64,000 nt of DNA from Mimachlamys varia (lineage: Eukaryota; Mollusca; Bivalvia; Pectinida; Pectinidae). Location: contig OX392536.1 in NCBI GenBank assembly GCA_947623455.1, positions 32,617,465 to 32,681,464 on the forward strand. The letters are read 5' to 3'. Position numbers and translations under genes: made by a program. The notes beneath the pieces are model-generated. The model did no database searches. It saw only the letters and a list, made by a program, of their open reading frames with translations, and was not told where the DNA came from. This document shows, piece after piece, positions 1 through 64,000 of the stretch; positions within the stretch are counted from its first letter, which is position 1; the number at the start of each line of letters is the position of its first letter.

Positions 1-840
1 TTCCTTACTTGACTTTTCGCTCTTCCATCTGAGGTGGTTTGTTACGCTGTGCCTTATCACCCATCCGTGTACCAGTTAGTCTACCAGACAAGGGAAGTAC
101 TTCTCCCGTCGGTTCATCTCGGGCCCTTCTATCGATCAGTGATCGATCTGCTTGCAATACAAGATTGGAGTTCTATGGAAGAAAAGTTATAGATGGAATT
201 ATTAACCATGCATATAATATATATATATGTATGTGTGTGTATATGAAGTACTAGTGGTTTCAAGTTTTCAAGAAATGTAAATTTAACAATTGTTCTTGAT
301 GTACAAGGGCTGACAGAGCACACCCATTTCCCCAATAAGCATTACTAAGTAATGTGAGTATGATTTTAGAATTGTTTTTTGTCACTTCACAGTTTATTTT
401 GTTAAAAATAAAATTGTCCCATGTATAAACCCAAATGCTCATTACAAATGAAATTGTTAATAATGATTAGAAATGTCACGATTATACATTATATCAGACT
501 TCAGAAAAACCTAATGAATAAGGCAAAGTTAGAGAATAAGTTTATTTCGAATAACATGATTGATCCAATAAAATACTACTGTCTTTAGTTAAATTTTTGT
601 GAACTCGGCTCTGATTGGCCCATGCAGTTTAAAAAGGAAGCCAATTAATCAGAGCAGAAATCACAAAAATTAAACAAAATGGAAACATCTGACAATTGGT
701 CCGTCTGCCAGTCTGGCCAGCTTGAAGACTTTTCTCCAGTGTCCGACATGATAATATAAAGACATTTTTATTGACATTATACTGATGCTGAATGTTGCAC
801 ATGCCATGAGTTAGAAGATTTCAGAAACTGTAAAATGTTA
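1..840. other. AT-rich sequence, nothing recognised
   Basis: No coding pattern, RNA gene or clear repeat apart from a short TA/TG stretch near 211-243. Confidence 0.5.
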
Positions 841-854
841 TTTTTTCACGAAGA

Positions 855-877
855 CCCCCCCCCCCCCCCCCCCCCCC
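855..877. repeat. Homopolymer of 23 C
   Basis: Uninterrupted C run; length is likely polymorphic or a sequencing estimate. Confidence 0.9.
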
Positions 878-995
878 ATTCCTAGTTTTTTTATTCTGAC
901 TTGGTAACTCCTATCAATTATGATTCGGAACATGCATATCAACTTACAGCTTTGTATTCATATTGCTGAGATCTAGCCGCTGCGTCAGCCATGAT

Positions 996-1114
996 TTAAT
1001 GTATGTCCTTGTTCTTCAATAGCGCAGTTTTCATTTGTTCAACTGCGGTTTGTAAATCGCATGGCGTTTTCCCTGCGTTGTAAATAGCAGCGCCGCAGTG
1101 AATGCACGGTACAT
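996..1114 (-). CDS. Possible terminal coding exon of an unknown minus-strand gene
   Basis: On the minus strand a long T-rich tract ending in tag sits just before position 1114. From there a frame (first codon split) reads VPCIHCGAAIYNAGKTPCDL, continues with a helix-like segment QTAVEQMKTALL, and ends at TAA (996-998). The CxxC plus a third Cys and the local rise in GC suggest a genuine exon with a zinc-binding or disulfide motif. I do not recognise the family and found no convincing upstream exon. It would be transcribed divergently from the candidate NT5C2 promoter. Confidence 0.35.
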
Positions 1115-1390
1115 CTAAAAAAAAATAAAAATAATAGTTAAATAAACGATTTGAAACTTTCCAGCCTTAGCGTTAAATACCTTAGTTAATTTTCTTATTG
1201 TTTTTGATTTTTTAGCCAAAAATGTTTGATGTTTGAAAAAAAATTGGGGCAATGGCTTTCGGAACTTATTTGCATTTTACTTCATTGACAGGAAACCTTC
1301 AAAGGTATACCGAATAAATAGGTCAGACGTCACACTGCACAGGAAGTTGCAGACAATGTCATTATTTTGAGCAAGGCGAGTTTGTTTACA

Positions 1391-1501
1391 GTATAAAACA
1401 GCTGATCATTTCGCAAATACGCAGCAGTCATTGTGGGACAGAAAGGACACATATAGCCTTAGCGAAGTGATACAACAGCAGACTAGTTAATAACAGCTGA
1501 G
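1391..1501 (+). promoter_or_regulatory. Candidate NT5C2 promoter and non-coding first exon
   Basis: A TATAAAA box at 1392-1398 is followed about 30 nt later by a probable start region. A clean donor (gag|gtaggt) falls at 1502. The NT5C2 start codon exon opens with a splice acceptor, so a non-coding upstream exon must exist, and this is the best candidate seen. It implies an intron of about 13 kb. The link is inference; another upstream exon is possible. Confidence 0.3.
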
Positions 1502-2285
1502 GTAGGTTGCAGTCAGTAATCGTTTCCTACTTTTCAACAGAAAAAATCGATTTGATGTTACTTTAAGGCTCAGCTGTCAGTATCATTCCGTAAATCGTGG
1601 GCCTTTATGCAGTTCATGCTATTTAAAGCAGCTGCTATTCAGTGTGTTTGCTATCAACAGCATATGTAATTAAATATAAAATGAAGTTACAGACATACCG
1701 TAATATGCATGTTGTACTTTATAAGCTTAATGTGAATGATGTACATGGCAATAAAAAAATATGTATCGTCCGTACCCAAGTGACCTCAAATTTTGGCAGT
1801 GCTGTACATGTGTGCGACGCAATTCTGTTTTCAATTTGTTTATATTTAGACAAAGTTATCTGTATACGTATCAATTGTTAGTATAATTCAGGTAATACTG
1901 TAGCTTATGCTAGGAAAATCTTGTACCCGTACTAAATCTGTACCGTGGCAGGAAATTGTGATATATTAATTTTGTTGTTATATTTCTCAACAACAAGATC
2001 ACCATTTTTATTGCTTTGGAGATTAATCGAACCATTAAATGTTTTCTAAACATGACGCAATGGATGGACACTTGAAATTGATGATAACATGCAAAAACAT
2101 TTATATTTCAAGTCTTAAAACTTGTACTCAGCACTCAAAGTTCTGTAAAAATGACAGTTTTTTTTGCGTTATTTTTGTAGTTTTTTTGCTTGAATCTTTT
2201 TAGGATATTCCTATTAGAATCAGTTTTCATTCAAGAATCATAAAAGAAAGAAAATTTGTCGTCTGCAGCATCGAAAAGATTTTAT

Positions 2286-2394
2286 TTATTTTGAAGATGT
2301 TAAAATGATACATGATACATATAGGAGTCATATGCTGATCAAAAAAAAATCCTGTATCTGTAATAAATATTTGATTTTAACATCTTCAAATAAA
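2286..2394. repeat. Inverted repeat, about 21-bp arms
   Basis: The arm at 2286-2307 is the reverse complement of 2373-2394 with one gap; a second 12-bp perfect inverted repeat follows at 2453-2464 and 2476-2487. Confidence 0.6.
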
Positions 2395-3711
2395 AAAATT
2401 CTTTATTACTTGTATATTATCATAAACTTGTGAATCGTGTACTATACCTTGCACAATGTATCAGTCTGCATTAATCTGATACATTGTACTTTTCAATACC
2501 CTTTGAACAGAAACTATATATTGATGAAATTATAACATGCAAAGATCACATGTATGACCAGACCTTTGGTCATGCATGCCTGCTGCTGATGACATCATAC
2601 AAGGTAATCTGACTGTGTCCCAGATTCATTTCAAAGGTTCAACATATCACTAGCACACACACTGACTCCCTCACCTAGTGATAAGTGCATGTGTAAAAGG
2701 TATCTACTAGTATGTAGCCTGGCCTTGTCAATGGACCTACAAGGCTAATGTTGGTCAAAGCTTTGTCATCTTACGTCATACCTGGTGAATATGTTTGTAT
2801 AGCATTGTCAGGCAAAGTTTTGTCATCTTATCTTGTGTCCTTGCTAGCTATAGCCTAGTCTTTCTAGTTACACAACAGAGATATATCATAAAGATTTGTC
2901 AACTTTAATTCAGTGTCTTCTTGACTATAATGTGTTTGGTGTTTTTTGTCTACAGCTAAAATAATATTAGAATCCTTTATTGGTATTCATCTAATCATTG
3001 AATTAAACTTAAAAATGAATGAAAAGGAAGAAAAATATGTGATGTAAAATCTTAACTGCATTTAAAGTAAGTTAAGCTAAATATTAAATGCTTTGAACAG
3101 CTTTGAAATATAGATAGTGTTCATGGGGTCAATGATTTATAAGTGGCTTTCAGCAACTTGAAATGTACTGTACATGTAATATTAGGTTTAGTGTCCTGAG
3201 TTTAACAACTGAATTCTTTTACAGATGTCAACCTCTGATATATAGCATGTTTGCTGAAGGCGGTTATGTAGGTGTGTTGTAGGTGTCACTGAAATAGTAA
3301 CTATGTATACGGTATTTGACCTGTTAAAATTTTACCAACAACCAGTTATATCTGGTTGTTGGCGGCTTAAAATCATATGTAACTATATGCATAACTTATT
3401 AATTACTAGGCTGCTATTCCAAAGTCATGATTAAGTTTATAAGCCATAGGAATTACAGTATTATTTGCTAAGACCAAAAATTTGAAACTTTATATATAAT
3501 TATGATGAATTTTCTGACATATTGAATTGTATTCAATGTAATTAGGAAAACCAATCTAGTGAGCAGTTATGCCCCATGGGCCTCTTGTGATCCAAGACTA
3601 AACTCACAACTCCCTGCCTGGTGAGCAGATGCTTACAATGGATGAGGGTTTGAGGTTCACAATTTAACTGCATGCAGCTCCATTCCGTACATACATGCAT
3701 CTATATAAAAT

Positions 3712-3766
3712 GTGAAGCGTAAATGTCGGTCATATATGAGTACTATGACTGACATTTACGCTTCAC
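3712..3766. repeat. Hairpin with 22-bp arms
   Basis: Arms 3712-3733 and 3745-3766 pair at 21 of 22 positions around an 11-nt loop, with looser AT pairing extending outward. Fold-back MITE-like. Confidence 0.75.
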
Positions 3767-6030
3767 TTTTTATATACATGTAGATACTAAACATAGTTAC
3801 AGGGCTAATATAATATGCTTCATTTGTACCTTACTTACTTCACAAAAAATATTCTCTACAGTCGTTTTCTTTATTTATATAAACTTGCCCCATCATAACT
3901 GATGCCAAAGTTCATATGGTCCATCCTTACATTTAATTTTTTTAATTCCTGAAAAGGGATCATTATTCAAAGAGTTGAAGACATACCCAATTAAAACTGA
4001 TTCAACTTTAACTAGATATGAAAAAGCATGACAGCTTCAAATCAGTGAATGTGGGAATGATACATAACCACAAAATTCATAGTAAAAGTTATTTTGTTTG
4101 TATAACAAATTCAAAAATAAATTGTGAGTGACAAACACAGTAAGGCCAAGCTTATCTAATCTAAGTTGCATTAGATGCGCTACTGGCAATGGTTAAGTAA
4201 GTGCATGTTTTGTATACAATCTGTACGTTTTCTGTAAGTACGCTAATTCAAATTCATCATAATGTTTTTGTTTTGAGCCCCTTTTATATCACCCTATTCA
4301 GGAGTGCATGTTTTCAGTTACCCCCTTTTTGTAGACAGGCAGAACAATCTAACAATTAACAGATAACATGGGTTGAACTTGCAGATAGGGCATATATTCT
4401 TTAATATTACATAAATAAGCAGTGCAGAATAGTGATTAGTACTACCTTGTGTTGCAAGCAAATACATTAAGTTCAACAAATTGATGTTGAAAAAATGAGT
4501 CATATGTACATGCATGCATCCAAAAGTGTTAATTACATACTTTGTGTTTGAAGACCAAAGAAATGAGAGGTTTTGGGTCATCAAAATATATTTAAGTTTC
4601 AGCCAATTTATTGAAAATTAGAAATCCATTGTGTCCTTCAATCTATCTTAAATGTTGTATTGAAACTAGTCCAAAGGTTTCTAACTATCTGAATAATAAT
4701 CCTGTCTATATATGTATATATAAAAAACACAAAAGTTTAGCGACTTCTACACAAATATAGTTTCAGATTTACTTTACACAGTTGAATTTGACTGACAACT
4801 AGTAACCCAAGGCTACTTGTGTTACGTGCATCCTTGCACAGACCATTCTCATTTACTGTGCATGCAGTTATTTGTTACTTGTCAGTAGATAACGGCTTAA
4901 AGTGCAGACTGTTTATGTATGTGATTTGGTAGCTAGGCAAAACTGAATAATGGGAGAATGTAAGAGATTTGTCTAGATCAACTGGTCAGGTTTCCCACAA
5001 TAAGTTTTGCCACTAATTCAGATGTTATTGAAAAAAAGTTTTGTTTTGTTGATGTGCATTCAATAAGAACTTTTCTGAAATGTCTTCAATGAAATAATCT
5101 GATATATATTCAGAGATATTTGTTTACAATGTAGCTGATAACCCAGAACTTTTGTTCTGTGTACTATGTTGACTTTAGATGCATAGAATTGTCCAGAAAT
5201 ATGCAGCCAACATATGAATTCACTCTGACTGGGAAGTAACAAGTATTGCCACTCCTGTCTGTGAAAGTAGATACCGGGTTGTTTTATGGTGACTGTAGAC
5301 TAGTGCTGTTCCGATTAATCAATTTAGTGGACGTCTAGTCGTTTGTACTAATCGATCACTGTTCATCTTGATCGATCATGGTTTGACTAATTTTATCTTT
5401 TCATATTGGCCAATCTTAATTTCTTCAATGAATAGTGACAACATAGTTGCGGAAGTCTGTATATACATGTACATTAAATACCATAAACCGTAGTCCTACA
5501 TATATGTATGTATAACAGTATCTCTGATTGGTCAAGTGCTCTATCCAGCAACCAATCAGAACAAATGTTTTTATGTACATTTTGCAATGCGGCGTGAGAC
5601 ACAGTATCAAAATGAAAGTACCGAACTAAAGGTCTGAAGAAATAAACATCATCCCGGCACTTTCTGTTTGAAAGTTTAAAACATTTAAGGTTCAGGTATT
5701 GAGACTGTGTCAATCTTTGACTTATTAATTAAATGTTTTGCAGAAAGTGTGACTAATCTGATACTGTACTAGATCTATGTCTTAATTCATCATTTTTCTT
5801 TCTTCAAATATCGATCATCAGTTGTTAGTGTAACAGTGATGATCGATCATGATTTTTCAAGTGATTCCCAACATTACTGTAGACAAGCTAGCTCCCGTCT
5901 CTAGAATAGTATACAGATATTGAAAAAAAAAATAGTCAAATAATTTTGATCACTTGGATGTCTAAGTTTGAAACAAGGGGGAGATAAGCTAGGAGTAAAA
6001 TAAAGAAGATAAATTCTCTTTAGAAACTTA

Positions 6031-6152
6031 GGGGCTGGTAGCCAGTCTATGGTGACTGGTATATTAAGGGACTGGTAGCTGGCCAGTCTATGGTGACTGG
6101 TATATTAAGGGACTGGTAGCTAGCCAGTCTATGGTGACTGGTATATTAAGAT
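6031..6152. repeat. 41-bp tandem repeat, 3 copies
   Basis: Units share the core CCAGTCTATGGTGACTGG and are nearly identical, so the duplication is recent. Confidence 0.85.
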
Positions 6153-9100
6153 AGGTTGTTACATTGACCTCAAAGGTAAAAACATATATGGTCTCATCGT
6201 GAAATTAATATCTCTACTAGAGACATATTACATTATCATTATAAGCTGATCGTTGTACATATTTTATATACATGTATATTACATAGGTGTCTTAGTGAAA
6301 GAATTAAGCTACCCAGTACAAGAAATTCTAATCATATGTGTCTGTTTTGTTTTCTGGACATATAACCTCAGTATTTCCATCCAATTATTAATGGACAAAT
6401 TATGCACATGTCTGTACCCTTTATCTTGAATAGTTATTTTCATGGGAGTTATTAGAATTTCTAATTTTGATATTTAGTGTAAAATCTAGAAAGTGCATGC
6501 CACAGATATTTTTATAAAGTAGTTTTATTTGAGGGACAGCCGGATGTGGATGGGGTGGGGTAGGGGGTTGAATCAGACGTTACCTGATTGTTTACGTGAT
6601 GAAAGGGATGGGGGGATGATGTAACCTGTTCGTGTGTGCAGGACATGTCAGAATTAACTGGGATCCAGGTGAAACAAATACTCATCTTAAGATACAAAAT
6701 GTACTTTATGTAAGATGAAGGGTACATGGAGGATACACTTGCCTCAATATCAAGGTTACTGTTTGATGTAAGAAGTGTCATTGTTTTCTACTTCAGAGGT
6801 ATAAACACTGGCAGACATAAAGCTGTAGGGAGGGGTTGATGACATATTCCATGGTTGTGTCTGTGATATAGAACCAGATTCTATACTAATTAGTCACTGT
6901 TTATTGTGATTATATTTCTCCCATCCCTGTTCTATATCACTAATGTCAAATGGTATTATGTAATATCCAGCCTCAGAACTTAGGTAGATCTATATACACT
7001 GCCATTTTGTAAGGCCAAATTACACAATATCTATTTCCTTCATGAGCTGATCAAATGCTTCCAATCTTATAGACAAGTGCAGTCCTTGTTTTACACCTTT
7101 TGAAATGGGTGCTGATTGGTGACCATGAGTATGCTGAAAATGTATTGTAAATGGTTTTGGAAATCTCATAATGGATGAAGTGGATCACTCTTTTGATTCT
7201 TGCACATTTGAGGATCCTTACTGTATTCTAAAACAGATTGTTTTCCGTTTTCTGCAATAGTAATGAATGTGGAATTCCTTCTTTATTATTTAAAAAAAAA
7301 ATGAAAGTAATAAAACCAAAACATAGAGAATTTAACTGAGGGATGGGGAGGATTGATCATTTCTGTTCACTTCAGATTTAACCAGTATAACAATTAGACT
7401 GAGTCAGCGCTTGTTAGATTCATGGATCTTTAACAGCTTATTTATTGTGCATTAAATCCAATAACTTCACCAGTGAACTTTTATTAATTATAATACTGAC
7501 TTATGTGAAAGGTTTATTTTTTCATACTTAAAAAGATGATAAAAAATATCCCCCCCCCCCCAAAAAAAAAAAAAGTAAATCAAAATGTAACATGACAGTC
7601 TATAGTTTTATGTTATATATAAAACATGGCCTATTAATTACCTAGGTGTATAATGTCGTCTAATGTAATATATCTTAGAGTATGTTTGGTCGACTTCCAT
7701 ACATACCATTTTATTGTGTAAGATGATCACCTAACATTAGCTATGATATAATGTGAATCACATGTTGTAAACAGGCACAGGTGTCAACAGGTGCTGGACT
7801 TGTTTACTGCAGATAAACAATAAACAAAAACACAACAGAGAAAGAAAAGTACATAGTCCATAGTCACTTAATTTGTTGTTTAAGGCAGCCCTGCTCCACT
7901 CCAGCCATAACACTAGATAGCTCTAGCTTACAGTTACCTCCCAGTTATTTCCACTGAGCTGAGATAATAAACTCATGATCAGTTACTTAATTATGACACT
8001 GAATTTTCCTCGGAGGACCTTGACTTGAATCCTATATTATACTTTTAATTTGATCTCTGTACTTTTACTCACAGACATAAATGTATGTGTTATTGATAGT
8101 GAGTTAATACGGTCATTGAGTAGAAGGCAGTGTCTATCTATATTTATTACATAATGCATTTGATTTTCCTTAACTATACTCATAAGCTATATTTGAGCCA
8201 TTTACTAGTGAAATGAACTATTGTGATTTCTACAGGAAAGTTGAGATTTGGAGTTACCAATGAATACAGATTGATATTTTTGTGGTTATTACTCTGATAA
8301 TTGAATATTTACCTTTTATTTTTTTACATACTAGAGTTCACACGATACATTATGAAATTGATCTAATATTAGTAAAAAACAATAAAATAAAAACAATTTC
8401 AGTGATTCAAAGTGAGTTTTAGTGATTATGTAACAAAACAAATATCATGGGTGTTTGTGCAATAGTCCAGAATGTTTAACCTTCGGTACTGGTAATCGAC
8501 TGATGTTCTGTTCGACCCGGCCTTCATATAGATAGACCTGCGGCCAGTACCTTATCCATATATGTAGGCCTTAAGACTGCATACCCAGTGGAAGAGAGCT
8601 AGCTGAATATAATGATCAAGATACCTTATAAGTTATAATCACTCAGCCACTGTTACGGGCCTCAGCTAGACTTTAATTTGCTATTGAACCAAAAGACCGG
8701 ATGTCTTTTGTAATGATCGCTACAATCTGGAAGGATATGATCCTATCATTTCCTGTAAGTGTTTTGTCCCTGTATGTAATTACTGTTTCTTAATTTACTT
8801 GTCAGGGTAGTATCACTTCAAAGAGGTGAAAAATTACTCCAGCTGTTTCTGTCTGAGGTAGATGTATAATTGATACAGGTGTGAGCTACATGAATTGTTC
8901 TATAGGGAATCTTATTAACCAATGACATTGGATAGATAAATGTATTATTCATATGTAAGTGATTGTAATGTTATACAATGTATAGATTTTAATCTTCCAG
9001 TGTTTTTTACAAATGTATCAAAATGATAAAAGTTAATTTTGGTTTGAAATCACCATTATCAAACAAATTGATGGCAATTATGTTTTTGTGGAGATAAGTG

Positions 9101-9164
9101 AATTTACAATACTTAAATTTTATCAGGATGGCACATGGCAAAGTATACAGAATAGACTATACTA

Positions 9165-9338
9165 TAATGTGCACCTTTCGCCAAGGCTGATCAGGGGTTT
9201 GATTTCCTCACAGGATGTGAACAGGGTTGACCGACCTGAGCTGGCCTGGCTGGACCATATCTGTTTTTTCTCCCACTTTAATTAATATAAGTGCTAATTA
9301 ACATTAGAAGCCAGCTAACTTGTTTCATAATTGTCGTA
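9165..9338 (+). mobile_element. Degenerate tRNA-derived SINE
   Basis: Contains a decayed B-box-like segment and a 3' part (attaatataagt ... ttgtttcataatt) shared with the better preserved copy at 10385-10620. Confidence 0.5.
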
Positions 9339-9344
9339 AGTTAA

Positions 9345-10359
9345 GGATGTACACCTCTGAGAAGTCAAAATTTTCCTGTATCAAACTTTTTTTCTCATAT
9401 ACATTTTTGGATAAGGGAGTTCAAGGCATGACAGAAAATGCAAAGACAATGATATGTCAGTGTGCTCATTTTTTTGCTATGATCGGTCAAACATACCAAT
9501 ATGACATAATAAGCAATTTTAAGTGAATTTTGTAGTTTTGACCAATTGCGGGACATCTTCATACAATATCTTCCAAATTTGTGATCCGAAATGTATGAAA
9601 GTTTGCAGAAATGACAAAATTAGTGTTTTCTTTTAAGTTATGGAAGTAAAATTTCTCAAACTTTATATTTTTACTCAGGAAAGCAATTTGAGTTACCCCT
9701 ACCCCTTATTTTTTAATGAGAAAATTATCATTTTTTCACAATTTTTTGCAGATTTACCGCTTAATAAAAAAAGTTCTGATATCAAACTTTTTTTAATATT
9801 TAGCGCATGGAAAGAAAATGGGTTTCTCTTTCTAAAACCGTCATAAAAATGGGGGGTTAGTGTGCTTAATTTTTTGTCCCTGTATTATTTGTGTTATTTT
9901 TCACAGTTTTGGGTTCAAACATAAAAACTGCTCCAGTTACACTAAATATATGACAAAAATACTAAAATTGTATAATTATCCACTTTATAGCATAATATTT
10001 CTATAAAATTGAACATTATAAAGTTGTACAGGAAAAATGAGCTTGCTATAATTAAAAATGGCTAAACACTGATGTTTTAAAGAGAGCGATAAAGCATCAA
10101 AAAGGTGAAATTTTGGCCTTTCGCGAAGTGCATAGAATAGACCGAAATACGCATATTCAAAATGGCCGCCAAATTGGTAATTTTTTAAAATTTATGTAAA
10201 AAAAAGTTCTACAAGCAACAGACACTTACATTTTTGACACATTTTTCAGATGCATATTTGCTATTAAAATTGATAACAATTTCTTCAATATAGCACAAAA
10301 TCTTTAAATGAGACAGAAACGAGACTTGAACGTGACTGAAACCTCAGAAGTGTACATCC
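9345..10359. mobile_element. Non-autonomous TTAA-flanked DNA transposon
   Basis: Termini GGATGTACACCTCTGAG and, on the opposite strand, GGATGTACACTTCTGAG match at 16 of 17 positions, and both ends are flanked by TTAA (9341-9344, 10360-10363). TTAA target duplication is known for the piggyBac and Kolobok superfamilies; the purine-purine start fits Kolobok better. No transposase is encoded. Confidence 0.7.
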
Positions 10360-10384
10360 TTAAAGTCGATATTTATGTAAATGT

Positions 10385-10620
10385 GGTGCTCGGGTGTTGC
10401 AGTGGACAGCACACTTGCCTTTCACCAAGGCGGCCGCCAGGGTTTAATTCCCCGACTGGACATAAAAAGGTATTGGGTCACCTGCTTAACCACAAGGGTT
10501 TTCTCCGGGTACTCCGGTTTCCTCCCACAATAAGACCTCTCCCGCGCTAATATCCGGGCCAACAAGAGTGATTAATATAAGTTGGAGACCTTGTTTCATA
10601 ATTCTTGTAAAATAAATAAA
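10385..10620 (+). mobile_element. tRNA-derived SINE
   Basis: The head holds A-box-like (gttgcagtgg) and B-box-like (gggtttaattcccc) segments, followed by a conserved middle (TTCTCCGGGTACTCCGGTTT) common in mollusc SINEs, and an AT-rich tail ending ttgtaaaataaataaag. Confidence 0.75.
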
Positions 10621-13600
10621 GTTTAATTTTTACAATTATGCAAAGTATAGTTACCACATGAATTTAATTTCCAAGAAATCAACACAGTTACAATGACTAA
10701 CATTGTATACTGATTGTAACCTTATCATATTTGTGTGAGCAATGTGCAACTGCTTTATTTTTACAGAATTGTTTTTCATTTGAAGATAATTGGAAAACAA
10801 TTTAGCATAGATTGCAACAAATATAAAAAGTTTGAAAAATAGCTGTTAGGATTGTAATAAAAGCATTACCACACACAAAATTATTGGCTAGTTAGCATTC
10901 ATTTATATATAGTGTGAGTGGATTGTTTCACTTATCTCATATATATACTTCAATACTCTGGACATAAATGTGTAGTATTGGCTTATAAAAATTCTTAATA
11001 TTTTTATATTATATTACCATGGGTGTTATTTATATTGAATACAGTATCTTAGCCCTTTGTTACCCAAAAATACTAATATTGCACCCAATTGCCTTAATGC
11101 ATCGTTGAACCAGTTAAATGTGACCTGTTCCGTCAAACTGGGTTATACACTCCAGCGATATGTCATACAAAGTAATCAAGATTGTTGTATAAAATGTCTA
11201 AGTTGTCAAATTTTATCACAGGCCTGACTCTTGATCCGTCTCTGTTGATTTATAAGTTCACTTACCTCCCACATATATGTTAAATTACAGTACTATATTA
11301 GGTCCCAGCTTTTTATACAGTCAGCTTTAGATAACCGAAAATAGTCTGTATGAACTATCTATACTCAGGTCTACCTAGCTATGTTAATTGGTAGTTTGAT
11401 GTATTTTGTACATGTCTTAGTCTGATTAAACTCTACCTGTGGAAATCAGGTCATTGATCGTTTCAGATAAACATGTTTGAGGAGCAGTCTTGATTTAAAT
11501 GCCAAAAGTCAATTAGGCATAATTTAAAAAAAAAATATTAAAATTTTACTTCATTCATGTTGATAAACCCATTCATCCCTAATATTTCATAATGAGCTAT
11601 ATATATTCCAATCTTTGAATCTGATCACCTGTGTCTTTAGGGGTGAAGGAGTTTACTGTGAAACTTCACCTTTTTCCTTCAGATTTTAATAAAAAAAAAA
11701 GGTGCTTATAACACTTCAATTACAAATAATACAAAAATGTTTAAAAGTACTGTTTATAGAAATTTATGTGAAAAAAATAATCGATACACACTAGCCAAAA
11801 TTCTGTTCTACTTAACATGTACATGCAGTGCTAAATATTTATGTACTAATACTAGCTGGTATAATTGAATGCTAAATGATCAATCTAAAACAAAAATGCA
11901 TAAAAACTATAAAATCCCTATACAACGAGCTTTGAAGTCACACTTTCAACATGTGTGTAGTATATCAATTATTAAAAAGGTGTACGTGTTTAATATATGG
12001 ATAATTTATTCGTTACTTCTGATGAATGCATGATCAGCCTATCAAAACTTTTCATTTGATGTTGGTTAATTAAAATTCTTATAGGAACATAAACATCTGT
12101 ATTTTATGTGTTTTAGTGGTTTCGTTTATAGATGGTGGTGCTATTTATAGAACTCAGGGAATATTCAAAATGTTTCCAGCCTTCATCACAAAGTGGCTGT
12201 TGGGATCATGTGTGTATATCTATACCAATACCATAGCTTATAAAGACTCCCCATCAGTGTTGTTTGTTTTGCAAAGCTACACATATTTTATATGGCCTGG
12301 ATTTATGTGTACAATTTACTTGTACAGTAAATATAAACAGGGTAAGTGTTGTGTAATGTTGTAAGATCCTGGCTATGGTATACTGAAACCTAATCTATCA
12401 TGATCAGCTGGTGTGCCTTAGCGTATATATACTATATGGCAGGTGGGCTGACGGAACAAGTAGGCTGGCGATACAGGTGAGCTTACGAAGTTGTTCGATA
12501 CAAAAGGGAATATTTTAGTTCACTGAGCATTATTTTCTTTGTACACGGAGGGAGTGCCGTCCAATTTAAGGGAGTGACTTTCTTACCTCCCAAGGTAGAA
12601 ATTACTGGTCACAGGAAAGGAAATTTTAAATTTGGAAATTTATATTTCACCAAATTAAGAAAGGTATGAAATGTATTCTTTTTCTTTTCATCTTAAATAA
12701 TTTTAGATTGATGAAATATTTGTTTAGGAATTTCTATATCTTATTGTTGTTGTTGTTGGTGTAAATGATGCAATATTATATTTGTGGTTCGGGGGATTAT
12801 TAATTACCGATATTGTAATATTTTTAATGGTCTGACAGGTGTGGTTATCATTTAGTTATAGTACCATACTGAATTACAACTTAGATAATCACATTTAATT
12901 GAGATTTTATAATAAATAGCAATATAAGATAATACGTTTAAGTCTGAATTTTGAGAGGGTCTGCTCTAAGTAAGTGAACATGCAGGACATTAACATGTGC
13001 ATGCAATAAAGGAGTGAAGTTACTATTTTAAATATAGCGACCAGCTTCAGGTTTATTTTGAAACATCAGCAAATTGTGACGTCACTATGACATGTCATTA
13101 CACTACAACAGTAATGTAGTTTAAGTACACAAGATTCAGGGGAACAAACTGGAGCAAACTTTTACTATATATGGCCTGTTGTTAGTTGGTTTTAAGGTAA
13201 CTCCATACATTGTCATCTGTGTCCATTTCGTGACGTACCTCCAGAAAAGTACAGAGGTCTAAATTATCTCGCTTAAAGTGCATGTACACAGTCACTTCCG
13301 TATTCCCTATTATAGCTACATGTACACCTGGGAAAGTATGTAGTACACATGCCTGACTTTAATATGAATTCTATCGGTTAATTGCTGGTGTATGGAGCCT
13401 CCTTAGTCCTTAATAATTTTATCAACTGGTCTGCTTTTTTTTCCGTCTAGAACTCAATGTTGGATGAAAATAATATTTGACACAAAGGTAGTACATTATG
13501 TAAAGACTGGCAGTTCTAGTCAGTGGTCTATGTACAGTCATGCATGCATGGTCTAAGTTCAACACTAGTTTAATTGATGTAAATATCATCACATTTAAAA

Positions 13601-13675
13601 CAAAGTTGAAGGTTATCCAAGTTTCACTTTAAACAACAGCCCTCGATCACACAGGTAATTTAAGTTACAACTTTT
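10621..13675. other. Probable NT5C2 intron 1, no gene seen
   Basis: AT-rich; the open frame at 12116-12364 shows no coding character. A partial copy of the NT5C2 exon 1/donor sequence lies at about 13633-13660. Confidence 0.45.
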
Positions 13676-14040
13676 GTAGCAGATCTAGACTGGGTCAATT
13701 GTCAGCAACCAGATTATCTCAATTGGTTGAGTGTTTGCAGTTTTGGAAGGTCCCAGGTTCGAATCCCGATCTGGTCATACTTTTTTCCTGTCCTGTTGCA
13801 TATAATTTGACTCCCAATGAAATATACCCACGGAAGGTGGTGTAGGGTGTTGTGTATGCCTTCAGATCGAGTCAAAAACTTTGTTAATTAAAGGAGGGAG
13901 GAATGTAGCGTATCTAGGCTGGGTCGATCATCGACGACCAGATAATAGTTTAGTTAGGTGGTTGGTTGTCCATCTTGATTTCGGAAGGTCCCAGATTCGA
14001 AACCTGATCTGGTCATGCATTAATTTTCCTCTACTATTAC
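13676..14040 (+). mobile_element. Paired tRNA-like repeat units
   Basis: Two tRNA-like modules whose B boxes (GGTTCGAATCC at 13756, GATTCGAAACC at 13994) are 238 bp apart. In the first, GACCAG-like and ATCTGGTC ends could pair as an acceptor stem. A linker with aggagggaggaatgtagcg joins them. Same layout as 40941-41260. Confidence 0.7.
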
Positions 14041-14770
14041 AATACAAACCTCAGCCATCACACAATAGTTTGTGTATATATATAGTCCCTGGTATAATTT
14101 AGATATCCCAAAGTGTGACGACCCAGATCTCTAACACCCTTCATTAACTATGTATATCAGGTACCAATATAGTAATAGGATGTGAATCGCGTGGTGGTCA
14201 CAGGTAATTGAGAATGCCTTATTGATTTCTCGTTGTGTAGACATACTTGTACGGTTAATTCCGGTTTGGTACAAGCCAATGGGACTCCTGCAGGTCTGTA
14301 ATCTGTCTGGTTCAGGCAAGTCGTATCTCATATACGCCCATGGACCCTGTAATTTGCAGTCACCATTTTGTATGAGAATATATGTTTTTGGATGGACTGT
14401 TTTTTACTGAAGTAAAGCATTACTCCCCTTGCTGTATGCATGTCTATGCAGTGAACTGGTATGGATCACTTTCTCTTATCTAATTTTTTTTTTTTTTCAA
14501 ATTTGGAAGATGTGTGGATTGGTTGACATTTTTTACTTTGTTAAAGATGAAATGAACTACAGTTTAATCTAGAAACCTATGCATATCAATATTGCTGAAA
14601 CTCCATCTTACAATGCAAAAAAATGGTTTATTCAAAACGAAAGTACATGTATCTGTTCTTTTACATGTCTGGGTATGATAGACAAACATTTTGATAGATC
14701 ATAGTAAAGTGTTCGTTAGATCTGATCAGAATCTGTATAATTATTTCGCTTTTTGTTTTTGTATTTTCAG

Positions 14771-14963
14771 GTGTTTTGTTTACCACTGAGAGCTAAATCT
14801 GCTGACATTTAATTGATACAATGTCCACTATGGAGACCCAATTGCCATCATCACCTATCAAGAGGGATCACTCCGGAAACTTTGTGGCTATGAATGGTTC
14901 TACTACACATATTGATGGAGGAAACAACAGAATGCATGTGTACAAACGACAGCCCTCACACAG
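14771..14963 (+). CDS. NT5C2: NT5C2 coding exon 1 (with 50 nt of 5' UTR)
   Basis: An acceptor (tattttcag) at 14770 precedes 50 nt of leader and the ATG at 14821, so the 5' UTR is spliced and at least one non-coding exon lies upstream. It encodes residues 1-47 and ends in phase 2 at a gtaatg donor. The N-terminal tail is Ser/Gly/Asn-rich and lineage-specific. The last part of the exon and its donor are imperfectly repeated downstream in the intron. Confidence 0.9.
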
Positions 14964-17900
14964 GTAATGCAACTAAATCTAATACAAGGTACAATCAACT
15001 GTCATCTCTCAGGTAATTCAAACTATTTAATACAAACAACAGTTCTCACACAGGTAATTCAGTATACAAAGTACAGCCCTCAGTCAAGTTGGCGCAGTGC
15101 ATGGTAGTGGCCGCAGGTATTTCTGGCTAGGTGATTTGATGCTGTAGATGACTTTGAGGCCCGGACAGGGCATGAGTCAAAAATTGTCTTCCTTGGTCAT
15201 TTGTGTTTCTATGTTAATTTTGTTTAAAACTATATAAAGAATTACCACAATTTTTTTTAGGGTTATACAGTCTATACGGAAAAAAATGTGTGCACTTTGC
15301 ATAAATCCTTGAATCGGTTTATGCAAAAAAGTGAACACAAGTTTTTCAATATATACTGTATAACATTAAAAAAAATTGTGGTTATTCCTTATAATTTTAT
15401 TTCTAAAAATACGTATATAAGTCAGGTCTTATACAATGATTTGGTATTAATTATGACAAAAATTTAATGCTTTTGGAAAAAAACACAACCATGTGCATAC
15501 ATTTCACCTCTAAACAACTTCAACCAATCAGAAGTTTGATTACAAAATACAGCACCTAACATGGCGGTATATGACGTCATCACTTTTTGCGTTGTCTGAT
15601 TTTTGAGGTTATACGATATAACCTGAAAACGTTTAACATTGGGGGAATAGGCAAAATTTAAGATATACATATATATTAACAGACACATTAATCAGGATAT
15701 GAATACCCCCCCGCTAATAACAATAACCTTCCATCAATGTTAAGCAACACTGGTAGCTTGTTATAAGGAGGCATTTTACAGGTAAGACATGAGAGATCAT
15801 CAGTCAGTAAATTGGCTGAACCATTCGGCCGTCAAATAATGTAGATTTGGCTATGACGTTTTACAAAATGATGTTAAACTTTGTATTTTAGCATCTAATA
15901 TGATGGTTTCTGGTGTATTTTTTCCTGTAAGTGATAGTAAAGGTGACGATTCATTGAATGGTTGATGGTTAAAATGATATGTAATAATTGGGGGGTGTTT
16001 CATCATTATATCCTCCTTTTTGACAGGGATTGGCTGGGTGACATGATTTGTCCCACCAAAAGTTCAATTCATTATTGATTTTTTTTTGACAAAACAAGTA
16101 GACATATGTACCTTATTGACGTATAATACATATATAATATTGAAATAAGTCTTTGATGTTACATGATATTGCAAAATCTCAGAAATAATGTTTTTGTTTA
16201 ACAGGATATTTGTAAATAGAGCCTTACATTTGGAGAAGATTTCTGTGTATGGATTCGACATGGATTACACTCTAGCAGGTCAGTATCAACATGTTTCTTC
16301 ATGTTTATTATATATCTTATTATTCAAAAGAACTGTTTTCTCTTTTTTCGATTTTCATTTAGTGTAACTCATAGAACCTAACTTAACATGGAGTTGTAAG
16401 CAATTAATACATTCACTGACTGATTGGTTCTGATGACAGTGGGCATTATAACCATCTAAAACATTTAAACTAATTAAACTTATGGGGAGTGAGATATCCC
16501 ATGATTGTCATGGTGTTATTTTTCTTTTGATTGGTTTTACCAACTTAAAAAAGGAAACTTTTGCTACTGAAGGGTCCGTGGTTAGTGAGGAACCCTTGGT
16601 TACTGAGGGATCCTTGGTTACTGAAGAATCCTTGGTTACTGAAGAATCCTTGGTTACTGAAGAACCCTTGGTTACTGAGAAACCCTTGGTTACTGAAGAA
16701 TCCTTGGTTACTGAGAAATCCTTGGTTACTGAAAAACCCTTGGTTACTGAGGAACCCTTGGTTACTGAGGAATCCTTGGTTACTGAGGAAACCTTGCTTA
16801 CTGGAGAATCCTTGGTTACTGAAGGATCCTTGGTTACTGATGGATCCTTGGTTACTGATGGATCCTTGGTTACTGATGGATCCTTGGTTACTGAAGGATC
16901 CTTGGTTACTGATGGATCATTGGTTACTGAGGAACACTTGATAACTGAGGAACCCTTGGTTTATGAGGAATCCTTGGTTACTGAGGGATCCTTGATTATG
17001 GAGGAACCCTTAGTTTCTGGGGGACCCTTGGTTACTGAGGGATCATTGGTTACTGAGGGATCATTGGTTACTGAGGAACCCTTGATTAATGAGGAACCCT
17101 TAGTTTCTGAGGGACCCTTGGTTACTGAGGGATCCTTGATTACGGAGGAACCCTTAGTTTCTGAGGGACCCTTGGTTACTGAGGAACCCTTGGTTACGGA
17201 GGAACCCTTAGTTTCTGAGGGACCCTTAGTTACTGAGGAGCCCTTAGTTTATGGCTACTGTTATGGGTCTGTCACTTACCTTCTTGTATTGACTGGTCAT
17301 TAGTTACCAAAAAGATTTTGTTAAAAGCTTAGTTCATTTGCATTTAAATAATATTTCTAAGGCAAGATATTCTTCTGTTTCTAGTCTACAAATCACCAGA
17401 ATATGAAGCCATGGGATTTGATATGTTGAAAGACAGGCTGGTAACCATAGGATACCCTGATGCTATCAAAGAGTTTGAATATGATCCTACATTTGCATGC
17501 AGGTAACTACCATACATATTTTCTCTGATTATTTTTTTTACCTTCATTGTGTACACATATTTTGAAGAATTCTGCATGATTTTTATCGAAAAGTTTTTTA
17601 TAAATCTTTGAATTAGCAAATAAATTACATTTTGTATTTACAATACACATGATTGAATTGAAATACATTGATGATTTTGTTCATCTTACCTTCCATTTAA
17701 TGTATATTTCATCAATATTCCTTGGCGTTTCTGTTTCAGAGGATTGTGGTTTGATAAACAGTATGGAAATCTGTTAAAGGTTGATGCCTATGGTAACATT
17801 TTAGTCTGTGTTCATGGATTCAAGTTTTTAAAAGGGTAAGATCAATATGGTACATGTATACACAGCTTACTATCATTTCTGACATATTATTAATACATAA

Positions 17901-20900
17901 TACTTACATATATCATGTAGTTCTTTTCTTTGTACTTCTGTTTTTAAAATTATGTTTTCATTATTTAATAAACATCTGTAGTCATAATAACCAAGCATTC
18001 ACTCATTCACCCCTCTGTAATTTTAGTAGGCACTTCCATGCAGTGATATGGGTGGGTCTATCATGGTCTACAGTGATGAAAGGGTCAATCAATTGTGTCA
18101 TATTTTTTGGAGAATGTTTTGATTTAGGAAATTAACATATATCTTTGTAATTTTCAGTCTTGACAAACTTTAGGTAATAGCTAAAATAAGTTACATATTA
18201 TTATTGTTGAGATTGTCACGAGATAAGAAGCAAGGTCTATCTAAACCATGAACTCCAGCTGAGTGTAACGTTGATTTTAATGGATATTTCTGTACTTTAT
18301 TTTAGACATGAAGTGTCCAAGCTTTACCCAAACAAGTTCATACAGCTTGATGAAAACAGAATTTACGTGTTAAATACTCTGTTTAATCTGCCAGGTAGGT
18401 TATACTTATTAATATCTTAATTATCATGATTATTTTCCCTATTTAGATATTGGACTACACATGCACAAAAACATGGAAAATTTTGCATTATTATTTGAAT
18501 TACTTACAAGAAAATGTTTGATTTAATTCAATATTTAAGTAAAACAATTTTGTTGGTTTATACTTAAATAACACAATGGAAAGAGAGATCAGAGAAACAA
18601 GTATCTAAAAATTATTTTTTTTGTTTATTTTTACAGAGACATATATGATTGCCTGTGTCATAGACTATTTCAACTCCAGCAAGGATTATGTAAGGTCAGT
18701 ATCCAAGTATTTCTGTAACGAAAAGAATTCTCTATTTATTCAATATTTACTGTTCAGTGATCCTTCGAATTACAGAAATAGAGCTCAGCATGTCACTTTT
18801 ACAACACACGGACACAAATATTATATACAACACACATCCTATATATATACAGTGTATATACCGCATTACACCACCAAAACCCTCCAGCCCATATAATGTA
18901 AGCAGCCTCTTATAGTCAGGAAACTCTATCCTTTACATAATCTTTTAACTTTCAGGTGAATACTGAATCATGGTAAGCCAATGGTTATGAGGTCTATAAC
19001 CCCTTGACTATCTATAAGCTCTTAATTATTAGCATTAGGTCTCTTAATGTCAAATATTGTTTAATGCCATCATGGCCATATACATGAACATAGTTATGAT
19101 TTCTTATACGATAATGCCTTTATTTTCTTTTAAAAAGAATGTCTGGCTTATTTAACTTTTAAGAAAGTTCTTATTACTATTTTACAATATTGTGTAATCT
19201 AATTTACAGGTTTTCACTATAACTATTGGTCAATATTTTTTTATGTATACAATTAAGTGCTACTATAAACAATTTGTTTCTTTATTGAAAGATTGTCATA
19301 TATTGTACAAACATTCTTAAAATACTGCTGTTATAGTGTAGACATATGTTATGTATTACCATGTATTTACCTGACAAAGGATTGCTATGTGCTGCAGTTA
19401 TCATCCTTCCCATCATGCACAGCCAATACATGCATATATATGCTAAGACACCCTGCACACATTGTAAAGTTGTCATGTTTCAAAGTCATGTCAAGTTACA
19501 TGCTAAACTCAGTATTGTACACACATTTTTTTTTTTCAAACACTGGAACATTTTTCAAAAACACACATTCCAGTAACCATATACAGTCACTCTATTTATC
19601 TCAGAGTTTCTGAAACTGTTCAAAAAGAAGAATATACATTATTATAAGACTTCCTGAACACGAAAACAAATTCTCCAGTCCAAACATTTTGAGATCAAAT
19701 GGTTTGACTGTATAACATAAATGGGCTCTTTCATGGATGTGGAAACAGAATAAGAAAGGAAAATTGAAGGATTCTTCTCCCATTGAGTAAAAACCTTAAA
19801 CTTTTGAAACAGCAATTGAGACTGGAATTTCCTCTTCCCTCTATATTTGCACAAATGAAAGAGCCTATTTCTCCCATATCCTGTCTTAAAAGGAGGTTAA
19901 CAGATAATCAAGCCTTGGATTGTCATGATATATTTGCATCATAGAACGCGATGTATTTGGCAGGTCGGACTTTCCCTTGGCAACGATGCCTCGCTGCCCG
20001 GGGGCGAAGCCAAATGCCAAATAAGGGCGCAGGTGACTGCCCTCATTAGTAAGTGGTCAGGTAAGGTGTGCAGGTGTCGAGGCCGACCTTTGACCCTGAG
20101 CAATAACACCCTACCCTTGAAACCTCACAAGGGAGGTAATCACAGATAGAAAATATTGTAATTCTCTACCTGACAGGGGATTATGATTGGTCAACTTAAA
20201 AGAACAAAAGAAGTTTTAGGAATTTAATATATGACTATGAAACCAATTATCATGTTAATCAAACTTATGGAAAAATGATTTTATGCATTCATATCAGGAC
20301 AGAAATTATGTTCCTGACATAATCTGATTCGACTTATACTGTCACTGTCTGAGAATCAATTAAGGTAAGTTTGCCATCAGCAATTTTTTTGGGGGGGGGG
20401 GAATTTTTACTGAAACAATAGACTTTCAGTAGCAAACCCTCAGTTTTAGTTTCTATCTGTGGTGCTTGCCCTGTGAAGGTGATACATGTATATACACACA
20501 CATAAACTCCTGATCTTTGATCTAACTGGACAAAATTTGATCATGTGTGCTAAAATAGCATGAGTCTTTTGTTAATATTGATGCATTTTATTTGTTGCAT
20601 GTATCGTGATTAAGATTTGATCTGGCTATAGTCACCATTGCCACAGAGAATGTTTGTGAAAATCATAGGAAACTATTTATCATACAGCTAGTTCTGTTGG
20701 TTTAAATAAAGACAATATGTGGCAACAAAAATGTTTAAAAAAAAAAACGATAACGAGTAACAAGTATGCATGCATTTCAAAAGAAAATATGGTCATATTT
20801 GATGATTTTTTTTCTTCACTTTCTAGCCAATAAAAAGTCTACAAAATGATATTGGATAAGAACTTATAACGACCTTGTTATATGTACATTGTATGCACAC

Positions 20901-23900
20901 ATCAATCCATACCCGGTATTTAATAAATAAGGTGAAGGGTAAATTTCAGGTGTTAGGTATCTTATCTAAATGCTGAAAATTCAACTCTCTCTTCTGTCAG
21001 AGTTTAACCTTTGTGGAAGCTAGTTTGAGTGGTACATAGCCTCTTATTGACAGAATGGGGGAAGTGGAGGGGGGGAGGGGGGGTTGTGGCTGTAATTATA
21101 CAAAACAACAGTATATAAATGCAAAACGTTCTTATAATATAAAAACAACAGCATGAAATGATGACCTGTATGTTTGATATACTGAGTATTTATTATTATC
21201 TGAAGATATTGACTCAATAATGATCTAAATTTAAGTACTTAAAATAAAAGCCTGTTAAGAGATTGGACTTTTCAGATCATTTTTATGAAAATTATAAGCT
21301 GGTCATAATATCTGTGGAAAAATTGTTGCTCAATATCACTACATCATATAGTTGATGCTGATATCACAGTGAGATCATAGTATGAGGAACAGTAATACAT
21401 CGTAATTGTAATTGTAGAACTTTCAATGAAAAGTCATTACGAACCACAAAGGATATGAAATGTAGCAAATGACCTAGCTATCTATGAATGTAGGACTTTG
21501 TAATTAAAGGAGGATGTCATATATGGCGCAACATATATACCTAGATTTATTCCTGATTTAGATTTACTTGCATACATCAATGATATTCAGTATATATGCT
21601 GTGAACTTCTACTCCAACGATATAGTAAGGTTTTAGTAATCAATAAAGGAGTGACATCCTCACCGCACATCTTACAACATATCATCTTACTTTCCAGGAC
21701 GGCTGACGGAGTGAAATGTAATGACCTGTTTATGTCTTACCGATCAATATTTCAAGATCTGCGAGCTGCTGTAGACTGGGTTCACGAACAGGTAGGTGTT
21801 TTGTAAATTCTTCCGAGAAAAGAGTTCCAAAATCATTTCTAGGAAAATTATAATTGCAATTTGTTCATCCTATCTGCTGCTATGATATTTGTTTTAGGTA
21901 GTTGTTAAATGTTGCAGTGTAATATTTCATTATTTTTTAATTTCACAGATCACAAAATAATTGTAATACATGTACCTTCATTATACAGTTACCCCCTTAA
22001 AATATTTATTAAGTGCTTAATTTCACAAAATTTGATGCATTCACAAATTCAGCAAAATTAAAACCCTCTAGATAATAATTAACCATTTATAAATTTTATA
22101 AATTACAACTATAAATTGAATAGATTAGCTTTATCTAACCTAATTCAAAAGATTATGATTAAGGCCATGCAAATGAGCATTCAATATACAATTGAACATG
22201 ATGCAATATTTTAAGACAGTATGATACTTCTATCAAGCTATAACTGTCAGACAGGCCCCTATTCATGACACTGTTCTTGTGCTCAAGCATGGATTGAGTA
22301 CTCAAAGCAACTTTCTTAGAACTGGCTTAAATTACACCAAATGGTCAAAAAGTCAAATAAAACAATTTTCTGTTTTAAGTCTCTTCAATGCTTTCCCATA
22401 TCAGGAACAGAATAAGATTTTATTATTAATTTAGAGCCAAAACAAGAGTTTGGGATCAAGCATCATAAAGATTCTTGCTTTAACATTCAATGTGTAAGAA
22501 TGATTTTATGAATACAGACCAACTGATGAATGTCCTACGTATTTTATAAAAGCATAACAATTCTTAATAAGCAAAACTATTGACTCCGTTTTTAATCCCG
22601 CAGTCACATCACCTCCTTAAGTATTCTTTGGGTTTTAGGGAAGCTTGAAAGAAGACACGGTGAAGAACCTGGAAAAGTTTGTACATAAAGACAAAAGGCT
22701 ACCTCTGATACTCAACAGGTAATTTGTACTAGCTCTGATACTCAACACGTAATTTGTACTACCTCTGATACTCATCAGGTAATGTGTACTACTTCTGATA
22801 CTCAACAGGTAATTTGTTACTACCTCTGTGATCACCATTTGAGTTTATATGTGTGTGTGTGTGTGTGTGTGTGCGTAAGTTACCTGAATAAACATAAACA
22901 ATGTTTACCTTACAGAATGAGACAGTATGGTGCTAAGACTATGATCATCACCAACAGTGACTACACCTACAGCAATGTAAGTACAGGTCCTCCTATATAC
23001 TGTATCTCTACTGTAGTAGACTGTGTAGTCAATGATCATCACCAACAGTGACTACACCTACAGCAATGTAAGTACAGGTCCTCCTATATACTGTATCTCT
23101 ACTGTAGTAGTCAATGATCATCACCTACAGTGACTACACCTACAGCAATGTAAGTACAGGTCCTCCTATATACTGTATCTCCTACTGTAGTAGTCAATGA
23201 TCATCACCAACAGCGACTAAACCTACAGCAATGTAAGTACAGGTCCTCCTATATACTGTATCTCCTACTGTAGTAGTCAATGATCATCACCAACAGTGAC
23301 TACACCTACAGCAATGTAAGTACAGGTCCTCCTATATACTGTATCTCCTACTGTAGTAGTCAATGATCATCACCAACAGTGACTACACCTACAGCAATGT
23401 AAGTACAGGTCCTCCTATATACTGTATCTCCTACTGTAGTAGTCAATGATCATCACCAACAGCGACTAAACCTACAGCAATGTAAGTACAGGTCCTCCTA
23501 TATTCTGTATCTCCTACTGTAGTAGACTGTGTAGTCAATGATCATCACCAACAGTGACTACACCTACAGCAATGTAAGTACAGGTCCTCCTATATACTGT
23601 ATCTCCTACTGTAGTAGACTGTAGTAGTCATTGATCATCACCAACAGCGACTAAACCTACAGCAATGTAAGTACAGGTCCTCCTATATACTGTATCTCCT
23701 ACTGTAGTAGTCAATGATCATCACCAACAGCGACTAAACCTACAGCAATGTAAGTACAGGTCCTCCTATATACTGTATCTCCTACTGTAGTAGTCAATGA
23801 TCATCACCAACAGCGACTAAACCTACAGCAATGTAAGTACAGGTCCTCCTATATACTGTATCTCCTACTGTAGTAGTCAATGATCATCACCAACAGTGAC

Positions 23901-26900
23901 TACACCTACAGCAATGTAAGTACAGGTCCTCCTATATACTGTATCTCCTACTGTAGTAGTCAATGATCATCACCAACAGTGACTACACCTACAGCAATGT
24001 AAGTACAGGTCCTCCTATATACTGTATCTCCTACTGTAGTAGTCAATGATCATCACCAACAGCGACTTAACCTACAGCAATGTAAGTACAGGTCCTCCTA
24101 TATACTGTATCTCCTACTGTAGTAGTCAATGATCATCACCAACAGTGACTACACCTACAGCAATGTAAGTACAGGTCCTCCTATATACTGTATCTCCTAC
24201 TGTAGTAGTCAATGATCATCACCAACAGTGACTACACCTACAGCAATGTAAGTACAGGTCCTCCTATATACTGTATCTCCTACTGTAGTAGTCAATGATC
24301 ATCACCAACAGTGACTACACCTACAGCAATGTAAGTACAGGTCCTCCTATATACTGTATCTCCTACTGTAGTAGTCAATGATCATCACCAACAGTGACTA
24401 CACCTACAGCAATGTAAGTACAGGTCCTCTTATATACTGTATCTCCTACTGTAGTAGTCAATGATCATCACCAACAGTGACTACACCTACTGCAATGTAA
24501 GTACAGGTCCTCCTATATACTGTATCTCCTACTGTAGAAGTCAATGATCATCACCAACAGTGACTACACCTACAGCAATGTAAGTACAGGTCCTCCTATA
24601 TACTGTATCTCCTACTGTAGTAGTCAATGATCATCACCAACAGTGACTACACCTACAGCAATGTAAGTACAGGTCCTCCTATATACTGTATCTCCTACTG
24701 TAGTAGTCTGTGTAGTCAATGATCATCACCAACAGTGACTTAACCTACAGCAATGTAAGTACAGGTCCTCCTATATACTGTATCTCCTACTGTAGTAGTC
24801 AGTGATCATCACCAACAGTGACTACACCTACAGCAATGTAAGTACAGGTCCTCCTATATTCTGTATCTCCTACTGTAGTAGACTGTGTAGTCAATGATCA
24901 TCACCAACAGTGACTACACCTACAGCAATGTAAGTACAGGTCCTCCTATATACTGTATCTCCTACTGTAGTAGTCAATGATCATCACCAACAGTGACTAC
25001 ACCTACAGCAATGTAAGTACAGGTCCTCCTATATACTGTATCTCCTACTGTAGTAGTCAATGATCATCACCAACAGTGACTACACCTACAGCAATGTAAG
25101 TACAGGTCCTCCTATATACTGTATCTCCTACTGTAGTAGACTGTGTAGTCAATGATCATCACCAACAGTGACTACACCTACAGCAATGTAAGTACCGGTC
25201 CTCCTATATACTGTATCTCCTACTGTAGTAGACAATGATCATCACCAACAGTGACTAAACCTACAGCAATGTAAGTACAGGTCCTCCTATATACTGTATC
25301 TCCTACTTTAGTAGTCAGTGATCATCACCAACAGTGACTAAACCTACAGCAATGTAAGTACAGGTCCTCCTATATACTGTATCTCCTACTGTAGTAGACA
25401 ATGATCATCACCAACAGTGACTACACCTACAGCAATGTAAGTACAGGTCCTCCTATATACTGTATCTCCTACTGTAGTAGTCAATGATCATCACCAACAG
25501 TGACTTCACCTACAGCAATGTAAGTACAGGTCCTCCTATATACTGTATCTCCTACTGTAGTAGTCAATGATCATCACCAACAGTGACTACACCTACAGCA
25601 ATGTAAGTACAGGTCCTCCTATATACTGTATCTCCTACTGTAGTAGTCAGTGATCATCACCAACAGTGACTACACCTACAGCAATGTAAGTACAGGTCCT
25701 CCTATATACTGTATCTCCTACTGTAGTAGTCAATGATCATCACCAACAGTGACTTCACCTACAGCAAAATAATACTTTCGATACATCATTAAGAATGAAA
25801 AATGTTTAACTTTAAAAATTTTATATTACTTTTTTTGAAACAATGTTGGTTAATTTGAAGTTCCTGTTGAAATTCTCATTATAGAAAATACGATGTCTAA
25901 TCTTCTTTTCCAGAAAATTATGGAGTACCTGCTAGACTTCCCAGATGTAAGTACATTGTGTTAAATAACGGTCTGATAGATCTGATCCCTCTCACTACCA
26001 ACCACTTTATCTTCTACTCTAGTAATTGTTGTCAACTCCACATATAAAGTAGCCATGTTTGTAACATGAAGTCACAGCTGAATTTCACAAAACCAAAATA
26101 TTGATGTTTGAGCCCAGCTTTAAAATCACAAAAATATAGATCTAATCCCACTCGCTACCAACCAATTTATATTTTACTCTGGCTAATAGTTGTCAACTCC
26201 TTAGTTAACTGGTATCAACTCCTCATATAGCTATGTATACAACATGAGGTAACACCTACATTTCACAGAACCAAAAAGATGTTTGAGCCAAGCCTTAAAA
26301 TGAGTTTAATCATCAAAATTTTCAATAATAATTTTTTTTTCAAAAGACATTAACTAGGAATGTTATATGGAATAACATGGAATCAATAAAAAATGCACAA
26401 TAGAAATATCTCATCAGTATGTGATGACTTGTGATGAATTTAACTCTTGATACTAGAGTGATTCAATGAAATTCTAGAGCCTTCGAATTCTTTATGAGTT
26501 ATGTCCCTTAGAAGAGAACTGTTAAGCAACATGAAAACATGCACACACAGTTAATGTTTTAATTCACATTGACAGCTTCCTAAGAGAGATTGGACCTCAT
26601 ATTTTGACATCGTGGTTGTGAGTGCAAAGAAACCCCTGTTTTTCAAAGAAGGAACCATCATGAGGAAAGTAGACAGAGTAAGTAATCTGGTCTTATGAGT
26701 TCATGTTTCTTTTAATAAATTCTCACTAACTACACCAACAAAAAAACAAGTATTTTGGATATATGGGGAGCGGGAGATCCAACGTCCGTGAGGGTAGTTT
26801 CAATACGATTCTGTGATGCCCAGTATTTTGGATGCTAATATTAAAAGATTATTTTCTTTAAACATATTTGTGAAGATAATGTTTTCAGATTAAATGGAAA

Positions 26901-29900
26901 TGAAAAATCTCTTTTCTTTCAAGTATCTTACTCAAAGATTAAAGTACCGATAATATGATTTCAATCATTTGCAAAATTTTAATGACATTGGAATATATCT
27001 CTGATGGAACTTTGTTCCTTGATATATTAATTATGCAATATTATCTGAAGGGCATAACTTCTGAGGAAAGGAAGATTTATCAATGAGTCCCTATTATATT
27101 AATGCTGTGTCCCTGTTAATGGTACTACAATTTGCCGATGTTTGTTTGACAGGAGACGGGAAAACTTAGCCTTGGCCACCACCTCGGACCACTGAAGCAG
27201 GGCTGTGTGTACTCCGGGGGTACGTTGTAGAAAAACGTTCAATTTTGACTCTATACAAGATTACAATATTTAATAAACATAGTTCTTGCATGTTTCTAAT
27301 TTTGAACCAATATATTGAAGAATCCTTGAAATTTTAAAGCATACTATTTGACGAGAAACTATTTTGCATATTTTGTTGTGTTTGAAGTACACCCGACCTA
27401 ATTGATCTTACCTAGAGCTGAAAATGATTTTAGAATTTGTTTACATTGTTAACCATTATATATAGTAAATATAAAATGCAGATAATAATTTATGACAATG
27501 GTTGGTATGTCCAATTTTTACACCAGATTTAGGAACAAAAAATTTAATATCAATTAATTTTCGATATTTAAAAGCAGAAAATTTGATCCGTCTTACGAAC
27601 TAAAAAATGATTGCTGTATTCCAGGTTCGTGTGACCAGATTTCTCAGATATTGGGGGTGAACGGTAAAAATGTCTTGTATGTGGGGGACCACATCTTTGG
27701 GGACATCTTACGATCTAAAAAGGAATGGGGCTGGAGAACCTTCCTTGTGGTTCCGGAGCTCCAACAGGAAGTACGGGTCTGGACAGAGAAGAGGGTGTTG
27801 TTTGAACGTCTTGAAAGTTTGGAGTGTGAAATGGGGGAGAAATACAGGTAAGATTGGTCATATTAAATGTCTAGTGTGTGTAAAAATAGGGGTTTAGTAA
27901 GGGTAAGATCTAATGTTGAAAATATAGAGTATGGAATTTAAAGTGAAATATAACAAGTCCAACCCCATAGCATAGACCAGGCAGAAGTATAAATCAGGCT
28001 GTGATTTTGCTACCTGCAAATATTGTTTCATAGAACTTTTTTCAATAAAGATAAGTTTTACACTGCACAGAGGAAATTTCAAAGACAGGTGCTTCCTTTT
28101 AGACATCAATTGTATTTTAATTTGCTATATTATTATAAAATTTCTATCTAAACTACATGGAATGCTGTTGTTGTGTGTTACAGAAATCTAGACAGTAGTC
28201 ACATGGAGAAGCCAGACATCCATGGCATACAGAGGGCTATGATGGTAGGCACAACTCTTAAATACTTCTACAAAACAGATAGTGTAGATTGTCTCCCCTT
28301 AACATAGGATCAACTTTTAACACCAAACAACCAGTAGATGGAATCTTTTCAGATTCATTCTTGGTGAAGCGGGTAAAAATGTGAAATTGGAATTCCATCC
28401 CCAACCCAAAAGCAAGTGTGGAGCTCAAAAAAGAAAAATAACTAATATTTGATCAATCTTCTTCTCAAGTCTCAGATGTACTACAATCTGAATTTCTATG
28501 TATAAAGTTGGAAAGATAATCAGAGGCTTTAAGTAAATTGTTTAAAAATCTTCCTCAGACTGTCGTATCCTTTGTGTTTCACTTCATTTAACTGCTGTTG
28601 AAAGAAATTAAGCTGAATATAATATAGGTCAGGTGACTGTTAAGGCCCCTTGGACCTCTTGTTCCTTACACCAATTAGAACTTAACATGTCTGTTACTTG
28701 ATCAAATGTTGAAAATGAAATGTAAAATCATTGTTTTGCTTTTATATTGGTCAGACCAGGTGATAGAAATTGCAAAGAAACATATAAACATACGGTAAAT
28801 CTTATTTTTACGTTTCAGGAAACGGTGCATGAGCTTGACCAATCCTATGGGGTGCTAGGAAGCCTGTTTAGAAGTGGTGAGTTTTCATCTCCTGTAGGGA
28901 CTTATTACATGAGGGGAACATTTATCTTCTGATTCCTACAATCCATGCTTTATAAATAGTTTTTTAGCAGGAACCTGTTTGAGTTTATTTTGAGTGATTT
29001 TAATTGTCTTGTTAACCACATTAATTGATTGTTAAAATGAATTTATGTTGTGATTGGTTTAAGTGGTGCACTTCATGTATTATCTCCAAATTTTCTTTTT
29101 TAAGTTTTCCATGCCTTAACTTTTTTCTAAACTGAACATAATCATAATGAGTTGTCGTGTTGTTATGCTTACTTATATATAAATCAAGGATGCTTTGGAT
29201 CTCTATCAATTGGTTGATTAAGTTGTTTTATGGTCGTTTTGCTACTGCGAAGATGGGTATACAGCAGATGATGTGGAACATTAGAAGCCACTTACTGTAA
29301 AATCCCACTTACTCGAACTCGTGGAGACATGATCAATAGTTTGAGGAATACATGCATGGTATTCAAGTAATCTGAGGTTGGTTCAATATGTAAAACTTGG
29401 ATGGGACCAAACAAACTGTTCGACAAATGAGGGGTATTCAAGTGAACCGGGTTCGAGTAAGTGGGGTTTTACTGTATATTATATGGTGTGGGAATCCTAT
29501 CAGAAAATGAATACAATTGTTTTGTCGTGGGGCATACAAAAATTCCTCAAGTTTATTTCAATATTGATCCAGAGTCTGAATGAAATAAAATGATATTTGC
29601 AAAATTGTTTGCAAAAGAGTAAGAACAGGGATGATCAGACTTAAAATGTTGAATTATCGAGACTGTTTTGTATGTAACAGGTTCGAGACCAACGTTCTTT
29701 GCCTCCCAAGTCCAGCGGTACGCAGACATCTACTGCGGGGACTGGTTAAACATGCTTCACTACCCTTTCACCTACATGTTCCGCGCCCCTTCTATGCTGG
29801 TGAGTGGAGTTCTGTTGGTTACTTACATTGTATAAAAGATGTATTTCAGTCGTTTTACCTATAATGTATGTATCATAATCCCATCTCTTTTACTTTACTT

Positions 29901-30229
29901 GTATTGTAATAACTCAGTGATATAAATTTTCCATATTTAACATGTTATGTTACTCTTTGTTAAGACAAAGTCCAAACTAGTGGTGTTTTCTGTAGATCAG
30001 TGTTGTTCTTGTCCCACAGATGCCCCATGAATCGACCGTCGGACACGAACTCTCCTTTGAGGTAGACCCTGGAGAGATGGCTAACCATAGACTCAACAGC
30101 TTCGCAACAGATTCAAATTCAAAACTCACCAATGGGGTACACCTCCGTGCCGACAGACCAACGAAAGTGACACATCACCATGACGACGACGACTTTGATG
30201 AGGAGACCAGCAGTACAGGGAGTGATTGA
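14821..30229 (+). CDS. NT5C2: Cytosolic purine 5'-nucleotidase (cN-II), 17 coding exons
   Basis: Dephosphorylates 6-hydroxypurine nucleotides (IMP, GMP) in the cytosol; in vertebrates it is an ATP-activated tetramer of the HAD superfamily. Joining coding segments 14821-14963, 16205-16278, 17385-17502, 17740-17835, 18306-18394, 18637-18694, 21698-21791, 22639-22718, 22916-22976, 25914-25946, 26576-26677, 27153-27219, 27625-27847, 28184-28244, 28819-28876, 29681-29799 and 30020-30229 at GT/AG sites keeps one frame of 1686 nt, 561 residues plus stop. HAD motif I is GFDMDYT with nucleophile D66 and acid/base D68 (human D52, D54). Motif II is TNSDY with T263 (human T249). Motif III is KKPLFF with K301 (human K292). 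Motif IV is GDHIFGD with D360 and D365. The C-terminus is acidic, as in vertebrate cN-II. The first 47 residues do not resemble the vertebrate N-terminus. Identification is by recalled family sequence, not by a search. Confidence 0.97.
14941..15088 (+). repeat. Degenerate tandem repeat of NT5C2 exon 1 end plus donor
   Basis: The exon end (tacaaacgacagccctcaca and cag) with its gtaat donor recurs with donors at 15013 and 15054, and a fourth copy at 15063-15088 lacks the donor. Confidence 0.75.
15234..15392. repeat. Fold-back MITE (near-complete palindrome)
   Basis: About 159 bp folds on itself: aattaccacaatttttttta pairs with its complement near 15365-15390, ggttatacagt with actgtataac, and the tip with ttgcataaa and tttatgcaa. 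Confidence 0.8.
16205..16278 (+). CDS. NT5C2: NT5C2 coding exon 2
   Basis: Encodes residues 48-72, including the HAD motif I core GFDMDYT with catalytic D66 and D68. Acceptor tttaacag, donor gtcagt, ends in phase 1. The segment [14 protein letters not shown] closely matches the vertebrate HRVFVNRSLAMEKI. Confidence 0.95.
16566..17252. repeat. 18-bp minisatellite, about 38 copies, in NT5C2 intron 2
   Basis: The unit is approximately CCTTGGTTACTGAGGAAC with substitutions but no frame-breaking indels, so two plus frames stay open (273 and 126 codons). It lies wholly inside an intron whose flanking exons splice in frame without it, so the open frames are a repeat by-product. Confidence 0.9.
17385..17502 (+). 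CDS. NT5C2: NT5C2 coding exon 3
   Basis: Encodes residues 73-111, beginning VYKSPEYE, which is nearly identical in vertebrate cN-II. Acceptor gtttctag, donor gtaact, ends in phase 2. Confidence 0.95.
17740..17835 (+). CDS. NT5C2: NT5C2 coding exon 4
   Basis: Encodes residues 112-143, including [16 protein letters not shown], a highly conserved cN-II block. Acceptor ctgtttcag, donor gtaaga, ends in phase 2. Confidence 0.95.
18306..18394 (+). CDS. NT5C2: NT5C2 coding exon 5
   Basis: Encodes residues 144-173, including YPNKFIQ and [10 protein letters not shown], matching vertebrate cN-II. Donor gtaggt, ends in phase 1. Confidence 0.95.
18637..18694 (+). CDS. NT5C2: NT5C2 coding exon 6
   Basis: Encodes residues 174-192 ([19 protein letters not shown]), equivalent to the vertebrate ETYLLACLVDFF segment. 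Donor gtcagt, ends in phase 2. The 3-kb intron that follows is the gene's longest intron apart from the inferred first intron. Confidence 0.95.
18695..21697. other. NT5C2 intron 6, no exon seen
   Basis: Mostly AT-rich. A GC-rich patch at about 19950-20145 (tcgctgcccgggggcgaagc) ends in a caagggaggtaat motif common in mollusc repeats and may be a decayed mobile element. A G-rich run lies at 21057-21083. Confidence 0.5.
21057..21083 (+). other. G-rich run, G-quadruplex potential
   Basis: Runs of 5, 2, 7 and 7 G separated by short spacers on the transcribed gene's sense strand. Confidence 0.5.
21698..21791 (+). CDS. NT5C2: NT5C2 coding exon 7
   Basis: Encodes residues 193-224, including [21 protein letters not shown], the counterpart of the vertebrate [21 protein letters not shown]. 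Acceptor ctttccag, donor gtaggt, ends in phase 0. Confidence 0.95.
22639..22718 (+). CDS. NT5C2: NT5C2 coding exon 8
   Basis: Encodes residues 225-250 ([15 protein letters not shown] and onward to LPLILN). Ends in phase 2. The last 19 nt and the gtaatt donor form the first copy of a 30-bp, four-copy tandem repeat running into the intron. Confidence 0.95.
22700..22820 (+). repeat. 30-bp tandem repeat copying NT5C2 exon 8 end and donor
   Basis: Unit acctctgatactcaacag plus gtaatttgtact; GT positions at 22719 (used), 22749, 22779 and 22809 show an exact 30-bp period over four copies. Confidence 0.9.
22847..22875. repeat. (TG)n microsatellite
   Basis: About 14 TG repeats shortly before the exon 9 acceptor. 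Confidence 0.9.
22916..22976 (+). CDS. NT5C2: NT5C2 coding exon 9 (HAD motif II)
   Basis: Encodes residues 251-271. HAD motif II is IITNSDY with T263. The donor is gtaagt and the exon ends in phase 0. Its last 36 nt plus the donor are the first unit of a 34-copy tandem array filling most of intron 9. Confidence 0.95.
22941..25767 (+). repeat. 83-bp tandem array copying NT5C2 exon 9 end and donor, 34 copies
   Basis: Each unit has 36 nt of the exon 9 end (atgatcatcaccaacagtga onward to agcaat), then gtaagtacag, a pyrimidine-rich stretch and ctgtagtag tca. Thirty-three copies, including the authentic one, keep GTAAGTAC; the 34th ends agcaaaataat and lacks a donor. A few units are 9 bp or so longer (gactgtgtag insertion). 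Sequence identity is very high, indicating recent expansion or homogenisation. Confidence 0.97.
25914..25946 (+). CDS. NT5C2: NT5C2 coding exon 10 (33-nt microexon)
   Basis: Encodes residues 272-282 ([11 protein letters not shown]), equivalent to the vertebrate KIMTYLFDFP. Phase 0 at both ends, acceptor ttttccag, donor gtaagt. Too short to appear as a standalone open frame. Confidence 0.93.
25977..26300. repeat. Diverged tandem duplication of about 160 bp in intron 10
   Basis: Two successive segments share gatct(g/a)atccc, ctaccaacca, ttgtcaactcc and gatgtttgagcc in the same order. Confidence 0.75.
26576..26677 (+). CDS. NT5C2: NT5C2 coding exon 11 (HAD motif III)
   Basis: Encodes residues 283-316. 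It contains [19 protein letters not shown] with catalytic K301. The linker just before YFD is five residues shorter than in human cN-II. Phase 0 at both ends. Confidence 0.95.
27153..27219 (+). CDS. NT5C2: NT5C2 coding exon 12
   Basis: Encodes residues 317-338 (ETGKLSLG and onward to VYSGG), matching the vertebrate KTGKLKIG and VYSGG blocks. Ends in phase 1 at a gtacgt donor inside a run of five G. Confidence 0.94.
27625..27847 (+). CDS. NT5C2: NT5C2 coding exon 13 (HAD motif IV)
   Basis: The longest coding exon, residues 339-412. It contains [17 protein letters not shown] with D360 and D365 and [10 protein letters not shown], nearly identical to vertebrate cN-II. Ends in phase 2 at gtaaga. 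Confidence 0.96.
28184..28244 (+). CDS. NT5C2: NT5C2 coding exon 14
   Basis: Encodes residues 413-433 ([21 protein letters not shown]), aligned with the vertebrate [20 protein letters not shown]. Acceptor tgttacag, donor gtaggc, ends in phase 0. Confidence 0.93.
28819..28876 (+). CDS. NT5C2: NT5C2 coding exon 15
   Basis: Encodes residues 434-452 ([19 protein letters not shown]). The YG-x(2)-GSLFRSG block is invariant in cN-II. Ends in phase 1 at gtgagt. Confidence 0.95.
29293..29476. mobile_element. MITE with 26-bp terminal inverted repeats, NT5C2 intron 15
   Basis: Ends TACTGTAAAATCCCACTTAC and, on the opposite strand, TACAGTAAAACCCCACTTAC, extending to 26 bp. Mariner-type TA-flanked MITE is likely. 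Confidence 0.8.
29681..29799 (+). CDS. NT5C2: NT5C2 coding exon 16
   Basis: Encodes residues 453-492, including [13 protein letters not shown] and [10 protein letters not shown], conserved with the vertebrate FASQVMRYADLY and YPFSYLFRAA. Ends in phase 0 at gtgagt. Confidence 0.95.
30020..30229 (+). CDS. NT5C2: NT5C2 coding exon 17 with stop
   Basis: Encodes residues 493-561 and TGA at 30227-30229. It begins MPHESTV, as in vertebrates, and ends in a His-rich then Asp/Glu-rich acidic tail ([11 protein letters not shown]), functionally like the vertebrate poly-Glu tail. Acceptor gtcccacag. Confidence 0.95.
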   Translation: MPHESTVGHELSFEVDPGEMANHRLNSFATDSNSKLTNGVHLRADRPTKVTHHHDDDDFDEETSSTGSD

Positions 30230-32950
30230 ATCAAATGACTTTTTGAACTTTGACTTTTGAATATATACCTTGATGGTGACAACAACGATATTGAATTACA
30301 GTATGACGAATCAATATTTGATCGGGAGAAATTCCTTGACAGTGGCTTCGTTAATAACATGTTTACTGTTGGTGAACATTTTCTATTGGAGCTAATTAAA
30401 TTATGTAATGTCTCAAGTATACCAGTATTTTGTTAAACATTTCAAATGTACAAGGTGAGGGAAAAACTGTCACAACACATGTTTAAAGAAGTCTGCTGAA
30501 CAATGCTAAACAAATCGTTTAGTGTTGATCAGAGATGTCTTCACCATCCCCTCCACAAAGTCGCTCAATCTGACCTACCCTCCATTTACCCCAGAGTTAA
30601 TTTCCTTAGCCAATTTCCATCTACAGAAATACCACTACCACTATATTCAGTGCTACCGTTGCAATATTTTATGTGTATTTTAGTTACACAATAGGTGCAG
30701 TTTATGTATTGAGAAGTAGAATATTTAATTTTGTTAATATTATGTTATATTATCTCTATGTAATATTTATGAATCTACCTTCAAAATGAAGGCCAGTTTA
30801 TGTCATATTTGTTGTCATTTTGTTTTTTGATAATATTGCCAGGGATTGGAGATGGATTTAAAGGTTTGTTTTCTTGTGCTTTTATGATAAATCTTTAGAT
30901 AAATTTTATCTACAAATTGTTATCATTAATTAATGTCTTTTAATTTTAAATATTGCATTATATTTCATTAGACGGATATTTACTGTAGTAGAAAAGTATT
31001 GATTTGCTTTTTAAAGGAAAACATAGATCTCACATTTAACCTATACACACATTCTTATCATTATTTGTTTTAAACCAGTGCTGTATATATATACATAAAT
31101 AGGCATTGACTGCTTCTTGTTAAAACAAATAACATTGCATAGTTTTATATGCAGTAATAAAAAAAATCTTAAACTTGAAACACTAATCAGAAAGTGAATC
31201 CATTTCATTTGTCTTCCAACCACTGCCATGATCAATATATGATTTAGAATCAACATTTACTACTCATTGTCAAAGTGAAGGGATTCTGATTACCTCCAAA
31301 GTATTGCAAGTAATTTGTGCTACATGTGTGGTTGTCAAGTTACTCAAAAATAATTCTGACCTCAAAAATCACAGATGCCAGTTGAATTTAAAAAGCTCAA
31401 TACCTTGTAGGTACGGTAATTTCTGAATAGCTCCTAAACTGTTGATTGATGCTTTGGTATATAACATGAAGTAAGGTAGTAAATTTAATCAACAACAGGT
31501 TGCTATGCTTCAATGTACCTATGTAATTTTTTACATGTTAACACTTAATTATTTGACATGTTAATGTACATGTTATTTTGTATGTTGTGAGGAAAAGTCA
31601 TTGGGGTTTTAGCAAGTATAGTAGAGACAAATAGACTGTTTTAATTTTAAAATTCATTCTAATTTCAATTTCAGTTCGTCATATCTGTACTTCTATGTTT
31701 GTTTATATATATAGATAGGGGAAATGTTTGAGAGAATATGAAACCATTTTTAGAAATCTCAAAGTCTTTGAATAATGTGTGCAGCATGTGTTTTCAGAAA
31801 TCTCAGAATTCTGATGTATTTGAGGATGATATGTATGTTTCACACCAGTGGTCCTGTTTCATTAGATTAGATGATTGTCTATAGTTATAGTTTGTCTGTT
31901 ACACTGAACATATCATATTTTTTACATATTATCTATTTGGCCCTCCTAGATTGAAATTATAACCAGGCCTGGGCAATGATTAGCAGTACTTACACTGTAG
32001 AACAGAGATCTAGCTATATCTGGACCTAGTTGTTCAAAGGGTGATTAGCTTAATCACTATTTTACGACATTTTTCAAACTTGAATAATTCTGTCAATATA
32101 CAAGAAACAATCTTAAAATTCTGTATGTAAATTGACAATATTAGGTATTTGATATCTGCAAAGTTGTAATTAAATCTATGGCTTCATTTTTAAGTTGCAG
32201 GATAATTAAAATTTGCACTAATTACTGATTAAGCTTATCATCTTTTGAACAACTGGTGATCATTGCCGAACTTCACAGAAGTTCACAACTCATTGGATTG
32301 TCAAATCTTCAACCACACTGGAATGCTTGTAGTGGTCTTAGCACTAGGTTGATTCATAGCTTAACTTTTTGTGCTGAACGCAGATCTTACTGTCCTAGTA
32401 CATTTCCCCCCTTTTAGCCATTATTGAAGCACCTGGGGCTTATGATTGAAGAGATGGCATACTAGCATCTTCACCCTGTAGATACATTTGTATATTTACT
32501 GTTTTATCTTACTGTAGACATGAAGTGCTATTTTAGTGACATCTGGAACAATTATCTCATGTTTTACACCAGTGACATCCTGGATCTTAATGATATTTGT
32601 GCAATAAATATATATATAACACAATCAAATTTGAACATGAATTTAATCATATCACACACTCTCTCTCTTTCTCTCTTTCTTATAAATTCTTTCTCTGTAT
32701 TTCTTTCTCTCTCTCTTCCATGGGCTTACTTTTGTATAGTTAAATTAATGTGCCATTTATGTCATACTTTGTATATTTCATACTTTGTATACAAAGTATG
32801 TGATTATGTAAATATCTAATTATATCACATTAGTACTGCAACTATATGGAATCAGTTTTCTACACCATGAGAGATTTTAAAGAAAACTTTTACTCGACCT
32901 GGTTCATTTGTTTAAAAGATCAGCTTTATTACATCAAATTGATCCAGATC
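30230..32950. other. NT5C2 3' UTR and flank
   Basis: No coding signal. AATAAA-type sites occur near 31157 and 32603; which, if any, ends the transcript is not decidable. A CT-rich stretch lies at 32657-32720 and a perfect 22-bp palindrome at 32779-32800. Confidence 0.4.
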
Positions 32951-32952
32951 TT

Positions 32953-33165
32953 TTACTGTAAAAGTACTTAATTTGGCGCAATCAAATTTTAGCGCATTTT
33001 TACTGTTTGTCATATTAGCGCAATGATAAATTCGCGCATCAGTGAAAATAACTATATAAGCAGTATATTAAAACTCCAATTAGCGTAATCATATTTTAGC
33101 GCAAAACTTTCAACGCGAAAAGCGCTAAAATAAGATTACCGCGAAAATATGTACGTTTACAGTAA
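32953..33165. mobile_element. MITE with TTACTGTAAA ends
   Basis: Inverted ends ttactgtaaa / tttacagtaa. The interior is rich in gcgcaa and agcgc motifs against an AT-rich background. Related end sequences occur at 33988-34200 and 50404-50648. Confidence 0.65.
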
Positions 33166-33987
33166 TCAACAAAATCTCGGTAACTAAGCTGTTTTCATTT
33201 TTTATTCTTTTTTTTTCATTCATCTAATAGATGGGGTTTTTTTTCAAATTGAACTTGATCTTCCATAGTCACATTTAATACCTGGTATTCATTTTGGTCA
33301 TGTTTATCGCCACTGGAGCCTTCATCAATGAACAAATACCGTATGTTTATTTGGTATGTAGTACATGTATTTTAAATGCTGTTCCTTATTTTTTGTGTTG
33401 ATTGTTTTCTTACGTTATATTTGTTTATGTTTGCTAGTTTTGTTGGGACCAACATGTTGGAACAGAATGAAAAGTTTGTTTTAAAAATTCCATGAGCTCA
33501 GTAGTTCACACCAGAGTATGTTTTTTTTACGGTTTTTCGATACCTAGTACCAGTTGATTTTAAATATTTAAACAGACATCCTTCCCTACCAATAACGATA
33601 ATTTTTTAGAAATTGAATTTGTAAACAAAAATGCCCTTAAGACTTTTAATAATGCTGCCGGCAGTAGGTAAGATTATAGATGTTTTTTAAGCATGACCAC
33701 TGAGGGGCATTAATGCTTATGATAAAGGGCAATGGGGACTCAAATGCTAATGACAGGTACCGGTGTCTGACAAAGTTAGGAATGTAAGTGCTTTATTAAA
33801 ACCCATTATGACATATCATGTTTAACCCTCCTTCCAGCTTTTGTGAACAGTAACAACTATATAAAAAGACAATGTTAACTTAAAAAATGTACAAAAAAAT
33901 TAACATGTTTTTTCAAGCTACACTTCTAGGTAGCCAGTTAAAATACTAAAAGAATTGCAGTTTAACCTGGAACTCTGCCACAAATAT

Positions 33988-34200
33988 ACTGTAAACAGAC
34001 ATATATTAGCAGTTTTCTTATTTTAGTGATTTTCACGCTGAAATCATTCAGCTAAATTATGGTCGCGCTAAATGATACAGCTCCTGTATATTGCTTTCTA
34101 CAGCAAGTTTTATGGGGGTGCCAGTTCATCATTGCGCTTATCTGTTTAGATTTGTGTGTGCACTAAAATTTGGATGTGCCAAGATAAGTATGTTTACAGT
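33988..34200. mobile_element. MITE with ACTGTAAAC ends
   Basis: Inverted ends actgtaaac / gtttacagt, 213 bp, the same length as the element at 32953. Confidence 0.6.
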
Positions 34201-34207
34201 CGTCATT

Positions 34208-34300
34208 GTTTGGTTTGGTTTAATTTGTTTAACATCCTATTAACAGCTAGGGTCATTTAAGGACTTGCCAGGTTTGGGAATACAGAATACAGTATTCGGT
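34208..34300 (-). mobile_element. SINE 3' tail, minus orientation
   Basis: Starts with a (TTTGG) tract, then the complement of the tail found at 50050-50153: ctattaacagctagggtcat and ttaaggac. Confidence 0.7.
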
Positions 34301-35138
34301 TGTTCAAGATAAGCTGATACTAGTATCAGAAGGACAAAATCAAACATCCCTGAGTTTATGACATACTTACTTTGCAATACTCATAACAGATATATCATTT
34401 AAGCACCTATAATAGACACAGTATCCTATACGTAGTAAAGTACCATTTACACAGGGATAAAAGCATTTAACTTTATATAAATCAAAGGACCGTTTTACAA
34501 AGATATACAGCATACGCAATAATCTCTACATAGGCAGAAGCTAGTCAATGTTAGCTGGTGCTGATTAACTGCCTTTTTAGCCTCACAGGTAAATAATTAT
34601 AGCTAGATCCATATATCCGATATTATATACTATATAACTTTATCTATATTGCATATTGTACCCTATTAAATGTTCTATTGTCTAGCACAGAGTTCTGTCC
34701 CTTATCAGATTGTGCTTTAACCATCATTAACATATTCTTTTATTTGCCATATCTTTTAATATTACTTCATTCTTATGTCATATTTTAAACTATCTTATTA
34801 AAATTATACCAGTTTTACTGCATGCCTTATTTGAATTAATGCCTTATTTTGCCATTATTTTGTGGAGATAGAGATACACATTTGGTAGTGTATGATGATT
34901 TTATATTGCTGTGTTGTTGTTACATGTGCTCATCACTCTGAGTAGAAATCTGTCATTATTGCAAGGTTTTATTCTTGTTAACATTACATGTTCATACATA
35001 CCACGGTCTGTGGAAAAAAAACATTTTATGGGTCGAGCAGTATGTTCAAATATCATTTTTTTGTTATTTTTTTTTTGCTAATAGTATAAATTGTCACTTT
35101 GTGAAAGAATACCACCAACCATAAATTTCATTACGTCT

Positions 35139-35228
35139 ACTTCATAATTATAATGTTTATTGTTGATATGATTTGTCAATTAATACTTCATAATTATAAT
35201 GTTTATTGTTGATATGATTTGTCAATTA
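35139..35228. repeat. Tandem duplication, about 45 bp, 2 copies
   Basis: Two near-perfect copies of a unit beginning acttcataattataatgttt. Confidence 0.85.
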
Positions 35229-35579
35229 AACTTTAAAGTCTTGGTGAATTGAAGCTCATGATTTCCCTATTATATACGATTTTATGATGACATATGCAAT
35301 ATATATGAGGTGGGCAAATGCCACAAAGTGCTTTATTATTTACTTGATTACCTCCTCAAGTGTTGGTAGTCATTTTAGATTTTTCTGTCTATTGGTAAAT
35401 ATGTATGTTTATAGTGGAACAAAACACTGCTGTGTGTACATAGAGAAATAAACACACTACAAAACAATGATATTGTTTGATTATATTTATTTTGCAGCCA
35501 CCAAGATCTAGATGGAACTAAAGTTTAGTGTTGTGTCTGTCCGTTCTTCCGTCTTTCAATCCGTCATTCCACTATCCTG

Positions 35580-36215
35580 TCCTGGCTCTATTTCATGGAC
35601 TTTAAGTCAGTGTAACTTCAAACTTGTATTTAATTTCACCTTGGTGAGGCAGTGTGTCATGTATTAAAATTGGGTCACTCTGACCTTCACTTTGACCTTT
35701 GGCCTATAGCAAAGACAAATTTTGTCCAGGATTTTTATCATACATTTTAAGTCACTGGAACTGCATACTTGGTTTATTGGTTAACTTTGGTGAGGCGGTG
35801 TGTCGTTTATCAAAAGAAGGTCACTCCGACCTTCATTTTGACCTTTGACCTACAACAAAGATAAGTTTTCCTGGCTCTATTTCCTACACTACTTGTCATT
35901 GGTTTACCTTAGTGAGGGTCATGTATCAAAAATGGGTAACTGTGACCTACATTTTGACCTTTGACCTACATCTAAGAAAGCAATGTCCCATGTATGAAGT
36001 TTCAATGACAAGTAGTTCTATTTTCTACACTACTATTTAATATAACTTCATATTTGGAGTATAGGTTCACCTGGGTGAAACAGTCCTTCATGTATCAAAT
36101 GTAGGTTACTGTGACCTACATTTTGACCTTTGACCTACATTAGAGAAAAAAGTTAGTCTGGCTCGATTTCCGTAACTACTACTCATTGGAACTTTATACT
36201 AGGGTTATAACTTAA
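35580..36215. repeat. Degenerate tandem repeat with DR1-like motifs, 4 units
   Basis: Irregular units of roughly 120-190 bp share a (c/t)ttggtgagg part, a gtatcaaa part and a gaccttcattttgacctt part. TGACCTTTGACCT is perfect at 35839, 35955 and 36124; the first unit has TGACCTTTGGCCT at 35693. Confidence 0.75.
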
Positions 36216-36955
36216 CCTTGGCGAGGAGGTCACATTCTATGGAGGACTCATTTGTTGATTGTCTTGTTTATTAGGAGACAGAGTTGGTGTTAGGTAGGTC
36301 AGAGATGTATAATACATGTGTTATATACGTCTCTGGGAAGGTCTATAATCGAGGATAACACCGATGGCATCCTTTATATTCTGGTGTTTCAGTAGTTGAC
36401 TTCTGTTTTGTTTAAAAGTAACAAGCCAAGTTTTTGCTTAAGATGCAAGAATTTTTATTTTGTGTCATGTGTTATAACAATAGCTTAGTCGAGCTATTTC
36501 TACACGGACAAATTAGAAATTAACAATACAAGACAACATACATGTACACAGAAAGTTATGTAGCAGACATGCAATACATGTATCACAGATGAAACAAAAA
36601 ACTAGTATAAAATATATCATTATCACATGACTAAGAGATATAAAACACACTGTACCAATGGCAAAGTGTCCTTGCCGAGTGGAGTAGTGTATTCAAATAT
36701 ACTGCAGGATGTTAGTTACAAAGTAAAACATTACATTTTCAGTAATATAAGAAGTTGTGACGGAAACATTCAACATAAAAACTGACAAATTTATAATAAT
36801 AATAACAAACTCTAGCCTAGCTGATCAATTACCCCGAGAGCCCAGCTTCGGTGTTGGTCAAAACAACTCTTCTTGCAAACCGAACTATCAATATAATCGA
36901 CCAGGCTACATTAAATTGATAAGAAGGATTCTGGTTCCCAATCAATATCACAGTT
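36216..36955. other. No gene or clear repeat seen
   Basis: AT-rich flank between the DR1 repeat and the LINE remnant. Confidence 0.4.
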
Positions 36956-36959
36956 TATA

Positions 36960-38070
36960 ATTTAAAAAAAATGTTACATGTTTTAAATTCACAGTTTGCT
37001 GCATCTGAAAGTTGATAGATATAAATATTAATATAGAAAAAAAAACATTCAAATGTATTAGCTGTTGCATATACAAAATTTACCACATTTACATACGTAC
37101 AGGACCATCCCAGGAGTGCAACATTTTGCGAAAGATGGAGAAGCTTCAGCCAGCTTGATTTCTTTTGGCAGATTGTTCCACCCCTGAGTTGCATGGTACT
37201 GGAAAGACTTATGACCAGACTCTGTAGAGTTAACTTTGGGTCGTACCAAAAAGTTTACTTTCCTGAGATCATAAAAAGTATTTGCAATTGTCTGTGTAAC
37301 AAAGCCATGCAGGCATTCGGGAGACATTTTATAACTAATTTAAAAAAAACCTCTATTACCATATCTTTTATTCTTCTGACATGAATGTAAATTATTTGAT
37401 TTTTAGCGAAAGGATCTTTTCTTAAAGGGAAGTGGTAAACTCATTTTTAATAAAACGTAAAGTACGCTCCTGCATCTTCCATCTTATGTGTATTTCCAAG
37501 GCTACATAAATGCCATGCAAGAGGGTAGATGTTGAAATTGGAAAGTATAAAAGATTTAAATATTTTCCCCATCAGCTTTGTTAGATTATTGCTAATCCTC
37601 TTCAGTATACATAGTTATTCAGAAGTTTTATGGCAAAGTAGCTTAACGGTATTTTCACATTTAACAACCACGTAACCAATATTAAAAACTAAATGTTCTT
37701 TTTTTTTAAAGGACTCTTTTGTCATTACATACTGTCTGAAAATTTTCCGGTTTCGCTTTCATACCATTTTCACCTAACCAGTTCAATATATTTAGGCTTT
37801 CATCTTCAAGAGTTTTCGTCCGATCAGCATGGTTAGGAGACAGGGTATCGTCAGCATAGTTATAAAGGGTATACCATTTATCATATCAAATATTAAGTGA
37901 TTCTAAGTCTCTATATAAAACATTTTTAATGAAGTGTTATCAGCAAATAGACATGCAGTAGAGTCTAGTGAATAAGCAATATCATTTATATAAAAAAGAA
38001 AAAAAGGCCCAAGAAATGAACCTTGAGGACTCCATCACCTATCCTGCAAACATCAGAATATGTCATTAAT
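36960..38070 (-). mobile_element. Decayed non-LTR retrotransposon reverse transcriptase
   Basis: Reading the minus strand from 38045 downward, frames broken by frameshifts show PQGSFLGP, then YINDIA, FADNTS and YADDT-like palm motifs. A typical LINE C-terminal part follows: SFILSNFNIYPLAWH, RRIKDM, and SFQYHATQGWNNLPKEIKLA, the 'WNSLP' motif. Jockey/CR1/RTE-type element, not functional. Some open pieces (for example 37058-37327) survive. Confidence 0.75.
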
Positions 38071-38436
38071 TATTTTCTATTCATGACAAGAAACTTTACA
38101 AGTGCATTTGGTTTCCTTGATCTTAGCAGTATTGGTATAAAGTTCAATTAGATTGATACACTGTTGAATGAATAGGCTATAACCTGACTGCTATTATGAA
38201 AGAAACATGATTTATCCATAAAATAATTATGCAATTGCTAAAAACTAACTATTTCTAATATATACAAAAATTGTTGACAAAAGAGAAATTGGTCGATAAT
38301 TTGATGCCTATCGCTGTTTTGAAAAAAGCAGCATGCCCTTATCTGTCTCAAATTTTCCATATATTTGGATATGTTTGAACGGAAAGGGATACATTTATAA
38401 AGGAGTTCAAGGAGGGCATATTTAATAGCTGTTTAA

Positions 38437-39566
38437 GGATATAGATAGGGGGTACAGTCTCTTAAGATGTTTTGCTTAATAATTTGGATATACATTTAAT
38501 CACATACATGTATCATATATCATTGGAAAGCTTATTAAATTTTCTATAACGTGAACATATAATTATAGTGTTAAATTAATTCATAATTGCATAATAGTAT
38601 ATAATATAAAAAATGACGGACACTTTTGAATTTGGATCTTCTTTCACATTTTCTTACAAAAACTGACAATACTTTTCCTATTGATGGACAGAAAGGTCAT
38701 CTACAAAAACGTGCCTCAGATTTTTCCTATATGTTCTAGAATTGAAGTAATTTCGATTTTATGGTCTCTGGGTGGGATTTTCATGCCCAAATTCACTTAA
38801 TTGGTTATAAATCTTGTTGTAGCTAAATTCTTCAGAAACTGAGGCACGTTATTGTTGACAAGGTCATTCCCAACAATCCTGCAAAGTTTGGAAGAAATCG
38901 GTCCACAGATGCCAAAGTTATGGCTGTTTGAAGTTGACAACTTGTTGAATTTATGAAAGTGCTCTAAAGGCCATTTCCACTCTTTGAAATCGGATATCTC
39001 TGGTTTTAACACTTATCTGACCGATTCTGCCTACCAAACCATTAATCATGACTAGACATGTATCCATCAAGCTGTCCTCCGAAAAAACGGAGCATGCATT
39101 GGTTCAAATAACTGAGAAATTAATGAATATTAAAATATTTCTCAGTGAAAATGCCCCTTTCTCCGCGAAATGTCAGACTGGACATAGGATAAGCTCCTCC
39201 CATGTAATGAAGGGGTCATTAGAAACGCTCCGGCCCCTCTCTTATAGTATGTATTACATCAAAGACTGACCATGACTTAATGGATTATAGCAGCATGATT
39301 ACGCAGCACTTCACACCACCATAGCACAGGGCTAATGACTTTTTAACTGACCACGCCACTGTGTGATGTATCTGTTTATGGTGTAAACAGTACCACGTGT
39401 TGATCTGTATGAGCGTGTTCAATGTTAAATCACGTTAATTGACACATTTGGGAACATAATTTTGAAAATTACTTTTTGTTATATGATGTAGTATGTTTAT
39501 AAGTAATCAATTTTGCAAAAAACAAAAAAATCAAAAAAAAAATTTTGTTACCCCCTATCTATATCC
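38437..39566. mobile_element. Non-autonomous TTAA-flanked DNA transposon, second copy type
   Basis: Perfect 18-bp terminal inverted repeats GGATATAGATAGGGGGTA with TTAA on both sides (38433-38436, 39567-39570). Same architecture as 9345-10359 but unrelated interior. No recognisable transposase. Confidence 0.8.
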
Positions 39567-39669
39567 TTAATAAGTATGCCAAAAAACATCATTACTATTC
39601 GGTTACGGCACCAGTAGAAGACACAATCTGATTAAAATCATATCTTGATCTCCACTGCTGCGTCAAGAT

Positions 39670-39930
39670 CGGAGGACATCCCATATATAGTTGGTCACCT
39701 TCAGATGACCTTTTGCATTAGCCAATCAAATTACTACTTTCAGAATCTGGAATTTTAATTTTTGAGCATAATTTATCATTGTACGTTTAGTCATTTCGTC
39801 ACAACACGCTAATCTACTTATTGTGACGAAATGACTTGCTGCAGATGACAGCGTCATTAGAAAATTCTACTAGCGTGGAGGCGACAAATTAAAGGTCATC
39901 AGAACATGACCCGCTATGGGATGTTGTCAG
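39670..39930. repeat. Fold-back MITE
   Basis: Perfect 16-bp stem agtcatttcgtcacaa at 39789-39804 with 39821-39836, and looser outer pairing of gaggacatcccata with tatgggatgttgtc. Confidence 0.65.
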
Positions 39931-40099
39931 ATCCTTGTAAAATAGAGTGGGAACAAGGTTCTGCATGTTCACCAGATTGGTAGAAGATAAAAAAAAAAAA
40001 AAGAGAAATCCACCAAGCGACATCGATTAAGAAGATATAACTGTTGTCTTAGTCCGTGATAGGCTTGAAACTTTGTAGTGTAGAATAAATATGTGGATT

Positions 40100-41265
40100 A
40101 TGTGGGTTCGTAGCAGAAATGGACTAGATCGAACACCGGCGACCACAGGGACCTGAGAATTTGTTACAGCTAGTTCTGGACCTAAAATAGGGTGTTTAGA
40201 GTAATTTTACACATTTGGGGGGTTAAGATCAATTTTTGATAAAAATGCCAGGGTCCTGAGAATTTGTTACAGCTAGTTTTGGACCTAAAATAGGGTGTTT
40301 AGAGTAATTTTACACATTTGGGGGGTTTAGATCAATTTTTGATAAAAATGCCCCCCAGTAGTCATAAAAGCTAAAGAGTGGAAAGCTTTCCAGATCGAAA
40401 AATCGACCCAACCTACCTTTCTTGCATCAAAAATCACATTTCTAGTTGAGGTACGAAAAAACACTTGGTACGGTTGGAAAGATGGATAATTTTATTTTAT
40501 AAACCTCCTAAATGCAAGTCAAATGTATCCTCCTTCCGCAGAAATAATCTCCATTTCCCCCCCAAAACACGCAAAATGTCCGTGTCTCAAAGTTCACGTC
40601 GGCTTGCAGGCCATTTTCGTTACATATTCATGAGTTTGACGTCATTACACGCGGAGGCCTTACGCTGTCATTGGATGGCGGTCTTCCTTTAAATTGAGGC
40701 ATCCAATGAAAGCAAAAGACCAGCACGCGGGGTGACGTCAACCTCATGAATATGTAACGGAAATGGCCTGCAAGCCGACGTGAACTTTGAGACACGGACA
40801 TTTTGCGTGTTTTTGCTTTTATGACTACTGAGGGGGCACTTTTATCGAAAATTGATCTTAACCCCACAAATGTGTAAAATTACTCTAAACACCCTATTTT
40901 AGGTCCAAAAGTAGCTGTAACAAATTCTCAGGTCCCTGTGCCGGCGACCAGGAAGTTCAGTGGAAGAGTGTTCGTTTAGAGTTCTGAAGATGCGAACCCC
41001 GGTCTGGTCTCTATGTTTTCTCTTTCTCCTGTTACAAAATTGACAAACTTGCCAACCCCTGTCTAAAGCATAGGTAGTACGCATAGAAAGGGGATAACCG
41101 AACTTGGATTGCTTCGGGGGCAAAGACTTGGAAAAAGGAGGTAGGAATGTAGCGGAACTGGACTGGGTCGATCACCGGCGACCGGGTTGCTCAGTGGTAG
41201 AGTGTTCGTTGAGAGTTCGGAAGATCCCGTGTTCGAATTCCAGTCTGGCCTTTTCTCCTGTTACA
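40100..41265 (+). mobile_element. Paired tRNA-like repeat units, first one split by the hAT-like element
   Basis: Left remnant 40100-40143 continues at 40941. B-box-like segments TGCGAAC at 40991 and TTCGAAT at 41232 are 241 bp apart, linked by aaggaggtaggaatgtagcg. Matches the pair at 13676-14040. Confidence 0.7.
40144..40940. mobile_element. hAT-like fold-back element with 8-bp target duplication
   Basis: Ends CACAGGGACCTGAGAATTTG and its complement; CCGGCGAC is duplicated on both sides (40136-40143, 40941-40948). Outer arms of about 100 bp, the left one tandemly duplicated, and inner arms of about 80 bp (from 40565 and 40737) fold back. Eight-bp duplications are typical of hAT elements. 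It interrupts a tRNA-like SINE unit. Confidence 0.8.
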
Positions 41266-41379
41266 GGTTTTGACAACTTTTAACCCAATCTGCTGTCATA
41301 AAACTGGTCATAACGATGTCACTTGCCATTCCTAAAAACAGAAATTCAAATCATTGATGCTACAGAACCAAATTGTTAA

Positions 41380-41990
41380 TATTCAAAATTAAAATTATGG
41401 ATATCCATCAATCGGACTATTGATATAAAAAAATTGGTTTATGGATACAGTATATCTCCAATTCTTTGACATTTTGGATCCCGTGCATTGACTTTTTGTC
41501 CGAGATAGTCCTACACATGCTCAAATGAGTTCATGTATGGTGACATTACAGGCCACTGGGGCGTCTCAATCACTTCTTGTCAAAAACAGTCCTGTACGAG
41601 GCTGGCTCTGTGTGGTTTGGCATTGTCATCAATTTGGATAGGTCGATCTGCCAATAGACTGTCATCACAAAGCGGAACAGGTAAAGTTCCAAGGATGTGA
41701 TACTTCTGCTCATTTAAAGCTCCATCAAGGACATACAAGCGAAACTTACAGTTTGGAGAAAACTACCCAAAGCAGTACCAACGCCACCACCAAATGGTGA
41801 TTTGCCCAGAATGTGATTCCTATGATATTCCGTATTGCTTGTTCTCCAAACACAGATCCTACCATCTGTTGGACTAAGTAAAAAAAGTCTTTCATCAGAC
41901 CAGTGGACTCTTTGCTAAGACCCGATATTCCATGCCTGATGATAACGTGCCCACATAAGTCTTGCTTGTTGCCTCCCATTCAACAGAGGG
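41380..41990 (-). pseudogene. Tc1-like transposase remnant
   Basis: Minus-strand pieces in shifting frames read like a Tc1 DD34E transposase: WSDERLFLLSPTDGR, VWR, then GALNEQKYHILGTLPVP, IDDNAKPHRA and NSFEHVWD. The second Asp and the Glu are visible at about the expected spacing. Stops and frameshifts make it inactive. Confidence 0.75.
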
Positions 41991-42119
41991 CTTTTAATGG
42001 CCGGTGAGCGCAAGAGCGCCTATCGTTTGGCACCAAACAAAGACACTGCAAGGAGTACAACAGGGCTTACTTTGAAAAACCTGCATTATAGATTGCAATT
42101 TTTTTCACACTGAAATTGA

Positions 42120-42637
42120 TTGTCCCTAACTTATGAACATGTCTAGTTGAACTTTCAATTAGAAAAGTCATCTCTTAGAACTAAGTTGAGTCGCAAAAAG
42201 AGATTGAATGTGAAAAGTCGAGTTATTTTTATGAAGACGTCATCAATGATGCCTTATTCCCGAACCACGTTTACATAGCGATGTGTTCTTTAAAATCCAA
42301 TGTATGAGTTCAATATTTTACTGGTGTCTTTTTATATGAGATATCATTGGGTTGACATTTAGGTGACTTCAACATATATAAGGGGCTTGGTGAACCTCAA
42401 CAAACATCGTATCGCTTGACAAGCATAATTAGATGCCATTTGTATCTCTGTTTGTCACTTTTAGAGTTTGATATATAGAATAGCCACATTTTTGCCAGAC
42501 CAGATATGTTTGTAAATACGTCTACGGCTGGTGTCGGGGCCAGAGATAACTAGGGTTATTGTATAGATTTTTAGAGACGTCACGATAAAGTTAAAATCAC
42601 GTATGGTGTCTATTAGAATTTGATGAATCTGTTGCTG
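42120..42637. other. No gene seen
   Basis: Unassigned sequence between the transposase remnant and the 63-bp minisatellite. Confidence 0.35.
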
Positions 42638-43195
42638 TCTTGACAAGTTTAATAATCCTACTTGCCTAAAGAAGAAATTCAAATATACCAGCGATTTGTG
42701 TCTTGACAAATGTAATAGTTCTACGTTTCTAGAGAAGAAATTCAAATATACCAGCGATTTGTGTCTTGACAAATGTAATAGTTCTACGTTTCTAGAGAAG
42801 AAATTCAAATATACCAGCGATTTGTGTCTTGACAAATGTAATAGTTCTACGTTTCTAGAGAAGAAATTCAAATATACCAGCGATTTGTGTCTTGACAAAT
42901 GTAATAGTTCTACGTTTCTAGAGAAGAAATTCAAATATACCAGCGATTTGTGTCTTGACAAATGTAATAGTTCTACGTTTCTAGAGAAGAAATTCAAATA
43001 TACCAGCGATTTGTGTCTTGACAAATGTAATAGTTCTACTTTTCTAGAGAAGAAATTCAAATATACCAGCGATTTGTGTCTTGACAAATGTAATAGTTCT
43101 ACGTTTCTAAAGAAGAAATTCAAATATACCAGCGATTTGTGTCTTGACAAATGTAATAATTTTACGTTTCTAGGGAAGTAATTCAAATATACCAG
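42638..43195. repeat. 63-bp minisatellite, about 9 copies
   Basis: Unit of 63 bp (starts cagcgatttgtgtcttgaca) with few substitutions. Because 63 is a multiple of three and the unit lacks stops, long frames are open on both strands (161 codons plus, 288 codons minus). No flanking splice or coding support. Confidence 0.92.
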
Positions 43196-43348
43196 ATTCG
43201 TAGTGTTGGCGGGATTGTGTTTTGCATCACGCATCTTTCTTAGGAACGAGAGAGACGAATTAATGTCGGTAATTTTCCAATATTGGAGTGGAGCGAAACA
43301 TTGATTAGTCGTTGTCCTGTACTTCAATTCTTCCCATTTCTACTATGG

Positions 43349-43756
43349 TCAGTTTTCTGCCGTAAACCTTTTCAATACCAAATAATGTGACTGGGTTGGA
43401 TACCGTTTCTGATGCGGTTGGCATGAAGTTACAATGTGGTATCGGTGTTCAAATAACATACCCTGACTCTTGTACACATGCAAACATTTCCCTTTGTTTT
43501 GGTGCAGCTCGGTTTCATTATTCGGTTCAAGTTGTTGCCCTTGTTCGGGCCGACTTCCGAGTTTAAGTTTGTACTTGTCGAACAACGCTTTTATAACATA
43601 TGTTTTTTTTTTTGTATATTGGAAACCAATGTATGTTGTTGTACAAGAAAGTTCATGAATTCCTTGATTATTCCAGAAACTATCGTTGTATGTTCCATGT
43701 CTTATAACGGGATATGTGTTCATCCTTATGTCGACAGTTAGTTTGTTACTCAACAA
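43349..43756 (-). CDS. Hypothetical 135-residue open frame
   Basis: The longest non-repetitive open frame not assigned to a known gene. It is basic, Tyr- and His-rich, without a recognised motif, signal peptide or membrane segment. It lies between a minisatellite and retroelement fragments, so a transposon origin or chance is more likely than a host gene. Confidence 0.2.
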   Translation of the reverse strand: MLSNKLTVDIRMNTYPVIRHGTYNDSFWNNQGIHELSCTTTYIGFQYTKKKTYVIKALFDKYKLKLGSRPEQGQQLEPNNETELHQNKGKCLHVYKSQGMLFEHRYHIVTSCQPHQKRYPTQSHYLVLKRFTAEN

Positions 43757-44925
43757 CCGTCTTCCCCTTTCAGTGTATTATCCAAGTCTTCAAAAGTTAC
43801 TATAAAAGCGACTAAGCCAATGCATACCACGGTTGATTCTCTGTTAAATAACGAGAGCAAATCAAACATGGAAAATTAGGAAGATCTGTTTTAATTTGAC
43901 GTCAACGACAACTAATTATTATCTAATGAAGCAAGCTCCTTCTCAGCACGATTCCCGTCTCGTAATGATTGGGGGATGGAACTACGAAACAATGGCGCGG
44001 AAAGTTTCGTATTCTCTAAAGAGCATGATGGCCATATAGAGTGACTACTAACGAGTGGTGAATTAAAGGATAATAGGACGAGAACCTTCCCTCGGTGGGG
44101 AGTCGTTGATACTGGGAGGGGCGGGCAGTGCCGGGGGATTGACAACATCTGAGGCAGATGGGACATGCCCGATCAGCGATGTAAAGAAATACAAGCTAAT
44201 TGCTCGTCAGCATAGGTGGTAAATTTGCTCTTTGTTATTGCACTGTCGGCTCCATACAATAACCTTTAAACAGAATTATGAACAACCGATCGACGTTTTC
44301 GTCGCGAGCGTGTTCCCTTACCTCGAGGCATTTCGTTATTGTTAGGAATACCAAGTGTTTGGTATCCCAACACTTCACTTTTCAATAGTTATTTCTAAAC
44401 GTGGCTTCTTGTTATCACTCTGTGGTTGTACGGCCAATCATCCTGTCTGCTATTCTCACATTTCAATTATATAAATTCATACACAGAGAAATAACTGTAT
44501 TTCAATCCACAACATTTACAAAACTAAAATAACTTTATTATTTTTCAATCTCAACATACACGGCTTGTATACCGAGAGCTTGCAATGGAATATTAACGAA
44601 GAGAAAACATATCGAGAAAGGAATATTATAGAAATTGTTATTATTGATCTTTATATATCTCTGATGATACACATATTTACCCATGTCATCAATAACTATC
44701 CAATGTACGAATTTTGCAGTTTTATTATAAGGTAATTGCAATGGAGTTTGAAAAAAATGCGCTAACAATTAAATACAATTTTATCACACCATAAACGTAA
44801 TATATAGACCGTAATACTTATATCCTTATCGTTTGCAATGTCTTGGGCAACAGAATGATGCCACAAGAACAAGCTCTTGTAAAGGTTATAAGCTGTGACA
44901 TGTAACCATTGAAAATAACAGTGGA
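43757..44925. other. No recognised gene
   Basis: Includes a Pro/Ser-rich minus frame at 43912-44166 of unknown meaning and a short ggaataccaa / ttggtatccc inverted repeat near 44345. Confidence 0.35.
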
Positions 44926-44929
44926 AGTG

Positions 44930-45300
44930 TTCTTTATGGTCGCCATATTTGTCTCATTGACAAATATTCTGTTTCTTTAAGTGATATGAAGATGGACGTT
45001 TTTGAGTATGCTCCTTAGTGTTTTAGCTTGTTGTGATTGACAATGATACTCGGTTCTCATTTTGAGAACTTGATGTTTACTTGGATGTGACAAATATTTA
45101 CATGGTGGGTGTTGTCGATGAAGCAGAAGACGCTTAGTCTTCCGGAACACCTGGTCTTATTTTCTTGTATTTTTACAGGGGTCCCCATGTAGATCTTTCC
45201 TTTATTCATATTTTGCCCCTGGTTTAATCGATTTTGAGTTTGGAATATGATTTTGTTAACGCTTTGGTATTCTCTTATTTATTTTTTATTATCATAGTGT
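44930..45300 (+). mobile_element. 3' fragment of a reverse-transcriptase element
   Basis: Shares ordered blocks with 49195-49490: gatgaagca, ccggaacacctggtcttatt, ttgcccct, and gattttgttaacgctttggt with attctct. Probably a 5'-truncated copy. Confidence 0.6.
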
Positions 45301-46224
45301 GCAGTGCGGCGACTCAATTTGGAATATGTTACCTCTCTGTATTTGATAAGATGTACGATGACTTGATATACATTGGAAGTCTAGTTAAATTTATGAACTA
45401 TTTGGGGTTTAAAAGGTGTACATATTAAGGTTATCCTATATATATATCTGTAGATACATAAAATAAATGTATTTGTCAAAGGTAAAGTAGATCTATTCCA
45501 ATTAAAAAGATTGCTCTCTGAATACTCTAAGTAAACACACAAAGCTTCAGATTTATTTGTGAATATGTATTTTTGAAAGAGATTTTAAAGTTAAGAAAGA
45601 AGATACACCGTACATATGTATATTGATATGTGATAAAACATTTTTTTTATTATATTTTAACCAGTGAAATATCAGAAAATATCAACTCGATAAAACTTAA
45701 AACATCACTGCTTACATGCATATCATCACCATAAGATTTCTTATATCATCACTATTGATGCTATAAATCAAGGTCCGATATCACTGCAGACTATTTGTGA
45801 TGGTCACAAAGTCCCTTGACCTAAAATGTTCAGATGCTGTATATCTATAGTAAATATAGTGCAAGTTTGGTGAGCGAATTACCTTAAACAAGTAAGTGTA
45901 GAGTTAAACGTGAAAGTTGATGAGGATGCATACAAAGTTCGTGGACCGTAAAATACAAGTTGCATTTCCTACACGAATTAAAAAAGTGCAATCACTTAAA
46001 ATGTTGACGACGCCATCGGAAAAGCAATACCTTTGTCTCAAATTCCGCGACTTTCTTTAAAAACAAAAACTAAACAATTTCTGTTGTTTTTAAAATTTTA
46101 ATTTACATTTGTAGATTTGTAATTTATATATTGAAATGATGTCAAATTAACATAACCCGAATCAAATTTCACATGTACAAATATTATATCTCCATTAAAA
46201 TCTTTCATTTTGTTTCTATTTTTC

Positions 46225-46300
46225 CTCTAGTTTAATCGTTTTTGAGTTTGGATTATGGTTTTGTTGACGCTTTGATACTCTCTGATTTTATTATTGCTAC
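46225..46300 (+). mobile_element. Short fragment of the same reverse-transcriptase element tail
   Basis: tttaatcgtttttgagtttg, gttttgttgacgctttgat; an inverted partner lies at 47685-47725. Confidence 0.5.
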
Positions 46301-46340
46301 CTTTGATAAAGCAACGTTAATATAACAGCTATCGAGGATA

Positions 46341-46492
46341 TTCAATGGTTTGCCGTTTAATATCAAATATATTTAACGAGTATGGCAGATTTTTTTTATA
46401 TTTTCACGAGTGCGTAGCACGAGTGAAAATATAAAAAAAAAATCTGCCATACAAGTGAAATTTATTTGATATTAAACGGCAAACCATTGAAT
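46341..46492. repeat. Long fold-back element
   Basis: 152 bp palindrome: ttcaatggtttgccgtttaa at the left pairs with its complement at the right end, and atattttcacgagtgc/gcacgagtgaaaatat forms the tip. Related cttatattttcact motifs recur at 46990-47100. Confidence 0.85.
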
Positions 46493-47132
46493 TTTCTTTT
46501 TATTACATTTCGAAAGAGGACTTAAGATACTTTAATGATTTGTTTCCTTTACTTGCCTACTGGAAAGAAACTAGACTACGATACTGGTAGTCCTAATCCG
46601 TCGAAATCACAACCGATCGGGTCCAGTACACAGCTGATTGGGATAAGATGATCCGTCTCATCTTCCAATTCATTACATATTAAATCTTGCAGCAGTTTCC
46701 TTTCAATATTTACTATTGATGCCATTTCTTCAAGACCATCTTTTCACAATAGACAAGTTCTAGCAGACGACAACAATATACCAAGCCTCCAATGTCATGT
46801 TCGATTCCGATCAAGGGGAACAACTCATACTTTCTCAAGGAGACGAATTACAGAAATATCGAGTAGGGTAATTTTTCTACAGAAGGCTGAGTAAGATTTC
46901 TACTGTAAAATAACGAACCAACTAAATTTTGCAACGTAGAATAATGACACCGGGTAGTTTCTTATTTGCGGGTCACTTTTTCACATTACACTGAAAAAGC
47001 CTTATATTTTCACTGCAAAATCTTATATTTTCACGGCAAAATCTTATATTTGCACTGCTCATCACAGCAGTGAAAATATAAGTTCTATCAGTTTGATAAT
47101 TTTCTATATTTCACAGGCAAAAATGTAATAAA

Positions 47133-48800
47133 TTAGTTTATTTCATGCTTTATGTATATTAACAATATAAAACAGGGTTGCATGTTAGGCGATGATTCTT
47201 AATTTAATTTAATGTAAACAGCTTTAAAAGGAATAGCAATTGAGAATATTCATATTCAATGAAAATAATTAAACGGTTTGGCTAACACTTCATTGATTCG
47301 TCATCTTCTCGTGGGAAGAAATTATACGTTACTGTACTAGATAACCAAAACCACTTTACATTCCAATAATTATTGAGTATTTTACTACCAAAACATTCTA
47401 AACGGTGCTTCCCTTCTCACTGTTTTCAAAGTTCCATATTCTAGATATGACGAAAAACGTGAAAATGTTGTTGTTCGGTTTACTCAATTCGCAGTTTCCA
47501 CCCTTCTCCGCCTCTACTACAACCAAATAGAAGAGCTGTATCAAGCTTAACCCTTATTATTAATGTATACGTTCACTTTATTCAATTAATTTCAAAACCA
47601 ATTGCATAAATAATCTAATTCATAACAACCTGCTCTTCATTAGAAGCAATGCAATTTTTATTTTGGGGATTTCAATAGATTGTAAAAAAAAACCCAGAGA
47701 ATACCAAAGCGTCAACAAAACAATAAGTTAAGATTTTGTACCTGTTAAGTTGATAATGCTTTGTAAAGATTGGTCCAAACCTGTCTACACACACCGCGCT
47801 AGGGTTACAGCAGTGCGAACTCCTCCAGGTAAAATTATTGCTTTTTTGTTCATTGAAATTGTATCTTTCACTTTCTCTCAGTACAGTGCCCCTACATTCT
47901 AAGTACCGTCTTATGATACAATGATATTGACTCAGCCAAGATTGGATAAACTATTAAGTGGATTTATTTTTAAACTCAATAATTGTTACGGTTTCTAAGT
48001 GGTGCCTGAAATATGACTTCGTACAACAATAGAGTACCAAGAGATTTAACAAATAACTTCTTAGTTATTTGTTTTGCAATCGTAGTTGTATGTTAAAAAC
48101 TTGTGTAGAAATACTTTCTTTTGATCTATTTAACACATCCTCATTTTCTTTGCTGGTGTAATTAACTACTCATTTTAATATTGTTTCGTTACTCAGGCGT
48201 ATTCCCATGACTGATTAAAACATATTTAGAACACCTGTCAGAACGAGCGTTTTAGCAATATCACCTAATCGATGTTCCTCATTTTGGACAAAAATTTGGT
48301 AAAGTAAAAAGGAAAACTTAAAAGTCAATAGCATGATTAATTCCAACTCCGTATTATAAGAGAAACCAATCAAAATGAAATGCAAAGAAAAAACGATCTC
48401 TATTAAATAAAATAATAATAAAAAAAAATGTCCAGCATAGCAAGAGTAATTAACAAGTTATATCATCTGTTGTGTAAAACATAAATATGAAAATAAAATC
48501 TCGTCAGTAAACATTTCACAGCTGACAGGTAAATAAAAATAATAAACAACCCGTGTAAATGAACATAAAAAAACAACATCAGATTCAGCAGAACTATATC
48601 AAACATGTAGGAAACCACGGATTTAATGAGTTAAACAACTACTTGTTATTGGTACATATAACGGAAAAATAAAAGGGACCATACGAAAAAAAGGAAAATA
48701 AAAACATTAAGGAAAAAGTTTAATACTCCGGAAAATACTTTAAAAGTTAATACTTTCGCGCGTGGATTTTTTTGCTTAGGAAAAAAAAAAAACGAAATCT
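47133..48800. other. AT-rich, no gene seen
   Basis: A-rich on the plus strand toward 48500-48800; no coding exon supported. Confidence 0.4.
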
Positions 48801-48814
48801 TCAAATTTCACTTT

Positions 48815-49490
48815 CAGATATATCGACGATGTTTGCTGCATGTCGATCGTATACACGTTTCTGAAATAAAGGACACAATAAACTCTTCTACATCAGCTGC
48901 TTACCTCGATCTTTACTATAACTATGACCAACAGGGACAGCTTACTACTAAGCTATACGAAAAAAGTTCGATTATCCCTTTCTTGTTAGTAACATCCCTT
49001 CTTCTCAAATCCTATGGTGTTTACATGTCAAAGTTGATTAATTATTCTATGGCTTGCCCTTAATATCGACGATTTCGTGATAGATGTCGGCTGCTGACAA
49101 ACAAACTTACGAAACAGGAATTCGAGAGAAGCAGGGTTGATGAACATCTTGGTCTCATTGGGAATTAATTTGTTTTCTTGTATGATATAAAGGTGGGTGT
49201 TTATGGATATTTCCATTAGCGTGTTTACTTGTTGTGATGGAGAATGAGGACTCGGCTCTAAATTTGAGGACTTGACATTTACTTGGACGTGACCATGATT
49301 TACATGGCGGGTGTCGCCGATGAAGCAAATATGTTTATAATTCCGGAACACCTGGTCTTATTCTCTTGTACATTTTCAAGGATATCCGTTTAAATCTTAC
49401 CTTTGTTCATATCTTGCCCCTAATCTGATCAATTCTGAGTTCGGATTATGGTTTTGTTGACGCTTCAGTATTCTCTTTTTTTCTTGGACT
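48815..49490 (+). pseudogene. Truncated reverse transcriptase with its 3' region
   Basis: The frame at 48833-49063 includes EIKDTINSSTSAAYLDLYYN, TKLYEKS, and YGVYMSKLINYSMAC. These match a reverse-transcriptase family common in mollusc genomes, in which a YIDD motif, ASYLDL, TKLYDKR and YGVY-SQLIRY-AC follow in order; a yiddv piece is just upstream in another frame. Penelope-like affiliation is my best guess. The following sequence to 49490 is the tail repeated elsewhere in the window. Confidence 0.65.
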
Positions 49491-50039
49491 TATCGGTGTT
49501 GCCAGAGGCTAACACGTATAGGCTCTTAAGTTCAGGAGAATGTACACTATCAACGTGGTAAATGAATAATACAGCGTTATTTTTAAGAGAACACACTGCA
49601 TATTCAGTGGTGAAAGCAATTATCTTAGTTTGACATGTTTGGAAAGTTAAAATACAGAATTGATATGAAAACTCTTTTATATGCCACATTTAGAGTCTAT
49701 TTATTCAAAAATGCAAATATTGTACGGGCTACACAGAATGAATGCATTGTCTTGGAAAAAAATCAAACTTAAAGTAGCACGTATAATAACATTAAAACGT
49801 GGAACAAATCATGATGATCATGATTTTATAGAGGGAATCTGGTTTGATTTCACTACATAAAAGCAGACACTTTCATCAAAATAGATAATAGAAAATATAA
49901 TAAGAAATGCCCTGGCATGTTATTGTAAAATTCAACCGTGCATTTTCACATCCTCTTCCTCATAATAAAAAATTGGTGTACCGATACCGAGAAGGCAATT
50001 TTGCTGGTTCTTTTCCCTTCCCAAAGTTAATGTCTGAAT

Positions 50040-50153
50040 GGAAAAGTCCATCTTTCCGGGTACTCCTGCTTTCCGCTACCTCCAAAACCTGGCACGTCCT
50101 TAAATGACCCTGGCTGTTAATAGGACATAAAACAAAATAAACCAAACCAAACC
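50040..50153 (+). mobile_element. SINE 3' tail, plus orientation
   Basis: CCGGGTACTCCTGCTTTCCG, acctggcacgtccttaaatg, accctggctgttaatagg, ending in (CCAAA) repeats; well-known bivalve SINE tail style. Confidence 0.75.
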
Positions 50154-50403
50154 ATGTTGCCTGTATCCCTCGATGACATCCAGATGAAGATTCTCAATGA
50201 AATAATATTTTCAAATACCATGGTGATAGAAAATTAAATATTACCGGTACCATATGCCAACAAGGGAACTGTACCAATGGCTACGCTATCTCCCTGCCTT
50301 CTCATTATTGTAATTCCCCTGTTGATGATTGTGACCATTTCCTCCATTGTACTCTGTATACTAATCAAAGGAAAATTCTGCTGAACTTCATTTTTATTCC
50401 CAA

Positions 50404-50648
50404 TTCTGTAAAAGTGGAATCTTTCGCGGTGTGGATATTTTCGATAATTTCGCTGGCATTAAATCCCCGCGGATATATTCACACGCGAATATATATTAAA
50501 CCAACCGAACTCTACTGTGTATAATAGTATTAAAGGTACACAGTGCAAAACAGCATGACTTCAGCGCGAAAATGTCCACACTGCGAACAGTTTGGAGGTT
50601 GTCTAAGCGCAAAAAATCCACGTGCGAAAATATTGGCTTTTACAGTAA
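50404..50648. mobile_element. MITE with TTCTGTAAAAG ends
   Basis: Inverted ends with the interior rich in cgcg, gcgaaa and gcgcaaa motifs, like 32953-33165. Confidence 0.65.
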
Positions 50649-50689
50649 CACTAGTCCATTAAGTTATTTTACATAGCATAAGCACGCGA

Positions 50690-51081
50690 CACGACGTCAC
50701 AATGGCTTTACACAATGACGTGACGTCATGAAAACGGTAAATTCTGAAATTGCAACCTTTCACAATATTTCAACCCTGGAAATTAGAAAGCTGAGATTAT
50801 TTTTTCTGCGTAAACTTTGTACGCAAATATTGAGTATATTCAATCTTGCTGACTGATTCATTTTCGTCAAAAAAGCTTACATGGTTTTTGAGCTTATAAA
50901 ATGTATTCACATAGTTAAAATGAAAGACAAATACTCTTTCATGACGAAAGGTATAAGATAGGAAAATTCCTCAAAGGGGTTTCCAATTTGGTAAAACCCT
51001 AAAGCTTCGGGCTTTATCAAATTCAAAATTCCCTTGGGTGTAATTTTCCGATCTTACACCCCTGGTCACGAAAGAGTCTTA
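50690..51081 (+). mobile_element. Interspersed repeat, copy A
   Basis: Shares gacgtcacaatggc, aatgacgtgacgtca, aagctgagattattttttct and ctctttcatgac in the same order as the reverse complement of 53720-54118. Ends in a fold-back around gatcttacacccctggtcac. Confidence 0.8.
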
Positions 51082-53719
51082 GATTCTTAATAGATCTGAA
51101 GGACTCGATATTAACATGAATATTAGCATTTTGGAAAAGGTTAAGAGTTTCATCAGACATACTAGACGTCATTAGATTTGCCTGTTGCCCAATCCTTGAA
51201 CAATACAATAATACAATATTCTGAAATGTTAAAAAATGTTACGCAATAAAAAGAACCTGTTTCCTTTCATAATGCATTAAAGGGGTACAAAATTGTAAAA
51301 TAATGGTATTACATTGTTACAAAGTTTTGTCGACTTTGATTAAAGTAATTTTACTTGATTTTGTTAGATTTTACTAAATGTACAAATGTAACTATTTTCA
51401 TATGTAGTTTATGAGTATCTTTTAGTGCTTGATTTTGAACTGGATGTTACTATATTTAGATTTATTCCAGAGCATACTGACGCTATGATTGAAGTATTGA
51501 GTAGAACTGACGTGTTACAAGTTACAACTCGTCTGGCCTAAAATAACACACAATACAACACATGGAAACAAGCATTTACTCTTTATAATGTGAGAGTGTC
51601 TTAATTGAACCTCGTGTTTACATTCTAACTTAAACTTGTCGTGTGCCTTGGCAGGAGTTCATTCTATTATATATACAATATTATCCTCCTCCTCCACTTT
51701 ATTTAAACCACATGTATAGCCAAATAAAATAATTAAATTACATAGAATTGGAGGGGCGTGTCTCAGAAGGCAGCCCCTCCTTACTGCACAAAACATAACG
51801 GCAGCCCTGCTGATGGGAACTCTGCCCTACCGATTATTTTAATTTTACGTTACAAACTAAATATTAGATCTACATTGATATCATATATTCTTAAATCAAA
51901 CACGAATTCACTAATAAACAAAGGGATCGAAAGTTAATTTGCTAGGGCCCCTCTTCACTGAGGATAGACGTGTACTTGATACGAAACATAGTTTATATAA
52001 CGTCCTAAGTCAACACTAAGATATAATCACATTTGTTAAACATACCGAATGTTTAAACTAATAGAGTGATACGAAACAACCATTGTTCATACAAGGTATA
52101 TAAGTTGTATAGGTATCGACATGTTTTTCAGATTGTTTGAAATTATAGTCAAACTGGCGAAAATAAATCCGAATGGACCAGATTAAGTGTTATAACTATA
52201 ATGAATTATCATATTACAGACGGCCCAACCAACAACATTTATTTAGGATACTTTTACTCCTGTTATTTCAAGTGAAATCAAGTAATAAAAATGTATTATC
52301 ACTTCAATATGTCATTATGATAAATGCCTGTTTCTAAAGCAGATTTTAAACACAAAATAAATGAAGGTGTATTCTCGCATTAAAGATTAAACTGGGAATA
52401 ACACCAACATGTGATATAATAATAATAAATTGAAATTATTGATAAAACATGGTAGAATGGAGAATGAAATCTAGGATACAAATATAGCTTAATTAGGTAA
52501 TATATCAAGAATGCAAAAGTGAAGTCCAAAATTAATTTCAAATTATTAACGAGTAAACTCTGTCTGTGACCACCAATGCAACGGCGACAAACCAGGGGCA
52601 GTAATAGCTTTTACGTCATGTTTGAATTAAATAAAATGATAAATACGACTTATCTACAAGAAGACACTGTGTTTACAATCATTTGTCGTAAAACATTGTC
52701 CTGAACAAATGTCTGATCGTACTGGGTAAACTTTAAAGGTTAAACAAGCAAGACTTTTGTATTACTATTTTTGTTTATACAGAAACATCATTGTAAACAA
52801 AAAGCCTTTGAAGTTTCACAAAACAATAAACCATCACGCCGCAGAGTCTTAATCTGCTTGTTTATATTGACTTTTTCACCAGGAAACTCGAAGGAAGATA
52901 TCGGGGAAATGGTATCAATGTCCCTGAAAATAGCTCACATATCGAAATTGTCTCCCAGCAAACAGATAAAATGATGTCAAATGATTGTTGGATTTAAAAT
53001 AATAGCCCAGTGTTTGTATATTTCGGCATTGCGACTATGGAGGCTCGAGCAACCCTTGGGGACTAAAAGGAACAACTTCAAATGCAGGATAAAGAGATTT
53101 GTTTTTGCGAAATCCTAGATCTAGATTTATAGAGATGTTTTCAAACAGACACGAATCTTGATATGCCATCAAAAAATAAGTTTTTGTGGAGTTTACATTG
53201 GTCAGTTATGTTATAATTTAGTGTTAAATGCTATTGTAAAAATACCTGATAAATAATAAACACATTTTCGTAGTATAGGATTTGAAATTATACGGAATTA
53301 GTGTAATTTTACTTCTAAAGTCATAAATTAAAGGGGTTTTACGCACCTGACCCTTCTGCTTCTACATTAGTTTAGAATGTTTGTATTCCCACCGTTTGGC
53401 CTATAGCATCACTGAAGAGTCCTGTATGGAGCAGTTTAATTCATTTTTCGGCATACTGTATCTATTACTACATTTAAAAGGTGCAGCATATGTGTGTGTT
53501 ACGTCATGATAAATAACGGACCTTTGTTGTCGCATGCTATACACTAGTGTACGTGTGATGCCTTCCTGGTTACGTCCTAACATATACATCTTTGTTGTTG
53601 ATGAAGGTACCGTACTGGAGTTGTGGTATGGGAACTGCTTACACTCTTGCACTCTCTCTGTAATCAGTCGTGTATTCTCCTCTCAAACGTTGTGTTTAAC
53701 AGATTTAATACTATCAAAC
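51082..53719. other. AT-rich, no gene supported
   Basis: An open frame at 52771-52974 follows an ag acceptor and has a hydrophobic stretch (VLICLFILTF), but nothing else supports it. Confidence 0.35.
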
Positions 53720-54118
53720 TCTTTTATGACCAGGGTGTAAGATCGGGTAATTCCACCCAAATTTGAAAATCCCGTGGGTGGAATTTCCCTATCTTACACC
53801 TCTGGTCATGAAAGAGTATTTTTCTCTCAGTTCATCTACCTGAATAAGCTTAAAAACCATGAAAATGCCTTTTGACTGGTCACCACTTTGAAAATGTCAA
53901 CTTTTGACGAAAACAAATGATACAGTGAGATTTAGCATACCCCATATTTGCAAACATAGTTTGTGCAGAAAAAATAATCTCAGCTTTCTTATGTACATGG
54001 TTAAAATATCGTGGAAGGTTTTACTTTCATCACGTCGCCATTTGTCTCTTTTCGGCATCAGATTTTACCAAACTTGTGACGTCACGTCATTGTTGCGCCA
54101 TTGTGACGTCATACCATG
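53720..54118 (-). mobile_element. Interspersed repeat, copy B (inverted relative to A)
   Basis: Reverse-complement homologue of 50690-51081. Its end is a hairpin: gaccagggtgtaagatcggg pairs with ccctatcttacacctctggt. Confidence 0.8.
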
Positions 54119-54229
54119 GCTTTATTACATGTGTAGACGTGTTATTGCCCTAGACAGGCCAGTATTACATACCTAGAAATGAGAGCATAATCAGTAACAT
54201 ACCTATGTCTGTTTTTATTGTTTTTGCAG

Positions 54230-54351
54230 CTATTTCATCACCGTACATTGACAAACGCTTTGTACAAACGTTCGAACACATCAATGTCCTAAAGAAGGAT
54301 ATTTTTGATAATGATGAACTGTATAAAAGTAAGGATGATATTATTGTCTAG
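54230..54351 (+). CDS. Possible terminal coding exon of an unknown plus-strand gene
   Basis: A strong polypyrimidine tract and tttttgcag acceptor precede an open frame (first codon split). It reads ISSPYIDKRFVQTFEHINVL, then KKDIFDNDELYKSKDDIIV, then TAG. The 39 residues have ordinary coding composition, charged and helical, and end in a hydrophobic Ile-Ile-Val. No family is recognised. Upstream exons are not evident because the preceding 10 kb is mostly transposon-derived. Confidence 0.35.
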
Positions 54352-54399
54352 TATAATATGTTCTGAAACAGTAATAACTGTTACGCTATTTCCAGTACA

Positions 54400-54830
54400 A
54401 ACGTACCAGCAGGGTATATCGTGTATCTAATGAAGAGATTACTCTCCTCGCCTTCCCCGCTAATTATCCAGCTTCCATTGAGAACTAACTCTATTCCCCC
54501 TGCCCATAGTGATGACCTCTCGGCAGGTCTCCAGTTTGAGCGGTTCCATCAATGGCGGCACAACAAAAAGAAGGCGTGGCCACTGTTACATGGTTTGGTG
54601 GGCGTAACTGAAGGTGGCTACAGGTAGATTTAATTGAGTCCTCATATTGCAGTTGATAAAACGCGACACTGGTCACGTGGTTTTTCTTTTCATCAGCAAT
54701 GAAACAAAATCGATTCGTTAAAGCGGAAGGTCGCCTTTCAAAAGTAAAGTGAAACAATTGTAGCGTAGAGTCACGTGATGACCACCACTCGACTAAGTTA
54801 CCTTAAAAGAAACGAGAGTTACATTTAGAC
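54400..54830 (+). promoter_or_regulatory. Candidate upstream control region of Vax
   Basis: GC content rises, with a homeodomain-type ctaattatc site, gtcacgtg E-boxes and ggcgtggcc. No transposon signature. Position 400-800 bp upstream of the Vax start makes a promoter or enhancer role plausible; evidence is compositional only. Confidence 0.25.
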
Positions 54831-55221
54831 AATTTGTACACGCGCAGCTTTCCGATTCGAGTTTAAGAATAGTGAAGAATACAGTACGAACCACATAAGA
54901 AGTATGTTGTCTGAAGTGAAACATATTATTTCAGTATCTGGCAGAATACTCTTCCCACAACATGGCCTAGTACAAATACAAATATAACTTAACTTATAAC
55001 TATACGATTATCTATAAGAAGACTTCCGTGAATATACATTACAACATTACGTGAAGGAGGACACATATCTTTTTCCTGATGGAAAGTTGCGCTCTAAGGC
55101 AATGACTGATCGTATCAACATCCTTGTGCTTGTTCACATCTAAAAAACGTCGGGTGTCTACAACAAATGAAGACATAGTTCTAATTAAGTGGTGAATGAC
55201 ATTAACCATTTCAACACAAAG

Positions 55222-55354
55222 ATGGATCAGACATATCTAAACATTGGTTTGATCAGCAGTTACCATGGCGACAGCTCACGAGAGAACGTTCCATCGCCTA
55301 GTCTAGACTCCAAATCCAAATATCCAGAATACTGTAAAACAATGGTGGTTCAGG
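55222..55354 (+). CDS. Vax: Vax coding exon 1
   Basis: Encodes residues 1-44 plus one nucleotide, ending [11 protein letters not shown] before a gtacgt donor. A GTG codon further upstream is in frame, but the ATG at 55222 is the natural start. A short out-of-frame ATG at 55196 lies in the leader. Confidence 0.88.
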
Positions 55355-58300
55355 GTACGTATATCACAAAGATACATTTTACTGATGTGTTGTTCAGTAA
55401 ATTATACAGCTTCTCGTATATTATTCAATGTTTCAGGTTTGGTTTTAAGAAGTTGCAATGCATTTCATTTAAAGTTTTGTTTCCATCGAAAATTAATTCA
55501 AGGTATATTTTCAGATTCATTTAGTGTAATAGTAATATTTTATTAATGGTTAATTCTATGAAGACATTTACTTGCCTTTGTTAACACTAATTTACTTGTT
55601 AATTTTCTTAAACGCTGGCTCAATTTACGATTACTGATTTAGTGATAAATGTTGTCAATTTGAAATATTAAGTAGCTGTTATATTTCCATTCCAAATGAA
55701 TGTTATCGTACCAATTTAATTGAAATAGGAGCAGACATTTCCTTTGAATCCATTTCCAAACTGCCAGACATACAATGTTTTGATATACAGGTAACATAGT
55801 TTGAGAACGCCTAGTTAGCGGGGAAATGAAGAACACACATTTTTTTACCAAGAGAGGGGAGATCCATCTGTTCAGAAAAATGATCGTTGATGATATTTTG
55901 TTCCTATTGTTTTCCAATTCTCACTTGTTTGTCACACAAATCAGCCATAAATATATGCATGCATGATCAAAACACAAACATTTATTACTATTTAAAGATT
56001 TAAACAAGCGGGATTTAGTGTTTAGTTAGAAACACATCAAATTTCCGGTCACTACACACAATGCCAGGCTAACACATTGCATTATAACTGTATGAATTGA
56101 ATAACATATAAGACAAAACATCTGATCAAACAAATTACTTGCCAATCATTATATTATACACTTAGATCATTACTTAAGTTCAAACAATGTTTTTATCCAT
56201 GAAAAATGTTATTGCAAAATACAAAATGCGTTTCATTCCGATATCATAAAAAAAAATACTTTTGTACTTATACATGTTCCTTTCGATCGTACATGCCATG
56301 CTTAGCTGAAACTACATATAGAACTTTGCAGTGATATTTTAAATATAAGATACTGCTTAGAAAAGTAAAGAAAGACACTGTTGGAGTTTTACATTAATTA
56401 ATGGCAGTTTGTGTCTCAAAATGTGTTTTATTTGTATCGGACGGTTTACTTATTGTATTGTGATACTAACAATGTAACATTGGTATTAAACAATAAAAAA
56501 AATCAGGCGTAGACAAACTTATCTCTAAAATTAAAGTAATTATGATATTTATGGACAGAGATATTTTATTCATAAAAGTTTGTAATTTTATTAGACCTAC
56601 TATGTTTCTTATACTTTTGCTGGTAAGCTGGTACCAGTATTTTAAAATAGCTTTTGAGATTTTGCTTGAGAAACTAAATCATTCCTATGCATGATATGAT
56701 AACTAGAAATATCCGCTTCGGTTGAGATTTTGTCTTGGTCTAGGATCATGTCGGTTATTATTTGCTTTATGCTGACTTTAAAGTGAGCGAGGCAAACAAG
56801 TCTGCAAGTCGCCAAGATATCGACTTTTTTTATTCCGATGTCTATTTCTTTAAAAGTGCTTTTTGGTATTTCACTGTTATGCAAACAAGAGTCATCAATG
56901 TTTACCTACATGTACCTAACATCTTACAACCATTTTATTTTTGTATTTATTAAGTCGATACACAAATATGTAATCTAACATTGTTTTCAAAGGAACGTTT
57001 TTGAAACGCGTTAGTTTTTTCTGGTAATGTCTTTTATATAGTTACAACACGAACATTGTTTATGCCATGTGTCATACTGTTTCTCTAGGCTGTGTAATAT
57101 TTAGGTTATTGTAGAAAGTGATTGATTTCCCCACAAGCTAACAAATGTTAGTTAAATAATCAATAATGTTTATGACATTGAAATTTCTATAACAATCAAT
57201 GTGTTTTTGTCGATTGTAATATTTCAATGGTCTGAATAGCAAGTTAACATTATGTCATTTCCCCAAATGATTACTATACAATATGCAACTAAATTGAAAA
57301 TATATTACTTTAATAAGTCTGGTGAATTACTTTCATAGGTTTTCATGAACCAATTTCAGCCTATAAACTATATTTTAGGTGTTTAAATGTTTAATCGATT
57401 CTGAGTTCGGATTATGTTTTTGTTGATGTATTGGTATTCTCTGTTTGTTTTTTAACGTTGTACTTTAAATATTCTAAAATTATTCATAAAACGGGCTAGA
57501 AAATTAATTAGAAAATACCGACGCGTTAACAAAATCATAATCATAACTCAAAATCGATTAAACCAGGGGCAAAATATGAACAAATGAAAGATTTACATGG
57601 AGACCCCTGTTAAATAACAAGAGAATAAGACCAGTTGTTAGAACTAGGATCTGTATAAAATATGCATTAAAATATGGAACGAAACAAGCATTTTGTTGTT
57701 AAATGTAAGGGATGTATTCACAGTTACAGTGTGAAACTGCTACATTAAAAATACACATATACTCTCCATATAATGTATAACTCTCTTGATAATCTTTATC
57801 TTTTAATTAAAGAAACGTGTTTGATCCTCTGTTGGTGAAGATTATTTTTAGCGTCATCAGTTCAGTAACTGTTTGTATGCCTAGGTCCTACTTGTGATTA
57901 TCCTTAACATGTAGAAGTATTCACTTAAGTTACAAATCAATACCAGTGTTTCCTACGTTTAATAGTGTCAGACTTATCTTCTGTGAATACACTGTACACA
58001 CACACGCGTCCCGGGCACCAGAGGGGGATAATAACACCCATCATATCGATAGTATACTGTACAATAAAACATTGACCGCAATTTCTACAAAAAACACTTC
58101 AGAGGTCTGTAAATATTGTCATTGTCCTCGGAAAGTGTTCGTAGAGTGCAAAATTGTTGAGGAGGAGTCAAATTGTGTTCGTTAACATGGTTAGATAAGT
58201 CCGACAATTTAGTTAAATTTAAAGTTAATATAACGATTTTAGACTGTTTGCATAAAATTTTTTTTTTTAAATAATTGGAGTTCAATTAAGCCATGTAGCT

Positions 58301-61300
58301 CGACATATCAAATATATTTAAACGATCTACTAGTTCATGGTCAATATGCATCATTCTCTTGAATCTTATTAATTGCTGTAAATACTGTATAGTTGCTTTT
58401 ATTCGCGGGGGATTTAATTTCACTATATTCGCGGTCAAATAAAATTCGCGAAATTAAATACCCCTGAAATATAACAACCTGTTAAGACTTATTACCTTGA
58501 GAGAACAGATAATTCCGACAGAGCGCCATTTACCCGTGAAATTAACAACTATACAGTAGGTTGGGAAAACAGAAGTCACGATCTTACTTATATAAAATGT
58601 GTGTTTAGTTCATTGTTGTATTGAGTAATAATTATATTATTGGTTTGGTTTGGTTTGGTTAGGTTTGGTTTGGTTAGATACGTGAACGTGACTAGTCAAC
58701 GTTTCATCAACCATATATATATGGTATATTTCAAACCAATTTACTTTGTCGATGAATGAAGGCAACCAATGGAATATATTTACAGTATCATATCGCCATT
58801 TTGACCACTAAGCACTAAGGAATACAACCAAAATGGTCTTTGTATGAAATACAAAGAATGTTGGAAATAACAAAAACCTGTACGACCCTTCGTAAGTTAT
58901 AAATGTTGACAAGACCATTTATTTAATAGTTTACATGTAACTTTTACCTTATATAAACCGTGCAAGTCGTAGGCATTGGCTAACATCGGAGGCCGGAAGG
59001 ACACCAGTAGAGCCAACAACATGACATACGGAGATTTAAAGCATCTGTTAAAAATATCGGTTAATTCATTTACTTCGCGCATGGTCAAAATTGCAGTTCA
59101 CTAAATATGTTCCAGAACCAACCCAAATACATCACTAAATTTTATCCTAAATTGAAACTATGTACAGACATATGTTTTTGCCTTTGAATGTAAAAGCTCG
59201 GAGCAACTTTCATATTTTATGGAATAAAATTTTATAATAGTTAAACTCCACACGTTGCAATAAATTATGCCAGGAGAGTTTTCCGAGTCATTCATTGTCA
59301 TGCTTGGAACACTTACAATTTTTTGTTCTTTTTGGGAGGTAAAGGATTCTAACTGAGTGACTGAAAGGTGTTCGCCAATGCCAATACGTTGGGTCAGTAC
59401 ATTGTTTAGTAAAGTACAATAACATAAACACCTCCCCCAGAAGGAGGGGGTATACAGAACATTGCGATCCAGAATGATGTAGCACTACGGTGTAAAGTCA
59501 ATGGGTACAGACATGAGTAACGATGATGGTGACAAGACTGTCGTACACATTCCACAGTGTCATCCGCCCTAACTGTATCTATTGATGGTATTTTAATGGC
59601 CTAATTGTATCTAGTATTGCTTCAAATGTACATCTATAGTAGAGTCTTCACGACCACTTTAGAAATATGACAGTCAGTGTGTTTTACGGACGAGATGACA
59701 GGTATCAAACGCAATTCTGAAGCAAAAGTTGACAATTCTTTTGTCCCAAAACCAATTAGTCGGGATGAAATTTGAAACAACAATCGAATATTTTCATCGC
59801 TATTGTGATTTTTTTATTCAATTCAGCAACTCTGTTTAGACAAGTTGTCTGATGCTAGCCACGGGCGATAATCAAAACTTTGAAACCTACACGATGAAAT
59901 GGGGCGTGTCTGTGTTTAAGCTTGAGACTTGGGACACCAACGACGTCTCGTGCACTGAGGTGATATCAATGAGATGGAATTTTATGCAGACTGTCATTTC
60001 ATTTCCACACACAATGTGTCGTTTCATATTACCCTGTAAAGTTAAACTTGTTTATTGTTGTGAGTATAACTGTCGACAATTGCTATATAGAAATCCTAAA
60101 AGACTGATCGACTGGGCTGTGAATTAAACCGATTCGAGATAACAAAGCCCCCTAATGATAGAGAACCCGACATACAATGGGTCTCCTCTACAGGGCATAC
60201 CAACAGACAAGGGGTCAGTTATAAAAATAATAACAAAACGGCAAACGGCTTGTTAAATCATATACTGATAACAGATGTAATATCATAGTGAAAAGTTCGA
60301 TAATTGTCTTTTAATGACGATAGAAATATGATAGGCCTAGCGTTAGGTATTGAATGGAAGGCATACATAGAGACAGACATGGGTCATGGCCCTGTCGTGA
60401 GGTTGAGTAACAGGAGGGCAGTGATTCAACATCGATTATTCAACACTTATTTTAACTTATCGAGAAATTAATATATCGTTTCTTAAATATTCCGAGAAAA
60501 CGTATCTTGTTCGATAGGATCAGTAGCACAGAGGTGCATTTTAGCTTATCCTGATTTGTAAATGTTCGAAAAGATTTTTTCCATCAAAAGTTTTAATTAA
60601 GGAAACAACAGCAGAATAATAATAATATCCAAATATAAGATATTTTGCATCATGACACATATATAACGTTACTAAATCCACAATATGATTGTAGAATAAA
60701 CATTAATCAATTATCAATTATTTTACAGAGTAGTTTTAATTTAAACCTAGTTAATACCATAGATATAATCATTGCGTTAATGAGCAGTGTGACTGCATTT
60801 GTCATTACCTGTCGTTTAATTCAATTTTTGTTTGGCGTCGCTTTATTTTCTGTTGTCGTCTTTCCTTTTGTTTTGATGTTTCCTGGAATCCTACTGTTAA
60901 ATTCAATCTATTTTTGCCTCTCTTCAATTCCTGTTTTTTGTATTTTCTTTGCTTTATTTTTGTCTCCTTATTCCTGTTGTTGTCTTCCTTTTATGTCTGT
61001 GCCTCCTCAATCCCTGTTGGCTTTCATTTTGTTTTGATATCACCTCAATTTCAGCTGTTGTTTTTTCCTTTCGTTTTGGTTTCTTCGTTTTATCTTTCCT
61101 CAATTCTCTTTGTTGTTATTCGATTTGTTTAGATGTTTCCTCGAATCCTTTTGTTTTGGAGTTTCCTCAATTCTTTTTGATTCCTTTCCCTTTGATTTGG
61201 TTTCCACTAAGTTCTCTTTTTTGTTTTTCCTTTTGTTTTGGTATCATCTTAATTCCTGTTCGTGTCTTTTCTTTTGCGTTGGTGTTTCCGCAATTCCTGT

Positions 61301-62372
61301 TGTTGTCTTTCCTTCTTTTGTTTTAATATTTTCTCGGTTCCTTTTGTGTATCCCATTTGGTTTTGGTTTCTCCTCAATTCCTCAGTCCTCATTGCTGTGT
61401 TCATCAGTGAGGTTTCAAGTTTCACATCATATCAAAGAGGCATAAGATATCAGTATAAATAATAAAAAAATCTTTGCAAAAATGGCAGAGAATTATTAAA
61501 ACTGAATACTCGTATAAACAGCTTTACTGCACAGAAAACCACATATAGATTCAACAAATAGCAATATAACACTGGCACAAAAAGGTTATACATACCAAAA
61601 AGTACCGTCTATATTTCAGATTCTAATGGTGTAATGAAGGAATTGGTATTCCCTAAAGCCCTTGACCTTGACCGTCCAAAGCGGGCCCGGACCACCTTCT
61701 CCCCGGAACAGCTGTATCAGCTGGAGAGGGAATTCCAGCGTAACCAGTACTTAGTAGGGAAGGAACGTACGGAGCTGTCCAAAAAACTTCAGCTCTCGGA
61801 AACACAGGTAATATTTCATTTGCAAGTTTAGTTTTCTATAAAATAAAAACAAATGATAACACTCTTTCCATATATATAAATTAATTAAATCTGGTTTTAG
61901 ATAATCTTTTTCCATTTATGGAAGCTTTTATTTTTTGATATATGTGTTCCATTCATACATCATATAAAACCAAGATGGGAGACGTTGAAAACCATGTTTG
62001 TATTTCATATCATGTATATTGCATGGTGTTTTATTCTTATGTAGTAAGGCCTACACAAATCCGTAGTAGCCTACCGCCTGCATTTTAAACTATAAAAAAA
62101 GAGGAAATTTCAATGAAAATAATTTTGTTCTGAAGTGCAATAAACCTAAATGGATATGTATTTTTACTTAAGTATAAGCAATTCAATTTTGACAGGTGAA
62201 AGTCTGGTTTCAAAATAGACGAACAAAGTACAAACGAGATCGAGGCCGCGAGGCGGAAGTGAGTGACAGTAAAGCAGAGAGTTTAGCTGCTTGTAACATA
62301 CTCAGGATCCTACAAACTCGGGCACCTACCTACCCATCGCCACTCCTACCAACCTACGCCTACCCCTACTGA
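55222..62372 (+). CDS. Vax: Vax-type homeobox transcription factor, 3 coding exons
   Basis: Nuclear DNA-binding regulator; Vax genes pattern the ventral eye and forebrain in vertebrates. Exons 55222-55354, 61620-61807 and 62196-62372 join at GT/AG sites into 165 residues. The homeodomain runs from PKRARTTF (residues 1-8) through [13 protein letters not shown] (48-60), with N51 present. The flanking LDRPKR and the pre-homeodomain YCKTMVVQD block match vertebrate YCRRILVRD, which separates Vax from Noto and Emx. The second intron falls between homeodomain Q44 and V45, a classic homeobox site. The ATG at 55222 is preceded by in-frame TAA at 55186. The post-homeodomain region ([12 protein letters not shown]) matches the vertebrate TCSVLRLLE motif. 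The protein is about half the vertebrate length because the C-terminus ends 20 residues after this motif. Confidence 0.95.
57385..57660. mobile_element. Inverted pair of reverse-transcriptase element tails
   Basis: Plus-strand tttaatcgattctgagttcg at 57390 faces its reverse-complement relative at 57505-57660 (aatcataactcaaaatcgat, aaccaggggcaaaatatgaa). Confidence 0.6.
57953..58185 (+). CDS. Uncertain exon-like open frame in Vax intron 1 (Cys-rich)
   Basis: After an ag at 57965-57966 a frame stays open to TAA at 58183-58185. It contains two N-glycosylation sequons and ends in a cluster [16 protein letters not shown] with a further Cys near the end, a spacing reminiscent of von Willebrand factor C modules. 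GC content is higher than the surrounding intron. The open frame alone is within chance for this window, so this is a weak call. Confidence 0.2.
58383..58558. mobile_element. MITE with TACTGTATAGTTG ends
   Basis: tactgtatagttg at the left and caactatacagta at the right, 13-bp inverted ends; interior has attcgcggg and gcgaaatt motifs. Confidence 0.75.
58639..58676. repeat. (TTTGG) microsatellite
   Basis: Seven or so imperfect units; same sequence as the tail of the local SINE family in reverse orientation. Confidence 0.8.
58952..59088 (-). CDS. Uncertain signal-peptide-like first exon in Vax intron 1
   Basis: On the minus strand an ATG at 59088 opens a frame. A hydrophobic stretch [11 protein letters not shown] and a small-residue site LANA precede AYDLHGLYK, followed by a gtaaaa donor. 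Local GC is raised. It could start a small secreted protein nested in the Vax intron; no matching second exon could be fixed. Confidence 0.2.
60800..61400. repeat. Pyrimidine-rich degenerate minisatellite
   Basis: Loose units of about 50-60 bp with cctcaattcctgttgttgtc and ttccttttgttttggt. Strong T/C bias on the plus strand keeps several overlapping frames open (60645-61462) with implausible Phe/Leu/Ser-rich translations. Confidence 0.8.
61620..61807 (+). CDS. Vax: Vax coding exon 2 (homeodomain helices 1-2)
   Basis: Acceptor atatttcag, donor gtaata, phase 1 in and phase 0 out. Encodes [20 protein letters not shown] and homeodomain residues 1-44, ending LSETQ. Confidence 0.97.
62196..62372 (+). 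CDS. Vax: Vax coding exon 3 (recognition helix, C-terminus)
   Basis: Acceptor ttttgacag. Begins [16 protein letters not shown] (recognition helix) and ends with a Pro/Tyr-rich tail, LLPTYAYPY, then TGA at 62370-62372. The codons for the last 20 residues are the first copy of a degenerate repeat that continues past the stop. Confidence 0.95.
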   Translation: MKVWFQNRRTKYKRDRGREAEVSDSKAESLAACNILRILQTRAPTYPSPLLPTYAYPY

Positions 62373-62640
62373 CATCATCTTTCAACTGATTACTAACTGT
62401 GTTCCCACATACTTGGGGTCAAGCCTATCCATCGCCATTCCTATCAACCTACGCCTACCCCTACTGACGTCATTGTGTTCCTACAGGCCTTGGGCCCTGC
62501 CTATTCATCACAGCCCTTAATAACCTACCCTTACTGATATCATCGCATTGTTGTTAATTAATGATTTTTCTACAAATTCGGGTCCTCACCTATCTGTTAC
62601 CGCTCCTACAAACCTACGCCTATCTTCGCTGACGTCATCA
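62309..62640 (+). repeat. Degenerate tandem repeat of the Vax coding end and stop
   Basis: Four units (62309-62379, 62402-62474, 62477-62544, 62567-62639), each with a (t/c)ctacaaactcggg-like start, a ctcctaccaacctacgccta-like middle and a ctgacgtcatc-like end. The first is coding and includes the TGA. Confidence 0.8.
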
Positions 62641-63289
62641 ATGTACATGTGGTAACCAACCTACACGCACTATATATTCCTTCTATCAGCCTTCGCCTAC
62701 CATATAATGTCTAAATTTCGACCTTCCAACCCACACTACTGACGTCATCAAACTGATGTTACTCCTCCGAAATCCTGCAGAGAGTAACTCCGATTCACAA
62801 TTCGTGTATCACTCTGACTATAGCAGGGTTGATTCTACAAATCTTTCTTAAGCAGGTCCCCGTATTTCTATCACTGGTGACGTCATAACATCACCATGGG
62901 GATAGTGTTGATATCTGTGACGATGGGACAAACCAAATGGCATCCAAACAACTAATCAAATGGCTGTTAATCAATGAACCAATGTTGAAATTTAACTAGA
63001 AAGACTAAGAAATATATTTTTAGTTCGTTTTGTATGTTTGACAAGGGACACTTTCCTTGACAATGATGAAGTGTTCTTTCCGCGTGACATTATTTATTTC
63101 GTGTGTATGACAATATTATAAAAATGTAAGAATGACTTCACGGCTCAGAAACAGACTGATCAAACAGTGATGATCACTTTCTCGATTAAGAAAGAGAGAA
63201 ATGTTACAAACTGATGCAACATATGTAAAAGATATGCAAAATGACATAAACTGGAAAAGTGATTAAGAAATTAACTTTTCATATTGGCC

Positions 63290-63440
63290 ATCCTCCACGG
63301 GGTCGCGGGTTCTATACCCAGGACGGGCACTCGCCAAATACTGGCCGTAGGTTAGTGTTTTTTTCCCTTGTACTTCGGCTGGCCACGAGTTTTAGGAATT
63401 AATACACAAACACGCCAACTCTTATCCATAAATACATATT
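63290..63440 (+). mobile_element. tRNA-derived SINE fragment
   Basis: B-box-like gggttctataccc, then aggacgggcactcgccaaat and actggccgtaggttagt, the body of the CCAAA-tailed bivalve SINE. Confidence 0.65.
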
Positions 63441-64000
63441 AAAAAACTTGAACTATAGTAGATCGTGTTATATGAAGTTGAGACCATACGTGTTTACCTA
63501 AAAAGAAACAAGTTTTTTATACTGATTATATACACTAGTACAGTATTTTATACGTAGTACATGAATATGCATTATATATACAATTTTATTGTATGTAAGT
63601 ACATGGTATAATATTGTATACAAGGATCGTTTACCAAACAGTATACATGTGAAATAGTGTATGTATAATATGGTATACTGGTAGGTGTATTCTGAATAAA
63701 GCTTCTGCTACGTTTGACAAATAATAACATTGTATGTGTTGTCGATGAAGTAAGAGAAGAGTACATTTAAGTTGTACGATTGGTGTACTAACAGTTAAGG
63801 GCACGTTTTTCATATTAATATATCAGCTGTTTAGATAAGTATGGTAAGTCCTTATCATGGTCTTGTGAACGCTTTGGTATTTTTTTTAGATACAAAACAT
63901 TGTATACAAATAATGTATACTTTCTATCACTGGTGTCACATTTCTTCGCGATTATGTTTATGGTGATTAAAAACGAAAAACGAAACAATCTTGACTCGTG
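63441..64000. other. AT-rich flank, no gene seen
   Basis: TA-rich; ttgtcgatgaagtaagagaa at 63739 and cttgtgaacgctttggtatt at about 63862 are fragments of the reverse-transcriptase element tail. Confidence 0.45.

Follow-up and report, generated by a model that had tools for sequence, protein, structure and literature searches.

The closest described counterpart of the array analyzed here is the variable number tandem repeat (VNTR) of intron 18 of human ABCA7. Its 25-bp unit has the exon 18 splice donor as its first two bases, its alleles range from about 12 to 427 units, and it has a reported link to the risk of Alzheimer's disease (PMC5954066). The same report puts retention of one 25-bp unit at about 2% (as read from the figures "14 and 2% respectively" given for two frameshifting events), and describes skipping of exon 19 that grows with VNTR length, a drop in overall expression, and alternative forms that, taken together, outnumber the canonical transcript in 90% of the samples from BA10 and 31% of those from hippocampus (PMC5954066). 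Tandem duplication inside genes also figures in the Rogers model of intron gain, with ATP2A1, the 24-bp AGGT repeats of fission yeast and potato RdRp as cases (PMC4974935). No repeated splice donor besides that of ABCA7 was found among the papers listed by the literature searches, as judged by titles and the beginnings of abstracts; absence is not claimed.

The 64-kb stretch of Mimachlamys varia DNA that was analyzed (the window) contains the complete coding region of a gene whose 17 exons, placed by hand, give an uninterrupted frame of 561 amino acids (Table 1). Judged by its sequence, the gene is NT5C2 (cytosolic purine 5'-nucleotidase), the domain and an NT5C2-type sequence both being present: the product matches Pfam PF05761 (5_nucleotid) full-length (E 3.5e-167, over 1-459/460), and its best match among the structures of cytosolic purine 5'-nucleotidase has an E value of 2.7e-201 (6fxh). 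Among the best 120 of 6339 matches, the closest relative is the protein of the scallop Pecten maximus (90% identity over 99%) and the second that of Ostrea edulis (69% identity over 92%), which by itself points to a scallop other than P. maximus as the probable source. The peptide that spans the exon 9/10 junction, SDYTYSN/KIMEYLL, is identical in the Pecten maximus protein (P0001). Intron 9 is 2937 nt long, and the array fills all but about 150 nt of it.

Table 1. Coordinates of NT5C2, its donor-spanning repeats and the associated splice features in the window
Feature	Position	Strand	Details	Basis
NT5C2 gene	14821..30229	+	17 coding exons, 561 aa	intact frame, protein comparison, Pfam
Exon 1	14821..14963	+	first coding exon of the model	intact frame
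Diverged repeat at exon 1 donor	14940..15085	+	authentic and two decayed copies; donors 14964, 15013, 15054	alignment, repeat score 23
Exon 8	22639..22718	+		intact frame
30-bp array at exon 8 donor	22699..22828	+	4.3 copies by TRF	TRF, alignment, repeat score 33
Coding exon 9	22916..22976	+	61 nt, array source, phase 0 at end	intact frame, junction peptide
83-bp array	22941..25767	+	33 full units and a 34th partial copy without donor	TRF, motif counts, unit alignment
Authentic exon 9 donor	22977..22982	+	GTAAGT	motif position, gene model
In-frame stop reached if donor 1 is unused	23049..23051	+	upstream of donor 2 (23068)	ORF end, simulation
32 downstream donors	23068..25691	+	all AAT/GTAAGT, GT at 23068 to 25686	motif positions, donor scores
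Last, partial exon-end copy	25733..25767	+	without donor	motif counts, alignment
Exon 10	25914..25946	+	33 nt, phase 0-0	intact frame

An earlier, sequence-only reading of this DNA had described the region 22941..25767 as an array made from the last part of NT5C2 exon 9 together with its donor, and both the array and its source are borne out. Copy 1 is the authentic exon 9 end (36 nt, 22941-22976, with the donor GT at 22977); there are 33 identical AAT/GTAAGT donors, one authentic and 32 copied, and the donor-less 34th copy breaks off within its exon-derived part at 25767. The motif AATGTAAGT occurs 33 times (22974..25683), once in each full unit, and the exon-end motif 34 times in the array; the corresponding Tandem Repeats Finder (TRF) call is 23020-25767, with a period of 83, 32.6 copies and a score of 4837. 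Each unit consists of 36 exonic and 47 intronic nt: the composition previously given is right as to the 36 exonic nt and the GTAAGT donor, and needs correction as to what follows, which is 41 further intronic nt and not 44. Donors lie 83 nt apart in 25 of the 32 intervals; the remaining seven spacings (91, 82, 92, 93, 92, 92 and 92 nt) trace to the loss of 1 nt, the insertion of 9-10 nt, or the two combined.

The homogeneity that the same reading had remarked on is real: 12 of the 33 full units are identical to the consensus, as are exon 9's own 36 nt. Twenty distinct sequences are found among the 33, and 14 of the 83 consensus columns vary (two of these, columns 81 and 83, partly or wholly on account of how the insertion was aligned). 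Several substitutions are common to more than one unit, and the 1-nt deletion is confined to units 1 and 2. Higher-order repeat structure was looked for in the lags between units that share minority variants, and no sign of it was seen (no lag with p<0.07 among the 25 listed). On the + strand, the rest of the 64 kb contains GTAAGT 20 times, and unit-like sequence is represented elsewhere in the window only by 12-nt matches in two places.

The consequences of donor choice were followed by simulating splicing with all 33 exon 9 donors. Only donor 1 yields the full 561-aa frame; each of the other 32 leads to a stop after 295 aa, because the stop at 23049-23051 precedes donor 2. It had been argued that use of a later donor breaks the frame: this is not always so, as 11 of the 32 keep it and truncate the protein nonetheless, and the harm in all cases is the stop before donor 2. 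In the same simulation, retention of intron 9 ends the protein at the same 295 aa, skipping of exon 10 is in frame (550 aa), and skipping of exon 9 is out of frame. Protein databases yielded no product with the read-through tail at its end, a weak point in favor of donor 1 (one candidate compared; candidates up to 1.75 times the query length). Exon 9 would measure 61 nt with donor 1, 152 nt with donor 2 and 234 nt with donor 3; the latter two likewise make exons within the usual length, an observation that speaks against a preference for donor 1.

The array is probably a donor-anchored minisatellite, VNTR-like in kind, whose first donor is used by exon definition. A segment across the exon 9/intron 9 boundary would have been tandemly duplicated and then have grown, perhaps by unequal exchange or slippage, to about 33 copies, the duplications being tolerated because the first copy retains an intact exon and donor. 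Donor 1 would most likely be used, as the one that is nearest the exon 9 acceptor and transcribed first; an expected few per cent of transcripts would be spliced at donor 2 or a later one and carry the truncated 295-aa frame, in mRNA that is probably removed by nonsense-mediated decay, and a long array may reduce inclusion of the 33-nt exon 10. By analogy with ABCA7, donor 2 is predicted to see minor use in NT5C2, and exon 10 may at times be skipped; the array may also be expected to vary in length. Duplication at exon 9 could have been helped by a fold-back: within the intronic portion of unit 1 lies an inverted copy of the exon 9 end, with 15 matches and a bulge of 6 nt (p 0.01 relative to shuffled introns), and 8 of 1100 window positions, the array included, score as high. 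This is not general across donors, since none of the other 15 NT5C2 donors stands out in the same comparison (lowest p 0.16; exon 1, p 0.70; exon 8, p 0.50).

How far does the likeness to ABCA7 extend? Both arrays directly follow a coding exon and include its donor, and the units of both provide further donors: in NT5C2 the first unit contains the authentic donor, and AAT/GTAAGT is present in 33/33 full units. A donor one unit downstream produces a frameshift and premature stop in ABCA7, and donor 2 truncates NT5C2. The differences are these: 1) The ABCA7 unit is 25 bp long and starts with the GT, whereas the NT5C2 unit has 83 bp, of which 36 nt are coding, and carries the full exonic context of the donor. 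2) NT5C2 has 33 identical donors, as well as repeats of its own at exons 1 and 8. 3) Length variation and splicing have been measured in ABCA7, while the NT5C2 array is known from the sequence of one assembly. What is new relative to ABCA7 is coding sequence in the unit, 32 identical donors after the authentic one, and more diverged repeats at two other donors of NT5C2.

Why should the first of so many donors be chosen? That the 32 copies equal the authentic donor in strength, as had been claimed, is correct: all 33 have the same sequence from -3 to +6 and score 7.57 bits (with metazoan frequencies). With these frequencies NT5C2's 16 donors range from 6.5 to 11.5 bits, and donor 1 is among the six weakest, which counts against its use, five others besides that of exon 9 falling at 6.5-7.9. 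The further claim that some mechanism must favor the first donor is a fair inference, but no special mechanism is needed: exon definition would suffice, and the roughly 2% retention of one unit in ABCA7 supports this, although there the canonical transcript is not always in the majority, as the BA10 and hippocampus figures show. An RNA structure favoring donor 1, in the form of a hairpin before the downstream donors only, was tested and is not supported. In local folding, the unpaired probability over -3 to +6 is 0.0027 for donor 1, the last of the 33, against a mean of 0.019 for the others; over +1 to +6 donor 1 ranks 30 of 33. Donor 1 being predicted the least accessible over -3 to +6, folding is no explanation of its choice, and the prediction counts against its use. 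Single folds show no excess of structure over shuffled sequences (exon 9/unit 1, z 0.58; unit 2, z -1.33).

When two strong donors are pitted against each other in classical competition assays, splicing often favors the intron-proximal (last) donor. Such a preference would predict the far end of the array as the site used, which counts against donor 1. The array is in effect a natural experiment on how the spliceosome chooses among identical donors in a row, with sequence and strength held constant while position and context vary; donor use along it would tell exon definition or first-come choice from intron-proximal preference.

Exon 9 is not the only exon of NT5C2 with a repeat across its donor; the earlier reading had overlooked the repeats at exons 1 and 8, as it had the acceptor-like sites of the 83-bp units. 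At exon 8 the unit is made of the last 20 nt of the exon (ending in CAG) and the first 10 nt of the intron; CAG/GTAAT is intact in three of the four clear copies, and an alignment suggests a decayed fifth that extends past 22828. At exon 1 the unit joins 24 exonic nt to about 25 intronic nt, each copy with its CAG/GTAAT. The copied donors, if used, would bring a stop at 251 aa (exon 8, three tested) and at 48 aa (exon 1, two tested). By a common criterion (a repeat score of at least 20, a repeat within 300 nt, and crossing of the junction), spanning repeats are present at 3 of 16 donors (exons 1, 8 and 9) and 0 of 16 acceptors.

Do tandem repeats in this genome, then, arise preferentially at donors, through some mutational or selective bias? 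This is unlikely, although three different units of three apparent ages at donors, set against none at acceptors, speak for it, as does the inverted copy of the exon 9 end, which could promote slippage. Repeats of this description occur at 7.8% of 9015 window positions, or 3.6% of 8601 positions outside the exon 9 array; with these base rates, the probability of at least three among 16 donors is 0.12 or 0.019, and the pattern was noticed after looking. Within NT5C2 introns such repeats are found at 25.6% of 1960 positions if the array is counted and at 7.5% of 1555 if it is left out. Single-site values over a 2.8-kb range, relative to 600 random positions, are 0.09 for exon 1, 0.075 for exon 8 and 0.043 for exon 9. 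Nor is there an inverted copy at the exon 1 and exon 8 donors. The recurrence of donor-spanning repeats is marginal against the window's repeat content: it is a lead, not a result. Three apparent repeat ages within NT5C2 would, all the same, allow the birth and decay of donor-spanning arrays to be traced.

A second alternative makes the array a maintained regulatory device, in which the downstream donors serve as poison sites, or as a sink for U1, that set the level of productive NT5C2 mRNA. It merits little confidence. All the copies tested, at exon 1 (2), exon 8 (3) and exon 9 (32), do truncate, at 48, 251 and 295 aa respectively, but read-through of an intron tends to meet a stop, and truncation is expected without selection. 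The donor core is unchanged in 33/33 exon 9 units; 8 of the 75 windows in that array are just as clean, and low variation may simply reflect recency. Of the 42 windows of 8 columns in the exon 1 copies, full conservation is seen in the donor core alone; the donor window at exon 8 contains two of the six variable columns. Intron 9 has no AATAAA or ATTAAA in its 2937 nt, but neither do introns 5, 14 and 16, which are short. Taken over the three sites, the sequence conservation of the donor core is suggestive at exon 1, ordinary at exon 9 and absent at exon 8; function is possible, not likely.

The array might instead be partly an artefact of assembly, either expanded from a small number of real copies or compressed from a larger one, as long, near-identical repeats are prone to misassembly. 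This is just as improbable: the 20 distinct sequences that the 33 units comprise, the substitutions shared between units and the edge-specific variants all stand against it, and the exon 1 and exon 8 repeats are short enough (about 130-150 nt) to be spanned by one ordinary read. The pattern of variation in the sequence, with its shared substitutions and its deletion in units 1 and 2 only, argues for a repeat and not an assembly loop.

A combined scheme, in which donors are recurrent amplification seeds in the lineage, the resulting arrays are kept (that of exon 1 old, that of exon 8 of middle age, that of exon 9 young) and the copied donors work as poison sites adjusting the output of productive NT5C2 mRNA, is more doubtful still. 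Least probable is that every unit could serve as a 39-nt cassette exon, preceded by the acceptor-like TACTGTAGTAG and inserting 13 residues in frame: AG stands at -39 in 32/32 downstream units, the length is a multiple of 3 and phase 0-0 with exons 9 and 10, the frame stays full-length in 25/32 units, and in unit 5, the only one scored, the acceptor reaches 3.7 bits (5.0 bits for a 42-nt form; the gene's own acceptors, 3.4-10.6), but the 42-nt form starts with TAG, has its AG in 27/32 units and an open frame in 1/27, the introns between adjacent units would be only 41-44 nt long, and the insert would duplicate part of the conserved TNSD region, a catalytic motif. Clusters of tandem or mutually exclusive exons, such as those of insect Dscam, also place repeated exon-like sequences in one intron, and in this the NT5C2 array resembles them; it differs in its weak acceptor-like site (one unit scored), in units that lie 41-44 nt apart, and in copies that are near-identical and not diversified.

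With the donor-anchored minisatellite as the preferred reading, the relation to Rogers-type intron gain can be stated briefly. The likeness is that in both a segment carrying splice signals has been tandemly duplicated within a gene, and in potato the duplicate likewise spans an intron-exon boundary (PMC4974935). The difference is that the NT5C2 repeats did not supply both intron ends and that the protein frame is unchanged. Introns 1, 8 and 9 do not show the arrangement that the Rogers model calls for, their acceptors (16205, 22916 and 25914) lying outside the three repeats. The junction is AATGT at exon 9 and CAGGT at exons 1 and 8, as compared with AGGT in the Rogers model. One minor observation, made post hoc and with the same metazoan donor frequencies, concerns all three sites: the donors that bear arrays, those of exons 1, 8 and 9, fall within the six weakest of NT5C2's 16.

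The hexamers AATAAA and ATTAAA are absent from intron 9 of NT5C2 (22977-25913, 2937 nt), whereas six are found in intron 6 of the same gene, which is of similar length (3003 nt). The lack of hexamers in intron 9 is probably a mere consequence of the unit sequence of the 83-bp array that fills most of it.

The donors of exons 1, 8 and 9 (14964, 22719 and 22977), all of them with spanning repeats, fall within the weakest six of the gene's 16; this is a post hoc comparison, and the ranking rests on a score computed from metazoan donor frequencies.

Other features of the window are collected in the table. The 18-bp repeat leaves several reading frames open (one of 283 aa), for which a Pfam search returned sub-cut-off matches only; neither minus-strand open frame has a Pfam match. 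The first exon of the homeodomain gene, which we take to be VAX/EMX-like, matches PF00046 with an E value of 1.2e-14; its second exon scores 22.3 bits, slightly below the Pfam cut-off of 22.9.

Further features of the window
Feature	Position	Strand	Remarks
18-bp tandem repeat, 37 copies	16579-17249		NT5C2 intron 2
Direct duplication, ~73% identity	25976-26301		Within NT5C2 intron 10; copies 160 bp apart
Open frame	37061-37339	-	Retroelement-fragment-like, judged by eye
63-bp tandem repeat, 8.9 copies	42636-43195		Inside 292-aa open frame on the - strand
Split homeodomain gene	61562-62372		PF00046
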